Source: Lacticaseibacillus yichunensis | GTDB taxonomy: Bacteria; Bacillota; Bacilli; Lactobacillales; Lactobacillaceae | Assembly: GCF_003946405.1 (NCBI RefSeq) | Contig: NZ_RHOG01000001.1 | Location: forward strand, 1-64,000 | Length of the DNA: 64,000 nt | Direction: 5' to 3' | In this document: positions 1-64,000 of the stretch, piece by piece | How positions within the stretch are numbered: position 1 is the first letter of the stretch | Layout: every line of letters begins with the position of its first letter | Notes under the pieces: generated by a model | Told to the model about the DNA's origin: nothing | Databases searched by the model: none | The model's input: the letters and a program-made list of their open reading frames with translations, nothing else | Program-made: the position numbers and the translations under genes

Positions 1-22
1 TACCAACGCATGGCTTAACAAC

Positions 23-154
23 CTAGACCACTATCAAGGATTCGTTATCATCGTTGCACTTGACTTGAAAATTGAGGTTTAATTTTTTCTTTCCTTCATA
101 AACTTCAAAAATATCCTCATTTATATTCATTTTAGCAAAATACATTTTTCCCAT
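23..154 (-). CDS. Small AT-rich ORF, possible 5' remnant of a gene
   Basis: A 43-codon reading frame starts at an ATG at 154 that is preceded by an AGAGG Shine-Dalgarno sequence about 7 bases upstream. It encodes a peptide beginning MGKMYFAKMNINEDIF and ending in NESLIVV before a TAG. It lies just downstream of the three defence genes on the same strand and shares their low GC content, so it may be their fourth member or the truncated start of a neighbouring accessory gene. The good ribosome binding site argues that the start is real. The abrupt stop suggests a remnant. I do not recognise the family. Confidence 0.35.
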   Translation of the reverse strand: MGKMYFAKMNINEDIFEVYEGKKKLNLNFQVKCNDDNESLIVV

Positions 155-201
155 AATTATTCCTCTATCAATTCCAATTCGCCGAAGCTAATAGCTCCTC
201 C

Positions 202-1413
202 TTAAGAGAATTCAGCTTTCAACTGGGTAACAATGCTCTGAGCAATGCTCTGAATAGAATCAATATCCACAGCAAACCACTCACGCGGCTTAACAATTCG
301 CCCGTTAGCTGCGGTAATATCTACATCCAACTGATATTCTGCTAATGCATGATGCAGTGCAGTTTCCAGCGCTTCGGCTTTCAAGTTTACCACTTTAATT
401 TCGCCGACAAGTCGTACTGGACCATATAGATAAGTTGACTCATTCTCAGCGTTGGCAATTCTTGTCTGTACGGATCCGGTTGTAAACCCAACCTTGTATA
501 GCGGATGCTCAGCTTGTATTCGCTTAATCTGAGGGTTGTCGCTCAAAGATTCCAGTATATATATGAACCCCGTCACGTGGTCGTCACTTGTCAGCTCAAT
601 CCCATGCTCAACTTCCGTAACAATCCTACCTTGACGCCCATACAGAGATGAAGCAAGCCCATTTCGAGTCGGGTTGTTTTCAGTCCCGTTATCGTAGATT
701 ACATGCATCCTTGCGTCGGTTTTCCGATTGCTATTGTCATTAAGCTCAACTTCTTCGCCAATCTCATCAATATACAGTAACTGTCCCTTAAGAACGTAGA
801 AGTGCTTGCCCAGCAACTCATAATTTTTGAATGGGCGAAGCTGCCGCTGACCAGAGGCAATTTCAGCCTGAACCTTGTGGAACATAGCCTCGTACTGACT
901 GAATTCCTTCATCTGCTTACGCTGAGAAATCACTTCCGGACGGTTTTCTTGCTCACGCTGAATTTCATTGAGCTTCTTGGTATCGAACAACTTACTACCG
1001 GCAGCTTGCTGATCACTTTTCTTAAACAGAATGGAATCATCGCTAAGAATATCGTCCAGTGATGCAAAATCCTGCTTTTCGTTTTTCACAATTTCATTCA
1101 ACGCCGGACCGTCTTCATGAACAGTTAGTAACCCCGCTTTATCATACGGCATCAACAAATCCCGGCGGTCTGGATCTTCACGGATACCTTTTAATCGACT
1201 TGCCAACTTGCGCTGTTTCATCTGTGACGGATCTCGCAGCTTCTGTGGCTCGTTACCGTCATGAGCAATCACCCAGTCGGTTATCTCCTGAAATCCTTCT
1301 AGCGTGGGGTCATAGCTTACAGGAGCATGTTTGGGTTTGCTAGCGAGCAAAGACGTTGCGTCCGGATCACTAAAAATGTCATCCAGCGACCGAATCAAGT
1401 TTTGATTATCCAT
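202..1413 (-). CDS. GIY-YIG nuclease family protein of a defence module
   Basis: A 403-residue protein. The last ~130 residues carry the GIY-YIG fold of the T5orf172/Mug113 type: GFIYIL supplies the GIY strand, LYKVGFT the YIG strand, VQTRIANA the conserved Arg helix and ALETALHHAL the acidic helix. The N-terminal ~270 residues have two short DDIF/DDIL repeats (near residues 11 and 118) and a basic, charged stretch, but no domain I can name. The start at 1413 has a GGAGG site inside the preceding helicase gene, and the two frames overlap by 8 bases (ATGGATAA), implying translational coupling. As the only clear nuclease in the cluster it probably cuts unmodified DNA. Base composition is AT-richer than the surrounding chromosome. 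Confidence 0.8.
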   Translation of the reverse strand: MDNQNLIRSLDDIFSDPDATSLLASKPKHAPVSYDPTLEGFQEITDWVIAHDGNEPQKLRDPSQMKQRKLASRLKGIREDPDRRDLLMPYDKAGLLTVHEDGPALNEIVKNEKQDFASLDDILSDDSILFKKSDQQAAGSKLFDTKKLNEIQREQENRPEVISQRKQMKEFSQYEAMFHKVQAEIASGQRQLRPFKNYELLGKHFYVLKGQLLYIDEIGEEVELNDNSNRKTDARMHVIYDNGTENNPTRNGLASSLYGRQGRIVTEVEHGIELTSDDHVTGFIYILESLSDNPQIKRIQAEHPLYKVGFTTGSVQTRIANAENESTYLYGPVRLVGEIKVVNLKAEALETALHHALAEYQLDVDITAANGRIVKPREWFAVDIDSIQSIAQSIVTQLKAEFS

Positions 1414-3358
1414 TCTGCTGCCTCCGTGCCTGCATATCCCTTAATTTAGCAAGCGCATACGCCATCTTCACTTCAAGCTCATCGCGACTTCCTTTATCCG
1501 GTTCCCGACCGTTATCAGCGATGAATTGCTTAGTCTGATTGTACAGGTAGACGAGTTCAGCTTCATCAAAATCAAACTTTTTTGCGTCAATAGAACGCTG
1601 AATTGTCCGCAAGACGTCACTGTCAATATTTTGTGACAGCACCTCATATGCCCGTTGGAACGGATTAATAGAATCAATTAAGTTGATATCCAGCTCATCG
1701 ACGTTGATGAACTTATCAGCCATTCGTAAGAACTCGTTGGTATTACCGTGCTTATCCGTAGTTTGATCTACGACAGCATGTCGAAGCACAGTGTCTGCTA
1801 CCGCGTACTGACGAACTTCTTCGACTTCCTCATTATTTAGACCTGGGTAGCGGGTCATAATGACTTTAGGAATCAGTACCTTGTTCATCGTCTCAGCGTC
1901 CACATTAGCCGCAATACCATTCTTCACCGCGTTATCTTGCAGTATGGCCGCCTTCAGGTCAGGCATGTCATTCTCAATGATGCTACGAACAGCCTTAGTC
2001 GACGGGTCTTTCAGACCGCGGACAAAGATATCACCACCATTGCCTGAATACTTGTCGGTCTTATGCTTGCGTGCTTTCAGGTGAATCTCCGGAGCCAGTA
2101 CTTGTTCCATCAACAATGAGGCAGTAATCGCCTTGAGAATCGAGTTGACCGCATACTGTACATCACCGTCTTTAGCATCCGGCTGTTCAATCATATTCGT
2201 AAACTGAGCATGCGTCTTATTGGAGCTATCACGCGTAACTCGGCCAATGATCTGCACAATTTCCGTTAACGAACGTCGATAGCCAATGGTCAGCGCCTGT
2301 TCAGCCCATGGCCAGTCAAAGCCTTCTTTGGCCATTCCTAGCGCAATCAGAATGTCCAACTGATCAGCCTGCTTCATCTTACGTAAGTATTCTTGAACCT
2401 TGTCGCGGCCTTCCTCATTGACTAGGTCAGCAACCTTCAATAAACGTCCATCCACATGGCTCTTAAGCGTGTATATCCCCGTCTCATCATCCTGCGATTC
2501 AACCGTTCCAATGGTGTCAAATATAGCATCAACCTCATTGTATTTGTCCTTGGTTGATTCACTTGAATTAACACTAGGAATGTGAATGATGGTCTTCTTA
2601 GACACGTCTACCGCTTTATCCAAAGCCGTAAGGTATGAGCCTTGATAGAACTTGTAATCAATACCAAAAGACTTCAGATACTTGTAGCCATCCAGTTGTT
2701 CGTAATAGGTATAATTGACCTTATCAAACTGCTGCTCATCTTCCGGCGTTAGGATTGGCGACGAATCGCCACGGAAATAAGACCCCGTCATTGCTAGTAT
2801 ATGTGCCGTTGAGTTGTGCATAATGTTCTTCAGCGCACCACCAAGGACAGAGCTGTCTTCAGAAGAAACGTGGTGAAACTCATCAATCGCCAACATTACG
2901 TTGTCGAACTTGTGATCATCATCGACTTTCTCATACGCAAAACGCAGCGTGGCGTGTGTACAAATGAGAATGGTAGCCGTATCGTCATTCATGAAATCAA
3001 TGAATTTCTGAACTTTGCCCGCATCTCCACCATTTAGAGTAAGATCATACTGCGAATCTACTGACCAATCTTCATAGAAACCAAACTTAGCTAACTCGGT
3101 GTGTTGGAAAGACTTCCCAATCGAGCGTTCGGGAACGGCAACAATAACCTTTCGGACACCTTGATTAGCCAACTTATCCAGCGCAACAAACATCAAAGCC
3201 CGTGACTTACCAGAAGCTGGTGGCGCCTTAACCAAAATGTACTGTGAACTGCGATGTTGATAGACACGTGCCTGCATCTCACGCATGCCTAAATCATCAG
3301 TATTCGTACTTTTCGCTGTCTGATGATATGAGATGTTAATAGTGTTTTTTTCACTCAT
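1406..3358 (-). CDS. DEAD/DEAH-like superfamily 2 helicase of a defence module
   Basis: A 650-residue SF2 helicase-like ATPase. Motif I is APPASGKS (around residue 45), motif II is the variant DEFH in LAIDEFHH, motif III is TGS in LAMTGSYF, and the second RecA domain has GMAKEGFDWP and a motif VI-like IIGRVTRD. The C-terminal ~250 residues are helical with no named domain. The ATG at 3358 has an AAGGAGG site 8 bases upstream. The frame overlaps the methyltransferase by 8 bases (ATGAGTGA) and the nuclease gene by 8 bases, so all three are likely co-translated. In restriction systems such motors translocate DNA or couple recognition to cutting. That role is inferred here from context. Confidence 0.85.
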   Translation of the reverse strand: MSEKNTINISYHQTAKSTNTDDLGMREMQARVYQHRSSQYILVKAPPASGKSRALMFVALDKLANQGVRKVIVAVPERSIGKSFQHTELAKFGFYEDWSVDSQYDLTLNGGDAGKVQKFIDFMNDDTATILICTHATLRFAYEKVDDDHKFDNVMLAIDEFHHVSSEDSSVLGGALKNIMHNSTAHILAMTGSYFRGDSSPILTPEDEQQFDKVNYTYYEQLDGYKYLKSFGIDYKFYQGSYLTALDKAVDVSKKTIIHIPSVNSSESTKDKYNEVDAIFDTIGTVESQDDETGIYTLKSHVDGRLLKVADLVNEEGRDKVQEYLRKMKQADQLDILIALGMAKEGFDWPWAEQALTIGYRRSLTEIVQIIGRVTRDSSNKTHAQFTNMIEQPDAKDGDVQYAVNSILKAITASLLMEQVLAPEIHLKARKHKTDKYSGNGGDIFVRGLKDPSTKAVRSIIENDMPDLKAAILQDNAVKNGIAANVDAETMNKVLIPKVIMTRYPGLNNEEVEEVRQYAVADTVLRHAVVDQTTDKHGNTNEFLRMADKFINVDELDINLIDSINPFQRAYEVLSQNIDSDVLRTIQRSIDAKKFDFDEAELVYLYNQTKQFIADNGREPDKGSRDELEVKMAYALAKLRDMQARRQQNG

Positions 3359-6044
3359 TGCTGATGCCTCCTTGTTCTTCCTTGTACAGGGACATTAATA
3401 ACTCAAATCGACTGTTATTGTCCGGAAAATTATTACTGCGATATGCACGATCCACAGCCTTATCTAGCGCTTGATGTGCGTCTCGCAACCTTAAGTTCAT
3501 CGGTTTCGCATTCGTCTTTGCACAGGGAGTTCCATACATATCTGCTAAACTCCCCCCCAATTCTTCTCTAATATCAAGAATCCGCAAAGCGTATTCTTCT
3601 AGCTCTGCCTTCTTCCTCTCAGTCAATACCGGAAACGGGAAGGCGTTATAGCAGATACCGGAGGAGTACGAATACCGTGTCTCTAATTTTCCACCCACGC
3701 GGTCAACCCAAACCAGATGCATTCTTGACTGTAAGATAGCAAAGAGCCATAGAGAAGCATCAAAAACACCATAAACTCGGTTGTTTAATATTGTATCCTC
3801 ATTTGACAGGTATCCCATTGGAATGTATTCCCTGTTCTCGGAAGAAACCGCGGGAACGACTACTACATACCCGTGCAAGCTCTGCTTCTTATAATAGGGA
3901 GCTATCTGTTTGAACATATAAGGTTTGCTTGCCCATTGTTTTGTTGACGGGGTTCCACTTTTTAATCTTGCTGAACGAACGATATCAAGTCTGCTCTGAA
4001 CCAGTGGATTGTTGGAGAGTGCCTTTACGTCATGCTCACTTAGCCACAAGACATATCTTCGCTTCCCTTTTACCAGTTCATCGCTACCAACATACCTGCG
4101 CAGATACCTCTTTAGTTCAGGATACTTGCTTATGGCTTCATTATATTCCTCATCATTAAAGATCAGTCCGCCGCCATCCGTCGGCTTGTTACCAAATTGC
4201 ATTTCAGGGCGTGGAGAAAGCGGCAGTGAAAGATCCTCTACAACGTCATCGCTACCTTCAATTAGATATGGCGAAATATGATTCACACACTTAAACCCTT
4301 GGTCGCCATACAGATGACATTGAATCTTATCATTCTTATTTTGAAGTCCAACAATTGCAACAGTAACTCCAGCATTTCCTTTTGCGTTATTTTTCCACTT
4401 GAACGATTGATAAGCAAAATGAATCTGTAACTTTTCCAGTATATGAGGCCATAAAATAGCCACCTGTTCGCCCTCAAAAATTGAATTCGTCGTAACAAAT
4501 GCAATTTTAGCTCTCTTACCCAGAATATATCTAAATCCAAGTTCTAACCAACCGGCGATGTAGTCAAGATAGCCACTACCAGAAATGCCTGTAAAGATTT
4601 TTCTAATCATTTTTTTTTGGTTTGTCGTTTGTTTTGAGTGTCCAACATACGGAGGATTTCCGAAAACATACGCCTCGGTATTTAAATCAACTTGCATAAT
4701 AGAGTTCCAATCAACACTCAACGAATCAGCTTGAAGAATCGCCCCCGCATGCTGAAGAGGCAACGTCGGTCGTACAGCATCACTTATTTGCCTATGCAGC
4801 TTTACGTTCATCTGATGCTCAGCAATCCACAACGACAATCGCGTTACATCACATGCAAAGTCGTCAATTTCAATTCCATAGAACTGATCCAGCGTAACCG
4901 ATGGAACATACATAGTTGAGACACCAATATTGTTAAGCTCAATCAGAATATCAATTTCAAGCTGCCGCAATTCCTTGTAAGTAATAATCAGAAAGTTACC
5001 AGAACCGCAGGCTGGATCCATAAACTTGATTCTGCCAATGCGATCATACAATTGCTGTAACTTATCTTCATTATCCTTAGCGGCTTCAAAGTCTTCACGC
5101 AATCCATCTAAAAACAGAGGCTTGATAACCTTCATGATGTTCGGCACAGAAGTATAATGCATGCCAAGATGGCTGCGACTATCTTCACTGGCAACTGCCT
5201 GAATCATCGAACCAAGTATATCTGGGTTAATCTGATCCCATTTGAGCAGCTCCCCAGCTTCAATAATAAGCTTCCGAGACTTGGCACTAAAGTGTAAGGA
5301 CTCATGCTGGTCTTTGAACAAGTCGCCGTCAACGTAAGGAAAGTCATTCAACCAGCTAGGGGTATCGACTGGCCGCTGCGCCTTCTCAAAATCCAGCACG
5401 CCAAAGAGACTACCGATGAATTGGTCAAAATTGCTACCGTCATCAGCAGTCATCTGCTTAACCCGATTAGTGAACAAGTCATGTTCAAAAATATTGGTAT
5501 CTTCGGCAAACAGGCAGAAAAGAATACGAATCAGAAATAGGTTCAATCCTTTGCGTGTTGCATCCGGGTTATCTTTAACCACGACATCGTATAGCTTTGC
5601 AAACCGTTCAGCCGCCCGAACATCAGCAGGATTTTCCTTCTCGAAATCAGCCTTTTCAATGCCGTTCCATGCTAGAAAGAAGTCGAAATACTGTGGCAAC
5701 TTCGCGAATTCGATATCGAGCGTCTCGTTAGTCTTTGTATCCTTGGCTAGCAAGTGCTGGTAATCCGTAACCAGAAGATAACGCGGCTTGGAACCAAGTT
5801 CGTCAACTCGTTCTTGCAGGTCAGCATAGTCTTGCATTAAATCGCCAGTGCCCTCTCTGAAGTACAACTTATTTTTCAGATAGACCGCACCCGCTTCTTT
5901 CGCTAGGTTGTTCATTCCTTTGCGTAACTTGGTAACAGTTGCTCTAGGAATGTCGTAAACGCCCAGAAAATCATAAATAAACTCGGAATGATCCGGTTTG
6001 CTTACGATTTCTTGAATTTGATCTTCGTACTCGGTGATTGCCAT
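3351..6044 (-). CDS. MmeI-like class I SAM-dependent DNA adenine methyltransferase
   Basis: An 897-residue protein with the layout of MmeI-type enzymes: N-terminal region (1-130), helicase-spacer region containing LNLFLIRILFCLFAEDTN (~170-190), the SAM-binding motif MDPACGSGNF (~340), the catalytic NPPY motif in VFGNPPYVGH (~465) typical of N6-adenine methylation, and a target-recognition region (~600-800). In MmeI the N-terminus holds a PD-(D/E)XK nuclease. Here the equivalent segment ending in LYFREGTGDLM lacks the acidic and E-X-K residues, so cutting is probably left to the downstream GIY-YIG protein. The ATG at 6044 has an AGGGGGAG site. It is the first gene of the operon and its low GC suggests transfer. 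Confidence 0.88.
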   Translation of the reverse strand: MAITEYEDQIQEIVSKPDHSEFIYDFLGVYDIPRATVTKLRKGMNNLAKEAGAVYLKNKLYFREGTGDLMQDYADLQERVDELGSKPRYLLVTDYQHLLAKDTKTNETLDIEFAKLPQYFDFFLAWNGIEKADFEKENPADVRAAERFAKLYDVVVKDNPDATRKGLNLFLIRILFCLFAEDTNIFEHDLFTNRVKQMTADDGSNFDQFIGSLFGVLDFEKAQRPVDTPSWLNDFPYVDGDLFKDQHESLHFSAKSRKLIIEAGELLKWDQINPDILGSMIQAVASEDSRSHLGMHYTSVPNIMKVIKPLFLDGLREDFEAAKDNEDKLQQLYDRIGRIKFMDPACGSGNFLIITYKELRQLEIDILIELNNIGVSTMYVPSVTLDQFYGIEIDDFACDVTRLSLWIAEHQMNVKLHRQISDAVRPTLPLQHAGAILQADSLSVDWNSIMQVDLNTEAYVFGNPPYVGHSKQTTNQKKMIRKIFTGISGSGYLDYIAGWLELGFRYILGKRAKIAFVTTNSIFEGEQVAILWPHILEKLQIHFAYQSFKWKNNAKGNAGVTVAIVGLQNKNDKIQCHLYGDQGFKCVNHISPYLIEGSDDVVEDLSLPLSPRPEMQFGNKPTDGGGLIFNDEEYNEAISKYPELKRYLRRYVGSDELVKGKRRYVLWLSEHDVKALSNNPLVQSRLDIVRSARLKSGTPSTKQWASKPYMFKQIAPYYKKQSLHGYVVVVPAVSSENREYIPMGYLSNEDTILNNRVYGVFDASLWLFAILQSRMHLVWVDRVGGKLETRYSYSSGICYNAFPFPVLTERKKAELEEYALRILDIREELGGSLADMYGTPCAKTNAKPMNLRLRDAHQALDKAVDRAYRSNNFPDNNSRFELLMSLYKEEQGGISNE

Positions 6045-6087
6045 TTTGCTCCCCCTACATGGTGTTCTTAGGCTAATTATCTAATAG

Positions 6088-6116
6088 AATATAGCAAGCT
6101 ACAAGAAGGTATTAAA
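6088..6116 (-). promoter_or_regulatory. Candidate promoter of the defence operon
   Basis: Reading the minus strand, TTTAAT (6116-6111) and TATATT (6093-6088) are separated by 17 bases, about 45 bases before the methyltransferase start. The rest of the gap 6045-6271 is AT-rich. It also holds a decayed GC-rich stretch near 6150-6195 that resembles the terminator hairpin behind guaA. The -35 is a weak match. Confidence 0.4.
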
Positions 6117-6271
6117 TAATGTATAGCGCTTTCTCAGATGATTACAAAAATCTCCGCCAGCTCGGCCGAATAGGCCACATTGACGGGAATTCTCACGGTA
6201 ATTTTAATATTTCAATTTAATATACAAATGAGCTAGATTGCTATAATCTAATTCCTTTTACTAAATCGCGC

Positions 6272-7058
6272 CTACTTGTTTGAAGAGTTTTTGACATCTT
6301 CAAGGATAACGTTTTGTGCCTGTTTGATTTGGTCAGGAGTTGCCGTGAGCGTGGTTTCAAAAGTTTTAATCAATCGGTTACCCATCGGTCTAAAAGTAAT
6401 CAAGGTCAGACCACCAGAGACAACGCCACCGATAACAGGGAGTGACTTTGAAATCACAGCAGAGGTTGATTTTTTGGTTACGGAGACACCAATGTATCCG
6501 GCAATCTTCTTCAATAGCGGATACCATGTTGTGCGAGTGACCGCGGTTGCCATGAACTTCTTGCTTAGTGTATTACTCAGTCCCTTAGAGATAAACATCA
6601 ATGCGGAATTTGCTGAAGCAACGCCCAGCATTACGCCGAGATAGATCATGACATCCCGCTCGCCGTCTTCAGACAATGTTCCCTCTTCGGTGAAGAGATT
6701 TTCTTGACCGTAAATATAAGCAACCTTTTGGGCCATACGTAAGGCAAAACCATAGTATTGTACAAGGTCAGCTGTACCGGTTCCAGCAGCGACGGCGATA
6801 TTTGAGGGCAATCCCGCGGCAAATGAAATTGCCGAGGTCTTCTCGGTATCGTGCATGACGACGCGACGGGCAACCTTAGTCAGCTGTTCCAATGTGTAGA
6901 CGGCTTGCGGGCCATCTTTGAGAATCGACATCAATTCAACTTCTGTGGCACGCGGAAATAATTTGGTTAAGAATGTGCGCCGATCAACGCGAACGACTGG
7001 TAGCGCTAGGGCCTTGGAAATTATGTCAGGAAGCATATGTTCAGTTTGGTCAGACATG
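6272..7058 (-). CDS. EcsC-like protein of unknown function
   Basis: A 261-residue protein. The segment AVAAGTGTADLVQYYGFALR followed by MAQKVAYIYG is the signature of the EcsC family, proteins of unclear role often linked to membranes and, in some genomes, to stress or defence loci. Two Gly/Ala-rich hydrophobic helices (VIGGVVSGGLTLITF and GVMLGVASANSALMF) could touch the membrane. The start was moved to the ATG at 7058 because it has an AAGGAG site 6 bases upstream; the longer frame to 7180 has none. It has its own promoter and lies between guaA and the defence module, in the AT-richer segment. Confidence 0.65.
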
Positions 7059-7112
7059 GTGAACTCCTTAAGAAAAAATGAATGATTAGATACATGATTT
7101 CGCATTATTGGC

Positions 7113-7141
7113 AGCATAGTACGAAACCGAGTTGTTAGCAA
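7113..7141 (-). promoter_or_regulatory. Promoter of the EcsC-like gene
   Basis: On the minus strand TTGCTA (7141-7136) and TATGCT (7118-7113) are 17 bases apart, about 55 bases upstream of the ATG at 7058. The remainder of the gap 7059-7366 is the tandem hairpin region behind guaA. Confidence 0.55.
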
Positions 7142-7218
7142 GCACCGCTCCCAGATCACTGATATTAGTGGCTCTAACAACGGTAAGGAACATAAGCACA
7201 GACTGACGAACTAACCTA

Positions 7219-7299
7219 AAAATCCCCGCCAACTTAGCCCTCAATTCGGCCCAAACTTGGCGGGGATTTTGGCGGGGAACGTAACAAATCCCCCGCCAA
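7219..7299 (-). terminator. guaA: guaA terminator with a second overlapping hairpin
   Basis: A perfect 14-bp inverted repeat (AAAATCCCCGCCAA at 7219-7232 and its complement at 7257-7270) is followed on the minus strand by a short T run, giving a typical intrinsic terminator for guaA. Immediately beside it GGCGGGG at 7271-7277 can pair with CCCCGCC at 7291-7297, so the four arms are interchangeable. Confidence 0.75.
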
Positions 7300-7366
7300 T
7301 CGTATCCTTTGTATCTTCCGAAAATGCCGTTAAATCAACATTCCGGGTTCAATTTACATGTACCTT

Positions 7367-8917
7367 TTATTCCCACTCTACAGTTGCCGGCGGCTTGCTC
7401 GTGATATCGTACACGACGCGGTTGACATGCGCCACTTCGTTGACAATGCGAGCCGAGATCTTCTGCAAGACGTTCCAGTCGATGCGGGCAAAGTCGGCAG
7501 TCATGCCGTCGATCGAGGTGATTGCACGAACCGCGATGGTGTAATCGTAGGTCCGGCCATCACCCATGACGCCGACGGAGCGGAAGCCTGGCAAAACCGT
7601 GAAGTACTGCCAGATTTCTTCCTGAAGGCCGGCTTTTGCGATCTCGTCACGCAGGACCCAATCGGAATCGCGGACAATCTCGAGTTTTTCGCGGGTCACT
7701 TCGCCGAGAACGCGGATGCCGAGGCCTGGGCCTGGGAATGGCTGACGCCAAACGAGGTCATGCGGCAGGCCCAAGCGTTCGCCGAGCTCACGTGCTTCAT
7801 CCTTGAAGAGCTTGTTGAGCGGTTCGATGAGCTTGAACTGGAGGTCTTTTGGCAGGCCGCCGACGTTATGATGGGACTTGATCGTCTGGGCGGTGTCGGT
7901 GCCGGATTCCACGACGTCGGTGTAGAGTGTGCCTTGCGCGAGGTATTCGATGCCGTGCAGCTTGCGAGCTTCGTCGTTGAAGACTTCGATGAAGTCGCGG
8001 CCGATGATCTTGCGCTTTTGCTCAGGATCCGTGACGCCGGCGAGGTCGCCGAGGAAACGGTCCGCGGCGTCGACCTTGATGATCTTCACGCCGAGGCGGC
8101 CGTTGAGGCTCTCCATGACCTGGTCCGCTTCGTTTTTGCGCAGCAGGCCGTGATCCACGAAGATGCAGGTCAGCTGGTCGCCGATTGCCTTATTGAGCAG
8201 CGCCGCAACAACGGAGCTGTCCACGCCGCCGGAAAGGCCAAGTAAGACTTGCTTGTCGCCGACTTCTTCGCGAATGGAGTCGATCTGGTCGTCGATGAAG
8301 TCGCCCATGTTCCAGTTCGCGGTTGCGCCGCAAACATCGAAGGCAAAATGGTGCAGGATCTCGTGGCCATACTGGGTGTTTTGGACCTCAGCGTGGAACT
8401 GGATGCCGTAGAATTTGCGTTCGTCGTCGTCCATCGCAGAGATTGGGCAATTTTTCGAGGTTGCGGTGACGCGGAAGCCGGCTGGCGCCTTTTGCACGAG
8501 GTCGCCGTGGCTCATCCAAACGGTCTGGGTGGCTGGCAGGTCCTTGAAGACAGCGGCGGTCGGATCCGTCACCGTGATCTCGGTCTTGCCGTATTCACGG
8601 TTGCTGGCGGGCTCAACATCCCCGCCGAGGCGCTGGGCCATCAGCTGCATGCCGTAGCACACACCCAAGATCGGAATGCCGAGTTCGAAGAGCTCATCGT
8701 CAACGCCAAGCGCGCCTTTGTCATACACCGAATTGGGACCACCAGAGAAGATGATGCCCTTTGGCGCGATCTTGCGCACTTCATCTGCCGTGATCGTGTG
8801 CGGCTTGAGCTCGGAATAAATGCCGAACTCGCGAATGCGCCGCGTGATCAATTGATTGTACTGACTGCCATAATCGAGGACGATGATCTTATCGTAATCC
8901 TGGGTCTGGTTTGCCAC
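7367..8917 (-). CDS. guaA: GMP synthase (glutamine-hydrolysing)
   Basis: Converts XMP to GMP using glutamine and ATP, the last step of guanine nucleotide synthesis. The N-terminal class I glutaminase shows [10 protein letters not shown] with the catalytic Cys and HGD/FHAEV elements. The ATP-pyrophosphatase domain shows the P-loop [17 protein letters not shown], and the C-terminus is the GMP synthase dimerisation domain ending PPATVEWE. Length (~516 residues) is normal. I favour the GTG at 8917 ([10 protein letters not shown]) because AAGGGAG lies 11 bases upstream, whereas the GTG at 8929 almost touches that site. The extreme 3' end reads GAGTGGGAATAA on the coding strand, a known integration target for genomic islands. 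Confidence 0.97.
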
Positions 8918-8950
8918 GTTTGCCCACACTCCCTTATTTAAGTTGCTCCT

Positions 8951-8979
8951 ACTATACGGAAAATTCGCCGGCCGGTCAA
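8951..8979 (-). promoter_or_regulatory. guaA: guaA promoter
   Basis: Minus-strand TTGACC (8979-8974) and TATAGT (8956-8951) are exactly 17 bases apart, about 35 bases before the guaA start. No purine riboswitch is evident in the short leader. Confidence 0.75.
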
Positions 8980-9082
8980 TTCAAGATGAGAAAAAACTCA
9001 TTCATTGGATTTTCCCCAAGTTTCCAGCCGCGCCAAGACGCCAGCTCCTGTTTCTGGGAAAATGCGTCCTGGAGGAATCACC

Positions 9083-9241
9083 ATGACGATGACATTTTTC
9101 ACCTTGAGTTTGGCCCTCCTGCTGCTGGCCGCGCTCACATGGGGGCGCGGCCACCATCGGCAGGCGGCGATGCTCTGCGGCTTCGGCGTCTTACTTGCGA
9201 TCGCCCCGCTGTTTATTTTCTTTTTCCTGACAGGCTGCTAA
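9083..9241 (+). CDS. 52-residue membrane protein
   Basis: A short ORF with a GGAGGA site 6 bases before the ATG at 9083. The product has two hydrophobic segments (FFTLSLALLLLAALTW and LLAIAPLFIFFFL) joined by a basic loop GRGHHRQ, consistent with a two-span helical hairpin. It ends at a TAA that lies inside the first of three direct repeats, convergent with coaA. Function unknown. The ribosome binding site and clean topology make it a likely real gene. Confidence 0.55.
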   Translation: MTMTFFTLSLALLLLAALTWGRGHHRQAAMLCGFGVLLAIAPLFIFFFLTGC

Positions 9242-9302
9242 TTGAACGTCTCTCTGACCGGTTGCTAACTGAACGACTTGACTGACTGGCTGCTAGTTGA
9301 AC
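9227..9302. repeat. Three tandem imperfect direct repeats across convergent stop codons
   Basis: Units at 9227-9248, 9254-9275 and 9282-9302 share the pattern CTGACNGGYTGCTARYTGAAC with a period of 27-28 bases. The first contains the stop codon of the 52-residue protein and the third contains the coaA stop codon, so the coaA terminal codons appear to have been duplicated into the gap. Confidence 0.7.
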
Positions 9303-10219
9303 TTGCGCAGCGCCACTTCATCGATCAAATGGTCGTGCGTCTTATGTAAAATGACGTCGGCCCGATTTTTCGTCGGCAGGATGAACTCGTTGAGGTTCTT
9401 CAAGTTCACATCCCGCCACACGTCCTTGGCCATCTGGAACGCCTCGTTGCGGTCGCCGATCGCGTATTGGTAATAATAGTTAGTCGGGTCGGTGAACGCC
9501 GTGTCCAGCAACATGCCGAACCGCTCGAGGTACCACTGTTCGATCAGCGCGGGATCGGCGTCAACATAAATGGAAAAATCAAAATAATCGCTGATGTAGA
9601 TCGGCTGTTTGCTCGGCAGCTGCAGGACGTTGATGCCTTCGACAATCAGGATGTCGGGGTGATCGAGCACCTCTTCCTCATCGGGCACAATGTCATAGAT
9701 CTGATGCGAATATTTCGGCGCGCGAATGACGCCGGAATTATTTTTCACATTATTCAGAAAATGAATCAGCAGATCCATGTTGTAGCTTTCGGGGAAGCCT
9801 TTACGGTCCAGAATGCCGCGGCGCTCGAGCTCGGCGTTTGAATACAAAAAGCCGTCCGTGGTGATCATCTGCACCGAACGGTCGGGATACGCCCGCGAAA
9901 GCAGCAGCTGCAGCAGGCGCGCCGTGGTGCTTTTTCCGACGGCCACACTGCCGGCGATGCCGATGATGAACGGGTGCGGGTGGTGCGGGATGCCGATGAA
10001 TTGGCTGAGCGTGTATTCGTCCTGCTGATAGTCGCGGTACCGGATATGAATCAGGTGACGCAGCGGTGAGTAGATCTTTTTCACGTCGTCCATCGAGATC
10101 ATATCGTTCAAGGAACGCAGCTGAGTCAGCTCAGCGTCTGAGACCGAGGCAAAATTGTGGGCATGAAATGTCGCCCATTCGTCGCGGCTGAATTTGTAGT
10201 AGTTCATTTCCGATCGCAT
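9293..10219 (-). CDS. coaA: Pantothenate kinase, type I
   Basis: Phosphorylates pantothenate, the committed step of coenzyme A synthesis. The 308-residue length is typical of type I CoaA. Visible features are the P-loop GIAGSVAVGKSTTARLL (~residue 90), the conserved TTDGFLY, KGFPESYN and LIVEGINVLQ segments, and a C-terminal region with YYYQYAIGDR. The ATG at 10219 follows GAGGA with 5 bases spacing; a second ATG at 10207 (MNYYKFSRDEW) is also possible. It is convergent with the small membrane protein and not co-transcribed with the feo genes, which lie behind a separate hairpin. Confidence 0.95.
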   Translation of the reverse strand: MRSEMNYYKFSRDEWATFHAHNFASVSDAELTQLRSLNDMISMDDVKKIYSPLRHLIHIRYRDYQQDEYTLSQFIGIPHHPHPFIIGIAGSVAVGKSTTARLLQLLLSRAYPDRSVQMITTDGFLYSNAELERRGILDRKGFPESYNMDLLIHFLNNVKNNSGVIRAPKYSHQIYDIVPDEEEVLDHPDILIVEGINVLQLPSKQPIYISDYFDFSIYVDADPALIEQWYLERFGMLLDTAFTDPTNYYYQYAIGDRNEAFQMAKDVWRDVNLKNLNEFILPTKNRADVILHKTHDHLIDEVALRKFN

Positions 10220-10345
10220 AATATCCTCAACAAGTTAGTGGTTGTGGCGACTGGGACAAAACAGGGTCTTGGCCCAGTTCCTAGATAGCGCATGACTGTT
10301 ATCGCAGTGACGTGGGCAAACTGTCCGGGTCCGAGCAGCTAGGGC

Positions 10346-10384
10346 CTCCAACAACAGGTCCCAAAAACGGCTCTGTTGTTGGAG
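10346..10384. terminator. Hairpin between the feo operon and coaA
   Basis: A perfect 12-bp inverted repeat, CTCCAACAACAG at 10346-10357 and CTGTTGTTGGAG at 10373-10384. A second inverted pair (ACTGGG/CCCAGT) lies near 10249-10277, close to the motif CTGGGACAAAA. There is no strong T run, so it may be a folded element rather than a classical terminator. Nothing else is evident in 10220-10417. Confidence 0.45.
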
Positions 10385-10417
10385 AGACCCAAGCCCGCCA
10401 GTTGGTCCACTTCTTCT

Positions 10418-10594
10418 TTACGCCTTTTTTTGACTGTTTTGCTTCATCATTTGGGCTTGGTCGAACAAGGGGCACCCGGCGTCGGCACATTTGCTGCAGC
10501 CGGCTGCTTTTTTCTTCTTATTAAAAAACTGATTGTACCCCACGACGCCGATCAATGCGATCAACAATGCTGCAATAATGAACGTTGCCATCAT
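10418..10594 (-). CDS. FeoB-associated Cys-rich membrane protein
   Basis: A 57-58-residue protein with one N-terminal membrane helix (FIIAALLIALIGVVGY), a basic NKKKK stop-transfer and the cysteine pattern CSKCADAGCP. This matches the small Cys-rich proteins encoded after feoB in Firmicutes (FeoB_associated family), thought to assist iron(II) uptake. Start codons at 10594 and 10591 are adjacent; the GGGGAGG site favours the second. It follows feoB by 13 bases and is clearly the third gene of the feo operon. Confidence 0.85.
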   Translation of the reverse strand: MMATFIIAALLIALIGVVGYNQFFNKKKKAAGCSKCADAGCPLFDQAQMMKQNSQKKA

Positions 10595-10606
10595 TGGCCT
10601 CCCCGT

Positions 10607-12712
10607 TCACGCAAGGGCCGCGTCTGCTTGCGACTGCTTGATGAACAATCCAAAAATAATGATTCCAGCAAAAACTGCGGCGAGCCCGGCCCCTGCCAGG
10701 GTGGCGGTGCCGGCAACGAGTTGGCCGCTTTGGAACACGATGGTCGCGACCATGTAGGCCACGGCCGTTTGGTAGCCGACCGCGCGCCAGGTCCAGCGCG
10801 CCTCACCGAATTCTTTATACATCGTGCCGATCGCCGCAAAGCACGGCGCGCACAGTAGGTTGAAAACTAAAAACGCGTAACCGGCCATGGGCACATAGGC
10901 GCCGCGAAGCAAGTCCCCGAAGTTGCCGGGGCCAAATGCGATGCGCAGGGTCCCCACACAATTTTCCTTGGCGATCAGGCCGGCCAAGGTGGCAACGGTC
11001 GCCCGCCAGTCGCCAAAGCCCAGCGGCGCAAACAGCGGAGCGAGCACCAGGCCGATGTCGCGCAGCAGGCTCTGATTTTGCGAGACCATCTGCAGGCGCC
11101 AGTTGAAGTTTGCGAGGAACCACAGCGCAACGCATGACAGGAAGATGATAGTGCCGGCTTTATGGACGAAGCCGGCCGCCCGCTGCCAGACGCTTTGCGC
11201 GAGGTTTTGCAGCTTCGGTAAGTGATACGCCGGCAATTCCATCACGAAGGGCGCCGGTGGCCCGGCAAACAGCGCCGTTTTTTTCAAAAAGACACCGGAG
11301 CCGATGACGGCTAGGATCGAGATGAAATACGCGCTGGGGGCGACCCAGGACTGGGCCGGGAAAAAGGTGCCGGCGACCATCGCGATGATGGTCAGCTTGG
11401 CGGAACAGGGCATGAATGTCGTCAGCATGATGCTCATTCGGCGATCCTTGTCGCTTTCGATGGTGCGGGTGGCCATGATGCCCGGCACGCCGCAGCCTGT
11501 CGCGATCAGCATCGGAATGAACGATTTGCCGGAGAGGTTGAAGCGGTGGAAAATGCGGTCCATCACAAACGCGATGCGCGCCATGTAGCCGCAATCTTCC
11601 AGGATGCCCAAACACAGGAACAGCATCATGATCTGGGGCAAAAAGCCAAGCACGGCGCCCATGCCAGCGATAATGCCATCGACCAGCAGGCTCTGCAGCC
11701 ATGGCGCGACTTGCCAGCTCGTCAAAAGATGCGTCGCGGCGCCTGGCAGCCACTGGCCGAAGACGGTGTCGTTGAGCCAATCGGAGCCGAGCGTGCCGAC
11801 TGTTTGAATCGAGAGATAATACACGGCCCACATGACCGCCGCAAAGATCGGCAGCGCGAGCCAGCGGTTGGTGACGATGGGGTCGATCTTGTCGGACACG
11901 GATTCGACGAAATCCTGTTCATCGACCACGGCCATCGCGATGATGCGCGCGATGAAGTCGTAACGGGCGTTGACGATGATGCTGGCGCTGTCGTCGCCGA
12001 ACAGTTTTTCCGCCGTGGCGATCGTCGCGGCGATCTCTTGGTGTTGGGTCGGCGTGAGCGTTGTGGCCGCAACCACCGCCTCGTCCTTGGCGAAAAGCCT
12101 GATTGCGAGCCATCGCCGCTGGTCAGCAGGGGTCTCCGGCAGTTGGTCGGCGATCATGCTGAGGGCGGATTCGAGGCGCGGGTCGTATTCGGGATACGGA
12201 TAGTTGCCGCTGGTCGGCGTCTGACACGAGGCAATCAGGTCGTCGAGGTGGTCGCGTTTCAGCGCTGAGATCGGGATGACTGGCACCTGAAGCGCATAAC
12301 TCAACTTTTTCACATTGATCTGGCGCCCGCTTTTCGCCAGCACGTCCATCATGTTCAAGGCCACCACAAGCGGGCGCCCCGCCTCCATCACCTGAAGCGT
12401 TAGGTAGAGGTTTCGCTCGAGGTTCGTGGCATCCACCACGTTGATCACACGCTCAGGCTTTTCATCAAGCAAAAAGTCGCGGGTGATGATCTCCTCGCTG
12501 CTGTACGGCGACAGCGAATAGGTGCCTGGGAGGTCCTGAACGATCGTCGCGTCGGCATTTTTCAAGCGGCCGGCCTTGCGCGTCACCGTGACGCCGGGCC
12601 AGTTGCCCACTTTCTGGCGCGCGCCGGTCAGGGCGTTGAACAGCGTCGTTTTGCCTGAGTTGGGGTTGCCGACTAGGGCATAGGTAGTGGCGGTCATCGT
12701 CATGTCAGTCAT
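10607..12712 (-). CDS. feoB: Ferrous iron transport protein B
   Basis: The iron(II) permease, a GTPase fused to a membrane channel, ~701 residues. G1 is GNPNSGKTTLFN, G3 DLPGTYSLSP and G4 NMMD in the first 170 residues; a helical linker follows, then two Gate-type membrane halves with motifs CGVPGIMATRTI and CSAKLTI. The ATG at 12712 was chosen because GGAGGTGG lies 6 bases upstream, although the frame stays open further. It overlaps the feoA stop by 8 bases (ATGACTGA), so the two are translationally coupled. A Cys-rich accessory gene follows. Confidence 0.97.
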   Translation of the reverse strand: MTDMTMTATTYALVGNPNSGKTTLFNALTGARQKVGNWPGVTVTRKAGRLKNADATIVQDLPGTYSLSPYSSEEIITRDFLLDEKPERVINVVDATNLERNLYLTLQVMEAGRPLVVALNMMDVLAKSGRQINVKKLSYALQVPVIPISALKRDHLDDLIASCQTPTSGNYPYPEYDPRLESALSMIADQLPETPADQRRWLAIRLFAKDEAVVAATTLTPTQHQEIAATIATAEKLFGDDSASIIVNARYDFIARIIAMAVVDEQDFVESVSDKIDPIVTNRWLALPIFAAVMWAVYYLSIQTVGTLGSDWLNDTVFGQWLPGAATHLLTSWQVAPWLQSLLVDGIIAGMGAVLGFLPQIMMLFLCLGILEDCGYMARIAFVMDRIFHRFNLSGKSFIPMLIATGCGVPGIMATRTIESDKDRRMSIMLTTFMPCSAKLTIIAMVAGTFFPAQSWVAPSAYFISILAVIGSGVFLKKTALFAGPPAPFVMELPAYHLPKLQNLAQSVWQRAAGFVHKAGTIIFLSCVALWFLANFNWRLQMVSQNQSLLRDIGLVLAPLFAPLGFGDWRATVATLAGLIAKENCVGTLRIAFGPGNFGDLLRGAYVPMAGYAFLVFNLLCAPCFAAIGTMYKEFGEARWTWRAVGYQTAVAYMVATIVFQSGQLVAGTATLAGAGLAAVFAGIIIFGLFIKQSQADAALA

Positions 12713-13190
12713 GCGCGTCCACCTCCGCCACCAGCACCGAGGCCGCGTCGGCTTTGCGCAAGCTGAGTTTGTACCCGCGCACGACCAGCTCGAGCGGATC
12801 GCCGAGCGGGGCCACCTGATGCACCGTGACCATCGTGCCACGCGTCAGGCCCATGTCCATCAGCCGTTGCCGCAACGCCGGCGTGCCGGTGAGCTTGGCA
12901 ACGATCGCCGAGCGGTGCACGCCAACGCCAGCCAGCGGCACCGCGTCGTCGAGCTGCGCAGCGGTCAACGGAGCGACTTGAATGTTGGCCGCAATGTCGT
13001 TTGAGATCGCCAATCGCTGGCCTTGGAAAAACACGAGCATGCCGGTTGGGCCATCCGCGGTCTGGATCACGGTGATGCGTTTGCCCACCAACAGGCCCAT
13101 TTCCGCAAGATGCCGCACCAGCGCCGGCCGCCCGGTCACGCCCAAAATAATGAAGGCGCCTGGCCGCGGCACATCTGTCAGTGTTTGCAT
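12705..13190 (-). CDS. feoA: FeoA protein with two fused SH3-like domains
   Basis: A 161-residue cytosolic partner of FeoB. The sequence is a tandem duplication of the ~75-residue FeoA domain: the first half shows LVRHLAEMGLLVGKRITVI, and the second the parallel LRQRLMDMGLTRGTMVTVHQ. Each half ends with a short beta segment (GQRLAISNDIAANIQV; GYKLSLRKADAASVLV). Tandem FeoA is common in lactobacilli. The start follows AAGGAGG. The upstream gap carries a TACAAT -10-like element and a pair of inverted decamers that may bind an iron-responsive regulator. Confidence 0.93.
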   Translation of the reverse strand: MQTLTDVPRPGAFIILGVTGRPALVRHLAEMGLLVGKRITVIQTADGPTGMLVFFQGQRLAISNDIAANIQVAPLTAAQLDDAVPLAGVGVHRSAIVAKLTGTPALRQRLMDMGLTRGTMVTVHQVAPLGDPLELVVRGYKLSLRKADAASVLVAEVDAHD

Positions 13191-13226
13191 GAGGCGCCTC
13201 CTTTCGTGTGTTTCTTCTCAAATCAT

Positions 13227-13310
13227 TGTAGCGTTTTCTTTCTATCTTGTGGGGCCTTTCGCGAAAATTGTCACAAATAACCAGCGAAATAAATACAGTC
13301 AAACGCTACA
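13227..13310. promoter_or_regulatory. Inverted decamer pair upstream of feoA
   Basis: TGTAGCGTTT at 13227-13236 and its exact complement AAACGCTACA at 13301-13310 flank the feoA promoter region. On the minus strand the first copy overlaps a TACAAT -10-like hexamer. The spacing fits a looping operator or two sites for one regulator. The binding protein is unknown. Confidence 0.35.
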
Positions 13311-13402
13311 TTGGAAAAACTATTCATAAGCGTTTTCGGCCTGGCCTTGGTGTGCGTTGATGACACAGATTGGGTCTTGTGATTCAGGTTGGCTGAAGAT
13401 AG

Positions 13403-13434
13403 AAAAAACCACCCGCGATCGTGTCCGCCGGTGG
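13403..13434 (-). terminator. Terminator of the LPXTG surface protein gene
   Basis: On the minus strand CCACCGGCG (13434-13426) pairs with CGCGGGTGG (13417-13409) with one mismatch, followed by a T run. It sits just after the stop codon at 13466. Confidence 0.65.
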
Positions 13435-13465
13435 CTTGAATATCGTGCATTCAATTTGTGGTGGT

Positions 13466-16075
13466 TCAGTTTTCACGTTTGCGCCGACCGACATACAACC
13501 CACCGAGCAGCAGCAAGCCCAAGATCACGACGAAGCCATCGTTGGCCTCGCCTGTTTGCGGCAAGGAGGCCTCTTCAGTGGCAGTTGGCGCCGGCGACTT
13601 TGCGTTGGCCGGTTTGGTCGTCGCGCTGGTCGTGGTCGTCTGCGCTTGGGTGCGGTTGGTGAGCGGCGTCGTGACCGGCGCGCCTGTCCCAGTATCGGTC
13701 ACGACTGGCCCGGGTTCAGGCTGCGCAGGCGTGGTTGGATCTGTTGGGTCTGTTGGGTCTGTTGGATCGGTCGATTCTGTTGGATCTGTTGGATTGGTTG
13801 GGCCTGTTGGATCTGTCGGCCCCGTTGGATCGGTCGAATCTGTGGGATTGGTCGGATCGGTTGGCGTGGTCGGTGCCACCAAGGTCACGACAAACCCCTG
13901 CACCGTTGCCGGATCGTAATCATAGGTGCCGCCATCCGCGGTGCCATCGAACAAAACGGCATAGGCAGGCGCATTTTCAGCTAAGAAGGCTGCGGTCGAA
14001 AAGACGATCGAATCCCCTGCGATACCGGTCAGTGTCTGGGAAAACGCCTCGCGCCCGTCGATCACATAGGAGACACGCGCCGTTTGTGTGGTGCCGAGAT
14101 TATTGTAGTAATCATCCGGCGCCACGCTGACCGGATCAGGTGTCGCGGATCGTTCCTGCGCCACGATGACCAGCTGCCCGTTTTCGATGGTGATGAGGTA
14201 ATTCGGCGTGTCGCCTTGAACGACGCCGGACAGCTCGTAGGTGCCGGCTAACTCGCCCGCTTCACGGGTCATGTTGATCACCAGCGTGGCCGAGGCTGTC
14301 GCGGCCGGGTCAGAAGCGGCGCCAGGTTCACTCACCGTCAGATTGCCGGTATCGTTGCCAAGCAGGCCGGCGATCGTAAAATTGATCGTCGGGTCGGCTT
14401 CTCCGGCCAATTTTTCGGCAGCGCCAAACGCAACCGTGATCTGGCGCGGCAAAACAGTGAGGGACGCGGTGCCAAAAGAGGCGTCGGTCAATGTGGCGTC
14501 CGCCGCCATCCGCGCCGCCTTGTATGCGTCCGAAAAGCCAACGGTGTAGGTCCCAGCTTGCAGGTACCCGCCGTTTGAATAGACCGCCTTTTCGATCACG
14601 AGGTCTTGGTTGGCAAGCGTCAACGCCTGGCCATTGTCATACACCGCGATGTTATAACTATTTTTTTGCGTCTGGTTGTATTGGCCATAGATCACTGTTT
14701 TGTCCAGAATTGCCAGCCGCTTGGTCAGCGTGATGCCGAGACTCGGCGAAACAGAGGTGCTGGTCCCATCGGCGGTCGTCTGCGACACGAAGAGTTTCAA
14801 GTCGCTGGTGGCGCCGGTGATCGTCGCGCTGTACGTGCCATCCCCCGCCACCAGCGCCGTCGCGAGGGTCGTGCCAGCGTCATCGCGAATGGCCACGGTC
14901 GCCCCGGCCAACCCCGTTCCGGAAACGACCATGACGCCATTGTTGATCACGGCAGTCGTGGTCGGCGCGGCGACTGAGGAAGCCAGCGACACCGCCACGC
15001 TTTGGCCCATGGCGCCGTTGACTGTTTGGAAAATAAAATAGGGACTGCCGGCAGCGGCCTGCGTTGTCGTCAGGGTGAAACTGCCGCTGGCGTCTGCGAG
15101 GACATGGGTGACGGTCCCATCGCTGGCATAAGCGCTCACGATGGCGTTTGGCGAAGCGATCCCTGTGAGGGTCCCCACCTCGTCGCTCACGGTCGCACTC
15201 GTCACGGCCACATTCGGCACATTTTTCAGCGGAATCGTGACGGGAACCTTGTTGCTTTCGGCCAGCGTGCCACTCTGCTGGGTCAAATAGATCTGCGTGC
15301 CCGGGGTGTAAGCCGCCGCGTCGACTGTCACAGCCCACTTCCCGCTGGCGTCAACGGTCGTGCTCGTGATCACCTCGCCCGCCGCATTATAAAAGCGGAT
15401 GATTGCGCCGGCGGTCCCACTTCCGGAGAGCGAAACGGTGCCCGTGGTCAGCGAGGTCAGATCGATCGTCGACTTGGATTGTTGCGGCACCTGGGTGGTC
15501 CACTGGCCGTCGCTCGTCTGCGTGCCATTCACATTGGTGCCCAGCAAGGCGCCAGTCAGCGCGTCAGTCTTCACTGGCGCCTCAGCAGAGGTCATTGTGA
15601 CGACTGGGGTGGCCGTGGCTTGAAGCGTTGCGGTTGACGCGGCTTGGGTCGCAGAGGCAGCTGGTGAGGTCGCCTCGGTCGAGGCATCATTGGTTGGCGC
15701 TTCGCCAGCCTCCGAAGTGGTCGTCGGCGTTGTTTCAGTTGCGTTTTCGGTTCCGGCTTCGGTTTCTGTCGAAGTGCCAGTTGAGGTTTCAGTCGAAGTG
15801 TCTGTCGAAGTGTCTGTCGAAGTGTCTGTCGAAGTTTCCGTTGAAGCTTCACTCGTGGTTTCGGCTGTCGTTTCCCCACTCGTCTCACTGCTTGGTGTGG
15901 CTTCCGCCGCCTCCGCAACGGCCGGGGCTTCAGTGGCAGCCTCCACCGGTGTGCCTGACCCGATGGCAATGCCGCCAAGGGTCAACGCGGTGACAAGCAC
16001 CGCGACCCAGCCTTTGCCACGTTTATACAGACGATAATGTTCTTTGCGCGTGATCTGATGATTATTTTTTGCCAT
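13466..16075 (-). CDS. LPXTG-anchored surface protein with Ig-like and MBG-like domains
   Basis: An 869-residue cell-wall protein. The N-terminus has a KxYKxGKxW-type signal (KEHYRLYKRGKGWV followed by a hydrophobic run). Next comes a Thr/Ser/Glu-rich stretch with four-residue TSTD/TSTE repeats (~55-120), several bacterial Ig-like repeats (~190-460), a MBG-like segment around VLPRQITVAFG (~555-655), a Pro-Thr-Asp-rich stalk (~755-800), and the sortase signal SLPQTGE with a hydrophobic tail and RRKREN. The ATG at 16075 has GGAGG 10 bases upstream. Probable adhesin or matrix protein; the ligand is unknown. It is monocistronic between two terminators. Confidence 0.88.
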   Translation of the reverse strand: MAKNNHQITRKEHYRLYKRGKGWVAVLVTALTLGGIAIGSGTPVEAATEAPAVAEAAEATPSSETSGETTAETTSEASTETSTDTSTDTSTDTSTETSTGTSTETEAGTENATETTPTTTSEAGEAPTNDASTEATSPAASATQAASTATLQATATPVVTMTSAEAPVKTDALTGALLGTNVNGTQTSDGQWTTQVPQQSKSTIDLTSLTTGTVSLSGSGTAGAIIRFYNAAGEVITSTTVDASGKWAVTVDAAAYTPGTQIYLTQQSGTLAESNKVPVTIPLKNVPNVAVTSATVSDEVGTLTGIASPNAIVSAYASDGTVTHVLADASGSFTLTTTQAAAGSPYFIFQTVNGAMGQSVAVSLASSVAAPTTTAVINNGVMVVSGTGLAGATVAIRDDAGTTLATALVAGDGTYSATITGATSDLKLFVSQTTADGTSTSVSPSLGITLTKRLAILDKTVIYGQYNQTQKNSYNIAVYDNGQALTLANQDLVIEKAVYSNGGYLQAGTYTVGFSDAYKAARMAADATLTDASFGTASLTVLPRQITVAFGAAEKLAGEADPTINFTIAGLLGNDTGNLTVSEPGAASDPAATASATLVINMTREAGELAGTYELSGVVQGDTPNYLITIENGQLVIVAQERSATPDPVSVAPDDYYNNLGTTQTARVSYVIDGREAFSQTLTGIAGDSIVFSTAAFLAENAPAYAVLFDGTADGGTYDYDPATVQGFVVTLVAPTTPTDPTNPTDSTDPTGPTDPTGPTNPTDPTESTDPTDPTDPTDPTTPAQPEPGPVVTDTGTGAPVTTPLTNRTQAQTTTTSATTKPANAKSPAPTATEEASLPQTGEANDGFVVILGLLLLGGLYVGRRKREN
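15768..15851. repeat. 12-bp tandem repeat in the adhesin stalk
   Basis: Seven 12-base units of the type GTCGAAGTGTCT follow one another; three successive copies at 15792-15827 are identical. They encode the TSTD/TSTE repeats near the N-terminus of the LPXTG protein. Copy number could vary by slippage without breaking the frame. Confidence 0.75.
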
Positions 16076-16294
16076 CTTGGTCAAACCTCCATATGATCGA
16101 TTTTGCGAGCGTGCGGCCACAAGCCGGGTGTTTCTCGCCTACAATTCAATTATACGGGGGCTTTCTGGCCGCGGATGCCAGTTTTAACTAAAATAATTTC
16201 TCTAATTGAATTTACAAATAACTGTGAATGGGTTTTCACGCCCACACACACGACGATTGGAAAAATAATCTTCCGTTTTGGCTTTGATCAGAAT

Positions 16295-16329
16295 CAAAAA
16301 ACCGCAAAGCCAAAATGCAGCTTTGCGGT
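16295..16329 (-). terminator. Terminator of the thioesterase gene
   Basis: ACCGCAAAGC (16301-16310) and GCTTTGCGGT (16320-16329) form a perfect 10-bp stem, followed on the minus strand by six T residues. It lies directly after the stop codon at 16339. Confidence 0.85.
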
Positions 16330-16338
16330 CAACCATTT

Positions 16339-16818
16339 CTAGAGCATTGAAGTATCATCGCGCGTGATCGGGGCGGCGTCGCGCAGGGCCTTGTTGCGGG
16401 CGCGGCGCTCGGCATAACCAGCGTTGAGGCGCTGCCCGAATGCGGAATCGAATTCCAGTGTCGGCAATGCGTCCGGGGTGCGGGTCACGAAGGTCATGAA
16501 ACTCCAGCCCGCCAAATAGCGTTCGCCCGAGTCCATCTGTTCGCCGACGAGTTTAGTGAACACCTCAAGCGACCGCGTCCCCACGCCGGACACGACGCTT
16601 TGGTAGATCACCGCATCCCCGATTGCGACAGGCGTCACATACTCCATGTGATCGACCGACGCGGTGACCAGGCCACGCCGCGCGAGGCGGTGCGCGGCGA
16701 TGCTGGCATTTTCATCCAGCCAGGCCACGGTCTGGCCGCCAAACAGCGAGTCGTGCTCGTTCATTTGGCCTTCAAAGACGCGGTGCGTCGTAGTGGCCAA
16801 GGTCTCAGAAAAATTCAT
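16339..16818 (-). CDS. Acyl-CoA thioesterase, hotdog fold
   Basis: A 159-residue single-domain hotdog protein. The segment MNEHDSLFGGQTVAWLDENA is the typical helix of acyl-CoA thioesterases (YciA/BFIT type), with Asn, Asp and Gly-Gly positions conserved, followed by strands around DHMEYVTPVAIGD. It should hydrolyse acyl-CoA to free fatty acid and CoA in the cytoplasm; chain preference cannot be read. The ATG at 16818 is preferred over the GTG at 16827 because AGAAG sits 8 bases upstream, inside the end of helD. The two genes are likely one transcript. Confidence 0.82.
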   Translation of the reverse strand: MNFSETLATTTHRVFEGQMNEHDSLFGGQTVAWLDENASIAAHRLARRGLVTASVDHMEYVTPVAIGDAVIYQSVVSGVGTRSLEVFTKLVGEQMDSGERYLAGWSFMTFVTRTPDALPTLEFDSAFGQRLNAGYAERRARNKALRDAAPITRDDTSML

Positions 16819-16823
16819 GGCAA

Positions 16824-19112
16824 TCACTTCTTTTCATAACGGGACGCCGGCACGCCGGCCAACAGTGGCGACAAGTCCGGGCTGGCCAAAATCGTCAGGC
16901 GGTGCATCGCACGGCTGGCGATCGTGTACAGCAGTTCGCGTTCGTCTTCTTCGTGGAAATTGGCGGCGTTGACCTGCCACAAAATGACAGCATCAAACTC
17001 CAAGCCTTTTGCCAGATAGGATGGGACGACAATGTTGCCCGGCACCAGCCGCTGATTTTCAGATTGAATCAGGGTCGCTGGCACGCCGGCCGCCTTGAGT
17101 TCCTCGTAGACCGTCTGCGCCTCTTCCAACGTCTTTGCGATGATGGCACTGGTCTGCTTGGCGTTATCGTCGACTTTGAGCTGATCGATGAGCGCCGTCA
17201 CCAACTGATTTTCCGTGTCGCGCACGGCGATGGTCGGCAGCGGCCCCTGGCGATCAAAGGCGTCGATGCGCTGGCCGGAGCGCAGGATGGCCTTGGTGAA
17301 CTCAGTGACCTGCGCCGTCGAACGATACGACTGGGTCAGCTGCACGACACGGGTCTTCTCTGGATCAAAGAGGCGCGACACGTCCTGAATCAGCGTGTGC
17401 GAGTCGTCCTTCGTGAAGATCGCCTGGTTGAGGTCACCCAACAAGGTGAACTTCGCGCGCGGAAAACTCCCCTTCAGATACGCCAGCTGATACGGGGTGT
17501 AATCCTGAATCTCGTCGATGAACACATAGCGCATGTCGCGCTCGCCGTGGCGGCCGGTCATCAAGTCATACAGATGCAGGTATGGCGTTGCGTCGACCAT
17601 GGTCAAGCGGCGATTCTTGAAGGCGGCGATGAACCCAGCGACCTCTTCGTCCCAGGCTTTTTGCGTGAGCCCGAAGCTCGCCAGATCCACGAAGTTGCCC
17701 GCGTCCTTGAGATACTGCACGTACTGGCCGCGAACGTTGAGAAAATGGTTCCGCGTGATGGCCGTTTGAATCGTCTTGAAGGCATCGACCACGATCTTCC
17801 GCGCGAAGAACTTGTACTCTTCGTCAGAATTCTCGAACTCGGTCTTGCCTTCCGACTGCAGCATCCGAATCTGCTCATCCGACAAGTCCTCGACCGCCTG
17901 CTGGACCCACTTGGCCTTCATTTCGCTTTCGACACGCCGGTTGAGCATGTTCAAAAGCCGTTCCTTGGTCGCGCTGAGGCGATTGCCGAGATGATAATTC
18001 GCGTTATAACTATAGAAGATGTCCGCGATCCGCTTTTTTGAGAAAAAGACGGTATCTTTGAATTTGATATCCCGGAACCGCATGCCGCCTTTTTCAAGAC
18101 TGGCCGCATAGTCTTCCGTCGCCTTGAAAAACGCGAGGCTGCCCTTGAGCTTGGCCACCTTTTTCTGCGCCGGCGACAGCACCGCCTCAAACTGCGAAAA
18201 CAGATCCTGCACATCGATGTTCGGCACGCGCCGGGACACATACTGATAGAACGTGAACTGGACCATGTTCTGTTCGCCCAGCTCCGGCAAGACGTTGCCG
18301 ATATAATCCGAAAACAGCTGGTTGGGGGAAAACATGATCACCTGGCTGGAATTGAGGTTGCCCCGATAGCGATACAGCAAATAGGCCACGCGCTGTAAGA
18401 CCGCCGATGTTTTGCCGGAGCCCGCCGCCCCTTGCACGAACAACAAGTCGGCGGTGGTGTCACGAATGATCTGATTTTGCTCCCGCTGAATAGTCGTGAC
18501 GATGCTCTTCATCTGGGTGTCGGACTTTTCGCCTAGCACCTCCAGCAACATCTGGTCACCGATCGTTTCGGTGGTGTCAAACATCGTGGTGATCTGCCCA
18601 TTTTCCACAACGAACTGGCGCTTGAGCGAAACGTCGACGACTTGCGGGCCGTCTGGCGTTTGGTAAGTCACATGGCCGAGGCCGCCGTCGTAATAGATCG
18701 AGCTGATCGGCGCGCGCCAGTCGTAAATCAGGAACTTGCCGGCCTTGTTGGTGAAGGAGCCGAGCCCGATGTAAATGGTCTCCGGTTTCTCCTTGCCTTC
18801 CGTGAAGTCGATGCGGGCAAAAAACGGCGAGACTTGCAGACGCTTGACTGTTTTCAGCTGCTGGGTGGACTGCTGCCAGGCGTTGCTGCGCTCATCGAGC
18901 ATCTGCTGCTGCTGTTGAATGGATGCCGCGGTCTCGATCGATTCAGCATCGTTACTGAAATTGAGGGACATGTCGCTGAAGAAATTCTTGTTCAGCGATT
19001 GTTCCTCATTTTTGGTCCGAGCGATCTCAGCGGTCAGCCGTTTGTCGGCCGCCTGCAGCTCGTCCATGATGCCATCAAGGTGTTGTTGTTCGCGCACTTG
19101 TTCTTTGGTCAA
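16824..19112 (-). CDS. helD: RNA polymerase recycling motor HelD
   Basis: A 762-residue UvrD-like superfamily 1 ATPase of the HelD type, which binds stalled or post-termination RNA polymerase and releases it. The N-terminal ~130 residues form a long coiled coil (ending in QQQQQMLDERSNAWQQS). The conserved YDWRAPISSIYYD motif follows, then the Walker A FVQGAAGSGKTSAVLQRVAY, the DEIQDYTPYQ Walker B and a C-terminal helicase-like segment. No ATG has a good site. The TTG at 19112 has AAGGGGG 8 bases upstream and gives a length close to B. subtilis HelD, so it was chosen. It leads a two-gene unit with the thioesterase. Confidence 0.9.
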   Translation of the reverse strand: MTKEQVREQQHLDGIMDELQAADKRLTAEIARTKNEEQSLNKNFFSDMSLNFSNDAESIETAASIQQQQQMLDERSNAWQQSTQQLKTVKRLQVSPFFARIDFTEGKEKPETIYIGLGSFTNKAGKFLIYDWRAPISSIYYDGGLGHVTYQTPDGPQVVDVSLKRQFVVENGQITTMFDTTETIGDQMLLEVLGEKSDTQMKSIVTTIQREQNQIIRDTTADLLFVQGAAGSGKTSAVLQRVAYLLYRYRGNLNSSQVIMFSPNQLFSDYIGNVLPELGEQNMVQFTFYQYVSRRVPNIDVQDLFSQFEAVLSPAQKKVAKLKGSLAFFKATEDYAASLEKGGMRFRDIKFKDTVFFSKKRIADIFYSYNANYHLGNRLSATKERLLNMLNRRVESEMKAKWVQQAVEDLSDEQIRMLQSEGKTEFENSDEEYKFFARKIVVDAFKTIQTAITRNHFLNVRGQYVQYLKDAGNFVDLASFGLTQKAWDEEVAGFIAAFKNRRLTMVDATPYLHLYDLMTGRHGERDMRYVFIDEIQDYTPYQLAYLKGSFPRAKFTLLGDLNQAIFTKDDSHTLIQDVSRLFDPEKTRVVQLTQSYRSTAQVTEFTKAILRSGQRIDAFDRQGPLPTIAVRDTENQLVTALIDQLKVDDNAKQTSAIIAKTLEEAQTVYEELKAAGVPATLIQSENQRLVPGNIVVPSYLAKGLEFDAVILWQVNAANFHEEDERELLYTIASRAMHRLTILASPDLSPLLAGVPASRYEKK

Positions 19113-19211
19113 AACATGGCCCCCTTCAAACGAGAACATGAAAATAATCGTTTTAATATGATACCACGTTTTCAGGGGAAACAACACACTTTGCGCGTTA
19201 TTTGTCGCGGA

Positions 19212-19379
19212 CTATTTTTGCTTAAAAAGCGGCGTCCAGGCCTCAAGTATGTAGCCCACAGCCAAGCCGATCGCCACGCCGAGCAACAAGTGCTTCGTCA
19301 AAAGCCCGACCACTAAGCCGATCAAGGTGGTGGTGCCGACGATCACCGAGCGGCGGCTGAAAAACCCTGTTTCCTTCAT
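19212..19379 (-). CDS. 55-residue membrane protein
   Basis: A small ORF with GGAGG eight bases before the ATG at 19379. It begins MKETGFFSRRSV and then has two Gly-rich hydrophobic segments (GTTTLIGLVVGLL and LLLGVAIGLAVGYIL) ending in LFKQK, a likely helical hairpin. It is divergent from the antiporter gene, whose promoter must lie in the ~90 bases between them. Function unknown. Confidence 0.6.
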   Translation of the reverse strand: MKETGFFSRRSVIVGTTTLIGLVVGLLTKHLLLGVAIGLAVGYILEAWTPLFKQK

Positions 19380-19470
19380 TTGCGAGACCTCCAATTTACG
19401 AGATGTGATGGGCGCAAGATTTGTTTTGCGGTATTCTGAGCATAGCATATTGGAAAAGCGGGTGTCAGTC

Positions 19471-21297
19471 ATGTCCAGTTTATCGCTTCTCATTGTCTTG
19501 TTTGCGGCGCTGCTCATCCCCATTGTGATGGCGCGCCTGAATATCACCTCGACCCCCACCGCCGTTGCGGAGATCGTGGTCGGTTTCGTGCTGGGCAAAA
19601 GTCTGCTCGGGGTAGTCACGGCCAACGCGGTACTCGATGAACTTAAAAGCCTCGGCGTGATCGTGTTGATCTTTTTGTCCGGCATGGAGATCGATTTTTC
19701 CCTCTTCAAGCCGCAGCCCGCAAGCAAAACCAAACAGCTCGGCCCGGCCAAGATCGCGCTGCTGGGTTACGGCGCTGTGATTGTTGCGGCGCTAGGATTT
19801 GCGTGGGTGCTGGACCTGATTGGCCTGTACCACCACATTATTTTCGCCGCCATCGTCTTTTCGACCGTCGCGCTGGGCGTCGTGATCGCGGCGTTGAAGG
19901 AAAAAGAGCTGCTCAGCCAGCCCTTTGGCCAAACGATGCTGCTGTTGGCGGCGCTGGGGGAAGTCGTGCCATTGCTGGCGCTAACGGTTTACGCCGAGCT
20001 CAACGGCCACGCGAGCCGCTCGGTGTGGCTGCTGTTATTGATCTTCGTGGCCGCGATCGTGCTGCTGCTCCGGTTTCGCAGGCCGTATCAGTGGTTCGCG
20101 AAAGTCGATAAGAGCACGACGCAGCTGGACATTCGCCTCGCCTTTTTCCTGATCATCACGCTGGTTACCGTGGCCGAAAGTGTCGGCGCGGAAAACATTC
20201 TCGGCGCCTTTTTGGCCGGCATGGTGATGAAGCTGCTGCACCCGCGGGAAGAAACCCAGGACAAGCTGACCAGCCTCGGGTACGGCTTTTTCATTCCGAT
20301 CTTCTTCATTATGACCGGCGCGGCGATCGATCTGAAAACACTGCTGAAAGATCCCACCAGCCTCGCGCTGATTCCGGTATTGCTGATCGGCTTTTTCGTG
20401 GCCAAGGTCGTGCTTGTGCCAGTGCTCCGGCTGCGCTTCAAGCCACAAAATGCGCTGGCCGGCAGCCTGTTGATCACGACCACCATCACCCTGGTCATTC
20501 CGGCCTTGACGGTGGGCAAAACGCTGGGTATCATCACCACCCAGCAAAGCGGCGCCTTCACGCTGGCCGCCGTGATCGCCTGCATTTTGTGCCCGATCTT
20601 GTTCAACCGGCTGTTTGTCGCCGAACCAGAGAGCTTTAAGAAGACGGTGGTGCATTTTATCGGCGCCAATCTCCTGACTGTGCCGATCGCCCAACAGCTC
20701 GCCAAGGGCCTCTACGACATCACGCTTTTCACCGACGACCCGGCGAAGTACAAGACTTACAATTCCGAGGCCAACGTGAAGCTTCTGCCGAGTTTTTCCC
20801 AAGGCGCACTGCATGAAGCCGGCGCCTATGACGCAGACATTGTGATGCTGGGCTACTTCGACCATGATAAAAATTATGAGCTGGCGCAATGGGCGCTGGC
20901 CAACAAAGTCCCGCGGATCATCGCCCGCTTTGAGACAAAAGACGCGACCAGCGACCGGTATGATGCCCTCAGCAACGCCGGGGTCGAGATCTACAACACA
21001 TACGAGGCCAACATCGCGGTGCTTCGTAGCCTGATCGAAACACCGTCGACCCTGCAGATGTTGACGGATACGGAAGCCGGGTTGTACGAGATCACCGTCC
21101 GCAACCGCCGCTTCACGGGTCTCGAGCTCAAGAGCCTGCCGTTCATCGACGCGATCACCGTCAGTGCCATCAGACGCGATGGCGAGTTCCTTTCACCTCA
21201 TGGGGACACCCAGATTCACCTGGGCGATCACCTGCTGTTTACGGGTGGGAAAACCACCATTGCGGAGATTCGCAGCACATTTGAGAAAGAGAATTAG
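19471..21297 (+). CDS. CPA2-family Na+(K+)/H+ antiporter with TrkA-type cytosolic domains
   Basis: A ~608-residue protein. Residues ~1-385 form the Na_H_exchanger membrane core with about 12 helices, including LSGMEIDFSLF and the unwound-helix region AENILGAFLAGMVM typical of monovalent cation:proton antiporter 2 (KefB/GerN-like). The cytosolic part has a TrkA_N-like Rossmann segment around HFIGANLLTVPIAQQL (~395-520) and a TrkA_C-like domain near the end (LGDHLLFTGGK). It probably exchanges K+ or Na+ for protons in pH or osmotic control. The start may be the ATG at 19471 or the GTG at 19462; neither has a strong site. Confidence 0.88.
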   Translation: MSSLSLLIVLFAALLIPIVMARLNITSTPTAVAEIVVGFVLGKSLLGVVTANAVLDELKSLGVIVLIFLSGMEIDFSLFKPQPASKTKQLGPAKIALLGYGAVIVAALGFAWVLDLIGLYHHIIFAAIVFSTVALGVVIAALKEKELLSQPFGQTMLLLAALGEVVPLLALTVYAELNGHASRSVWLLLLIFVAAIVLLLRFRRPYQWFAKVDKSTTQLDIRLAFFLIITLVTVAESVGAENILGAFLAGMVMKLLHPREETQDKLTSLGYGFFIPIFFIMTGAAIDLKTLLKDPTSLALIPVLLIGFFVAKVVLVPVLRLRFKPQNALAGSLLITTTITLVIPALTVGKTLGIITTQQSGAFTLAAVIACILCPILFNRLFVAEPESFKKTVVHFIGANLLTVPIAQQLAKGLYDITLFTDDPAKYKTYNSEANVKLLPSFSQGALHEAGAYDADIVMLGYFDHDKNYELAQWALANKVPRIIARFETKDATSDRYDALSNAGVEIYNTYEANIAVLRSLIETPSTLQMLTDTEAGLYEITVRNRRFTGLELKSLPFIDAITVSAIRRDGEFLSPHGDTQIHLGDHLLFTGGKTTIAEIRSTFEKEN

Positions 21298-21304
21298 GAG
21301 ATGG

Positions 21305-21345
21305 AAAGGCCCCGTCGAGAGGATAAATTCGACGGGGCCTTTTTG
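21305..21345 (+). terminator. Terminator of the antiporter gene
   Basis: AAAGGCCCCGTCGA (21305-21318) pairs perfectly with TCGACGGGGCCTTT (21329-21342), followed by T residues, eight bases after the stop codon. Confidence 0.9.
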
Positions 21346-21422
21346 GGGGTGGGGCAACTGTTCGTAAATGGGCAGGCTCTCGCTTTTGCATTGAGACATC
21401 CCGTGCACCTACGCACCCTATG

Positions 21423-21544
21423 CAGTCGGGCTCCGGCCCGCATGCCGGGGACATCTAACTGGCCCATGCACTCGATGGCTTAGTGCGCCATCAAGCACCT
21501 GAGCCAAGTTAGCTCCCCCGGCATCCCGCAAGCCTTCGCACCCT
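21423..21544 (+). repeat. Hairpin repeat family, element A1
   Basis: A 122-bp element starting CAGTCGGGCTCCG and ending CGCACCCT. The outer arms GATGCCGGGG-like/CCCCGGCATC, middle arms CTAACT/AGTTAG and inner arms GATGGC/GCCATC pair into one long hairpin. It lies in tandem with A2 in the convergent gap between the antiporter and queT. That gap (21346-21668) holds nothing else except a fragment of a third right end at 21405-21420. Confidence 0.8.
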
Positions 21545-21547
21545 ATG

Positions 21548-21670
21548 CAGTTGGGCTTCGCGTGGCAGGTCCGAGGCATCTAGTCGGGCTGGTCACTCGG
21601 TGGCAAGGGACGCCCCCAAGCGCCCAGGCCGCACTAGCTGCTCGGACCTAAACGCCGCGCTACGCACCCT
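21548..21670 (+). repeat. Hairpin repeat family, element A2
   Basis: A 123-bp element starting CAGTTGGGCTTCG and ending CGCACCCT. Its outer arms are AGGTCCGA/TCGGACCT, different from A1 but still paired, with CATCTAGT/ACTAGCTG inside. Its last bases overlap the queT stop codon. Confidence 0.8.
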
Positions 21671-22169
21671 ATCTATCCAAGTGCACTGCCTTTGCCACGA
21701 TCGGCATCACGAACGCGCCGATGGTCATTGAGATTGCTTCGCCCGCCATGATCACGGGGTAGCTTGCCCAAAACGGCATGTGGTACACGATCGCGAGTTG
21801 GGCCGCCACGGTGAACATTGAGACGGTGAACAACACGCCCATCACCAGGTATTTTTGCCACCACTTATTGCAATAGCCGGCCAGCCACCGACTCAATAAC
21901 AGGAAGATCAGGGTGCCGATGGTTCCGACTGGCACGTCGATCACCGCGGTCGGGCTGAAAAAGTTGGCGATAAAAACACCCAGCGTGACTGCGACCACAT
22001 ACCGCTTGTTGTAAAGCGCGGTATAGTTCAGCATCTCCGAAGCGCGGATCTGCCCGGCGCCAAACGAGAACGGCGTGAGCAGGACGGTCACCGCCACGTA
22101 CAAACTGGCGACAATGGCGACTTGGGTGAGATGCAGCAGTGAGCTGCGTGTTGAGACAGAGTTTTGCAT
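21669..22169 (-). CDS. queT: QueT family queuosine-precursor transporter
   Basis: A 166-residue membrane protein with five to six helices. FGAGQIRASEMLNYTALY and SPTAVIDVPVGTIGTLI are characteristic of the QueT family (COG4708), substrate-binding S components of ECF transporters that import queuosine precursors such as preQ1 for tRNA modification. The ATG at 22169 has AAAGGAG five bases upstream, and that site is buried in a strong hairpin. No ECF energising subunits are in the window, so it presumably shares the general module encoded elsewhere. It ends against repeat A2. Confidence 0.85.
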   Translation of the reverse strand: MQNSVSTRSSLLHLTQVAIVASLYVAVTVLLTPFSFGAGQIRASEMLNYTALYNKRYVVAVTLGVFIANFFSPTAVIDVPVGTIGTLIFLLLSRWLAGYCNKWWQKYLVMGVLFTVSMFTVAAQLAIVYHMPFWASYPVIMAGEAISMTIGAFVMPIVAKAVHLDR

Positions 22170-22175
22170 ATGAGC

Positions 22176-22247
22176 TCCTTTGTGACCGCTTGGGCCATTG
22201 AACAACTGCGGTCAAAGGAAAATAAGTCCCGCAGCGGGCCGAAGCCC
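22176..22247 (-). promoter_or_regulatory. queT: SD-sequestering leader hairpins of queT
   Basis: On the minus strand TCCTTTGACCGC (22219-22208) pairs with GCGGTCACAAAGGA (22189-22176), leaving a two-base bulge, so the ribosome binding site is inside a 12-bp stem. Upstream, GGGC-TTCG-GCCC (22247-22236) and CCCG-CTG-CGGG (22238-22228) overlap by three bases and cannot form together. This looks like a translational switch. It does not clearly match preQ1 class I or II consensus. Confidence 0.5.
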
Positions 22248-22256
22248 AGTGACAAA

Positions 22257-22994
22257 TTATTTGGCCAGCCAGCCGCCGTCGATCGGCAGCACCGCCCCAT
22301 GAATATAATCCGCGGCGTCGCTGGCTAAAAACAAAGTGAAGGCGGCCACTTCTTCTGGCTTCGCCCAGCGCTTGGCCGGCGTTTGGTCGGCGACCCAGGC
22401 CGCCATCTTGCCGTCCCCGGCGAAATCCGCAGCGTTCATCGGCGTATCGATCGCACCCGGCGCCAAGGCGTTGGCGCGAATGCCCTGCGCCGCATAGTCG
22501 AGGTCCAGCTGCTTGGTCAGCCCGATCACCGCGTGCTTGGCCGCTGTGTACGCGACCCCGCCACCGCCTGCGACCAAGCCGGCGATGGAGGCCATGTTAA
22601 CGAAAACGCCGTGGCCGCGCGCCAGCATGTCTGGCAAGACTGCCTGGCAGATCAGAAACTGACTGGTCAGATCGACTTGGAGAAAATGTTGCCAATCCGC
22701 CAAGCTCGTTTCAAGAATCGAGCGGTACCCATCCAGCTGGCCGGCCGTGTTGCACACGATGGTCGGCTGCCACGCCGCAATCGTCGAAGCGGTGGCCGGA
22801 TCAGCGACATCGCCTTGCAGCACCTCGACCCCGGCCAACGACACCGGGGCCTGATCAACGGCCAGCACTGCTGCCCCGGCCCGCAAAAACGCCGCAGCCT
22901 GCGCCGCCCCGATGCCAGACGCTGCCCCAGTCACAGCGACCCGCTGACCCGTGAAATCCCACCGAATCTGCGCCTGCCCCTCGCTGGCCGTCAT
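22257..22994 (-). CDS. Short-chain dehydrogenase/reductase
   Basis: A 245-residue classical SDR. The cofactor motif is TGAASGIG (~residue 23), the NNAG position is occupied by NTAG, the catalytic Ser is in NMASIAGL, and the active-site pair is YTAAK. The C-terminal ending GAVLPIDGGW is standard. Asp at the end of beta-2 (VLAVDQAP) suggests NAD preference. The start at 22994 overlaps the stop of the DUF2829 gene as ATGA, so the two are coupled. Substrate cannot be told; 3-oxoacyl-ACP reductase-like and gluconate/acetoin-type enzymes are all possible. Confidence 0.85.
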   Translation of the reverse strand: MTASEGQAQIRWDFTGQRVAVTGAASGIGAAQAAAFLRAGAAVLAVDQAPVSLAGVEVLQGDVADPATASTIAAWQPTIVCNTAGQLDGYRSILETSLADWQHFLQVDLTSQFLICQAVLPDMLARGHGVFVNMASIAGLVAGGGGVAYTAAKHAVIGLTKQLDLDYAAQGIRANALAPGAIDTPMNAADFAGDGKMAAWVADQTPAKRWAKPEEVAAFTLFLASDAADYIHGAVLPIDGGWLAK

Positions 22995-23209
22995 ACCAGT
23001 GTCCAATCCGTGGCCAGCGCATCACAGCCGGTGGGTTCCCAAACCGAATACCCTTCGCCTTGAACCTTGATCAGAAAATACGGTGTGACCGCGATCGACT
23101 CGTAGCTTTGCCCGCTGACCAGCGTGATGTATTCCTCACCGCCGCCCCAGCCGCCGCGAACCGCGCGCTGCCCCGCCTTGAGCTTTGGCAACACTTCTTC
23201 AAATGTCAT
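22991..23209 (-). CDS. DUF2829 (Tad2-like) small protein
   Basis: A 72-residue protein with the whole DUF2829 pattern: MTFEEVLPKLKAGQRAVR with a Trp in GGWGGGEEYI, then PYFLIKVQGEGYSVWEPT and the closing TDWTLV. DUF2829 proteins are common in phages, where Tad2 binds the Thoeris signalling nucleotide. Chromosomal copies are found in Firmicutes without a known role. The ATG at 23209 follows GGAAGGG. It is the first gene of a coupled pair with the SDR. No prophage genes surround it, so a domesticated or household role is as likely as anti-defence. Confidence 0.82.
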   Translation of the reverse strand: MTFEEVLPKLKAGQRAVRGGWGGGEEYITLVSGQSYESIAVTPYFLIKVQGEGYSVWEPTGCDALATDWTLV

Positions 23210-23376
23210 GGTATCCCTTCCCTCTGCGCAGTTGCGCTGGCCATAGCGTACCAGAAATCAGTGGATGCGAAAAGGGCGCGGGAAAATTTTTCCTACACCC
23301 CTTTGACAAAAATAGTTGTCCGCATTCGTCAATGGCAAAACCAGATCACGCCGCGGTCCTCAGCCCGATTTTCCCA

Positions 23377-25410
23377 TCACCAACTGCCACCGAAGCCGCC
23401 TGACGACCCGCCGCCGCCAAAACTACCACCGGAGGAATCGCTGGAGCTACTACTTGGCGGCGTCTCCGCCCGCGTGTAATCCCGCATCCAAAGCGGAAAG
23501 TCGTTATAGCCGGACTGGGCTTTCGTCGGATCATCCAAGTGGGCCGCAATGGCGGTGAAGATGTCCGCCGCCTGTGCGTCCAAGCTCGTATCGTCGCCCA
23601 CGCCGCCCAGAAACGCTTGCCAGACCGGGGTCAGCGTATCGCCGTCTGTGGCCGGATCATAGGCGTTGCCCCACGCGATGAAGGCCGGCTCGTAATGCAC
23701 GGCGGTCTCAGTCCGGCGCCCGGCCGCAGCCTGCCCGGCCAGTTCCGCCAGCGCATCCAGCGACGTCAATTGAAGCAGTGCGCTGTTGGTCCAGTTGATC
23801 AACAGCCGCGAAAAATCATACAGGTAAAAATACGGCAGTGGCGTCTGCATTTTCACCTCGGCTAGCCAGCTGGCCCCGTGGTCCCGCACATACTCGCCCA
23901 GCGCGATCTCGACCTGCTTGGCCGGCGACTGACGTGAGAACATGGGCACGCTGGCTTGGGTCGGGTCGATGTCGATGCCCGCCTTTTGTGCCGCTGCCAA
24001 CAGGGGCGTCCGCTCGACCAAATGCGGCGCGGTCAACGCGGCCTGGCCCCGCGTGTGCCCGAAGCGCAAGATGGCATGAAGCACCCAGATCACGATCGTG
24101 GCCGCCACGACGCCCGGCCACACATGCGGATCCGCGCCTTCCTGCCGGCTGAAATACCAGCTGGCCGGATAGAACATCAAGAGCCACAGGCCGAAGCGCA
24201 CGACAAAATACAATTGCAGGGGCAGCCATTTGCGCAGTGGCAATTGCACCAGCACGATCAGACCGCTGAGCAAAAGCCCGATGCCCAGCACCGGCCAATC
24301 GCCTGTTCCGACAAGGGTCAGGATCACGCCAGCCGCCAGCATCATCACCCGCCAGACCCAGCGGTACTTGAAGAAGAAGCCGGCTTGATAAACGAAGAAG
24401 GAGACAATCGCCCAGACGGCCGCCAGTCCAATGAACAGCGGCAGTTTGTACGGATTGAACGCCACCGCGCCGGCCGAACGAATCAAGCGCTTGTTTTCGG
24501 TCATCACTTTGCCCGTGTTCGAGGCAAACAGCGCAAGGGCCTGATCATCCTTGTTTTTCTTCAACAATTGGGTGAATTGCGGCGTCGCAATGGTGGTGCG
24601 GAAGGTGTCGTTGATGACGCCGGTAACGCCGACACCAGCCTGAAGCCACCATTTGTGGTCCTCAAGCGCGATCACCAGGATAATGCCATTTTTATATTTC
24701 GATTGTTGCGCCGGCATTTTGGCCAGTTCGCGCTTCGCCATTTTGTTCAGCGTCTTGTCGCCGCTCGGGGCGTAATCCGTCACGATCAGGCGGAATTGCG
24801 GCTTGCCCGGAAGCGCCGGCAAGGTCTTGGTGTTCAGCGTATACAGGGCCCGGCGCGTCTTAAACCCAACGGCGCCTTCGTCATCGGAAAAATAGCTGGC
24901 AGTCTTCTGCCACTGCGCCATTGTCAGGCCGCTGTCCGGGCCATCCGACGTGATCACAACTTTGTGGTCATCCGTCACGCTGCCGATGATTGCCTCGTTG
25001 ACGCGCTCAGCCGGCGTTCCGGTGTCCGCGGTACCGGCCTCAAACACATCGTCGGCGTTGCGTGGCAGATCCGTGCTCATCCAGAGTTTGCCCGTTTGCG
25101 GATTCACGGCATACAGCATCCCCATCGAGGCAAAATGGGGCCACTTGTCCGCCGTCATGGCCGCATACGCCGAGGCCGCATCGGTGATCTTGTCACTGCC
25201 AACCACCGCCGCGCCAAGCGACCCGTCATCTTGCAGCGTCCGCGTGTTGTAACTGGTGATTGCTGCTTTCGTCTTCGGCGTCAGCCATGAAGTATCGCCG
25301 CGCCACCAGACCATTTTGTCGACCGCCTGCACCGGCCGCGCCGTGGCCAGACCGGCGCCAACAATCAACGCGAGTATCAGAAGCAGCCCCACCCACCATT
25401 TTTTTCGCAT
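23377..25410 (-). CDS. TPM-domain membrane protein with Gly/Ser-rich tail
   Basis: A 677-residue envelope protein. A signal peptide (MRKKWWVGLLLILALIVGAG) leads to an extracytoplasmic region of ~290 residues. The TPM-type fold is suggested by NGIILVIALEDHKWWLQAGV near 240, as in the TPM_phosphatase/DUF477 family. Four or so helices follow (~310-430), then a cytosolic ~200-residue segment and a tail of Ser then GGSFGGGGSSGGFGGSW. Such Gly-rich ends are typical of TPM proteins. The start at 25410 has GGGAGG upstream. Biochemical role unknown; photosystem or phosphatase labels for this family should not be carried over. Confidence 0.75.
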   Translation of the reverse strand: MRKKWWVGLLLILALIVGAGLATARPVQAVDKMVWWRGDTSWLTPKTKAAITSYNTRTLQDDGSLGAAVVGSDKITDAASAYAAMTADKWPHFASMGMLYAVNPQTGKLWMSTDLPRNADDVFEAGTADTGTPAERVNEAIIGSVTDDHKVVITSDGPDSGLTMAQWQKTASYFSDDEGAVGFKTRRALYTLNTKTLPALPGKPQFRLIVTDYAPSGDKTLNKMAKRELAKMPAQQSKYKNGIILVIALEDHKWWLQAGVGVTGVINDTFRTTIATPQFTQLLKKNKDDQALALFASNTGKVMTENKRLIRSAGAVAFNPYKLPLFIGLAAVWAIVSFFVYQAGFFFKYRWVWRVMMLAAGVILTLVGTGDWPVLGIGLLLSGLIVLVQLPLRKWLPLQLYFVVRFGLWLLMFYPASWYFSRQEGADPHVWPGVVAATIVIWVLHAILRFGHTRGQAALTAPHLVERTPLLAAAQKAGIDIDPTQASVPMFSRQSPAKQVEIALGEYVRDHGASWLAEVKMQTPLPYFYLYDFSRLLINWTNSALLQLTSLDALAELAGQAAAGRRTETAVHYEPAFIAWGNAYDPATDGDTLTPVWQAFLGGVGDDTSLDAQAADIFTAIAAHLDDPTKAQSGYNDFPLWMRDYTRAETPPSSSSSDSSGGSFGGGGSSGGFGGSW

Positions 25411-25559
25411 CCCAGACCTCCCGTGAAAATACAATACCGTCAGTTTAGCATCTGGTGGATCGCGCGTCTGTCAATTTTCACCCAAACGCGCTTCAGAAAA
25501 TGGCCGAGGCGCCGCGGCCGGGGAAAAGTGATAAAATGAAGACATTCTAAGGAAATGCG

Positions 25560-26474
25560 GTGACTTTGATGAAGCAAGGAACGACCATCTTAACGCTCGA
25601 TAACGGCTATCACTTGTGGACCAACACGCAGGGTCAAGGCGATATCCATCTGCTTTGCTTGCACGGCGGCCCCGGTGGCAACCATGAATACTGGGAGAAT
25701 TTTGGCGAACAACTCGCCGACCTTGGCGTGCAGGTCCACATGTACGACCAGCTCGGCAGTTTTTATTCCGACCAACCGGATTATTCCGATCCGGAAACGG
25801 CGGCCAAGTATCTGACGACGGATTATTTCCTGGGTGAAGTCGAAGAAGTCCGGCAAAAGCTCGGGCTGGATCATTTTTACCTGATCGGCCAAAGCTGGGG
25901 CGGTGCGCTGACGCAGCTGTATGCCCTGAAGTATGGCGAGCATCTCAAGGGCGCGATCATCTCGAGCATGATCGACAACATCGATGAATATGTCGTCCAC
26001 ATCAACCAAGTGCGCGAAGACGCCCTGCCGCCTTCAGCCGTTGCCTACATGAAGCAGATCGAAGCGAGTGGCGACTGGAAGGATCCGCAGTACCAGGCGT
26101 ATGTCGACGTTCTGAACAAGGGCTATGTCGATCGCAAGCAGCCGCCTGCGATCAGCCACTTGATCGACACCACCGGCACCGCGGTCTACAACGCGTTCCA
26201 AGGCGACAACGAATTTGTTGTGACCGGCAAGCTGAAGGACTGGGACATCCGCGACCAGATTCACAACATCACCGTGCCGACCCTTCTGACATTTGGCGAG
26301 CACGAAACGATGCCCGTTGCCTCTGCCCAGCGCATGGCCGAAGTAATTCCGCACGCGCGCCTGGTCACCACTCCAAACGGCGGACACCACCACATGATCG
26401 ACAACGCGCCTGTTTATTTCGAGCATCTCAAGCAATTCATTACCGATGTCGAAAACGGCACCTTCAACGATTGA
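25560..26474 (+). CDS. pip: Proline iminopeptidase (alpha/beta hydrolase)
   Basis: A 304-residue serine peptidase that removes N-terminal proline from peptides, part of peptide use in lactic acid bacteria. The oxyanion motif is HGGPGGNHEYW (~residue 35), the nucleophile elbow GQSWGG (Ser ~111), and the catalytic His is in NGGHHHMIDNAP. Acid residue probably in LLTFGEHETM. Start choice is between GTG at 25560 (AAGGAA five bases upstream) and ATG at 25569; I keep the GTG. Single gene followed by a terminator. Confidence 0.92.
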   Translation: MTLMKQGTTILTLDNGYHLWTNTQGQGDIHLLCLHGGPGGNHEYWENFGEQLADLGVQVHMYDQLGSFYSDQPDYSDPETAAKYLTTDYFLGEVEEVRQKLGLDHFYLIGQSWGGALTQLYALKYGEHLKGAIISSMIDNIDEYVVHINQVREDALPPSAVAYMKQIEASGDWKDPQYQAYVDVLNKGYVDRKQPPAISHLIDTTGTAVYNAFQGDNEFVVTGKLKDWDIRDQIHNITVPTLLTFGEHETMPVASAQRMAEVIPHARLVTTPNGGHHHMIDNAPVYFEHLKQFITDVENGTFND

Positions 26475-26476
26475 TT

Positions 26477-26509
26477 CAAAAAGCCGAGCAGCGATGCTCG
26501 ACTTTTTTT
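26477..26509 (+). terminator. pip: Terminator of pip
   Basis: CGAGCA (26485-26490) and TGCTCG (26495-26500) form a short stem preceded by A residues and followed by seven T residues. Confidence 0.8.
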
Positions 26510-26606
26510 GTTCGCTGATGGCGCCGGCTCGCACATCCGGCTCCTGCACTGAGGCGGATTGTTCTATAATAGAAGCAACTCGACTTCTCACAAGGGGGCC
26601 ATTTGA

Positions 26607-27437
26607 ATGAAAAAAGCACTCATTGCACTGCCACTGGCGCTGCTTCTGATCAGCGCGGCCGGTTGCTCGACCAGCAGCAAGGACACGGCCAGTCGCGCGA
26701 AAAATTCTACCAGCGCGGTCAAAAAAGCAAAAGCAAGCAGCTCAAGCGAGGCATCGAGCAGCGATGTAAGTAAAACGTCCAGCACCAAAAAAGCTGAAGA
26801 ATCCAGCAGCAAACCCGCCACGCCAGCCGAGCAGTTCAGCAGTTTAAACACCAATATCGGTGCGGTCCTGCCAGGGTCGCTGTTGCCAACCGATTTTGCC
26901 TTCACTGCCAAGCAGTGGGTCAATGCGACGACCACCGGCACCATTCGTAATTACACGATCAGCTACAGCGAAGGCAAGCAGGCGCTCGCCTTGAACGACG
27001 CCAGTTTGCAATCCGCCAAGCCGGTGCTCAAACTGACGAAAAAGACGTATGCCAGCGTCAATGCGGCGCAGGATGACATCAATTATCATCCCGTTCAAAG
27101 CGGCCTGCCGACTGTCGCTCTGGGCGATGGCATCACCGGCGTTCGCGAAGGCGCAGCCGGCACGAGTTACGTGACCTGGGCAGAGGGCAACTGGTCGATC
27201 ACGGTCAGCGCCTCAAATGTCGCGAAGCAAGATCCCCTGCCGCTGGCGAAAAAAGCAGTCGCGTATTTTGCCGATCACGCACTGCCGGTTCCGGATGGAC
27301 CGGCTTCGGTTCAGCTGGTGGCCGCCGCTTCGGATGACCTCAGCAATGTGATTCAGTGGCGCAAGGGCGCGGTGGGCTACACCGCAAGCGGGACGGATGC
27401 GATGAAATTGTTGCAGGCCGCCGTGTCGATCAAGTAG
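26607..27437 (+). CDS. Secreted lipoprotein of unknown function
   Basis: A 276-residue protein with a type II signal peptide (MKKALIALPLALLLISAAGC; lipobox SAAGC) followed by a Ser/Lys/Glu-rich linker of ~60 residues and a compact domain from ~80 to the end. The domain (TGTIRNYTISYSEGKQALAL onward) looks beta-rich; I do not recognise it. The start follows AAGGGGG, and a TATAAT sits ~45 bases upstream at 26561-26566. It precedes the histidine phosphatase by 46 bases on the same strand, so they may share a transcript. Confidence 0.75.
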   Translation: MKKALIALPLALLLISAAGCSTSSKDTASRAKNSTSAVKKAKASSSSEASSSDVSKTSSTKKAEESSSKPATPAEQFSSLNTNIGAVLPGSLLPTDFAFTAKQWVNATTTGTIRNYTISYSEGKQALALNDASLQSAKPVLKLTKKTYASVNAAQDDINYHPVQSGLPTVALGDGITGVREGAAGTSYVTWAEGNWSITVSASNVAKQDPLPLAKKAVAYFADHALPVPDGPASVQLVAAASDDLSNVIQWRKGAVGYTASGTDAMKLLQAAVSIK

Positions 27438-27483
27438 GCCGATTTTTCGACTCAATGACCCATTCGTTTAATGGAGGAAATAA

Positions 27484-28161
27484 ATGAAAACAGTGACGGT
27501 ATACCTCGTGCGCCATGGTAAGACGTGGTTCAACACGTTCAATCGGATGCAGGGCTGGAGCGATTCGCCCCTGACCGAAGACGGCATCGCAGACGCGAAA
27601 CGCGCCGGCCAAGTTCTGCGCAACATCACGTTCACTCACGCGTATTCCAGCGACACGATGCGCGCGCAAAATACGGCCAAGACCATTCTTGAGGCCAACT
27701 TGAACTCCGCCGTGCCGTTGACCGTCACGCCATTTTTCCGCGAGCAGTTCTACGGCTATTACGAAGGCCAGGATTCGGCGGAGAGCTGGTACGCGGTCGG
27801 CGCGCCGCATGGGGCACCGAGCCTGAAAGCCATCATCGATCAATACGGCGTGGATGCCAGCAAGGACTTCATGCACGACGCCGATCCATTCGGCGCCGCG
27901 GAAGACGCGATCACCTATTGGACGCGCCTGCAAAAAGGATTCAAGCTACTGCGGGCGGACAACCAAAATGGCGACAATGTCCTGCTGGTCACACACGGCA
28001 CGACGATTCGCAGTATCGTCGATAAATTCGGCAAAACGGACGGCTTCAAGGTCACCGACTCGCCGAAAAACGGATCGATCTCGCGCATCGCGTTGACCGA
28101 TGAAGGCATCAAGGTGCTCAGCTTCAACCAACTGAAGCTGGAGCCGGGACTGCTGAAGTAA
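27484..28161 (+). CDS. Histidine phosphatase family protein
   Basis: A 225-residue phosphoglycerate-mutase-like phosphatase. The catalytic motif is LVRHGKTWFN (His ~10), with GWSDSPLTEDG downstream, the acid residue in FFREQFYGYYEG, and the second His in VTHGTTIRSI. These features fit the branch of broad phosphatases rather than glycolytic mutase. A GGAGG site precedes the ATG. Followed by a strong terminator and convergent with marR. Confidence 0.88.
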   Translation: MKTVTVYLVRHGKTWFNTFNRMQGWSDSPLTEDGIADAKRAGQVLRNITFTHAYSSDTMRAQNTAKTILEANLNSAVPLTVTPFFREQFYGYYEGQDSAESWYAVGAPHGAPSLKAIIDQYGVDASKDFMHDADPFGAAEDAITYWTRLQKGFKLLRADNQNGDNVLLVTHGTTIRSIVDKFGKTDGFKVTDSPKNGSISRIALTDEGIKVLSFNQLKLEPGLLK

Positions 28162-28171
28162 GACGAAACGC

Positions 28172-28225
28172 AAAAATGACATGTCAGCGCTCAACCGGTT
28201 TGGTGAGTGGGGCATGTCATTTTTT
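28172..28225 (+). terminator. Terminator of the phosphatase gene
   Basis: AAAAATGACATG and CATGTCATTTTT, separated by ~29 bases, form a perfect stem flanked by A and T runs. It can act in both directions. Confidence 0.8.
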
Positions 28226-28268
28226 ATGTTGATCATTGATCGCATACGGAAAAATTCGAGCTGACGTT

Positions 28269-28342
28269 GGAGGCCAAGTTAGCCGCTCAGACCTAAACGC
28301 CCCGGTCCGCACCCTTTTCAGTCGGGCTCCGGTCCGCACCCT
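28269..28342 (+). repeat. Hairpin repeat family, truncated elements B1 and B2
   Basis: B1 (28269-28315) is only the right half of an element (GAGGCCAAGTTAGC to CGCACCCT). B2 (28319-28342) is a 24-bp end-to-end fusion of the conserved left end CAGTCGGGCTCCGG with the right end TCCGCACCCT. The last base touches the marR stop codon. Confidence 0.7.
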
Positions 28343-28770
28343 TATTCTTCGAGCGCCGCTTTGATCAGGTCGAGGTTGCGGGCCAGTGCCTTGCGTTCGT
28401 TTGCTGGAACGGCCGCGCGGACCTTATCTTCTAAGTCGCTGAAGATCGTCGTGATCTGGTCGATCAGCTTTTGGCCGGCCGGGGCGATGTACAGCTGCTT
28501 CACGCGCTCATTTTCAGCTGGCACTTCGCGTCTGAGGTAACCGGCTTGAACGAGACTCTTCAACATATTTGTCACAGTCGCGTCTTGGCGACCCAGATAA
28601 TGGGCCGCCTCTTTTTGTAAACAGCCGGGATGCGCGGCAACGAATTGCAATAAGCGCGCCTGCTGGACATTCAGGTGCAGTGCCTTGAGCTGCTCATGGA
28701 TCAAGCTTGCCTCGGCAACCACGGTCTCATGCAAGCGGTCGGATAAGTTCTGTGGATCGTTTGTCTTCAT
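28342..28770 (-). CDS. MarR-family transcriptional regulator
   Basis: A 142-residue winged-helix regulator. The recognition region is QKEAAHYLGRQDATVTNMLK (~50-72), the wing is YLRREVPAENERVKQLYI, and the C-terminal helices form the dimer interface. It is divergent from an OB-fold protein, an MFS drug pump and a micro membrane protein. It most likely represses that operon and responds to a compound the pump removes. Confidence 0.9.
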   Translation of the reverse strand: MKTNDPQNLSDRLHETVVAEASLIHEQLKALHLNVQQARLLQFVAAHPGCLQKEAAHYLGRQDATVTNMLKSLVQAGYLRREVPAENERVKQLYIAPAGQKLIDQITTIFSDLEDKVRAAVPANERKALARNLDLIKAALEE

Positions 28771-28876
28771 TATATGTCATCACTTTCCATCAATTTCTAC
28801 TAACAGTATAGCCATTAAAGAGTTGTCATTCAAAGTAAAGTCGCAAGAAAGATACTTGTGTTTTTAATTTTTAGCA

Positions 28877-28932
28877 TTGACAACATTCGTATTGAAAACT
28901 AAACTAGGTCTCGTTAACTGTTGTATTAACAA
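28877..28932 (+). promoter_or_regulatory. Promoter and likely MarR operator of the pump operon
   Basis: TTGACA (28877-28882) and TAAACT (28900-28905) are 17 bases apart. The palindrome TTGTATTAACAA at 28921-28932 lies just after the expected transcription start, a usual place for a MarR operator. Confidence 0.6.
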
Positions 28933-28955
28933 TCTTATAAATTGGAGTGATCGTG

Positions 28956-29237
28956 ATGTTCAACCTTGAAGAAACCGCGCTTTACAATAGCTTTTACGCT
29001 GGGGAGAGTCCCTACAACGACGCCATCGTGACTGTCACCGGCACCGTTTCTTACGTCGGCCCGGACTCTTATGGGCTTCCCTGCGTCGAATTTGGGGATG
29101 TCACAACCGGCACCGCGCGGGTCGCCTGCGTGATCGGCGACACCGGCCTAACAGTCGGCGAGCGTGCGGCGATCATTGGCCATATCGAAGGGTTCACGCA
29201 AGGCATGGTCGTCTTAAAACACTGCCGGCTTGGGTAA
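28956..29237 (+). CDS. Small OB-fold (tRNA_anti-like) protein
   Basis: A 93-residue protein. VTVTGTVSYVGPDSYGLPCV, VACVIGDTGLTVGERAAIIG and MVVLKHCRLG match the beta-strand pattern of tRNA_anti-like OB-fold proteins. The ATG at 28956 has TTGGAG eight bases upstream; upstream GTG codons have no site. As the first gene of a MarR-controlled operon it might bind a small molecule or nucleic acid, but no activity is known. Confidence 0.65.
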   Translation: MFNLEETALYNSFYAGESPYNDAIVTVTGTVSYVGPDSYGLPCVEFGDVTTGTARVACVIGDTGLTVGERAAIIGHIEGFTQGMVVLKHCRLG

Positions 29238-29269
29238 GGCCACCATCAAATGAGAAAGGATCTGATCAG

Positions 29270-30694
29270 ATGACACGATCTGTCGATAATGCGGGCCGAC
29301 CATTCAACCGGACCCTGTTTACCATCGTGGTCCTGATCGGGATGTTTGCGAGCAACATCAACCAGACGATCTTAGCCGTTGCTCAGCCGACCTTGATGCA
29401 GGCGTTTCACATTCCTGCTTCTTCGGCGCAGTGGCTGTCGACGAGTTATTCCCTGATCATCGGGGTCATGACGCCGGTGACCGCCTGGCTGGCCGACAAT
29501 AAGAGTTCAAAGACGCTTTTTGAATGGGCGATGGGCTTTTTCCTGCTCGGCACCACGCTTTGTTATTTCGCCAACAGTTTTGCGGCCCTGCTCGGCGGCC
29601 GGATGATTCAGGCGGTCGGCGGGGCGCTGTTGGCCGGCATCGGCACCACCATGCTTTACTCGGTGTACCCACTTGGCCAGCGCGGCACCGTTTCGGCACT
29701 GATGGGGCTAGTGTTTGGCCTTGCCCCAGCAATCGGCCCCACTTTTTCCGGCTGGGTGATCGACCGCTTTGAATGGCATGACATCTTTGGCATCTTGCTG
29801 CCGCTTTTGGCGGTGGCGTTTGTGCTCGGATTGTATGGCCTGCGCAGCGTCGTCATGGTCAACCGGGCAAAATTGGACTGGCCTTCTGTTTTTCTGTCAG
29901 CGTTCGGATTTGGCAGCCTGCTGTATGGCTTTGCGGTGGTCGGCACGCGCGGCTGGCTCGACTGGCAGGTGCTCGGCGGTATTTTCTGCGGCGCGGTCTT
30001 GGTCGCCTGGTTCATTTGGCGGCAATTACATATCTCGGCGCCCATCTTGAAAATGACGATCTTCAAGGCGCCCACCTATCGCATCGCCGTCGTGATCACG
30101 GCGCTGTCGCAAATTGCGTTTGCGGGCTTTGAATTCGTCCTACCGCTATACCTTCAAACCGTGCGCGGCCTGTCCGCGATGAGCTCCGGCATGTGCTTGA
30201 TCTTAGGTGCGCTGGTCAATGCCGCGATGAGCCCTGTGACGGGTTACGTCTTCGATCATTACAACGCCCCGCGCATGATCAAGGCCGGGCTGCTCATCAT
30301 GTTGCTGGGAACGATTCCGTTTGCGTTTGTCACCGCGCAAACGCCGGTCGTCACGGTCGTCTTACTTTACGCGATTCGCAGCCTGGGCTTTTCGGCGGTG
30401 CAAATGCCGATCACCACACTGGGCATCAACGTGTTGCCACCGGCATTGATCTCGCATGGTAGCTCAGGCAACAACATGATGCGCTACACGGCCAGCGCGA
30501 TCGGCACCGCGATCTTGATCTCCGTGCAGCAAAATGTCGCCAACACCCAAGCCGGGCATGTGGCGACACTGGCCGATCCGCGTGCTCTGCTGAGCGGCTA
30601 TCACGTCGCATTCACGCTGGTCGCTGTTTTATTGATCATCGCGTTGGTCACAGCGCTTCGCCTCTCTTCTAAGGATAAGGAGGCGCGCGCATGA
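29270..30694 (+). CDS. MFS multidrug transporter, DHA2 type
   Basis: A 474-residue drug:proton antiporter with about 14 membrane helices. MFASNINQTILAVAQPTLMQ and WLSTSYSLIIGVMTPVTAWL are typical of the EmrB/QacA branch, with the motif A region WLADNKSSKTLFEW and the antiporter motif C-like GLAPAIGPTFSGWVID. It follows the OB-fold gene by 32 bases and overlaps the next micro-gene as ATGA. Its export substrate is unknown; control by the adjacent MarR is likely. Confidence 0.92.
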   Translation: MTRSVDNAGRPFNRTLFTIVVLIGMFASNINQTILAVAQPTLMQAFHIPASSAQWLSTSYSLIIGVMTPVTAWLADNKSSKTLFEWAMGFFLLGTTLCYFANSFAALLGGRMIQAVGGALLAGIGTTMLYSVYPLGQRGTVSALMGLVFGLAPAIGPTFSGWVIDRFEWHDIFGILLPLLAVAFVLGLYGLRSVVMVNRAKLDWPSVFLSAFGFGSLLYGFAVVGTRGWLDWQVLGGIFCGAVLVAWFIWRQLHISAPILKMTIFKAPTYRIAVVITALSQIAFAGFEFVLPLYLQTVRGLSAMSSGMCLILGALVNAAMSPVTGYVFDHYNAPRMIKAGLLIMLLGTIPFAFVTAQTPVVTVVLLYAIRSLGFSAVQMPITTLGINVLPPALISHGSSGNNMMRYTASAIGTAILISVQQNVANTQAGHVATLADPRALLSGYHVAFTLVAVLLIIALVTALRLSSKDKEARA

Positions 30695-30837
30695 TCTGGG
30701 CACTGACAATCTGCATCCTGGTCTTCTTCTTTTCCACCCTGTTTAGCAAGACCCCTGCCCCGCGCTGGCAACGCGGACTGGCCCTTACTTCCGGGTGTCT
30801 GTGCGTCATCCTCAGCTTGGCGCTTTGCCTTAGCTGA
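30691..30837 (+). CDS. 48-residue membrane protein coupled to the MFS pump
   Basis: The ATG at 30691 overlaps the MFS stop codon (ATGA) and has AAGGAGG about 9 bases upstream. The product has two hydrophobic segments (ALTICILVFFFSTLF and TSGCLCVILSLALCL) separated by a short basic PRWQRG loop, a small helical hairpin. The tight coupling suggests an accessory subunit or stabiliser of the pump. Confidence 0.65.
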   Translation: MIWALTICILVFFFSTLFSKTPAPRWQRGLALTSGCLCVILSLALCLS

Positions 30838-30850
30838 CCAGGCCCCACGC

Positions 30851-30900
30851 AAAAAAGGAACTAGAAACCGTGTCAATGTTGCGGTTTCTAGTTCCTTTTT
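30851..30900 (+). terminator. Terminator of the MFS operon
   Basis: A ~19-bp perfect inverted repeat (AAAAAGGAACTAGAAACCG and its complement) with A and T flanks, 13 bases after the last stop codon. It can also serve the convergent ABC operon. Confidence 0.9.
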
Positions 30901-31001
30901 GAGTACAGACGCTGTGGCTCGGCGCCATGTGCGTCCTATTTTGGGGCAGACACACGAGCTGGCGTGCGACTGGTGCCTATTTTTCGATAAAAACAGCCTG
31001 C

Positions 31002-32819
31002 TTACCTGCGCCCGCCCAGATCTTTGGTGATGACGATGCTTTGATACAGCCAGGTCGTCAAGGCGTAATACAGGCCGTATAGCACGAGGAAGATCGTGAA
31101 TGGCAGCCACAGCCCATCATAAGGATCGGCAAGCAGTGCCTTGAACAACTGGAGACCAAACAGCACGTGGATCACGCCGAGTAGCCCTGGGAAAAGGAAC
31201 AGCGCGCCGATCTCTTCGGCAATCGACTTGCGCAGCAGTGCCGGCCGCACCCCAATCTTTTGCAGCATCAGGTACCGCTGCTTGTCGTAGTTGGCCCCCG
31301 ACAGGATCTTGAACATCAACGTCGAAGCAAGCATGGCCAAAAATGCGATACCAAGGAAGAAGCCCATGAACGCAAGACCCCCGTACATACTGGTGATCAA
31401 GGCGTACGTGCCGAATTTTTGGCCATTGGTCATGCTATCCGGCTTGAAGCCAAGGCGCTTGTCCTGCGTTTTGACCAGGGCCTCGATGCGATCGTAATTC
31501 GCGCTGAAATCGGCGACTTGATACGTGATTACCTGGTAAGGCTGGCCGGCCAGCGCGGCAAACCGGGCGTCTGAAACGACCGTGAAGCTCTTGCCACTAT
31601 CCACCGGCCGCATGAACTCGGTCATGTTGCTAGAATTCTCGGCGACCTTTGTCTTAAAATTCGTCGCGGTGACCTTTTCGATCGAGGACTGGCCCAAGGA
31701 ACGGAAAACAGGAAATTCCAGTGGATGCGCGTTAAGTTCAGAGGCCTTGAAGTAGATGTTGGTGCCATCGGCCTTTTGCGTATAAACGACCTTGGCCTTG
31801 AGCCCGGACAGCTTGTTGGCATCGGCTTTTTCCTTGGCCGTCGGGGCGACTTGCACTAGGTCATAGGCGTCCTGGGCCTTAGCGATCTGCGGAATCGCCC
31901 GCTGGAAGCCGAGGCCGACGGTGATGGCCCCAAGCGCCAAGGCGAAAAGAATCGAGACCACCGCCAGAATTTTCGTGTAATCGCGAATACGGAAGCTCAG
32001 CTGACTCAGGGTGAAGGTGTGCAATTGGCGGGAAGCGAAGCGTTTGTTTTTCTTCAGCAAACCCACCAAAAAGACGAGCGTCGCATTGAACATGAAGTAA
32101 CTGCCCAAGACGATCGTCACCAGCGCCAGGCCGATGCCGGAAAGCCCGAGCTTGTTGACGGCCGCCATCGCCCAGTAGCCGATCGCAAGCAGGCCGATGC
32201 CAAGCAGTGCCTGAATCAACAGCAAAACCGGCTTGGTGCGCAGGCGATTTGGCGTTTGCGCCGCGTGAAGTAGGGTCAAGATCTTCGTTTTGATCAGGCT
32301 GCGCGCGTTGAACAAAGCCGCCAGGATGAACAGGACCACGAAGAAGACAAAGGTCCACAGCACCGCCGGCCACCAGAGCGGCGAAAAGCCCGGCGCGCTG
32401 GAATGCAACATACCCAGCAGCACATGGCCGGCCGCGGTGGTCAGGCCGATGCCCAGCAAGGTCCCGACTGCCGTAGCCAACACGCCCACGGTGACAGTCT
32501 CAACGAAGATGAGTTGGGCGATCTTGCTGGATTTTGCCCCGAGCATCATGAACATCGCGTAGTCGCGCTGGCGCATGCTCATCAGAAACGAATTGGCGTA
32601 AACGATGTAGACCAAGGTGATGATCGCCAGCAGGACCTCGCCGAACATGAAGATGAACGTGGTCATCGACAGCGGTGAGTTGCTGGTCAAAAACGTCTTA
32701 TTCGTCGCAAGCGCCAGAAACATGTAGAACACGGCGCTGGCGATGACCAGGCCGGAAAATAGGACGGTGTAGTCGCGCAGGCGTGAGCGAATGCCGCCTA
32801 ATGCTAATTTGCGTAACAA
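31002..32819 (-). CDS. FtsX-type ABC transporter permease, BceB-like
   Basis: A 605-residue permease with the BceB layout: about ten helices and one large extracytoplasmic domain between helices 7 and 8 (roughly residues 305-485, from IPQIAKAQDAYDLVQ to GFKPDSMTNG). FtsX-like halves are visible around FIFMFGEVLLAIITLVYIVY and IAFLAMLASTLMFKILSG. BceAB systems export or free cell-envelope targets from peptide antibiotics such as bacitracin. No two-component system lies beside it here. It follows its ATPase by 13 bases. Confidence 0.85.
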   Translation of the reverse strand: MLRKLALGGIRSRLRDYTVLFSGLVIASAVFYMFLALATNKTFLTSNSPLSMTTFIFMFGEVLLAIITLVYIVYANSFLMSMRQRDYAMFMMLGAKSSKIAQLIFVETVTVGVLATAVGTLLGIGLTTAAGHVLLGMLHSSAPGFSPLWWPAVLWTFVFFVVLFILAALFNARSLIKTKILTLLHAAQTPNRLRTKPVLLLIQALLGIGLLAIGYWAMAAVNKLGLSGIGLALVTIVLGSYFMFNATLVFLVGLLKKNKRFASRQLHTFTLSQLSFRIRDYTKILAVVSILFALALGAITVGLGFQRAIPQIAKAQDAYDLVQVAPTAKEKADANKLSGLKAKVVYTQKADGTNIYFKASELNAHPLEFPVFRSLGQSSIEKVTATNFKTKVAENSSNMTEFMRPVDSGKSFTVVSDARFAALAGQPYQVITYQVADFSANYDRIEALVKTQDKRLGFKPDSMTNGQKFGTYALITSMYGGLAFMGFFLGIAFLAMLASTLMFKILSGANYDKQRYLMLQKIGVRPALLRKSIAEEIGALFLFPGLLGVIHVLFGLQLFKALLADPYDGLWLPFTIFLVLYGLYYALTTWLYQSIVITKDLGGRR

Positions 32820-32832
32820 AGCGCGTCCTCCT

Positions 32833-33588
32833 TTACTGCTGGAATGTGCCGACGGTCGTCAAGATGCGGTGGTAAAAATCTTCCTGCGATTCCTCGCCGC
32901 GCACTAATTCCTGCCCGATCTGGCCATCCTTGATGAATAAAATACGCTTGGCGTAACTGGCGGAAAACGCGTCATGAGTCACCAACAGAATCGACACATG
33001 CTGGTCGCGATTGAGGTCGGCCATGGTGTCGAGCAACTCCCGCGCGGACTGGCTGTCCAGTGCCCCGGTCGGCTCATCGCCAAACAAAATGGCGGGTTGT
33101 TGCACCAAGGCACGCGCCGCGGCCACCCGCTGCTTTTGCCCACCGGACAGCTCCGTTGGGTAATGATCCAGCACCGCGGCGATGCCCAGCGTTTGGGCGA
33201 TCGCGTCGACGGCCTGTTGCTGCTTTTTGTGCGGCGCGTTTTGGAGCGCCAGCGGCAAAGCGATATTTTCCCGTGCGGTCAGGTTTTCCAGCAAGTTGAA
33301 GTCTTGGAAAATAAAGCCGACTTGCTTGGCGCGAAAATCGGCCAGGGCATCCCCTTTCAAGCCGGTGACGTCTTCGCCATTGATATGCACATCGCCGGTG
33401 GTCGCCTGATCAAGCGTACTTAAAATGTTGAGCAGGGTCGTTTTGCCTGAGCCACTGGCCCCCATGATCTCGACAAACTCACCGGGCGTGACATCAAAGG
33501 TCACCCCGCGCAGTGCCTGGGTCTGCTTTTCATTGTTCTTGCCATACGTCTTCGTCACGTTTTTCACGCTGACAACTGGTTGTGCCAT
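32833..33588 (-). CDS. ABC transporter ATPase, BceA/MacB-like
   Basis: A 251-residue nucleotide-binding subunit. Walker A is MGASGSGKTTLL, the signature LSGGQKQR, Walker B ILFGDEPTGALDS and the switch His is in LLVTHD. The ADFRAKQVGFIFQDFNLL Q-loop is typical of the LolD/MacB/BceA branch that pairs with FtsX permeases. The ATG at 33588 has GGAGG nearby. First gene of the two-gene operon. Confidence 0.93.
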   Translation of the reverse strand: MAQPVVSVKNVTKTYGKNNEKQTQALRGVTFDVTPGEFVEIMGASGSGKTTLLNILSTLDQATTGDVHINGEDVTGLKGDALADFRAKQVGFIFQDFNLLENLTARENIALPLALQNAPHKKQQQAVDAIAQTLGIAAVLDHYPTELSGGQKQRVAAARALVQQPAILFGDEPTGALDSQSARELLDTMADLNRDQHVSILLVTHDAFSASYAKRILFIKDGQIGQELVRGEESQEDFYHRILTTVGTFQQ

Positions 33589-33666
33589 GATGTTCCTCCA
33601 TTCATTTATCACTGAGGCTATCGTACCGCACTTGGCCGCGCTGTGCCGTATCGCTTCGGTCACCCG

Positions 33667-33684
33667 TCTTACATCCGCGTAAGA
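33667..33684. promoter_or_regulatory. Palindromic site between the BceAB-like operon and the permease
   Basis: TCTTAC-N6-GTAAGA is a perfect dyad in the divergent region, about 80 bases upstream of the ATPase start. It resembles a regulator operator. Which gene it serves is not known. Confidence 0.35.
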
Positions 33685-33708
33685 ATGACCGTTTGCTTTA
33701 AGAAAATC

Positions 33709-33737
33709 TTTAATCTCCTGCCCATTTTCGGTACAAT
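33709..33737 (+). promoter_or_regulatory. Promoter of the permease leader
   Basis: TTTAAT (33709-33714) and TACAAT (33732-33737) with a 17-base spacer, about 45 bases before the leader ORF. Confidence 0.5.
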
Positions 33738-33782
33738 AGGGCGACTGTTTTATTGCACATTTCAGTAAGGGAGGTATTCACC

Positions 33783-33824
33783 ATGCGCCGAAACAAAGCG
33801 CCGGGCAGCCAACGTGTTGACTGA
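33783..33824 (+). CDS. 13-codon leader peptide upstream of the amino acid permease
   Basis: ATG at 33783 with AAGGGAGG about 8 bases upstream, a site stronger than that of the permease itself. It encodes MRRNKAPGSQRVD and stops at TGA 27 bases before the permease GTG. The upstream sequence AAGGGAGGNANTCNNC-ATGCGC closely resembles the hflX leader in this window. No terminator hairpin follows, so any effect would be on translation or reinitiation. Confidence 0.5.
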   Translation: MRRNKAPGSQRVD

Positions 33825-33851
33825 CACAATGGCACGCGGAGGAAACACATA

Positions 33852-35504
33852 GTGGAAGATAATAAACAAAAACAATATATTCCTTGGGTGATCGTCGGCT
33901 TAATGGATTTCGTCACGGTCATCGGCTTCGATGATATCATTTATAATTTTCAAAATCAGGGGCTCGTTGCCGTCACCAGTTGGGTACTGATGACATTTTT
34001 CTACGTGATTCCCTATAACTTGATCGTCGCGCACATGGGCTCGACTTTTTCCGAGCTCGGCGGTGGCATCACATCCTGGATGCGCCAGACAAACGGCGAT
34101 ACAGTCGGCTATTTTGCCGCGTGGTTCTACTGGATCACCGGTCTGCCGTATGTCGTCGATGTCGCCAATTCCGTCGTGATCTCCCTGGGGTGGATCTTGA
34201 ACGGCAACGGCGACATTCAAAGCCACATGGGCAACGCGTGGTTTGGCATCACCACCGCCGTGATCTTCGTGGTCTTCATCTGGATCCAGCATTTGTTCAA
34301 GAACAAGTCGCTGGAAGTGATGTCGACGATCGGCGGCGGGGCGATGTTCATCATGACCGTCCTCTTTGTCATCATGACCATCATCGGCCTGTCGTCTGGC
34401 AATCCGATCAAAACGCAGCCATTTGACTTCAAGGCCTTTTTGCCAAAACACGTGGATCCGGCCTTTCTTTCCACCTTTGGGCTGTTCGTCTTTGCGATGA
34501 ATGGGTCTGAGCTGGCGGCGCCTTATACCGCCGACATGAAACACCCGAGTCGCGATTTTCCAAAAGCTTTGAAGATGATCGCCATCATGACGATGTTCCT
34601 GACGCTGTTTGGGACGTTCAGTTTGGGTGTTTACTTCAATGCACATCACCTGCCGAACGACTTGAAGATGAACGGCTCGTACTACGCGTTTCAGGCGATC
34701 GGCAAACAGTTCGGCGTTGGCAACGGCCTGATGTACCTGTTCGCCGCGGTGCAAGGCATCTACATGCTGGCCCAGCTCGCCGTGATTTTGGATGCCTCGA
34801 CCCGTGTCTTCTTGTCTGATGTGGCCAAGCGCTTCATGCCGCGCCAGCTCACAAAGAAAAATGCGGATGGTCTGCCGATCAATGGCTATTGGCTCACGAC
34901 CATCTTGTGCGCGCTGATCATGGCGCTGGGCGGGATGCTGCCGCGCATCAACGACATTTTCAACTGGCTCCTCAACCTGAACGGCATCGTCTCACCATTT
35001 TCGACCTGCTTCCTGTTCTGGTCCTTTCTCATGGTGCGGCTGCACTCCGACCGTTTTCCAAAACCGGACTACACCTTCATCAAGTCCGACAAGCTGGGCG
35101 TGATCGTGGGTGCCTGGATGCTCGGCGTGACGTTCCTGCTGGCCGTGCTAGGCTTCTTCCCAACGGATGCGAATCAGTCAACGTTTGCGATGATGCTGAC
35201 GCTGAATATCGTCGTGCCGATCGGGATGGTGGTCCTGGGCTTCATGATGCCGTGGATCGCCAAGCGCCAAGCAAACGGCAACGGCCTGGCCTTCGGGAAA
35301 ACAGCCTGGTGGGTCTTCACCTTGGTCATGGGCATCGGTCTGATCGGCCTTGTCTCATACGGGATGTCGACCTCGATCGTGGCGCACGCTGCGCCTTGGC
35401 TCAAATGGGGCTCAATCATTGTCGTCGATCTGATCTTGCTCGGCTTGACTAATCTGTTCACCCGTAATGGCCGCCACGGCATCGCGGATACAGCTGATAT
35501 TTAA
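33852..35504 (+). CDS. APC-family amino acid permease
   Basis: A 550-residue transporter with 12 or more helices. VTVIGFDDIIYNFQNQG, TFSELGGGITSWMRQTNGD and FVFAMNGSELAAPYTADM are APC-superfamily elements near helices 1, 2 and 6 (the last replacing the usual GFE/AYE region). It most resembles uncharacterised lactobacillar permeases in the glutamate/GABA-antiporter neighbourhood; the substrate cannot be set. The GTG at 33852 follows GGAGG at 9 bases. A leader peptide precedes it and a terminator follows. Confidence 0.85.
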   Translation: MEDNKQKQYIPWVIVGLMDFVTVIGFDDIIYNFQNQGLVAVTSWVLMTFFYVIPYNLIVAHMGSTFSELGGGITSWMRQTNGDTVGYFAAWFYWITGLPYVVDVANSVVISLGWILNGNGDIQSHMGNAWFGITTAVIFVVFIWIQHLFKNKSLEVMSTIGGGAMFIMTVLFVIMTIIGLSSGNPIKTQPFDFKAFLPKHVDPAFLSTFGLFVFAMNGSELAAPYTADMKHPSRDFPKALKMIAIMTMFLTLFGTFSLGVYFNAHHLPNDLKMNGSYYAFQAIGKQFGVGNGLMYLFAAVQGIYMLAQLAVILDASTRVFLSDVAKRFMPRQLTKKNADGLPINGYWLTTILCALIMALGGMLPRINDIFNWLLNLNGIVSPFSTCFLFWSFLMVRLHSDRFPKPDYTFIKSDKLGVIVGAWMLGVTFLLAVLGFFPTDANQSTFAMMLTLNIVVPIGMVVLGFMMPWIAKRQANGNGLAFGKTAWWVFTLVMGIGLIGLVSYGMSTSIVAHAAPWLKWGSIIVVDLILLGLTNLFTRNGRHGIADTADI

Positions 35505-35512
35505 AGGATGCG

Positions 35513-35548
35513 AAGCCCGCACCGGATAATTTCTGGTGCGGGCTTTTT
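35513..35548 (+). terminator. Terminator of the permease gene
   Basis: AAGCCCGCACC (35513-35523) pairs perfectly with GGTGCGGGCTT (35535-35545), followed by T residues. Confidence 0.9.
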
Positions 35549-35665
35549 AGTTGGGCTTCCCCGAGCAGGTCTGAGGTGTCTAGCAGGCTTGGTCACTACG
35601 GCACAGTGCGCCATAGCGCCCAAGCCATGTTAGTCACTCAGCCCTCCCGTTCGGCTCCGCACCCT
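35549..35665 (+). repeat. Hairpin repeat family, element C
   Basis: A 117-bp element from AGTTGGGCTTCC to CGCACCCT, abutting the permease terminator. GGCTTGG/CCAAGCC, CTAGCA/TGTTAG and TACGGC-like/GCCATA pair within it. It lies in a co-directional gap before the kinase-like pseudogene. Confidence 0.75.
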
Positions 35666-35704
35666 TTTTGCATGCTAGAATGAACATGAAAGGAAGTGGC
35701 GGCC

Positions 35705-36600
35705 ATGACAAGCTACAGCGTGATCTACAACCCTCAGTCTGGAAAACAAGGCGCGACTCGCATCGCCAAGCGGTTCGCGGCTGCGGCTGAAAAACGCGGC
35801 CATGTCGTGCGACAGACGCACGCGACTTTGCCTTCACCGCAATGAGTGACGTGGTGGTGGCAGTCGGCGGCGATGGGACGATCAACCAAGTTGCGGCGGG
35901 CCTGGTCGCAAGGCGGCACCCACCCTTGCTCGGCATTCTCCCGGCTGGCACCGTCAATAATCTCGCCATGGTGCTGCATATCCCGCTGCTCACCCCGCTG
36001 GCGATCGCCGGGCTGCTGGACGGCACCCCGCAGCCGCTGGATATCGGGCTGGTCAATGGTCAGGCGATGATCTCGACCCTGACCCTTGGCGTGTTGGCCA
36101 ATGCGGCGCTGTCCGTCACCCAGCAGGATAAGCAGCGGTTCGGCCCGCTCATCTACCTGACCCGCGGCCTGAAAGTCCTGCTGCAGCACCAACATTGGCA
36201 GCTGACACTGGCGGCGCCGCAACGAACCTGGCAACAGGATACCTCGTTCGTCTTGGTCACAATGACCAATTCCGTCGGGGGCTTCACCAACTTTGCGCCG
36301 CAAGCCAAACCTGGGGATGGCCTGTTCCATGTGTTCGTCGCGCCCAAGACCGGCCGTTGGCATAGCCTGATGGTACTGCCGTACTTTCTCTCGGGCAACT
36401 TCGCCAAACTCCCAGGCATGACCTATTTCACTGCCAGCCAATTGAAGGTGTCGGCGGCCAAAAGTCTGCGCTCGCGCATCGATGGCGACCCGAGCACGAG
36501 CCTGCCGCTGGAAATGCAGGTGGTGTCGGGCAAGGTACAAGTACTGACGCCGGGGAAAAACCGAGTCGGGTGGCATTTTGGACCTGTCCGCGGGTGGGCA
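35705..36600 (+). pseudogene. Frameshifted diacylglycerol/lipid kinase-like gene
   Basis: The ATG at 35705 (GGAAGTGG upstream) opens a DagK-type start, YSVIYNPQSGKQGATRI through VVRQTHAT, but the frame stops at 35844. The expected continuation lies in another frame: DFAFTAMSDVVVAVGGDGTI with the catalytic GGDGT motif, then LGILPAGTVNNLAMVL and SRIDGDPS. The join is shorter than in intact kinases by several residues, suggesting a small frameshifting deletion near 35825. The second frame also lacks a natural end: it runs on to 36849 through palindromic non-coding sequence (36598-36740) and through the panE terminator. An ATGA at 35842 could in principle restart translation. Confidence 0.75.
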
Positions 36601-36795
36601 GGCCTATTTGTTTGCGTCGCTTTTAGTGTCGAAGATCAGATCAAAGCGACTTTGGTTTTCCGACGAAAGGTTGCGCGAAGGCCTGCCGCAATCCGTCCTT
36701 CTGAAGACGAGCGGGCCTGGCTAGCTGAGATCCCCAGGCCTCAACGCCGCCTTGCACGACCAGCCACTGGCCAGTTTTCAGAATCAATTTTGACC

Positions 36796-36827
36796 GAAAA
36801 AAAGCGCCACCCACAAAGGCAGCGCTT
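36796..36827 (-). terminator. panE: panE terminator
   Basis: On the minus strand AGCGCTGCC pairs with GGTGGCGCT (one mismatch) followed by seven T residues, nine bases past the stop codon at 36836. Confidence 0.8.
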
Positions 36828-36835
36828 CGCACATC

Positions 36836-37774
36836 CTATTTGGCTTTGACCAAGACTTCTTTCATCTGGATCAGTTGGGTCAACAGCTGGCAATCCGGTG
36901 TTGGCACGCCATATTGCTCGCCCTTACGCCAAACCGTCCCGTTGATGAAATCGATCTCGGTTTTACGATGATTGATCACAAGGTCTTGATACATCGAGGG
37001 ATAATGATCCGCGATGTCCGAAGTGAAGGTCGCTGCGACGTGTTGATAGATCTCGGCTTGATCCAGCTGCAGGCCCTCATGCGCCCCAACTGCGGCGAAC
37101 TCCGCAATGATTGCCTTGAGGAGGCCTTCGATTCCATGCGTTTTGCCCAGCTCGCCGATGTTGCAGGCCAGCAGTGCGCACAGACTATTCAGCGTTCCGT
37201 TCACGCACGCCTTGCGCCAGATCGCGTATTTGACGTTGTCGCTATAGGTCGCGTTGAGCCCGGCCTCATCGAAGACTTGCACGACCTGCTGGGCAAAATC
37301 CTTCCCAGCTGGCGCAAAGTTTTGCAACTCGACATTTCCGTTGCCAACAAGCGTCGCGTGTCCAGGACCGGTCATCCCGGCGGTCCACATGGTGATGCCG
37401 AGCAACAGATGATCCTTTGCGACATATTTTTCCAACACATCCTCGTGCCCGATGCCGTTCAGCAGGCACAACACATAGGTATCAGGATTGATGATCGGAC
37501 GTACCGCGTCGAACATCGTCGTCAGCTGATTGGACTTGGTGAAAACAATGATCAGATCTGCCTGGTCGCCGATGCGATCGATCTCTATCGGCGAATAGAT
37601 CGGCAGTTTCACTGTCACCGGTTCACCGTTGAAGTCCGCCTGCAGCCCATCTTTTCTGATCGCGTCAATATTGGCCTGCCAGCCATCGACCAACGTGACC
37701 TCATTTCCTGCCCGATGCAACATCAGCGCAAACCGGCTGCCCATACCGCCAGCGCCTAAGACCGTGATCTTCAA
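36836..37774 (-). CDS. panE: 2-dehydropantoate 2-reductase (ketopantoate reductase)
   Basis: A ~312-residue NADPH enzyme making pantoate for coenzyme A synthesis, or a related 2-keto acid reductase. The Rossmann motif is VLGAGGMGSRFALML, the central CLLNGIGHEDVL and the catalytic Lys region YAIWRKACVNGTLNSLCALL are clear, and the C-terminal domain is helical. The TTG at 37774 gives the usual MKITVLGAGGMG start with AAAGGG nine bases upstream; the ATG at 37783 directly abuts that site. Upstream lies the triple repeat D array. Confidence 0.88.
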   Translation of the reverse strand: MKITVLGAGGMGSRFALMLHRAGNEVTLVDGWQANIDAIRKDGLQADFNGEPVTVKLPIYSPIEIDRIGDQADLIIVFTKSNQLTTMFDAVRPIINPDTYVLCLLNGIGHEDVLEKYVAKDHLLLGITMWTAGMTGPGHATLVGNGNVELQNFAPAGKDFAQQVVQVFDEAGLNATYSDNVKYAIWRKACVNGTLNSLCALLACNIGELGKTHGIEGLLKAIIAEFAAVGAHEGLQLDQAEIYQHVAATFTSDIADHYPSMYQDLVINHRKTEIDFINGTVWRKGEQYGVPTPDCQLLTQLIQMKEVLVKAK

Positions 37775-37891
37775 TAGTGTCATCCCTTTCTCTGTTTAGG
37801 ATAGCAGGTGCACATTAAACTAGGATGAAAGTTGCGGTATGAGGTCGCGAAACACAGGAATGGAAGCACTCGGCTGCGCCCCTTTTTTTCG

Positions 37892-38013
37892 AGTTGGGCT
37901 CCGCCGAGCAGGGGCGGGTCATGTAGTTGACCCGGTCGCCCGATGGCCAAGCACGCCATCGAACGCCCAGCCCAAACTACCTGCCCGCCCCTAAGCGCTC
38001 GGCTCCGCACCCT
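37892..38013 (+). repeat. Hairpin repeat family, element D1
   Basis: A 122-bp element from AGTTGGGCTCCG to CGCACCCT. Outer arms AGGGGCGGG/CCCGCCCCT, middle TAGTT/AACTA and inner GATGGC/GCCATC pair. First of three elements in head-to-tail tandem in the divergent gap between panE and hflX (37784-38327). A fragment of a further right end lies at 37870-37883. Nothing else is seen in that gap except the hflX promoter near 38268-38296. Confidence 0.85.
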
Positions 38014-38018
38014 GTTTC

Positions 38019-38139
38019 CAGTTGGGCTTCGGCTCGCATGGCGGGGACATCCAACTGTCTCTTGCGCTCGATGGCGCACGCGCCATCAATCGCATGAGCC
38101 AAGTTAGCTGCCCCGCCATCCCGCGGGCCTGCGCACCCT
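38019..38139 (+). repeat. Hairpin repeat family, element D2
   Basis: A 121-bp element from CAGTTGGGCTTCG to CGCACCCT. Outer arms ATGGCGGGG/CCCCGCCAT, inner GATGGC/GCCATC. It is the closest relative of A1 in the window. Confidence 0.85.
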
Positions 38140-38143
38140 TTTC

Positions 38144-38262
38144 CAGTCGGGCTCCGCCGGGCAGGGCCGCGACATCTAGGCCATTAGCCACCCGAGGCCA
38201 AGTGCGCCTCACGCGGCTAATGGACCTAGCTGCACGGCCCTGTACGCCCGGCTTCGCACCCT
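38144..38262 (+). repeat. Hairpin repeat family, element D3
   Basis: A 119-bp element from CAGTCGGGCTCCG to CGCACCCT. It has the best stem of the family: CAGGGCCG/CGGCCCTG, CATCTAGG/CCTAGCTG, CCATTAGCC/GGCTAATGG and GAGGC/GCCTC. The stem sequences differ from D1 and D2 although the ends are the same. Confidence 0.85.
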
Positions 38263-38327
38263 GTTTCTGGTTAATTTTTTCCAAATCTGGTACACTTGCC
38301 GTAGTGAAACGAAGGGAGGCAGTCGTC

Positions 38328-38357
38328 ATGCGCATTCGCCGTGATCAGTTGAAGTGA
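38328..38357 (+). CDS. 9-codon leader peptide of hflX
   Basis: ATG at 38328 with AAGGGAGG about 8 bases upstream encodes MRIRRDQLK and stops at TGA 38355-38357. A TACACT -10 element at 38291-38296 places the transcript start only ~25 bases before it. It is followed by hairpins CCGC-TTTTT-GCGG and then an intrinsic terminator ahead of hflX, the layout of a ribosome-stalling attenuator. Confidence 0.65.
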   Translation: MRIRRDQLK

Positions 38358-38419
38358 AAAATCACCGCTTTTTGCGGCAGCGCTGCGCGTCTCGCCAGTG
38401 GCCTGTTTAGGTCGCCATC

Positions 38420-38444
38420 GAAGCCGGGCTCGGCTTCTTTTTTT
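38420..38444 (+). terminator. hflX: Attenuator terminator in the hflX leader
   Basis: GAAGCCG (38420-38426) and CGGCTTC (38431-38437) form a perfect 7-bp stem with a four-base loop followed by seven T residues. It lies between the leader peptide and the hflX start at 38550, so hflX expression requires readthrough or antitermination. Confidence 0.75.
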
Positions 38445-38549
38445 GTGCAATTGGATAAGTGATCTAGTCGCCGTAGAATCACGAGCAAAGACGCTACTGA
38501 GCGCCGTTTTCGCCCGCGCGCCCCTCGCTGCCGCCTCATGGAGGAAAAT

Positions 38550-39824
38550 ATGGACGTTTTACAACCTAACGAAAAAGTGATTGTCAGCGGGATCTCCCGC
38601 ATGCAAGAGAATTTTGACTATAGTATGACCGAATTGAAAAATCTCGCCGCCGCAAACAATTACGATGTGGTTGGCGAGATTCGCCAGAACCTGGACCGCT
38701 CACTTGCTGGCACTTATTTTGGCGCCGGCAAGTTGGACGAGATCAAAGAACTCGCCTTGGCCAATGATGCGACCCGACTGATCGTCAATGATGAGTTGTC
38801 GCCGTCGCAGCTGCGAAATATCGAAAAGGGTGTTGGCGTGAAGGTCTCCGATCGCACGCAGCTGATTCTGGATATTTTTGCCACCCGGGCCCGCAGCAAG
38901 ACCGCGATCACCCAAGTCGAGATCGCCCAGCTGCAATACGCCTTGCCGCGCCTGCATCCCAGCGCCAACAAGCTGGATCAGCAAGGCGGCGGTGGCGGTC
39001 TGGCCAACCGTGGTGCCGGTGAGACGAAGCTGGAAATGGACCGGCGCGTACTGAATAAGCGCATCGCCAAACTACGCCGCGACCTCAAGGAGGCAGACGT
39101 GGGGGCTGAGGTGCGCCGCGCCAAACGCGAGGAGAACCGCATCCCCGTCGTTGCGCTGGTCGGCTACACCAATGCCGGCAAGTCCACCACGATGAACGGC
39201 CTACTTGAACGCTACGCCGATCATCCGGAGACCAAGACTGTTTTCGAAAAGGACATGCTGTTCGCGACCTTGGACACCAGTGTTCGCCAACTCACCCTGC
39301 CGGACAATCGGAAGTTCTTGTTGTCTGACACGGTCGGCTTCGTCTCCAAGTTGCCGCATCAGTTGGTGGATTCCTTCAAGGCCACGCTGGCAGAAGCGGC
39401 GAATGCCGACCTCTTGATTCAAGTCGTCGATTACGCCGATCCGCATTATCCGGAAATGATGGCGATCACGGAAAAGACGCTCAAGGACATCGGCATCGAA
39501 AACATTCCGATGATCATGGCCTACAACAAGGCTGACCTGCGCGAAGGCACCCTGTTCCCGCAAGTTGACGGCGACAATATCGTCTACTCTGCGCGCGATG
39601 ACAAGTCGCTGGCCGCGTTGATCGAGCTGATCACCAAGCATATTTACGCGGATCACGAAACGCACACGTACCTGGTGCCGTTTGACCAGGGCCAGATCGT
39701 GGATTACATGCAGCGCGAAACAGCCGTTGCCAGCACCGATTACGTCGAGGCCGGCACCAAGCTCGTCGCGACCGTCGATCCAATTCAAGCCGGCAAGCTG
39801 AAGAAATACCAAGTCGCAGATTAA
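38550..39824 (+). CDS. hflX: Ribosome-associated GTPase HflX
   Basis: A 424-residue GTPase that splits stalled or hibernating ribosomes. The N-terminal HflX domain contains ADDARL-like IVNDELSPSQLRNIE, followed by the helical linker with GGGGGLANRGAGETKLE-type Gly-rich loop, and the G domain with G1 LVGYTNAGKSTTMNGL, G3 LLSDTVGFVSKLPH and G4 YNKAD. The ATG at 38550 is used because GGAGG lies 6 bases upstream; an ATG at 38538 contains that site. Controlled by a leader peptide and attenuator, as expected for a gene induced by ribosome-stalling drugs or stress. Confidence 0.95.
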   Translation: MDVLQPNEKVIVSGISRMQENFDYSMTELKNLAAANNYDVVGEIRQNLDRSLAGTYFGAGKLDEIKELALANDATRLIVNDELSPSQLRNIEKGVGVKVSDRTQLILDIFATRARSKTAITQVEIAQLQYALPRLHPSANKLDQQGGGGGLANRGAGETKLEMDRRVLNKRIAKLRRDLKEADVGAEVRRAKREENRIPVVALVGYTNAGKSTTMNGLLERYADHPETKTVFEKDMLFATLDTSVRQLTLPDNRKFLLSDTVGFVSKLPHQLVDSFKATLAEAANADLLIQVVDYADPHYPEMMAITEKTLKDIGIENIPMIMAYNKADLREGTLFPQVDGDNIVYSARDDKSLAALIELITKHIYADHETHTYLVPFDQGQIVDYMQRETAVASTDYVEAGTKLVATVDPIQAGKLKKYQVAD

Positions 39825-39833
39825 GGTGAAAAT

Positions 39834-39879
39834 AGCGGGTGGCCGCGCATCCTCTTCGATGCAGGGCCACCCGCTTTTT
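39834..39879 (+). terminator. hflX: hflX terminator
   Basis: AGCGGGTGGCC (39834-39844) pairs perfectly with GGCCACCCGCT (39865-39875) and is followed by T residues. It can also serve the convergent tetR gene. Confidence 0.85.
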
Positions 39880-39891
39880 GGTGTCGCCAGT

Positions 39892-40476
39892 CTAGTTTTC
39901 CGCAGGCTTCAGCACGTCGAAGCCGCTCAACCCACTGACATTCAATTTGGTGATCGCGGCGCGGATCTCCTTTTTGGGAAAATGCGTATACCCGTTCACC
40001 TGCATCCGCAGCATCGCCATCATATTGGTCACAATAAACGTCGCAAACAGGACCGAATAGTCGTGATCGATCTGCCGATTGTCGCGAATACCGCCGGCGA
40101 TCTCCTCGATCAGGCGTTCCTGCACCTTCTGATCCGTGTGCCCATACGTCTCGTGCGTCATCACATAATTGTAAAAATCGTGATTCGTTTCAAGGAAGTC
40201 GACGAAAACAGACAACAGGAGGCCGCGATGCGAGGCGTACTCATCGTATGAATGCTCGCTGAGCCGCGCGGTGAGCTCATCAGAGATCGAATCGGCATAG
40301 GACCACATCAGGTCATCGATGGTGTCGTAATGTAGGTAAAAGGTCTTGCGATTGATGCCGGCGCGTTCGGTCAGCTCCGAGACTTTGATCGGTGCGACCC
40401 CTTTTTCGATCACCAACGCCTCATAGGCATCTCTAATCGCCTGTTCCGTACGCACACTCCGTCGATCCTCTGCCAT
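39892..40476 (-). CDS. TetR-family regulator
   Basis: A 194-residue regulator. The helix-turn-helix is ELTERAGINRKTFYLHYDT (~36-55); the C-terminal ~130 residues form the ligand/dimer domain of the TetR_C_8 kind often found beside YhgE/Pip genes. The ATG at 40476 has AAAGGGG nine bases upstream. It is divergent from the YhgE-like gene and very likely represses it through a site in the ~140-base gap. Confidence 0.9.
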   Translation of the reverse strand: MAEDRRSVRTEQAIRDAYEALVIEKGVAPIKVSELTERAGINRKTFYLHYDTIDDLMWSYADSISDELTARLSEHSYDEYASHRGLLLSVFVDFLETNHDFYNYVMTHETYGHTDQKVQERLIEEIAGGIRDNRQIDHDYSVLFATFIVTNMMAMLRMQVNGYTHFPKKEIRAAITKLNVSGLSGFDVLKPAEN

Positions 40477-40515
40477 GACCTGCAACCCCTTTCTTTGACC
40501 CCAGTTTACCCCATA

Positions 40516-40533
40516 GTGTGGCATAAGCCCCAC
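40516..40533. promoter_or_regulatory. Possible TetR operator
   Basis: GTGTGGC-ATAA-GCCCCAC is an imperfect dyad in the short divergent region between tetR and the YhgE-like gene. Confidence 0.3.
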
Positions 40534-40618
40534 GATGCGTCAAACTGGGTTGCACGCAGCTGAAAAATCATTATATTCAATAACGATTTTGCAGTGCGAT
40601 ACAGAAAGGAACTTGCAG

Positions 40619-43045
40619 ATGCTCAAAGCAGAATGGCAACACCTACTCAAAAATAAATTCATGCTCATCGTCTTTTTCGCGATCGCCTTGATTCCCGCGA
40701 TCTATGGCGTCACGTTCCTCAGTTCGATGTGGGACCCGTATGGCAAACTCGATGAGCTGCCGGTTGCGATCGTCAACGAAGATCGGCCGGCCGCGATGAA
40801 TGGCGCCACGCTTTCTGTCGGCAAAGACCTGAGCGCCAACCTGCGCAAGAGCAAGCCGCTCGATTTCAGACAAGCGACGGCCAAGGAAGCCGCAGCCGGC
40901 CTGAAGTCTGGGGAATATTACGCCGTTTATACGATTCCGACCGATTTTTCTAAGAACGCCACGACGCTTCTGAGCAAGACGCCCAAGACGATGACCCTGA
41001 AGCTTGCGACAAGCTCTGGCCACAGCTTCATTGCGGGAAAAATGGCAAGCAGCGCTGCGACTACGATGCAAAAGACGCTGAACGGCCAGATTGCCGCGCA
41101 ATATGCCAAGACCCTTGTCGCGGCCGTCACGCAGCTTGAAGGCGGGCTCAACCAGGCCAGCACAGGGAGCAAGACCCTGGCTTCCGGAAGCGCGATTGCG
41201 GCGGCCGGCACCAAGCAACTGGCGAGTGCCTTGAAGAAACTCGCAAATGGCACGCTGACCCTCGATCAAGGTAGCCAAACGCTGAAAACAGGTATCGGTG
41301 CCTATGTGCAGGCGGTCGCCACGGCGGAAAGCGGAAGCGAGAAAATCAGCGCCGGCCTGACCACCGCCTCCGCTCAGCTGCCCGCATTGACCAGTGGTAT
41401 GACAAAGCTTGCGACAGGCGCGACCAACGTCAGCAATGGCTTGGCCCAGACCCAGCCGGCGCTCGTTAAGCTGCAAGCCAGTGCGGCGGACCTCAATTCA
41501 ACTATTCAGACACTGAAGACCAGCACAGCCACCATTGCCCAAAATAGTCAGGCGCTGGCCACTAATCTTGCGACCTTCAGCACCGCCCTTCAATCGGCAA
41601 CGGCGAAAAGTGAGGCAGTCCAGACGCAGCTCGCGGGCCTCAGCAAGCTCACCACGGCCGTCCAGACCGCACTCAAAGGCCTTGGTAGTGACACGGCAAG
41701 TACAGCTGTCAGCGATGCCCTGGCCAAAGAAGCCAGCAGTTTGCATCTGACCGCTGCCCAGACCCAGGCCATGCAAGAAGCCGCAAGTCAGACGGTCCGC
41801 GCAGCGCAAGCACAACAGCTCAAATCGCTGAGCCCACTTTTGACTCAGCTTCAGACGGCACTCACCCAGCTCAGTGCCGCATCGCCAACGGATACCACTT
41901 CCACCAAGGCCGCGCTGGCGCAGCTGACGGCCGGCGCCACCCGCCTTGCCCAGGCTGATCAGGCCGTTGCGCAAGGCACGACCAAGCTCGCGACGGGCAG
42001 CCAGCAGGTAAGCGCTGGGCTGGGAAAAACAGTTGCGGCAAATGCCCAGCTTGAAACTGGCGCCGCACAGCTGAGTCAAGGATTGCAGGCAGCCACGCCA
42101 AAGATCGAGTCAATGACCAGCGGGGTTGCGCAACTAGCCAGTGGCGCGACCCAACTGACCAGCGGCCTCGCGACACTCACCACTCAAGGCCAACGCCTCA
42201 ATAGCGGGGCGACGACGCTCACGACCGGGGTGACCACGCTCGCCTCGGGCAGTAAAACAGCCGCCAACAGCACCGCCACGCTTGCGACTGGCTCACAGAA
42301 ATTGGCGACCGGCGCCACCACGCTTTCGACCAAGCTCGCCACGGCGACCCGCTCGCTGCCAACCCTTCACTATTCTCACAAACAGTCCGCCGCGTTTGCC
42401 TCGCCAGTCACTCTCAAGCAGACCGAAGAAGATACGGTCGCCAATAACGGCACCGGGATGGCCCCTTACATGCTCGGCGTTTCTCTGTTTGTCTGCGCCT
42501 TGGCGATGAACCTGATGTTCGATACGGACACGCCATATGCCAAGCCAAAACATGGGGTCGCCTGGTGGGGCAGCAAGGTCATCTTCCTCGACGGCGTGGC
42601 AGTCCTCGCAGCCACAATTTTGCTGGCCAGCATGGTCGGCTTCGTCGAGTTGGCCCCGGTTCACCTTTTCCAGACTTGGCTGGTCCTGGCGCTCACCGCG
42701 GTCACGTTTATGAGCCTGGTCACCTGGCTGAACCTGGCACTGGGCAAGTCCGGGTCCTTCCTTGCCATGATCATCCTCGTCCTCCAGCTGGGCGGCTCGG
42801 CTGGCACCTACCCGATTCAGCTTTCGGGTGGCTTCTTTGAAGCAATTCACCCATTCCTTCCGCTCACCTATGTCGTCGATGCGCTGCGGCACACCCTCAT
42901 GATTGGCACGTTCCCAGGCTCAGACCTTCTCGTGCTATTCTGCATCTTCGCCTTCTTCTCCCTGCTCGGCCTGATCCATTATGTTCGCAAGGCCCACCGC
43001 TTCACGGCTATTGAGTGGCCAGCAGAACCGGAACCGGCAAAATAA
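40619..43045 (+). CDS. YhgE/Pip domain membrane protein
   Basis: An 808-residue protein of the YhgE/Pip family (phage-infection-protein relatives; related to ABC-2 permeases). It has one N-terminal helix (FMLIVFFAIALIPAIYGVTF), a long extracytoplasmic region (~50-610) rich in Ala/Thr/Ser/Gly with coiled-coil heptads such as LATGATNVSNGLAQ, and about five helices at the C-terminus starting at MAPYMLGVSLFVCAL. The ATG at 40619 follows AAAGGAA. Members act in secretion (ESX/type VII-like), phage adsorption or envelope stress; role here not determinable. Regulated by the adjacent TetR. Confidence 0.88.
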   Translation: MLKAEWQHLLKNKFMLIVFFAIALIPAIYGVTFLSSMWDPYGKLDELPVAIVNEDRPAAMNGATLSVGKDLSANLRKSKPLDFRQATAKEAAAGLKSGEYYAVYTIPTDFSKNATTLLSKTPKTMTLKLATSSGHSFIAGKMASSAATTMQKTLNGQIAAQYAKTLVAAVTQLEGGLNQASTGSKTLASGSAIAAAGTKQLASALKKLANGTLTLDQGSQTLKTGIGAYVQAVATAESGSEKISAGLTTASAQLPALTSGMTKLATGATNVSNGLAQTQPALVKLQASAADLNSTIQTLKTSTATIAQNSQALATNLATFSTALQSATAKSEAVQTQLAGLSKLTTAVQTALKGLGSDTASTAVSDALAKEASSLHLTAAQTQAMQEAASQTVRAAQAQQLKSLSPLLTQLQTALTQLSAASPTDTTSTKAALAQLTAGATRLAQADQAVAQGTTKLATGSQQVSAGLGKTVAANAQLETGAAQLSQGLQAATPKIESMTSGVAQLASGATQLTSGLATLTTQGQRLNSGATTLTTGVTTLASGSKTAANSTATLATGSQKLATGATTLSTKLATATRSLPTLHYSHKQSAAFASPVTLKQTEEDTVANNGTGMAPYMLGVSLFVCALAMNLMFDTDTPYAKPKHGVAWWGSKVIFLDGVAVLAATILLASMVGFVELAPVHLFQTWLVLALTAVTFMSLVTWLNLALGKSGSFLAMIILVLQLGGSAGTYPIQLSGGFFEAIHPFLPLTYVVDALRHTLMIGTFPGSDLLVLFCIFAFFSLLGLIHYVRKAHRFTAIEWPAEPEPAK

Positions 43046-43057
43046 ACACGTGTAGGC

Positions 43058-43111
43058 AAAAAAATAGTTCGGTCGCACAACAATTGTCGTTGCGTCTCCG
43101 AACTATTTTTC
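43058..43111. terminator. Bidirectional terminator after the YhgE-like gene
   Basis: AAAATAGTTCGG and CCGAACTATTTT pair with a ~25-base loop and are flanked by A and T runs on both strands, so it can also end the convergent glutamine transporter operon. The remaining 75 bases to 43186 show nothing notable. Confidence 0.8.
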
Positions 43112-43185
43112 AATTCTGCATTAGCTTGGTCGGGCCGTTAACTCCGCGCATCATTGTACTTGCGCGCTCGTGAGCCAAATGTCCG

Positions 43186-43854
43186 TTACGCCCGCGTCCG
43201 ACTCATGCGGCGGTCGATGACCCGCGAGATCAAAGACAGCGCATAGTTGAACACAAAATACAGCACCGCCAGCGCCACGAACATCGGAATCGTGTAGTTG
43301 ACGTTTTGCCCGTAAATGATCTGCGCGTGATAGGTCAATTCCGGCAACAAAATGATCGTCGCCAAACTTGTATCCTTGACCAGCGAAATGAACTGGCTGA
43401 CCAGGGCTGGAATCATCGCCTTGAAAGCTTGCGGCAAGATCACGACGGTCATGGCCTGCACATAGGTCAAGCCATTGCTGCGGGCGGCCTCCATTTGACC
43501 GACTGGCACCGCGTTGATCCCGCTTCGGATGATCTCCGCGAGCATCGCCGATTCAAACACCGTCATCGCCACGATCGACGCCGGAATCACCGCCAGCCGC
43601 ACGCCGATGTTCGGGAGCGCGAAGTAGGTGAAAAACAGAATCAGCAGAAGCGGCAGATTGCGAATCAAGTCGATAATAAAGCCGATGATCGCACTGAAGT
43701 ATTTAATATTCACGTACCGCGCCACGCCCATCAGCGTGCCAATGATAAAACTAAAGAAGATCGAGACAACAGAGACCTCTGTTGTGATCCACAACCCCTC
43801 GAACAAATAGCGGAGGTTGATCGCAGAATACGCATCAATAAAGTTTTGCATCAT
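43186..43854 (-). CDS. Polar amino acid ABC transporter permease (second)
   Basis: A 222-residue His/Glu/Gln-type permease with five helices. GLWITTEVSVVSIFFSFIIG begins the first, and the EAA loop is EAARSNGLTYVQAMTVVILP with PQAFKAMIPALVSQFISLVK after it. It ends the four-gene operon ATPase, binding protein, permease, permease. The paired permeases probably form a heterodimer. Confidence 0.92.
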   Translation of the reverse strand: MMQNFIDAYSAINLRYLFEGLWITTEVSVVSIFFSFIIGTLMGVARYVNIKYFSAIIGFIIDLIRNLPLLLILFFTYFALPNIGVRLAVIPASIVAMTVFESAMLAEIIRSGINAVPVGQMEAARSNGLTYVQAMTVVILPQAFKAMIPALVSQFISLVKDTSLATIILLPELTYHAQIIYGQNVNYTIPMFVALAVLYFVFNYALSLISRVIDRRMSRTRA

Positions 43855-43866
43855 GCACCCCTCCTA

Positions 43867-44514
43867 TTAGGCTGTCTTCCATTTTTTCTCGAGAAACCGC
43901 ATCAGATACGACAGCGGCATGGTGACGATCAGGTACAAGAGGCCGACCGCCAGATAAGTATCGAAGGTGTTGAAGGTCGAATTGGCAATGATCTTGCCCT
44001 GGTACATCAAGTCAAAGCCGGCCACGAACGCCAAGATCGAGCTATTTTTCACCAGGTTGATGAACTGGTTGCCCAGCGGGGGAATCACGATCTTGATCGC
44101 TTGCGGAAAAATAATGTGGAACATCGCTTGATAATAGGTCAACCCAACTGAGCGGGCGCCTTCCATCTGGCCAGAGGAAACGGATTGAATCCCCGAGCGA
44201 ATGGTCTCGGCGATAAATGCACTGGTGTAGATCGTCAGGCCGATCGTGCCCGCGGTGAACCCGTCGACTTGGACGATGAACATCGGTACGATCACGTAAA
44301 AGCCCATCGTGATGACCAGAAGCGGAATGTTGCGGACGACCTCGACATAGGCGCGGCCAATCACGCGCACCCATTTGTGCTGCCCGATCTCCATCAGGGC
44401 AAACAAGGTGCCGAGCACGAGGCTGCCGATCAGCGCGATGAAACTCGCGCCGAGCGTGTACCCGAGGCCAGAAAACAGTTCTGAGGCGTGATCAAAAAGA
44501 ATCGTGAACATCAT
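43867..44514 (-). CDS. Polar amino acid ABC transporter permease (first)
   Basis: A 215-residue permease of the same family: GLGYTLGASFIALIGSLVLG at the N-terminus and the EAA loop EGARSVGLTYYQAMFHIIFP followed by PQAIKIVIPPLGNQFINLVK. It overlaps the stop of the binding-protein gene by 4 bases and precedes the second permease by 12 bases. Confidence 0.92.
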   Translation of the reverse strand: MMFTILFDHASELFSGLGYTLGASFIALIGSLVLGTLFALMEIGQHKWVRVIGRAYVEVVRNIPLLVITMGFYVIVPMFIVQVDGFTAGTIGLTIYTSAFIAETIRSGIQSVSSGQMEGARSVGLTYYQAMFHIIFPQAIKIVIPPLGNQFINLVKNSSILAFVAGFDLMYQGKIIANSTFNTFDTYLAVGLLYLIVTMPLSYLMRFLEKKWKTA

Positions 44515-45332
44515 TCCACCTCCTTGATATCAAAGCCTGGGATATCACCAAACCACTTGTTGACGAGTTTTTCATAGGTCCCGTTGGCACGCAGCGTCTT
44601 CAGCGCCTTGTTCAGCGCCTGCTGTAGCGCAGTCTGGCCCTTGTTGAGCGCAATCCCATAAGGTTCCTTGGTGAATGTGCCGCCGACAACGACGTAATTA
44701 CTGTCCTGCTGGCTCATCCCGTAAAGAATCCCGTTATCAGTCGTCAGGGCATCCCCTTGGTGCGACTTGAGCGCGGTGAAGGCCTGCGCGTAATCCGAGA
44801 GCTGTAAAACAGTCGTCTGCGGCGCGGCCTTTTTGATGTTATCAACTGAGTTTGAGCCTTGGACCCCGATCACCTTGGTATCGGCGGTCAGGTCCTTGAC
44901 ACTTTTGATCTTGCTACCCTTGGCGACCAGTAGCGACTGGCCGGCGTTGAAATACGAATCGGTAAAATCGAGCACTTTTTCCCGGTCTGGGGTGATCGTC
45001 ATGGTGGCGATCACGGCGTCTACGTTGCCGCCTTTAAGCATCGGCACCCGGGTATCAGAGGTGACTTGAACGAGCTGCGCCTTTCCCTTTTTCCCTAAGA
45101 CTTGCTTGGTCAGGGCCTTGGCCATGTCAATGTCAAACCCTTCGATCTTGCCGGTTTTGACATTCATCAGCCCAAACAAGCGGGTGTCGGCTTTCACGCC
45201 CCAGACGAGCGTGTCTGTTTGCTTCGCGTGCGCCAACGCATCCCGGCTCGCCGCGTTTTGGCCGCAGCCGCTGAGCGCAAGCGCCACGAGCATGGTGGCA
45301 GCTAAGGCAAGCCACTTTTTCCATTTCTGCAT
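44511..45332 (-). CDS. Amino acid ABC transporter substrate-binding lipoprotein
   Basis: A 273-residue lipoprotein: signal peptide with lipobox ALSGC (Cys ~23), then the SBP_bac_3 fold with GFDIDMAKALTKQVLGKKG, the ligand-loop region TITPDREKVLDFTDSYFNAG and IGVQGSNSVDNIKKAAP. These are typical of glutamine/glutamate or other polar amino acid binding proteins, and the Asp/Arg pattern (TPDREKV, FTDSY) favours glutamine/glutamate. Located 12 bases after the ATPase gene. Confidence 0.92.
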   Translation of the reverse strand: MQKWKKWLALAATMLVALALSGCGQNAASRDALAHAKQTDTLVWGVKADTRLFGLMNVKTGKIEGFDIDMAKALTKQVLGKKGKAQLVQVTSDTRVPMLKGGNVDAVIATMTITPDREKVLDFTDSYFNAGQSLLVAKGSKIKSVKDLTADTKVIGVQGSNSVDNIKKAAPQTTVLQLSDYAQAFTALKSHQGDALTTDNGILYGMSQQDSNYVVVGGTFTKEPYGIALNKGQTALQQALNKALKTLRANGTYEKLVNKWFGDIPGFDIKEVE

Positions 45333-45344
45333 GGCACTGCCCCC

Positions 45345-46082
45345 TTAATGATTGAGAATCTTGCTGATGAACTCCTGGGCCCGCGGTTCCTTCGGGTGAT
45401 CGAAGAACCCGTTGACATCGCTGGCGTCCTCCAGAATCTGGCCGTCTGCCATAAAGACGATGCGGTCGCCCACGCGTCGAGCAAAGCCCATTTCGTGAGT
45501 GACGACGACCATCGTCATGCCTTCCTTGGCGATCGTCTGCATGACATCCAGCACATCCCCGATCATTTCGGGATCCAGCGCGGAAGTTGGTTCGTCGAAC
45601 AAAATGGCGGCCGGCTTCATCGCCAGACTACGCGCAATGGCCACACGCTGTTTTTGGCCACCGGACAGCATCGCCGGATACTTTTTCGCCTGATCCTTGA
45701 GCCCGACCATGTCGAGCAAGTCGTAGGCCTCTTTTTCGACCTCGGCCTTGTCGCGCTTCAGGACCATTAATGGGCCGAGCGTGATGTTGTCCAAGATCGT
45801 CTTGTTGGCATAGAGATTAAAATGCTGGAAGACCATCCCCACATTTTTCCGAATCTTATTCATGTTGGTCTTTTTGTCGGCCAAGTCAAAATTGTTTACG
45901 ATCAACTGGCCGGACGAGATCCGCTCGAGGCCGTTGATGGTCCGCAGCAGGGTACTTTTCCCTGAGCCTGACGGGCCAATGATCGTCACCACTTCACCGC
46001 GCTCAATGGTCAAATTGATATCCTTCAGCGCATGAAACTTCCCGTAATACTTCTCGACGTCATGAAACTCGATCATCGACAT
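45345..46082 (-). CDS. glnQ: Amino acid ABC transporter ATPase (GlnQ-like)
   Basis: A 245-residue ATPase. Walker A is IIGPSGSGKSTLLRTIN, Q-loop VGMVFQHFNLYANKTIL, signature LSGGQKQRVAIARSLAM, Walker B AILFDEPTSALDPE and switch VVTHEMGFAR. This is the polar-amino-acid (GlnQ/HisP) class. The ATG at 46082 has AAGGAGGG six bases upstream; the frame stays open to 46127 without a better site. First gene of the transporter operon, downstream of a hairpin that may be a terminator or an attenuator. Confidence 0.93.
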   Translation of the reverse strand: MSMIEFHDVEKYYGKFHALKDINLTIERGEVVTIIGPSGSGKSTLLRTINGLERISSGQLIVNNFDLADKKTNMNKIRKNVGMVFQHFNLYANKTILDNITLGPLMVLKRDKAEVEKEAYDLLDMVGLKDQAKKYPAMLSGGQKQRVAIARSLAMKPAAILFDEPTSALDPEMIGDVLDVMQTIAKEGMTMVVVTHEMGFARRVGDRIVFMADGQILEDASDVNGFFDHPKEPRAQEFISKILNH

Positions 46083-46124
46083 CCTGATCCCTCCTTGTTT
46101 GGTCAGTGTCATTCCTGATGAATA

Positions 46125-46162
46125 CAAAAAGCCGCCACCAGCTGAACGTGGTGGCAGCTTTT
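46125..46162 (-). terminator. Terminator between the DUF6681-like gene and glnQ
   Basis: AAGCTGCCACCA pairs with TGGTGGCGGCTT (one mismatch) and is followed on the minus strand by T residues. It is only ~43 bases before glnQ, so if the glnQ promoter lies upstream of it the hairpin would act as an attenuator. Confidence 0.7.
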
Positions 46163-46243
46163 CGCATCTCCACTAGAAAACACAGTGATTAGTTCTATTT
46201 AACCAGAAAACCACCCACAAATGCAAACGATCGCGTCGCAAAG

Positions 46244-47059
46244 TCACTCATTCTTCGCCGTATACGCGAGCTGGACGACTAGTTTATAGGGTGAACGCTT
46301 TGTGATAAGACCGCGCCTGCCAAGCTGTTTTTCCTCGCCGCCGGTCAAGAAAACATGCGCCAGCGCCAGTGAAAAATCTTTTTGCGCCGCCGCGACCGGC
46401 ATCAGGCCGACCCGCTCGATCGTGGCCAATTCGCTGACCTGAAGCGCATTGAGTCCGCCAAGCACCACGAGCGTCGAGTCACGCGCCTGCAGGTCGAAAA
46501 ATGGGAGTTCAAAGCCGCTGCCCAGTGCCTGAACCGGCTGTTTTGTCTCTTGGGCCACGCGCAGGATCATCGCGTCGTCGAGCCCCTGATAATTGAGGCT
46601 GAGGGAGCCTTGTTGCACCAAGGTGTCGACCAGCGCGGTCAGATTTTCGCGTTGCGCGGGACTGATGCTGACAGTGGCTGGCAAGAGCTTGTCACTGGCA
46701 AACAGGCCATTTGACGCGCCAAGCGGAGCCTGATGCTTGAGCTGATTCTCCGTTTCCTTGAGATGGGCCTTGTCGCCGCCAAGCAACTTCTCGACCTTGC
46801 GCGAAATGTCCCACGGCACTTGTTTATCGGTGAAATAATAAATGAAATTGATGATGATGAAATAAAACAGGACCAGAAAACTGATCAAAAAGACGATGCC
46901 ATAAATGCGGTAATTCGCATAACGCAGATTCATGATCGCGACGACCAGCAAATAAAAGTTGGCCGCAAACGCCACGATGGTGAAGGCGCGGCCTTTCGCT
47001 TTATCTTGAATATTAAAATAGCCCAACAAGCGATTAAGCAGATCCAATAATGTTAGCAC
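46244..47059 (-). CDS. DUF6681-like membrane protein
   Basis: A 271-residue protein with two N-terminal helices (FTIVAFAANFYLLVVAIM and GIVFLISFLVLFYFIIINF) followed by a YYFTDK boundary and a ~190-residue cytosolic domain. LLDLLNRLLGYFNIQDKAKG at the start fits the lactobacillar DUF6681 family, which has no known function. It lies 18 bases after the Ser-rich protein gene, and both form a small operon of envelope proteins. Confidence 0.6.
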   Translation of the reverse strand: MLTLLDLLNRLLGYFNIQDKAKGRAFTIVAFAANFYLLVVAIMNLRYANYRIYGIVFLISFLVLFYFIIINFIYYFTDKQVPWDISRKVEKLLGGDKAHLKETENQLKHQAPLGASNGLFASDKLLPATVSISPAQRENLTALVDTLVQQGSLSLNYQGLDDAMILRVAQETKQPVQALGSGFELPFFDLQARDSTLVVLGGLNALQVSELATIERVGLMPVAAAQKDFSLALAHVFLTGGEEKQLGRRGLITKRSPYKLVVQLAYTAKNE

Positions 47060-47077
47060 TGGCCACGTCTCCCTTCG

Positions 47078-47545
47078 TTACTCGCCATCTGTGGTCGCCT
47101 CATCCGTGCTGCTGGCAGCGCTCGAGTCACTGCTACTGCTCGTGGCGGCGCTACTGCTCTCGCTGCTGGTGTCCTCGTCACGACTACTGGTGCTGGCGTC
47201 CTTGTCCTTTGTCGACGAGCTGCTGCTGGCCTTCTCCGCGCTGGAACTGCTGGCGCTAGTAGTATCGCGACTGCTGGACGTCGCGTTTGTGCTGTCGCTG
47301 GACGCACTGCTCGACTCGCTGCTGCTTGACGATGAGCTGTCATCCGTTGGCGGTTTTGGCTTACTACTCGTGCTCGAAAGGCTCTCACTCGCTTTTTGCC
47401 GCGAGATCGACAAACTTTGCGACTCGGCCGACTTGGGCTGACTCGATGGGTTGACCGAGACGTTGATGATGTTATACCCAGATATCAGAATAATGATAGA
47501 AACGATCGCAGCCGGTGATATCAACGGCGGTGTCCGATAAGCCAT
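47078..47545 (-). CDS. Ser-rich single-pass membrane protein
   Basis: A 155-residue protein with one membrane segment (SPAAIVSIIILISGYNIINV) and an extracytoplasmic tail of ~125 residues that is more than half serine, with Asp, Glu, Lys and Thr between. Similar lactobacillar proteins sometimes end in a LysM domain; none is present here. The ATG at 47546-47543 region has AAGGAGG upstream. Probably a disordered, perhaps glycosylated, cell-surface spacer. Function unknown. Confidence 0.6.
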   Translation of the reverse strand: MAYRTPPLISPAAIVSIIILISGYNIINVSVNPSSQPKSAESQSLSISRQKASESLSSTSSKPKPPTDDSSSSSSSESSSASSDSTNATSSSRDTTSASSSSAEKASSSSSTKDKDASTSSRDEDTSSESSSAATSSSSDSSAASSTDEATTDGE

Positions 47546-47614
47546 CTCCAGGCCTCCTTTGGCAAACTTTATTTCTAGTGTACCTTAATTCGCATCAGAT
47601 GCTGGTTAAGAATA

Positions 47615-47641
47615 TAAAAAAGGCGCGCAACTCTGCGCGCA
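47615..47641 (-). terminator. Terminator of the Zur-like gene
   Basis: GCGCGC (47640-47635) and GCGCGCC (47628-47622) pair with a six-base loop, followed on the minus strand by six T residues. Confidence 0.8.
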
Positions 47642-47653
47642 GAATACATCTAT

Positions 47654-48097
47654 TTATTTTGTGGCCGCCATTTTCGCCGCACAATCCGCGCAGATGCCAT
47701 AAAGCTCGAAATTGTGACTGGAGATCTTGGCGCCAGGCACCTGATCCTCAAAGTAGTCCAGCGGGCACATCTGAAGCTCCTGCACGCGATGGCAATTCGT
47801 ACAGATGAAGTGGTGATGATGCGGGTGATTGAAGTCACACTGCAGCTTGATGATCGCCTGCTCATTTTCCACATCGGATTCGAGGATTCCAAGCTTCTGG
47901 AACTCTTTCACATTGCGATAGATCGTGTCATGCGAGAGGCCTGGATACCGGCTACGCATGTACTGATCCACGCTGGTCACCTTGACGTAGCTTTCTTCGT
48001 GCTTGGCCAAATAATCCACCATGTCACGCCGCTGCTTGGTCACCCGCAGCCCATTGTCCTTCATCCGCGCGATTGCGATCGTTGCCTGATCCATCAT
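47654..48097 (-). CDS. Fur-family metalloregulator, probably Zur
   Basis: A 147-residue Fur-type repressor. The DNA-binding half contains RVTKQRRDMVDYLAKH and GLSHDTIYRNVKEFQKLGIL; the metal half has HPHHHHFICTNC and ICADC, giving the two CxxC pairs of the structural zinc site and a His cluster. A near match to the B. subtilis-type Zur box (ATCGTAATNAT core) overlaps its own promoter region, so zinc sensing is more likely than iron or peroxide. No zinc transporter is adjacent. Confidence 0.82.
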   Translation of the reverse strand: MMDQATIAIARMKDNGLRVTKQRRDMVDYLAKHEESYVKVTSVDQYMRSRYPGLSHDTIYRNVKEFQKLGILESDVENEQAIIKLQCDFNHPHHHHFICTNCHRVQELQMCPLDYFEDQVPGAKISSHNFELYGICADCAAKMAATK

Positions 48098-48112
48098 GTG
48101 CCTCCTTGCCGA

Positions 48113-48195
48113 AAAATCATCATTACGATTAACAGCTACAGATTAGCACACAAAATCAGCGTGTTCAAGGCGTTTCTTTCAGCCATTACGATTTA
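48113..48195 (-). promoter_or_regulatory. Zur-box-like sites upstream of the Fur-family gene
   Basis: Minus-strand TTAATCGTAATGATGATTTT at 48132-48113 contains the ATCGTAATNAT core of Zur operators. A second half site, TAAATCGTAATG, lies at 48195-48184. A TAATCT -10-like element sits between them. Confidence 0.5.
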
Positions 48196-48221
48196 GGCAG
48201 CGCCGGTCTAGACGCCGCGAG

Positions 48222-48803
48222 TCAGTCCCGCAACCCCACCGCACGCAAGGCACAATCCTTGATATAGGCATCGATGTGACGCTTGGCCGTCTCCCAATCG
48301 TCATTGATGATCACTGTCGACAGGTCGCCCAGCTCAGCCGGCAGCGTCAGGTCGCGCGTGTACTCCGGACTCGCGAGCCGTTTTGCCACCATCTCAGGGT
48401 CGTCGCCGCGATTGAGCAGGCGCGCCTTTAAAATCGATGGGTCCTTGATCGTCAAGTAGAGAATCGAGATCTTGTCACCCAACTCCTTGGCATACGTGAT
48501 CGCGCCTTTGGTGTCCAGCACGATGCTGCAAAAATTCGCCTTCGCCCAGGCCTTATTCAGCGATTCATACGACGAGCCGTATTCATACCCCGCATACGTC
48601 ACATGCTCGATAAAATGCTTGGTGGCAAAAGTCTCCGGCGTCTCAAAATAATAATCCACGCCGTTTTGCTCGCCGGGGCGCGGCGGCCGCGTGGTGTGCG
48701 TCATCACCCGGCGAATGCGATACTGTTCTGTCAAATAGCTGCTGACCGTGGTCTTGCCCGTCCCAGTCGCGCCGGTGATCACGATCAATTTATTATGTTT
48801 CAA
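48222..48803 (-). CDS. Guanylate kinase-like P-loop protein
   Basis: A 193-residue protein of the guanylate-kinase fold: P-loop VITGATGTGKTTVSSYL, the GMP-binding stretch MTHTTRPPRPGEQNGVDYYF and a lid with RLLNRGDDPEMVAKRL. It is shorter and more divergent than the housekeeping Gmk, so it is probably the second, accessory copy common in lactobacilli. The TTG at 48803 (MKHNKLIVITG) has GGAGGG seven bases upstream and was preferred to the unsupported extension to 48908. Confidence 0.8.
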   Translation of the reverse strand: MKHNKLIVITGATGTGKTTVSSYLTEQYRIRRVMTHTTRPPRPGEQNGVDYYFETPETFATKHFIEHVTYAGYEYGSSYESLNKAWAKANFCSIVLDTKGAITYAKELGDKISILYLTIKDPSILKARLLNRGDDPEMVAKRLASPEYTRDLTLPAELGDLSTVIINDDWETAKRHIDAYIKDCALRAVGLRD

Positions 48804-48921
48804 CGCGGATCCCTCCAAGCACTTTTCTACATTGTACCAAATGCGCTGCGTCGCGGCGAAAAACGGTTGCATTTTTCGTGCGCCAAGGAGAATACGTCCG
48901 CGCGCCACTATTTATATAGAA

Positions 48922-48956
48922 GAAAAAAAGTCGACCTCGAATCAGCGGGGTCGACA
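48922..48956 (-). terminator. Terminator of the NlpC/P60 gene
   Basis: GTCGACC (minus strand 48955-48949) and GGTCGAC (48936-48930) pair and are followed by seven T residues. Confidence 0.8.
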
Positions 48957-48990
48957 GGGAGTGATGCAAATTCTTGTTCTCGTTTATTGC

Positions 48991-50190
48991 TTACAGACGC
49001 CGGCCGAAGCTCGGGCTGAAGTAAGAGATGCTTTGGATGGAAACGCTCTGGCCTGGTGCTGGTGCATGAATGTAGCGACCGCCGCCAATGTAGATACCGA
49101 CGTGATAGGCGCTGCCAACCCCGCCCCAGAAGACAAGATCGCCAACCTGTAAGTTGCTCAGGGAAACGTAGGTGCCAACTGTGCTTTGCGCCATGGATGT
49201 CCGTGGAAGTGAGACACCTGCAGCACGCTCAACATACTGAACAAAACCGGAGCAATCGAACCCAGCAGGAGTAGATCCGCCATAGACATAAGGGACACCA
49301 AGATAATTTTCCGCAATGCCAACGATGCCGGTCGCGTTGCTGCTAGCCTTTGGCGTGGTCGTCGCGGTGCTCTTCTTAGAGACGGTGACGGTCTGAGTCG
49401 CAGCCTTGACCGGGGTGTTCGTCGCGGTCTGGACCATCTTGGCCTTGGCTGCTTCTGTCTCCTTGGCTGCCTTCAGCGTTGCCGCTGCGGCGGTCGCACT
49501 GTTCAGCTTGTTTTGCAACGCGACAAGTTCGGTCTTGTGCGCGTTGTATTCCTTGGTCAGGGCCGCCTGCGACTTCACTGCGGCTTTCTTCAAGGTCACG
49601 AGCTGCTTTTGATCTTGAACCAGCTTGTCTTGCTTGGCGACCAGCTGCGTCTTTTTCGTCTGCTGGTCCTTGCGAATGTCGCTAAGCTTGGTCTTTGCGG
49701 CTTCCACAGAGTTCATGGCGTCTTTGTTTGCCTGATCGAGCTTGTTGACGGTCAAGGTGCGGTCAACAAGGTCGGAAAGGTTCGTCGAGTTGAGCAGGAA
49801 ATCGAAATAAACGTTGCCCGTCACGCTGTCCCCTGCCTTTTTCTGCAAGGAGATCAGCTGCTTTTTGAGCACCTTTTTGCGTGAGGTCAATTCAGAACTC
49901 GCCTGGGCGATCTTGCCATCATAGGCCTTGATCGTCTTGCTGGTCGCCGTGATCTGCGTGCGGGTGCTGGCGATCGCAACGATCTTATCGGAGACATCGT
50001 TGTTCAGCTTGTCGACTTTGCCGGTCGCGACCTGGATCTTGGCCAGCAGTTGTGCACTTTCACTTTGATTGGCAGAAACAGCGGCGCGCGCATCCGAGAC
50101 GTCATCGGCGGATACGACTTGGCCTTCCCCAACACCGGCGGCGATCATTGTCGCAGCGGCGAAAACAGTCAGTACTTTCGAGAACTTCAT
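48991..50190 (-). CDS. Secreted NlpC/P60 peptidoglycan endopeptidase, p75/Msp1-like
   Basis: A 399-residue secreted hydrolase. Signal peptide ends near VVSADD; residues ~30-245 form a long PcsB-type coiled coil with the conserved [16 protein letters not shown]; a Thr/Ala linker follows; and the NlpC/P60 catalytic domain is at ~285-399 with the Cys in PAGFDCSGFVQYV, His in YHVGIYIGGG and the third residue in RYIHAPAP. The layout matches Msp1/p75 of the L. casei group, a D-glutamyl-L-lysyl endopeptidase in daughter-cell separation. A near-perfect WalR box lies upstream. Confidence 0.9.
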   Translation of the reverse strand: MKFSKVLTVFAAATMIAAGVGEGQVVSADDVSDARAAVSANQSESAQLLAKIQVATGKVDKLNNDVSDKIVAIASTRTQITATSKTIKAYDGKIAQASSELTSRKKVLKKQLISLQKKAGDSVTGNVYFDFLLNSTNLSDLVDRTLTVNKLDQANKDAMNSVEAAKTKLSDIRKDQQTKKTQLVAKQDKLVQDQKQLVTLKKAAVKSQAALTKEYNAHKTELVALQNKLNSATAAAATLKAAKETEAAKAKMVQTATNTPVKAATQTVTVSKKSTATTTPKASSNATGIVGIAENYLGVPYVYGGSTPAGFDCSGFVQYVERAAGVSLPRTSMAQSTVGTYVSLSNLQVGDLVFWGGVGSAYHVGIYIGGGRYIHAPAPGQSVSIQSISYFSPSFGRRL

Positions 50191-50241
50191 TTATCCACTC
50201 ACTCCCCAGTGATTCATTAACTACGAGGATAGCAGATGCCC

Positions 50242-50258
50242 GTTACATTTGCGTTACA
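50242..50258 (-). promoter_or_regulatory. WalR box upstream of the p75-like gene
   Basis: Minus-strand TGTAACGCAAATGTAAC (50258-50242) fits the WalR consensus TGTWAH-N5-TGTWAH exactly. A TATCCT -10-like element follows about 10 bases downstream. WalRK controls cell-wall hydrolases in Firmicutes. Confidence 0.7.
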
Positions 50259-50333
50259 AACGTGTTAACATCGCGCGACGGTCTGCGGTTTCTCATAACA
50301 GACGTCATATTTAGATGCGTTTTCATGGCGCCA

Positions 50334-50360
50334 TTAAAAAAAGCCGCCCGATTGCGGCGA
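50334..50360 (-). terminator. Terminator of the 116-residue protein gene
   Basis: GCCGC and GCGGC with a six-base loop, followed by seven T residues on the minus strand, directly after the stop codon at 50370. Confidence 0.75.
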
Positions 50361-50369
50361 CTTCGGTGA

Positions 50370-50720
50370 TCAATCCGTTGATTCGATGATCGGCGTCACC
50401 GCGACAGACAGCTGAAACTGCTCCGTTTCGTCCATCACCGAGATGATGAAATGGTCATCCGCCAGCCAGTTGACGGTCAGATTGTCCCCTGTCTCATCAT
50501 CCAGCGCATGTAGGTCCGCCTGTTTGGCCATCAGGACCTGCATCACCTCATCCGTCAGCGCATGCAGATCTGCCAGCGGTGACGCGGCGAGACCTGCGAT
50601 CACCTGACTGAGGGCCTGGCGAATCGCTTTTTCAAAATCCAGCGGTTCATCATCGAGTCCACTGTGAAAAACTGTCAACGAGACATCTTGAAACATCGCA
50701 CCGACTACCGCATAGCGCAT
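50370..50720 (-). CDS. Conserved-looking hypothetical protein
   Basis: A 116-residue soluble protein starting MRYAVVGAMFQDVSL. It alternates predicted strands and helices (AIRQALSQVIAGLAA; NLTVNWLADDHFIISVMD) and has no signal or membrane segment. I do not recognise the family. The start at 50720 is preferred because GGGGCG lies close by and a TATACT -10 element at about 50751-50756 (minus strand) would begin the transcript just before it. It has its own terminators on both sides, sitting alone between the two hydrolase genes. Confidence 0.6.
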   Translation of the reverse strand: MRYAVVGAMFQDVSLTVFHSGLDDEPLDFEKAIRQALSQVIAGLAASPLADLHALTDEVMQVLMAKQADLHALDDETGDNLTVNWLADDHFIISVMDETEQFQLSVAVTPIIESTD

Positions 50721-50778
50721 CTTATCGCCCCATTCGCCTTGATAAACAAAGTATACCATCTTCCCTGTTGGAATATGA

Positions 50779-50811
50779 AAAAGAAGACGCGATGTCATCT
50801 CGCGTCTTCTT
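50779..50811 (-). terminator. Terminator of the p40-like gene
   Basis: AAGAAGACGCGA (50781-50792) pairs perfectly with TCGCGTCTTCTT (50800-50811), followed on the minus strand by T residues. Confidence 0.85.
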
Positions 50812-50822
50812 GAAAGAGTTGC

Positions 50823-52064
50823 TTAGTGGTGAATGTAGGTGTAGCTTGTCGCATTGCTGATCGTCTGAGTATTCGGGCCAGCTGGATTGGAGAAGCCCAT
50901 GCCGCCTTGGTTAAAGGTCACACTGTTACCGGAAACGCCAGTCACATAAGCCACATGTCCATAGCTTGGGTCTGCCGTCCAATTGCCAACGCTTTGGCCT
51001 GGAAGAAAGACGATGATCGAGCCAACTTCAGGGGTGTGGTCGACATCAAAGCCCGCCGCCTGAGCAGAGGCACCCCACTGGCCACCATTGCCCCACATGT
51101 TGCCAGCCCACGGTGCAACACTCTTCACATACCAGGTGCACTGACCCCATGCATAGCTGTTGCCGCTGTCACCAGCGTCGTGCGTGGCGCCATTGCTCGA
51201 GTTGTTTTGATTTGTTGTTGTCGTCGTGGTCGGCGTTGCAACTGTAGCCGCCTTCTTCGTGACAACGGTGGTGCTTGCAAGCTTGGCAAGGCGTGCCTGA
51301 CGCGCAGCCGCCTGAGCCTGTTCAAGAGCCTTGGTGTAAGCTGCTGCTTCAGCTGCTTGGGCCTTGGCAAAAGTGGCCTGCAGTTTCACCAACGTCGAGC
51401 GGTTTGCTTTGATCTTTTTGTTCAAAGCAGATTGCTCAGCCTTGGCCTCTTTTTGAAGGGAAACCAAGTTGGCTTTGTCGGAAACGAGCTTGTCTTTGCT
51501 GTCGACCAAGCTTGTCTTCTTGTCTTCCTGGTTCTTCTGCAAACCGGCCAGCTTGTTTTTCGCGCTGACAACTGAATCCATGGCGTCTTTGTTCGCTTGG
51601 TTCAGCTTATTCACGGTGAAGGAGCGGGAAACAAGGTCGGAAAGGCTCTGGGAGTTCAGCACGAAATCGACATAAACATTGCCGGTCACACTGTCGCCCG
51701 CTTGCTTCTGCAAGGACTTGAGCTGTTTTTTCATGACATTGTCGCGCGCCTTGACTTCGGCTTTGGCCTCATTGATCTGGCCGCCAAGCTTGGTGATGGT
51801 CTTGGTCGTGTCATCGATCTTGTCTTGTGTCGCGGTGATCGACTTATTTTTTGCGGTGATATCGTTATTCAGTTTAATGACCTTACTGTTGGCCGTCGAA
51901 ATCTGGTCAAGCAGCAATTCGGTCTTCGTTTTATTAGCCGTAATGGCGTTTTGCGCGTCGGATGAGGCACTGGCGGAAACAGGGGTTGCCCCAACAGCTC
52001 CTGCAGAGGCAAGAATGAACCCCGCGGCCAGAATACCAGTTAGTAATTGATGTGCTTTCATCAC
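50823..52064 (-). CDS. Secreted CHAP-domain hydrolase, p40/Msp2-like
   Basis: A 413-residue secreted protein. Signal peptide ([16 protein letters not shown]), PcsB-type coiled coil at ~35-260 with [16 protein letters not shown], an Ala/Thr/Asn linker, and a C-terminal CHAP domain (~295-413) with the catalytic Cys in [11 protein letters not shown], His in [11 protein letters not shown] and FNQGGMG. Architecture matches Msp2/p40 of L. casei and L. rhamnosus, a secreted muramyl-peptide hydrolase known for effects on host epithelium. The coiled coils of this and the p75-like protein are clearly related. WalR-like site upstream. Confidence 0.9.
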
Positions 52065-52117
52065 ACGTCCACCTACACTTTCGATTTACTCAACGAGAGC
52101 TAGTGTACAGTTGGTGT

Positions 52118-52134
52118 GTTACGAGAGCATTACA
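52118..52134 (-). promoter_or_regulatory. WalR-box-like site upstream of the p40-like gene
   Basis: Minus-strand TGTAAT-GCTCT-CGTAAC (52134-52118) matches the WalR consensus with one mismatch. The rest of the 52065-52420 gap is AT-rich, with two TGTCACA copies at 52171 and 52184, and shows no coding sequence or other recognisable feature. Confidence 0.5.
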
Positions 52135-52420
52135 AGGCAATTACCATGCGGCAACAATTCGTTTCCGCTGTCACAAACTTTTGTCACAGTCCGCAATATG
52201 ACGCCTTTTAGCTAACTTAGTGAGTCATCTTGCGATAAGTTTTAATTTGTAATTATCAAAAGGTTTCCCTGTGTAGTCCGGGGATGCGATGGTCCTCATG
52301 AAATAGTCACTGTGAGAATAAGCAGTGGCTGTTTGACCGCCTTAACCAAAACTTTGTATTTGGTCATTGTTTGTTACTTAACAACCAGGCCTCTGCTGTC
52401 TACACAAGTCGTCCGCAACG

Positions 52421-52456
52421 AAAAAAACGCATCCCGTTTTGGCAGCGAGATGCGTC
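52421..52456 (-). terminator. tyrS: tyrS terminator
   Basis: ACGCATC and GATGCGT pair with a ~15-base loop, followed by seven T residues on the minus strand, just past the tyrS stop codon. Confidence 0.8.
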
Positions 52457-52473
52457 CCTATTTTCAACAAATG

Positions 52474-53730
52474 TTAGTCAGTCACATTGACCAGGAAGTA
52501 TTTCTTCTTCCCGCGCCGGACAATCACATATTTGCCGTCAAAATGACTCGCCGGATCGATCACCGCGTCAAGGTCCTGTTCGCGCTGGCCATTGACCGTG
52601 ATGGCGCCATTTTGCACGTCTTCGCGGGCCTGACGCCGCGATGGCTCGATGCCCGTCGTATCGACCAGCCAGGTGATGATGTTTTCAGCGACAGCCGGCG
52701 ACGACTTTTGTGGCACCTGGGAAAAGCCCTGCTTGATCTCCTCTGCAGTCAGGTCCTGAACATCGCCGGAAAACAGCGCGGCGGAGATCGCCTCGGCCTG
52801 CTTGACCGCCTCTTCGCCATGAACGAAGGTGGTGACTTCCTCGGCCAGGCGCCGCTGTGCTTCCCGCTTTTCCGGATGCGCCTGCATGGCTTCGACCAGT
52901 TCTGCGATCTCGTCTTGCGACAGGAAGGTGAAAAACTTGAGGAATTTTTCCACATCGGCATCGTCTTGGTTGAACCAGAACTGGTAGAACTCATACGGCG
53001 AGGTCTTCTCTGGATCCAGCCAAACAGCGCCACCAGCGGATTTGCCAAACTTGGTGCCATCGGACTTGAGCATCAGCGGGTTGGTCAACCCGTAAACTTT
53101 GGCATCCGCGCCTTCGATCTTATGAATCAGATCGATGCCAGCGGTGATATTGCCCCACTGGTCGGCGCCGCCCAGCTGCACCTGCACGTCCTCGTTTTGA
53201 TAGAGCTTGAGGAAATCCACCGACTGAAGGATCTGGTACGTGAATTCGGTGAAGGAGATTCCACTTTCAAGCCGACTGGCGACAACTTCCTTGGCCAGCA
53301 TTTGGTTGACCGGGAATAATTTGCCGTAATCGCGCAGAAAATCCAGCAATGAGATCTTGGACAGCCAACTGTAATTGTCGACGATCTCAAAGTTGTCGCG
53401 GCCAAACATTCGCTCCATTTGTGCCGTCAGCTTCTTGGCATTATTTTGAATCGTTTCCATCGACTGCAGCACACGCTCGGAATTGCGACCGCTGGGATCC
53501 CCAATCGAGCCGGTCCCACTTCCAATCAGGATCACCGGCTTGTGCCCCATCAGCTGAAAACGTTTGAGCATCATAAACGGAATCAGATGCCCGACATGAA
53601 GCGAGTCGCCGGTCGGATCGGTTCCGACATAGATGCCGACATGTTTTTCCGTCGTTAATTTGCGAAGCCCTTCCTCATCTGTCATCTGATTCAGCGCACC
53701 GCGCCAGGCGAGTTCATCTAAGATATTCAT
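52474..53730 (-). CDS. tyrS: Tyrosyl-tRNA synthetase
   Basis: A 418-residue class I synthetase charging tRNA-Tyr. The HIGH-type motif is GDSLHVGHLIP, tyrosine-binding segments include YVGTDPTG and QLGGADQWGNITAG, the KMSKS-type loop is KSDGTKFGKSAGG, and an S4 RNA-binding domain ends the protein (QAREDVQNGAITVNG). The ATG at 53730 has GGAGG six bases upstream; the frame stays open upstream but without a site. Controlled by a tyrosine T-box leader. Confidence 0.97.
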   Translation of the reverse strand: MNILDELAWRGALNQMTDEEGLRKLTTEKHVGIYVGTDPTGDSLHVGHLIPFMMLKRFQLMGHKPVILIGSGTGSIGDPSGRNSERVLQSMETIQNNAKKLTAQMERMFGRDNFEIVDNYSWLSKISLLDFLRDYGKLFPVNQMLAKEVVASRLESGISFTEFTYQILQSVDFLKLYQNEDVQVQLGGADQWGNITAGIDLIHKIEGADAKVYGLTNPLMLKSDGTKFGKSAGGAVWLDPEKTSPYEFYQFWFNQDDADVEKFLKFFTFLSQDEIAELVEAMQAHPEKREAQRRLAEEVTTFVHGEEAVKQAEAISAALFSGDVQDLTAEEIKQGFSQVPQKSSPAVAENIITWLVDTTGIEPSRRQAREDVQNGAITVNGQREQDLDAVIDPASHFDGKYVIVRRGKKKYFLVNVTD

Positions 53731-53761
53731 GCTTTCCTCCATTTTTCGTGTCATTGGCCGA

Positions 53762-53982
53762 AAAAAAGTCCCTGCTTGCAATTTGCAAACAGGGACGAGT
53801 CATCGCGGTACCACCCTTGTTATGGCCGAGGCCATCACTTGTCGATGCATAGCGGCATCACCCGCGATCAAAATGACTGAGCGTAATTTCGCGTATTGTT
53901 GCGGGATCGGCTCACAGCGACTGCCGACTCTCTGGGACCGCGCAACAAAGCTACTGAACTCTTTCGGTCGAATTATTAATGT
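53762..53982 (-). promoter_or_regulatory. Tyr-specific T-box leader and terminator of tyrS
   Basis: The T-box sequence AGGGTGGTACCGCG is at 53817-53804 on the minus strand, followed by the terminator GTCCCTG...CAGGGAC (53796-53768) and a T run. Stem I starts near 53975 with AGAGAGTCGG, and the specifier loop CAATACGCGA presents UAC (Tyr) at 53895-53893. An extended -10 TGCTATGCT lies at about 53997-53989. Uncharged tRNA-Tyr should pair and switch the terminator off. Confidence 0.93.
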
Positions 53983-54056
53983 CAGTTTAGCATAGCACTG
54001 CGGCAAAGAAAAGAGCGGGCCTAGAATCGGCAACAGGCAAGCACCAGTCTTTTTCC

Positions 54057-54095
54057 CCGGCGTCTTTCCTTCCAATCGACACGGAAAGACGCCGG
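54057..54095. repeat. 13-bp inverted repeat upstream of the tyrS leader
   Basis: CCGGCGTCTTTCC (54057-54069) and GGAAAGACGCCGG (54083-54095) are perfect complements with a 13-base loop. No T run follows on either strand, so it is not a standard terminator. Confidence 0.55.
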
Positions 54096-54322
54096 CTATA
54101 CTCGCCTCGGTCCCTCTTTACATTTCAAATCGTATTTGCCAGGCGAAATGTGTTCTTTATTGAACAATCGATTTAACCAGATTCAGGAGGTAATTCCGCC
54201 GCCGCAAAGATGAGTTTGTGGAAGCAGATAGCCTATATTACCGCCGTCATAATGCGGGTTTTCTAGAAACGTCTCGAAGAATCATTTACGTATATTGTAC
54301 ACATTTTTTACAACCTAAAATG

Positions 54323-54351
54323 TTGACGTATTCGCTTACCAGGGTTATTAT
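54323..54351 (+). promoter_or_regulatory. Strong promoter of the putative non-coding RNA
   Basis: TTGACG (54323-54328) and TATTAT (54346-54351) are exactly 17 bases apart, with an overlapping TATAAT at 54349-54354. No gene on this strand follows within 1 kb, which points to an RNA product. Confidence 0.75.
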
Positions 54352-54357
54352 AATCGT

Positions 54358-54646
54358 GACACTGAGAGGCGTGGAGGAGCTGGCCACGAGTTCTCTCCCA
54401 GCGTCGGTCAGTCCGGCGGGAACCAACCCGCGACCCACCCCGAGCGACGCAATGACGGTTACCTGCAGTAAGGGGGTAACCCAAAGGGCTTAAACGGACC
54501 CGGTACTGGGAAGTACCGGAAAAATGTACCACCTGCATTTCAAACTGAATAAGTTCCCTAACACCGACGGGAGGAATCTCGAAAATGAAGAGGGAAAGGG
54601 ATCCAACCTAAAATTTGGCAGGCCGGAGCACGCTTCGGCCTGTTTG
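54358..54646 (+). ncRNA. Putative structured non-coding RNA, family not recognised
   Basis: About 290 bases between a strong promoter and a hairpin CAGGCCG/CGGCCTG (54619-54642) followed by TTT. The region is GC-rich after an AT-rich upstream part and has no credible ORF. Stems visible in order: GTGG/CCAC within GAGAG/CTCTC (54363-54397); GCGTCG/CGACGC (54401-54450) enclosing GCGGG/CCCGC; GGTTACC/GGTAACC (54457-54482); CCGGTAC/GTACCGG (54499-54519); TTCCCT/AGGGAA (54554-54597). It does not match RNase P, tmRNA, SRP, 6S or a riboswitch I know. The stretch 54100-54320 before it is AT-rich and shows no supported gene. Confidence 0.6.
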
Positions 54647-54662
54647 CTGTGCCCTCAATAAG

Positions 54663-54725
54663 AAAAGACCCCAGGAACGTTCAGGCGCTGCGACATTGCG
54701 CCACCTGAACGTTCCTGGGGTCTTT
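54663..54725 (-). terminator. Bidirectional terminator between arsR and the RNA gene
   Basis: A very long perfect inverted repeat (AAAGACCCCAGGAACGTTCA with its complement at 54706-54725), loop ~16 bases, T residues on both strands. It ends arsR and would stop any readthrough from the RNA gene. Confidence 0.9.
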
Positions 54726-54742
54726 ACGACTATATCAATTAT

Positions 54743-55078
54743 TCACAGTCCCTGACTCTGTCGGCGCAGTGCCCGGGTCAGGCGCTCGAGACGGGCGATC
54801 GTATCGTCGAGTGTCAAATAATAGTAGACAACATTGCCCACCTGCCGAGAATCCACCATGCCGATGTCGCGCAAGGTCTTGAGATGATGCGACGTGGCCG
54901 GCTGAGACAGGCCAATTTTCTCCGCGAGGTCGTTGACCTTGATGCCGCGATCTCCGGAGACTTCCCCAAGTAACATGATCAGCTTCTGCCGATTGGCGTT
55001 CGACAACGCGTTCAGATGACCGATGTCGAGCTTGAATTCATTCAATGCCTCTTGCTGCGCTGCAGAATACTCCGTCAT
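54743..55078 (-). CDS. ArsR-family transcriptional regulator
   Basis: A 111-residue winged-helix regulator. The recognition region is LAEKIGLSQPATSHHLKTLR (~50-70) and the wing GMVDSRQVGNVVYYYLTLD. The metal-binding ELCVCDL motif is absent, with DLAEKIGLS in its place, so it probably does not sense arsenic or cadmium through the alpha-3 site. It is divergent from apbE across the repeat E pair. Target unknown. Confidence 0.85.
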   Translation of the reverse strand: MTEYSAAQQEALNEFKLDIGHLNALSNANRQKLIMLLGEVSGDRGIKVNDLAEKIGLSQPATSHHLKTLRDIGMVDSRQVGNVVYYYLTLDDTIARLERLTRALRRQSQGL

Positions 55079-55122
55079 GATGACGCCTCCCCAAAGTTTC
55101 GGTGCTGAAACAGCCTGTGCGT

Positions 55123-55243
55123 TGTCGGGCTCTGGTGCGCATCGCCGAGACAGCTAGGTACGCCCATCACTCGGTGGCAAGATGCGCCACCAAGCGCTGG
55201 GCTAGCCTACCTGCTCGGCCATGGTCGCGCACCTTCGCACCCA
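55123..55243 (+). repeat. Hairpin repeat family, element E1
   Basis: A ~121-bp element starting TGTCGGGCTCTGG and ending CGCACCCA. Outer arms GCCGAG/CTCGGC and inner GGTGGC/GCCACC pair. It is in tandem with E2 in the divergent gap between arsR and apbE (55079-55444); nothing else is seen there except the apbE promoter. Confidence 0.75.
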
Positions 55244-55245
55244 GA

Positions 55246-55355
55246 TGTCGGGCTCTGGTGCGCATCGTCGAAACAGTTAGGTACGCCCATCACTCGCTGG
55301 CAAGATGCGCGGGCTAGCCTACCTGCTTGACCATGACCGCGCGCCTCCGCACCCA
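55246..55355 (+). repeat. Hairpin repeat family, element E2 (internally deleted)
   Basis: A ~110-bp near copy of E1, clearly a recent duplicate. It has lost the inner CCACCAAGCGCT arm, so its apical stem is broken, and it carries several point changes in the outer stem. Confidence 0.75.
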
Positions 55356-55392
55356 GATGCAGGTCCATTGTTGCCGCAACGCGAAAAAACGC

Positions 55393-55421
55393 TTACACTA
55401 GATGTACAGGTTCAGTATAAC
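55393..55421 (+). promoter_or_regulatory. apbE promoter
   Basis: TTACAC (55393-55398) and TATAAC (55416-55421) separated by 17 bases, 24 bases before the apbE start codon. Confidence 0.6.
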
Positions 55422-55444
55422 ACTGATCAAAGGAAGGTATTCTC

Positions 55445-56380
55445 ATGAGTGAATATGTCTCGTTCAAAGCACTTGGCGCGACCAACGACTTGACGATCTA
55501 TGGCGGCGGCACCCCGGAAACATTTGACCACAGCATCGCGCTGGTCTCAGCCTATTCCCGCCTCTTATCCTTTTATGATAAAGACTCCATCATTAGCCAG
55601 ATCAATCAAAATGCTGGCGTGGCGCCGGTGACAATCGAGGTGCGCCCAGTTTTCAACCTGATCGCACGGGCCGTGGCCTGGAGCAAGCGCGGCGCGGGGT
55701 ACAATGCGCTGATCGGGCCGCTGGTCGCCTTGTGGCATATCGGCTTCGATGACGCCGAAGTGCCTGACGAAGCGGCCATTCAGGAAAAATTGCGGCTGTG
55801 TGACCCAGATCTGGTGGCGCTTGACGGCGAGAACCAGACCGTTTTTCTCACCCGCGCCGGCATGGAACTGGATCTGGGCGGCATCGCCAAGGGATTCATC
55901 CTCGATGAGCTCAAGCGGCTATGGGCCAAGGAAGGCGTCACCGGTGGGCGGATCAATTTGGCCGGCAACGAGGTGTTGTTCCGCAATAGCGCCTCGAACA
56001 TTCCGCTGTGGCAAGAGCCCATCGCTGATCCGCGCGACCCAGACGCTTTGCCGATCGCGACCTTGACCACGGCGCCAAACGCAGTGGTCACCACCGGCAT
56101 CTTTTTCCGCCACTTCGATAAAAATGGCCAGATGTATCACCACTTGCTGGATCCAAAGACCGGCCGGCCCGTCGACTCCGACATGGCCAGCATCACCGTT
56201 GTCGCCGACTCCGCGGAAACCGCCGATGTGCTCTCCTCAGTCGGCTTTTACCAAGGCCTGCCGGGTGGCCTGGACTTCATCGAAAACGAAGGCGCAGAGG
56301 CGATCTTCATCACAAAGGATATCCGCATGACCCAAACCAGTGGCCTGCGCGAGACCCTCCTGCCGACCATGGGCAACTGA
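55445..56380 (+). CDS. apbE: FAD:protein FMN transferase (ApbE)
   Basis: A 311-residue flavin transferase that attaches FMN to Thr/Ser of extracytoplasmic or redox partner proteins using FAD. Signature parts are MELDLGGIAKGFILDELK, GRINLAGNEVLF (the usual NLGGN is NLAGN here), TTGIFFRHF and HLLDPKTGRPVDSDM with the metal-binding Asp. No signal peptide is seen, as in other lactobacillar ApbE copies acting in the cytoplasm. AAGGAAGG precedes the ATG. No obvious flavinylated partner lies beside it. Confidence 0.92.
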   Translation: MSEYVSFKALGATNDLTIYGGGTPETFDHSIALVSAYSRLLSFYDKDSIISQINQNAGVAPVTIEVRPVFNLIARAVAWSKRGAGYNALIGPLVALWHIGFDDAEVPDEAAIQEKLRLCDPDLVALDGENQTVFLTRAGMELDLGGIAKGFILDELKRLWAKEGVTGGRINLAGNEVLFRNSASNIPLWQEPIADPRDPDALPIATLTTAPNAVVTTGIFFRHFDKNGQMYHHLLDPKTGRPVDSDMASITVVADSAETADVLSSVGFYQGLPGGLDFIENEGAEAIFITKDIRMTQTSGLRETLLPTMGN

Positions 56381-56383
56381 GCG

Positions 56384-56455
56384 AAAAAAATGGCGCAGTC
56401 CTGATCATGAACGCACAAAAACGGCGTCGAGGCTACATGCCCCGGCGCCATTTTT
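56384..56455. terminator. Bidirectional terminator between apbE and glgP
   Basis: AATGGCGC (56389-56396) and GCGCCATT (56445-56452) close a ~64-base hairpin flanked by A7 and T5, able to end apbE on one strand and the glycogen operon on the other. Confidence 0.75.
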
Positions 56456-56515
56456 GTATATCCAGATCAATTGCCAGCTTTCATCTCCGTTTTTGCGACG
56501 CCTCGATCAGTCCCC

Positions 56516-58912
56516 CTACTTCTCCTGTCCACCGCGTGCCGGCAGCGCGTGCCAGATCTCCTTGGCGTACCGCCGCACCGTGTCGTCTGCGGAAAAACGG
56601 CCACTGGCGGCAATGTTTTGCAGCGCCACCGCCGCCCAGCCGTGTGGATCCGTCCACAGTTGGTCAAGCGCCCGCGAGGCATGAACATAACTGGCATAAT
56701 CGGCCAGCACAAAATATTCATCATGATCGACCAGCAGCGAGTCATAAATCGTGTGCCCCGCCGATCCCAGCGGCAACGACCCGTCGATCAGCATCCCCAG
56801 ACTTTTTTTCAAACGCGGGTCGGCTTCGGCAATCGCAGCCGGGTCATACCCTGCTGCCCGGCGCGCCGCCACTTCCTCGGCGGTCATGCCAAACAGCGCG
56901 ATGTTCGACGTGCCCACTGCTTCGGTGATCTCAATGTTGGCCCCATCTAGGGTGGCCAAGGTGATCGCGCCATCGGTCATCAATTTCATGTTCGACGTCC
57001 CGCTTGCCTCCATGCCGGCCAGCGAGATCTGCTCGGAAATATCCGCAGCCGGCACGATCTTTTCCGCAAGCGAGACATTGTAATTCGGCAAAAACGCGAC
57101 CTGTAGTGCCCCATTCACGGTCGGGTCGTGATTCACGAGGTCGGCAACGGTGTTGATCAATTTGATGATATCTTTGGCGTAGGTATAACTCGGCGCGGCC
57201 TTTGCGGCAAAAATGTGCAGCCGGGCCGGCCGGGTTTCCCCTGCCCGCAGCGCCTGATACGCCTCCAAAATGCCGAGCACATGCAAAAGCTGCCTTTTAT
57301 AGGCGTGCATCCGCTTGATCTGCACGTCAAAAATCATGGCCGGCGACACCGTCAGCCCCAGCGTCTCTTGAATGTAGCCGGCCAGCGCGACCTTGTTGGC
57401 CTGTTTCGCTGCGATCAGCGCATCCAGGACAGCCGGGTCGTCCAGCTTGTCAGCCAATCCAGCAATCTCCCGTGCTTCTGTCCGCCAGCGCGGGCCGATC
57501 TGCCGGTCAAGCAGACTGGCCAGCGGCGCGTCGGCGAGTTGGAGCCACCGCCGCGGCGTGATGCCATTTGTTTTGTTCACAAAGCGGGCGGGAAAAATGG
57601 TGGCCAGTTCCTTGAGCGTTTGCGTCTTCAGCAATTGCGTGTGCAACTTGGCCACGCCGTTAACGGTGTGGCTGCCGATCACGGCCAGCGCCGCCATTTT
57701 GATCTGCCCATCGATGATTGGCGCGGCGCGATCCACCAACAACTGCCCAAACGGCCCCGTGTAGCGCAGGCGAAAGCGGCGGTCGATCTCTTGAATCAAT
57801 TGCCAAAGCCTTGGCAACTGCGCCGCAAGCAGATCCACCGGCCATTGTTCCAGCGCCTCGGGCAACAGCGTGTGGTTGGTGTAGGACAGCGTTGCGACCG
57901 TGGTCTGCCAGGCGCTTTCCCAACTGAGATGATGCTCATCCAAAAGCAGGCGCATCAGCTCAGCCACCGCCAGCGCCGGATGCGTATCATTGATGTGGAC
58001 CGCAACATATTTTGGCAGCTGCAGCACGCTTTTATGATATTTGAGAAAATGCGCGACAATGCTCTGCAGCCCAGCCGACACGAAAAAATATTCCTGGCGC
58101 AGGCGCAGCTCCTGGCCGGCAAGATTGGAATCGTCCGGATAGAGCGTCTCGGTGATCGCGGTGATGCGCGCCCGCGCCGCCGCGGTCAGCACTTCCGGCG
58201 CATCCGGAACGGGCTCGGCGTGCCACAGCCGCATGGTGTTGATGCGCGGCTGGTGATAGCCGATGATCGCCGTGTCATAAGGCACCGCAAAGACTTCCTC
58301 GACCCCGCGATAGACCGGCGTGATCTGGCCGAGCCGGTCGCGGTCGAGTAACACCTCCCCGCCGAAGCGCACGATCACTGCCCGGTCGGCCTTGCGCGTC
58401 TTCCACACATCCGCATCGCGCAGCCAGTCATCCGGCAGCTCGACTTGATAGCCATCCACAAAGCGCTGTTCGAACAAGCCTTGATCATAGCGAATGCCAT
58501 TGCCATTGCCGACAATGCCCACCGCCGCCATCGCGTCCAAAAAGGCGGATCCTAGCCGCCCCAAACCGCCGTTGCCAAGGCCCGGTTCGGTCTCTTCGGC
58601 ATATAACGCGGCGGGGTCAAGACCAAGCGCGCGCAGCCCCGCCTCAACGGGTTCGAGAATCCCTAGGTTCAACAAATTGGACGCAAGCAGGCGCCCCGGC
58701 ATAAACTCGATGGCAAAATAATAGACCTGCTTTTGACCCCGCTCGTCGGCCCCGTGTTTGGCCGCCGCCCATGTCGGTCCGGCCAGCCCTTTCACCACAA
58801 ACGCCAGGGCTTGATATTGCTGGCGCGGCGGCAGCTCCTCCAGCGAATCCGCAAATAGCGTGATGGCTGCCTCATGCAATAATTGACTCACTTGGTCTTT
58901 TGTCAGATTCAT
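56516..58912 (-). CDS. glgP: Glycogen phosphorylase
   Basis: A 798-residue PLP enzyme releasing glucose 1-phosphate from glycogen. Hallmarks are AEETEPGLGNGGLGRLGSAF, the glycogen-phosphorylase segment VNKTNGITPRRWL, and the PLP-Lys region MEASGTSNMKLMTDGAITL. Length is normal for the bacterial enzyme. Last gene of the operon glgB-glgC-glgD-glgA-glgP, 4 bases after glgA. Confidence 0.97.
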   Translation of the reverse strand: MNLTKDQVSQLLHEAAITLFADSLEELPPRQQYQALAFVVKGLAGPTWAAAKHGADERGQKQVYYFAIEFMPGRLLASNLLNLGILEPVEAGLRALGLDPAALYAEETEPGLGNGGLGRLGSAFLDAMAAVGIVGNGNGIRYDQGLFEQRFVDGYQVELPDDWLRDADVWKTRKADRAVIVRFGGEVLLDRDRLGQITPVYRGVEEVFAVPYDTAIIGYHQPRINTMRLWHAEPVPDAPEVLTAAARARITAITETLYPDDSNLAGQELRLRQEYFFVSAGLQSIVAHFLKYHKSVLQLPKYVAVHINDTHPALAVAELMRLLLDEHHLSWESAWQTTVATLSYTNHTLLPEALEQWPVDLLAAQLPRLWQLIQEIDRRFRLRYTGPFGQLLVDRAAPIIDGQIKMAALAVIGSHTVNGVAKLHTQLLKTQTLKELATIFPARFVNKTNGITPRRWLQLADAPLASLLDRQIGPRWRTEAREIAGLADKLDDPAVLDALIAAKQANKVALAGYIQETLGLTVSPAMIFDVQIKRMHAYKRQLLHVLGILEAYQALRAGETRPARLHIFAAKAAPSYTYAKDIIKLINTVADLVNHDPTVNGALQVAFLPNYNVSLAEKIVPAADISEQISLAGMEASGTSNMKLMTDGAITLATLDGANIEITEAVGTSNIALFGMTAEEVAARRAAGYDPAAIAEADPRLKKSLGMLIDGSLPLGSAGHTIYDSLLVDHDEYFVLADYASYVHASRALDQLWTDPHGWAAVALQNIAASGRFSADDTVRRYAKEIWHALPARGGQEK

Positions 58913-58916
58913 GAAG

Positions 58917-60362
58917 TCACTCCTGTCCGGTCAGCTCGCGGTAACCCACAAGATATTCTTGGGCCGCGATCGCCCAATCAAAGTCCTCTGCCATCGCGTG
59001 GTGTTGCAACCCCTGGTACACCAGCGGCTGGTCGCGGTAAATGGCCGCCGCCCACAGCAACATTTTGCCTAAGGTCGCTGGGGCGAAATCGGCGAAGGAA
59101 AAACCGGTGCCGCTCCCATCGCGCGGATCAAACGGCCGGACCGAATCGCGCAGGCCGCCTGTTTCATGCACGATCGGAATCGTGCCGTACCGCATCGCCA
59201 TCATCTGGGCAAGGCCGCTGGGTTCAAAGGCGCTTGGCATCACAAAATAATCCGCCCCGCCGTAGATCTGCTGCGCAAGCGTGACGTCAAACCCGATCAC
59301 CGTCGCCATTTGCGCCGGAAACTGATGGGCAAGCGCCTGAAACGCCGATTCCAGCCCTGGCTCACCGGTGCCCAGCAACACAACTTGCGCGTGGCTGCCG
59401 GCCAGTAAGGTGCCAAGCGCCTGGACCAGCAAGCCCATGCCTTTTTGGTCGGTCAACCGACTGACCACCCCAAACAACGGCGCCTCGCTGGCCGGCAGAT
59501 CGACGCGTTGTTGCAGCGCCAATTTATCCGCCGCTTTGCCGCTGAGATTGAAGCGGTCAAACGGCGCGGCCAACGCCGGATCCGTGAGCGGATCGTACAG
59601 CGCCGTGTCGATGCCGTTCAAAATGCCGATCAGTTTGCCCCGCTGGCGGCGCAGGGTGCCATCCAGATGCTCGCCAAATGCCGGCGTCAGGATCTCGGCG
59701 GCATAACTCGGCGACACCGTGGACACCCGGTCGGCAAAATTGATGCCGCCCTTCAGGTAATTGACCTGTCCATCCTGTGCAAAGCCATCGTCGTTGAAAA
59801 ATTGGCGGCCGATGCCAAACACATCATCGAGCACTGCGGCGCCAAACCACCCCTGAAACTGCAGGTTGTGAATGGTTAGCTGAGTTTTGATCTTGGCCAG
59901 TGGCTGGACCCAACTGTATTTGTCCTTGAGCAGCACCGGAATCATCGCGGTGTGCCAATCGTTGACATGCAAAATATCTGGAATGAAATCCAGCACCTGC
60001 AGCATCTCGATCACGGCCAGCGAGAAAAAGCCGAACCGGCCGCCGTCGTCCCAATCGCCGTAAATGTGGTCCCGGCCGAAGAATTCCTCGTTGTCGATCA
60101 AATACACGGGCACCGCCCCGAGCTTCAGGCACTTGATGCCGACAAACACATCGCGCTGGCCAAACCGAAGCGTGAAATGAGCCAGCTCCTGGACCTCTTT
60201 TTGAAAAAGGGGCGGCATCAGTTGCCCGTAATAGGGGAGCACCACCCGCACGTCGACGCCGGTCTTGGCCAAAGCTTGTGGCAACGCATAGGCGACATCC
60301 CCCAAGCCGCCTGTTTTATAAAACGGTGCGCTTTCCGCCGCCGCAAACAGCACTTTAAGCAT
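58917..60362 (-). CDS. glgA: Glycogen synthase (ADP-glucose)
   Basis: A 481-residue GT5 glucosyltransferase that extends glycogen with glucose from ADP-glucose. The N-terminal motif AESAPFYKTGGLGDVAYALP contains KTGGL; HVNDWHTAMIPVLLK and the C-terminal SAFEPSGLAQMMAMRYGTIP with the Glu pair are conserved. The ATG at 60362 follows AGGAGG and overlaps the glgD stop by 8 bases, so the genes are coupled. Confidence 0.96.
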   Translation of the reverse strand: MLKVLFAAAESAPFYKTGGLGDVAYALPQALAKTGVDVRVVLPYYGQLMPPLFQKEVQELAHFTLRFGQRDVFVGIKCLKLGAVPVYLIDNEEFFGRDHIYGDWDDGGRFGFFSLAVIEMLQVLDFIPDILHVNDWHTAMIPVLLKDKYSWVQPLAKIKTQLTIHNLQFQGWFGAAVLDDVFGIGRQFFNDDGFAQDGQVNYLKGGINFADRVSTVSPSYAAEILTPAFGEHLDGTLRRQRGKLIGILNGIDTALYDPLTDPALAAPFDRFNLSGKAADKLALQQRVDLPASEAPLFGVVSRLTDQKGMGLLVQALGTLLAGSHAQVVLLGTGEPGLESAFQALAHQFPAQMATVIGFDVTLAQQIYGGADYFVMPSAFEPSGLAQMMAMRYGTIPIVHETGGLRDSVRPFDPRDGSGTGFSFADFAPATLGKMLLWAAAIYRDQPLVYQGLQHHAMAEDFDWAIAAQEYLVGYRELTGQE

Positions 60363-61521
60363 GGGTGTTCGCCTCCTGATCAAGCGGCTTGAACACGGTC
60401 TGATTTTTACTTAACACTAGCGGCGCCTCCGCCGTGCCTTCGATCACCAGATTGGGTCCGATCACCACGCCCTTATCCAAGATCGCATGGCGCACCAAGG
60501 AGCCATTGGAGATCTTGCTCCCTTGCATCACCACGCTGTCTTCCACCACGGCGCCGCGATGCACGGTGACGTTACGCGAGATCACGCTGCGGGCGACGCT
60601 CCCTTCGATGAATCCGCCGGTCCCAAGCAGGCTGCCACTCACCTTTGACTCATGGGCAAAAAAGGTCGGCACCTCGTTTTTACTTTTGGTCAAAATAGGA
60701 ATGGAGCTGTAGAGCAGCGATTGAAAATTGCGCTCCTGCAGCATTCTCATATTCGCCTGATAATACCGATCGACCGCATTGATCAAGGCCAGGTACCCCG
60801 TGTATTCAAAGGCGTTGGCATTTTGCTCCAGCACCGCATCGCGCAACAATTCAGGCAGGCGCGCGAATTCACCGGCGGCACTGGCCTGATCCAAAAGATC
60901 CAGCAGATAGACTGTGTCCAGCAGATACACTTCCATGAAGCGTGGCAATTTTTCTTCATGGCCAGAGAGGCTCTGCTGGGAGGCATTCAGCACGGCGCTG
61001 GCGGTGCTTAGCTCGGACAGCGTCAGCAGCGGATCATCGGCGCGGACGCGATTCGGCGTCACATTTTTATACAACGCGGTGATCGAGCTGGAGCCCAGTT
61101 TGTGGTAAGCGAGCACCGCCGCCAAGTCGATGTTGGCCACGTTGCGCGCGCCCATCACCACGGTGTAAGGCGCGCCGGACCGCCGCAGAAACTGGCTGTA
61201 GTTGTCATAATAGCGGGTGCGCAGCTCCGCATTCGCGTAATCGCGCGTCGCCACATACGGAAAGAGAAAAGCGCCGCCTTGAATAAGGTCCAGATTCCAC
61301 GCCTCGCCGCTGCGCACATGATCTTGCACAGAGCGGCTGGAGCGCGGCATGAACAGCCCGACACTATACACATTGGCCCGGGCCACCGCCGACAGCGGAA
61401 AATCGATCAGGCGGTAGCGCCCGGCAAACGGCAATGTCCCAATGGGCCGCGCCGCCGTCAACGACCCCAGCGCGCCGTCTTCGTTGAGATCGATGATCGC
61501 CGCAATTTCACCTTTTTTCAT
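60355..61521 (-). CDS. glgD: Glucose-1-phosphate adenylyltransferase regulatory subunit GlgD
   Basis: A 388-residue homologue of GlgC lacking its catalytic features. The usual GGxGxRL loop is replaced by [20 protein letters not shown]. The sugar-nucleotide fold remains ([20 protein letters not shown]) with a left-handed beta-helix tail ([20 protein letters not shown]). In Firmicutes it pairs with GlgC to form the active enzyme. Start overlaps the glgC stop as ATGA. Confidence 0.95.
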
Positions 61522-62659
61522 TCCTTTTCCCTCCGTCCGACCACTTCGCCATAGCCGACGACCGCGATCTCGTTTTCCGTGCCGATCACCTCGCCGCCAT
61601 CCCCCACCACCGCATTTTCACCGATGATCGCATGGTCGATGTGGACATTCTTGCCGATCACCGCATCCGGCATCACCATGGTGTCCTTGATCACCGCCCC
61701 TTCGCCGACCTTGACGTTGCGTGAAATAATGCTGTGGATGATGGTGCCCGCGATGAAGGCGCCATCGACCACCATCGCCCGGTCAAGCGTCGCAGAGGTG
61801 GTGACAAAAAGCGGTGGATTGGCATCGGCTTGCGAGTAAATGCGCCAGCTGCGATCCGCGATATTCAGCGAGTTGTGCGGAGACAAAAATTCCATGTTCG
61901 CCTCCCACAGCGAGTGAATCGTGCCGACATCCTTCCAGTAGCCGTGAAAGGCGTAGGCATAAGTCGGCTCGTTGTGCGCCAAATAGGCAGGAATCACGTC
62001 CTTACCAAAATCCTCAAGGCCGCTGCCGGTCGCATAACTTTCCGTCAGATAACGGCGAAGCGTGTCCCAGTTGAAAATATAGATGCCCATCGACGCCAAG
62101 TTGCTTTTTGGCTTGGCCGGCTTTTCCTCAAACTCGATGATGCGCTCGGTGTCATCGGTGTTCATGATGCCAAACCGAGTCGCCTCATCCATCGACACCG
62201 GCATCACCCCCACCGTCAGCGCCGCCTTTTTGGCCTTGTGCTGCGCCAACATCTGCTCATAATCCATTTTGTAAATATGATCCCCCGAAAGAATGAGCAA
62301 ATACTCTGGGGCATATGAATCGATGTAGGCAATATTTTGATAGATCGCATGGGCGGTGCCTTCGAAAAATTTTTCGCCTTCGCTGGACGCATAAGGTTGC
62401 AAGATCGTAACGCCGGCGCCGCGCTCATTGAGCCCCCAACTCGCCCCGTTTTGCACATGCCGGTTGAGTTCCAGCGGCTGGTACTGCGTGATCACCCCTA
62501 CTGTGTCCACGCCGGAATTGCTCAGATTGCTCAAGGTAAAATCGATGATCCGATACCGGCCGCCAAACGGAACGGACGGTTTGGCCGTGCTTTTTGTCAA
62601 CTTGCCGAGCCGCGTCCCTGACCGCCCGCCAAGATCATCCCCAACATTTCTGTTGCCAT
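61518..62659 (-). pseudogene. glgC: Frameshifted glucose-1-phosphate adenylyltransferase GlgC
   Basis: The natural start, ATG at 62659 (GAGGGG five bases upstream), reads [15 protein letters not shown] and then goes out of frame and stops a few codons later. The remaining ~370 codons, [20 protein letters not shown] onward, are in another frame and intact to 61518. One base is missing between 62616 and 62615, inside the nucleotide-binding loop GGQGTRL. All later motifs ([30 protein letters not shown], beta-helix tail) are preserved. The enzyme should make ADP-glucose for GlgA; without it the operon could not supply its substrate. An assembly error is a real alternative. Confidence 0.8.
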
Positions 62660-62707
62660 ATAGACCCCTCTTTTCGCTGGCGACTGACCCGCCGCCGGTT
62701 CCCCCTG

Positions 62708-64000
62708 TCATTTTCCATTCATGCCTGCCCCACCGACGCGATGCGGCACCAAGATCAACGCGCCCATGGCCGGCAATGTCACCCGCACGCTGTCGGGCTG
62801 GCCTCGCAGCGGCTTGCCCGTCGGCTTGAGGCGGCGCTGCAGGCGCGTCCAGGTCCCGCCAAACACGAGACTTTCCGAGTTGAGCACCACCTCATAGATC
62901 GAAGATGTCGGCACCGGTACAAAAAAGCCGCGCCGCTCCTCCGGCAACAAATTAAGCACGATCACGGCCGCGTCTCCCCGTTTTTTCCCCCAGCGAATAT
63001 AGCTGAGCACATCCGCTTGATCGCCGATCGTCACCGTGAGCCCCGCCGGCACGTGGTACTGTTCAAACAGCGCAGGCAGCGTGCGATACAGTTGCGCCAG
63101 CGTCCGGGTAAAGGTCTGCATGCCGCGGTTCAGCCGATCGCTCAGCGCCGCCCATTCCAGCGCGCTCCAGTCTCGCCATTCTAGGTACTGACCGAATTCA
63201 CCGCCCATGAATAGGAGCTTCTTGCCCGGATGTGTCATCAGCCACGTGACCATCACGCGCAGATTGGCAAACTGGTTGTACCGGTCCCCCGGCATCTTGT
63301 TCATCAAGGAGCGCTTGCCATGCACCACCTCATCATGGGAAAACGGCAAGATGAATTGCTCATCAAATAGGTAAACAAAGCTGAACGTCAGCCAGTCGAT
63401 GTGTGCCTGCCGCGCGTATGGATCCATGGCAAAATAGCGCAGCGTGTCATTCATCCAGCCCATGTTCCATTTGTAATTGAAGCCGAGCCAACCGTCCGCC
63501 ACCGGTTTGGTCACCCCGGGGTACGACGAACTTTCCTCCGCGATCATCAACACATCTGGATGCTGGGCAAAGATTGCCGTGTTCAGCCGCTTCAAAAACG
63601 CGATGCCGGCCAGATCTTCGCAGCCGCCCAGCTCGTTGCGGGTGGTGTCCTTGCCGCTGTCATAATCCAGGTACAGCATGTTCGACACCGCGTCAACACG
63701 CAGGCCGTCCAGGTGCGCCCAGCTCAGCCAGAAATTGGCGCTTGACAGCAGGAAACTTTGCACCGGCGGCGAGCCGAGGTCAAAATTCAGCGTGCCCCAC
63801 CGCTCATTTGCCGCACGATGGGCCTCCTGGTATTCAAATTGGGCCGTGCCGTCATAGCGGGCCAAAGCATCCGTATTTTGAATAAAATGCCCTGGCACCC
63901 AGTCCATGATGACGCCCAGCCCCATCTGATGCGCGGCATCGACCAGCGCGAGAAAATCTTCCGGCGGGCCAAAGCGGCTGGTGGGGGCAAAATAGCCCAT
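62708..64000 (-). CDS. glgB: 1,4-alpha-glucan branching enzyme, C-terminal part (cut by window edge)
   Basis: About 430 residues of a GH13 branching enzyme; the start lies beyond base 64000. Visible catalytic regions are [13 protein letters not shown] (region I), [17 protein letters not shown] with the nucleophile Asp, LMIAEESS with the acid Glu, and [17 protein letters not shown] (region IV), plus the C-terminal all-beta domain ending in [12 protein letters not shown]. It introduces alpha-1,6 branches in glycogen and is first in the glg operon, 48 bases before the natural glgC start. Confidence 0.95.

What the first reader, a model, noticed from the sequence alone, without database searches (positions are those of the whole stretch)
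54323..54646. Strong promoter driving a ~290-nt structured RNA of unknown family
A near-consensus promoter (TTGACG-N17-TATTAT) is followed by about 290 GC-rich bases with at least five stem-loops, no credible ORF and a terminal hairpin. No gene on the same strand lies within 700 bases, so a cis-regulatory role is unlikely. Known housekeeping RNAs (RNase P, tmRNA, SRP, 6S) do not fit what I can see.
Basis: partly seen in the sequence, partly recalled or inferred. Interest (0 to 1): 0.75.

Follow-up and report, generated by a model that had tools for sequence, protein, structure and literature searches.

The report
Multicopy RNA with paired OB-fold proteins
The stretch is one of seven near-identical copies, scattered through a lactic acid bacterium's genome, of an undescribed ~295-base structured RNA, and related RNA genes in sister species often sit back to back with undescribed proteins that look nucleic-acid-binding, which points to an unknown RNA-protein machine.

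Summary
In detail: a 10/12-consensus promoter (54323-54351) precedes a 295-nt structured RNA (54358-54652) with no Rfam match. But it is not a lone RNA. It is one of 7 dispersed copies in its own genome (a Lacticaseibacillus close to L. mingshuiensis), matched by 7 copies at the same places in L. mingshuiensis. Paralogs are 94% identical inside the RNA, about 30% outside: concerted evolution and constraint. Two copies per genome lie ~250 bp from, and divergent to, a gene for an undescribed protein 'A', followed at one by 'B'. A homologs occur in 12 of 30 Lacticaseibacillus genomes; A has a predicted N-terminal OB fold and is mostly basic; B usually lies next to A and is fused to it in two species. 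Of 40 A loci examined, 25 have a divergent consensus-like promoter upstream and 15 carry one of three RNA types, all multicopy; one type shows 22 of 83 base pairs with two-sided compensated changes. None of the three types was found in the 18 genomes lacking A. Best reading: a lineage-restricted ribonucleoprotein system, RNA in excess plus OB-fold proteins, the tyrS copy supplying RNA in trans. Expression, binding and purpose are inferred, not shown.

The parts
54305..54322 (+). upstream promoter region shared loosely by the copies (45 columns before the -35 box: ortholog identity 0.80, paralog 0.48)
54323..54328 (+). -35 box TTGACG
   Evidence: kept in the copies
54346..54351 (+). -10 box TATTAT (TATACT in the other promoter class)
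54358..54652 (+). body of the type-1 structured RNA (295 nt), copy at tyrS; mean pairwise identity 94-95% among the copies
54617..54647 (+). 3' terminal hairpin of the RNA, followed by TTTGCTGTGC
54664..54725 (.). 62-nt inverted repeat (84% to its own complement), likely bidirectional terminator shared by the RNA and the arsR-family gene
54743..55078 (-). neighbouring arsR-family regulator gene (not part of the system as far as seen)
52474..53730 (-). neighbouring tyrS gene (start codon by eye; not part of the system)
53788..53976 (-). T-box leader of tyrS

Best explanation
54323-54725 is a solo gene of a dispersed, concertedly evolving structured RNA ('type 1') that belongs to a Lacticaseibacillus ribonucleoprotein system. 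The unit is a ~300-370-nt structured RNA transcribed from a sigma-A-type promoter and, divergently from it, a gene for protein A, often followed by B; A has a predicted OB fold and is mostly basic, B is mostly acidic to neutral, and the two are fused in two species. Most likely mechanism: A, alone or with B, binds its own RNA type and the particle acts in trans; the solo RNA copies, such as this one, raise the RNA dose so that RNA exceeds protein, either as the scaffold of the particle or as a titrating sponge for the OB proteins. Shown by computation: the RNA family, its structure, copy number, conservation, the genetic linkage to A and the co-occurrence. Inferred: transcription, RNA-protein binding, action in trans, and the cellular purpose.
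For: Seven copies in each of two species at matching places. RNA 0.95 identical between orthologs (6 pairs) and 0.94 between paralogs, while the stretches outside the promoter region are 0.68-0.83 and about 0.30. Two type-1 loci per genome have protein A divergent at 250-252 bp. A homologs in 12 of 30 genus genomes, B in 8 of 30. Two further RNA types found beside A are multicopy too: 10 matches in the own genome and 12 in L. mingshuiensis; 9, 10 and 10 in G014, G018, G024. Each of the three types lies beside its own group of A proteins (identities). Third type: 22 of 83 pairs changed on both sides and kept, 8.8 in shuffles, 0 of 500 as high, slid controls 2-4. A divergent promoter of 9/12 or better upstream of A in 25 of 40 loci, against 0-3 in 10 sets of shuffles and 4 on the other strand. 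A model pLDDT 80, OB fold like RPA, SSB, PriB and tRNA-synthetase OB domains. A has pI 9.0-11.7 in 15 of 17. A and B matches lie in one reading frame in G006 and G011.
Against: No expression, binding or phenotype data. At least two of 40 A loci (G002:C1, G023:C72) have a protein gene instead of an RNA-like gap upstream. 15 of 40 showed no promoter of that strictness and 22 of 40 no 3' hairpin-plus-motif by my post hoc pattern, which the opposite strand meets in 8 of 40. A structured RNA was shown by conserved copies only for types 1-3, that is at 15 of the 40 loci. On one of five covariation measures (further pair types, 41 against 39.0, 102 of 500) the third type does not exceed shuffles; types 1 and 2 show few two-sided changes (2 of 84 and 5 of 62 pairs). 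A of G000:C3 and G021:C10 is not basic (pI 6.5). In the own genome the two B genes found have an in-frame stop each and a third is a fragment, so B may be dispensable or the system decaying (or the draft sequence wrong there). Structural matches of A are weak (best Foldseek E 0.033; best Z 6.5). Homology between the RNA types rests on short motifs and shared setting, not on a significant alignment.
Confidence: 0.55

Rival explanations
1. Mobile element: RNA plus A-B is (or was) an autonomous RNA-protein element and the solo RNAs are its non-autonomous copies, like MITEs of a transposon, spread by an unknown route.
For: Many dispersed copies per genome of several types; patchy distribution (12 of 30 genomes); L. 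hegangensis, L. jixianensis and L. suibinensis have arsR, tyrS and apbE at this place without the RNA (spacer of L. hegangensis read); B broken in the own genome; paralog identity falls from 0.94 in the RNA to 0.74 in the promoter and 0.31 downstream.
Against: All 7 type-1 loci are at matching places in two species and 6 of 8 own type-2 loci tested have a match among the 6 L. mingshuiensis loci tested: no sign of movement since the split. Promoter and structure are kept. No transposase, integrase or reverse transcriptase profile matches A or B. Target-site duplications were not looked for.
Confidence: 0.2
2. A multicopy trans-acting base-pairing sRNA family (like LhrC of Listeria) with only accidental linkage to A-B.
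For: Copies with own promoters and near-identical bodies fit redundant sRNAs; five of seven type-1 copies in the own genome have no A beside them.
Against: RNA types 1, 2 and 3 were found only in genomes with A (none in the 18 A-less of 30 genomes) and each of the three types includes copies divergent to A. Much of the conserved sequence is predicted to be paired.
Confidence: 0.12
3. A cis-acting leader or attenuator of a neighbouring gene.
For: It lies between tyrS and an arsR-family gene, with a terminator-like inverted repeat downstream.
Against: Both neighbours are on the other strand and the next plus-strand gene starts ~790 bp on behind a strong inverted repeat; the copies sit beside unrelated genes.
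Confidence: 0.02
4. The RNA is the messenger of a very short peptide (GGGAGG, then ATG AAG AGG GAA AGG GAT CCA ACC TAA), the structure being secondary.
For: That 40-odd-nt stretch is identical in 13 of 13 full copies.
Against: The GGGAGG is in a predicted hairpin; most of the conserved length is outside it. Whether other RNA types have a counterpart was not tested systematically.
Confidence: 0.04

Closest known systems
ROOL, GOLLD and OLE ornate RNAs (search listing and abstract starts seen, PMC5643018, PMC12286853)
   Same: structured non-coding RNAs of unknown function; GOLLD is named after Lactobacillales and a long abundant RNA is known from Lactobacillus salivarius (abstract starts)
   Different: those are larger and are in Rfam (both recalled); no Rfam match here; no A-B partner known for them (recalled)
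Multicopy bacterial sRNAs such as LhrC (search listing and abstract start seen, PMC4132741)
   Same: several RNA genes of one kind in a genome
   Different: LhrC is much shorter and partly in tandem (recalled); here ~300-370 nt, dispersed, and tied to proteins
CsrB/RsmZ type protein-titrating RNAs (recalled)
   Same: possible logic: excess structured RNA sequesters an RNA-binding protein
   Different: the candidate protein is an OB-fold protein encoded back to back with the RNA; no CsrA link was seen or searched for
Bacterial SSB, PriB and PrgE OB-fold proteins (PrgE: search listing and abstract start seen, PMC11137577)
   Same: A's predicted N-terminal OB fold
   Different: no Pfam SSB match, extra helical part, tied to an RNA gene; single A proteins found no relative in the plasmid or phage collection
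OMEGA RNAs (TnpB, IscB) and HEARO RNA (recalled)
   Same: structured RNA encoded with a protein, in many copies
   Different: no nuclease or transposase profile in A or B; TnpB-like genes (by eye) lie near a few A loci but not at this one

Membership tests
Any Rfam family (release 15) | covariance-model match at the gathering score | tested here: not met
   window and 9 related loci; at lax E-values only chance-level matches on the RNA strand
Housekeeping RNAs (tmRNA, RNase P, SRP, 6S) | Rfam match of the stretch to the family | tested here: not met
   no match in the window; tmRNA is at G000:C13
Cis-regulatory leader (T-box, riboswitch) | lies upstream of and on the same strand as the regulated gene | tested here: not met
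   next same-strand gene ~790 bp on, terminator-like repeat between
Multicopy sRNA | several near-identical RNA genes with own promoters | tested here: met
Multicopy sRNA | acts by base pairing with mRNAs | not testable with these tools
   no expression or target data
Ribonucleoprotein RNA | genetic linkage to a putative nucleic-acid-binding protein | tested here: met
   two loci are exceptions
Ribonucleoprotein RNA | physical binding of the protein | not testable with these tools
   none
SSB family (protein A) | OB fold | tested here: met
   in a predicted model only (pLDDT 80); OB folds lead both lists, but with weak scores (best E 0.033, best Z 6.5)
SSB family (protein A) | Pfam SSB profile match | tested here: not met
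   0 of 17 A proteins at E<=1
Type III toxin-antitoxin | RNA antitoxin upstream of and co-transcribed with a ToxN-like nuclease | tested here: not met
   RNA is divergent to A; no such family among matches of A or B in PADLOC-DB or Pfam
Known anti-phage defence systems | PADLOC-DB profile match | tested here: not met
   six A/B proteins scanned; only two weak partial matches, E 0.0043 (PrrC) and 0.017
CsrB-type sponge | repeated identical protein-binding motifs | not tested
   no motif known for A or B

The most novel reading that the evidence does not exclude
An undescribed class of bacterial ribonucleoprotein system: dispersed, concertedly evolving structured RNA genes (17 matches of two types in one 2.56-Mb genome, a few cut by contig ends) matched to dedicated OB-fold proteins encoded back to back with some of them, with several RNA types and protein groups side by side in one cell.
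Probability: 0.5. Interest if true: 0.85.

Novelty: categorically new. Interest (0 to 1): 0.78.

Why it matters
Large structured RNAs with dedicated proteins are few in bacteria, and several of them turned out to be central (RNase P, SRP, tmRNA, OMEGA and bridge RNAs; recalled). This one matched no described RNA or protein family here, is carried in more copies than rRNA operons usually are (recalled), evolves as a gene family with homogenised copies, and comes with its own candidate protein partners, so that binding and function can be tested directly in lactic acid bacteria.

Tried and rejected
Rfam at gathering and lax thresholds: nothing on these RNAs. Homologs in phages, plasmids and viral contigs: none for the type-1 RNA (the last an exact 22-letter pattern), none for one A protein in plasmids, another in phages or the 7-row A alignment in viral contigs. 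A (14 rows) in 398 genomes drawn from the phylum, E<=1e-4: own genome only. Type-1 RNA in 397 family genomes: only the two species (strict filters, few candidates scored per genome). A type-1 hit in G014 (E 0.049) looked, by eye, like part of a coding frame and was dropped. In one search the 20 genomes of other genera had weak hits (E 5.8e-4 to 0.0095) in frames of 651-922 aa and were dropped as chance; G011's weak hit there was borne out later. The first alignment mixed strands and was replaced. The first A model was poor (pLDDT 51.5) and not used. A universal ATGAAG motif was looked for and is not universal. The all-type RNA alignment is not reliable. The strong covariation evidence is from type 3 alone: type 1 has 2 of 84 and type 2 has 5 of 62 pairs with two-sided changes. 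Of 42 A loci, 40 were examined upstream; left out were the C50 fragment of the own genome and G008:C1, not fetched. One search used 6 of the 7 ortholog pairs (the seventh has a copy cut by a contig end). Literature: five searches showed nothing like it in their listings; no paper was opened, and the library lacks most subscription journals.

Full report
Observation. The promoter, the lack of a convincing gene and the folding were confirmed: TTGACG-17-TATTAT at 54323-54351, z = -3.19 for the fold, and no Rfam match on the RNA. The nearest genes are tyrS with a T-box leader and an arsR-family gene, both on the minus strand, and apbE on the plus strand from 55445.

It is a dispersed gene family. 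A sequence profile finds 7 copies in each, one of the own copies being cut by a contig end. Flanks and neighbouring genes show that all seven pairs are at matching places. Alignment of 13 full copies gives sharp borders, 54358-54652 in the window. Identity averages 0.95 between orthologs (6 pairs) and 0.94 between within-genome paralogs inside the RNA, 0.88 and 0.74 from the -35 box to the start, 0.83 and 0.31 just downstream, 0.68 and 0.30 further upstream. Loop and hairpin variants do not follow orthology, so copies seem to exchange sequence. Two base pairs show two-sided compensated changes. L. hegangensis, L. jixianensis and L. suibinensis have arsR, tyrS and apbE here but no RNA; the arsR-tyrS spacer of L. 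hegangensis was read and has no room for it.

The protein link. Two copies per genome have a divergent gene 250-252 bp from the RNA start, coding a 276-aa protein, A; at one of the two B follows. Neither has a convincing Pfam, NCBIfam or PHROG match (over all 17 A and 10 B proteins the best Pfam E is 0.0012, in one member). Searches with A led to distant homologs whose upstream stretches again have a divergent promoter and a structured, gene-free sequence. With 17 A sequences the family is in 12 of 30 Lacticaseibacillus genomes and B in 8 of 30. In G006 and G011 A and B matches share one reading frame, checked by coordinates for four loci (G006:C1 near 1.518 Mb, G006:C5, G011:C3, G011:C30). 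In a draw of 398 genomes from the phylum, A was found in the own genome only.

Other RNA types are multicopy too. The type beside A at G000:C24 and G021:C9 has 10 matches in the own genome and 12 in L. mingshuiensis, several at contig ends, and none in the other 28 genus genomes; 6 of 8 own loci tested have an ortholog among the 6 L. mingshuiensis loci tested. The type beside A in G014 and G018 has 9 and 10 matches there and 10 in G024, one of G018's being weak and four of G024's partial. None of types 1-3 was found in the 18 genomes without A. For six type-3 RNAs 22 of 83 pairs carry two-sided changes that keep pairing, against 8.8 in shuffles (0 of 500 as high) and 2-4 when the partner is slid; the number of further pair types does not exceed shuffles (41 against 39.0). 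Types 1 and 2 have few such pairs.

Generality of the arrangement. Of 42 A loci I held the upstream stretch of 40 (235 to 1000 nt). 25 of 40 have a promoter of at least 9/12 on the divergent strand; 10 sets of shuffles give 0-3 and the opposite strand 4. A 3' hairpin followed by a YTTNGYRYG motif, a pattern chosen after seeing the data, is in 18 of 40; shuffles give 0-3, the opposite strand 8; both features are in 14. 15 of the 40 carry type 1, 2 or 3 (four, two and nine). In several other species the stretches upstream of different A genes align with each other over hundreds of bases. Two loci, G002:C1 and G023:C72, have a protein gene there instead.

Protein A. The 14-sequence model (pLDDT 80, pTM 0.76) has a beta barrel followed by helices. 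Its best matches are OB folds: bacterial SSBs by Foldseek (best E 0.033, none below 0.001) and tRNA-synthetase OB domains, archaeal RPA (75 residues, rmsd 1.8, Z 6.3), SSB and PriB by VIA-align (Z up to 6.5). Such Z values can reflect a common arrangement only. A has pI 9.0-11.7 in 15 of 17 and 6.5 in two; B 5.0-8.0 in nine of ten and 9.4 in one.

Mechanism. The strongest reading is an RNA-protein particle: co-occurrence, back-to-back genes, RNA types that each lie beside their own group of A proteins, a nucleic-acid-binding-like fold, and more RNA genes than protein genes. Scaffold or sponge cannot be told apart here. The B genes found in the own genome are broken or cut while A is open at four loci, so A may be enough, or the system may be fading in this species.

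Novelty. No known RNA or protein family was matched, and five literature searches gave nothing like it in their listings. I rate it categorically new as a genetic system, with function unproven.

Noticed in passing
window 7217-7381 (-): Rfam match to rli38, a Listeria sRNA (61.1 bits, gathering 49); the stretch holds a GC-rich inverted repeat.
   Followed up: partly
window 53788-53976 (-): tyrS T-box leader scores 73.8 bits, under Rfam's gathering score of 93, though its conserved boxes are plain.
   Followed up: partly
window 55110-55330: Two direct-repeat-like GC-rich segments (TGTCGGGCTCTGGTGCGCATCG...) between the arsR-family gene and apbE, seen by eye.
   Followed up: no
L137 (G000:C24), L171 (G018:C33), L175 (G014:C28), L267 (G002:C7): Genes that look by eye like TnpB or TnpA/TnpB (IS200/IS605) lie within a few kb of several A loci, in L171 between A and B; could be chance or a link.
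   Followed up: no
L257, L262 (type-2 RNA copies): Type-2 RNA copies differ by a variable number of short CGTTCTACC-like repeats inside the RNA.
   Followed up: no
L212:280-374 (+): THF riboswitch (81.5 bits).
   Followed up: no
G000:C23, C9, C32 and G021:C6, C11, C2, C18, C21 contig ends: Several contigs of both draft assemblies end in or near these RNA genes, so copy numbers may be off; true numbers could be higher, or cut pieces could belong together.
   Followed up: no
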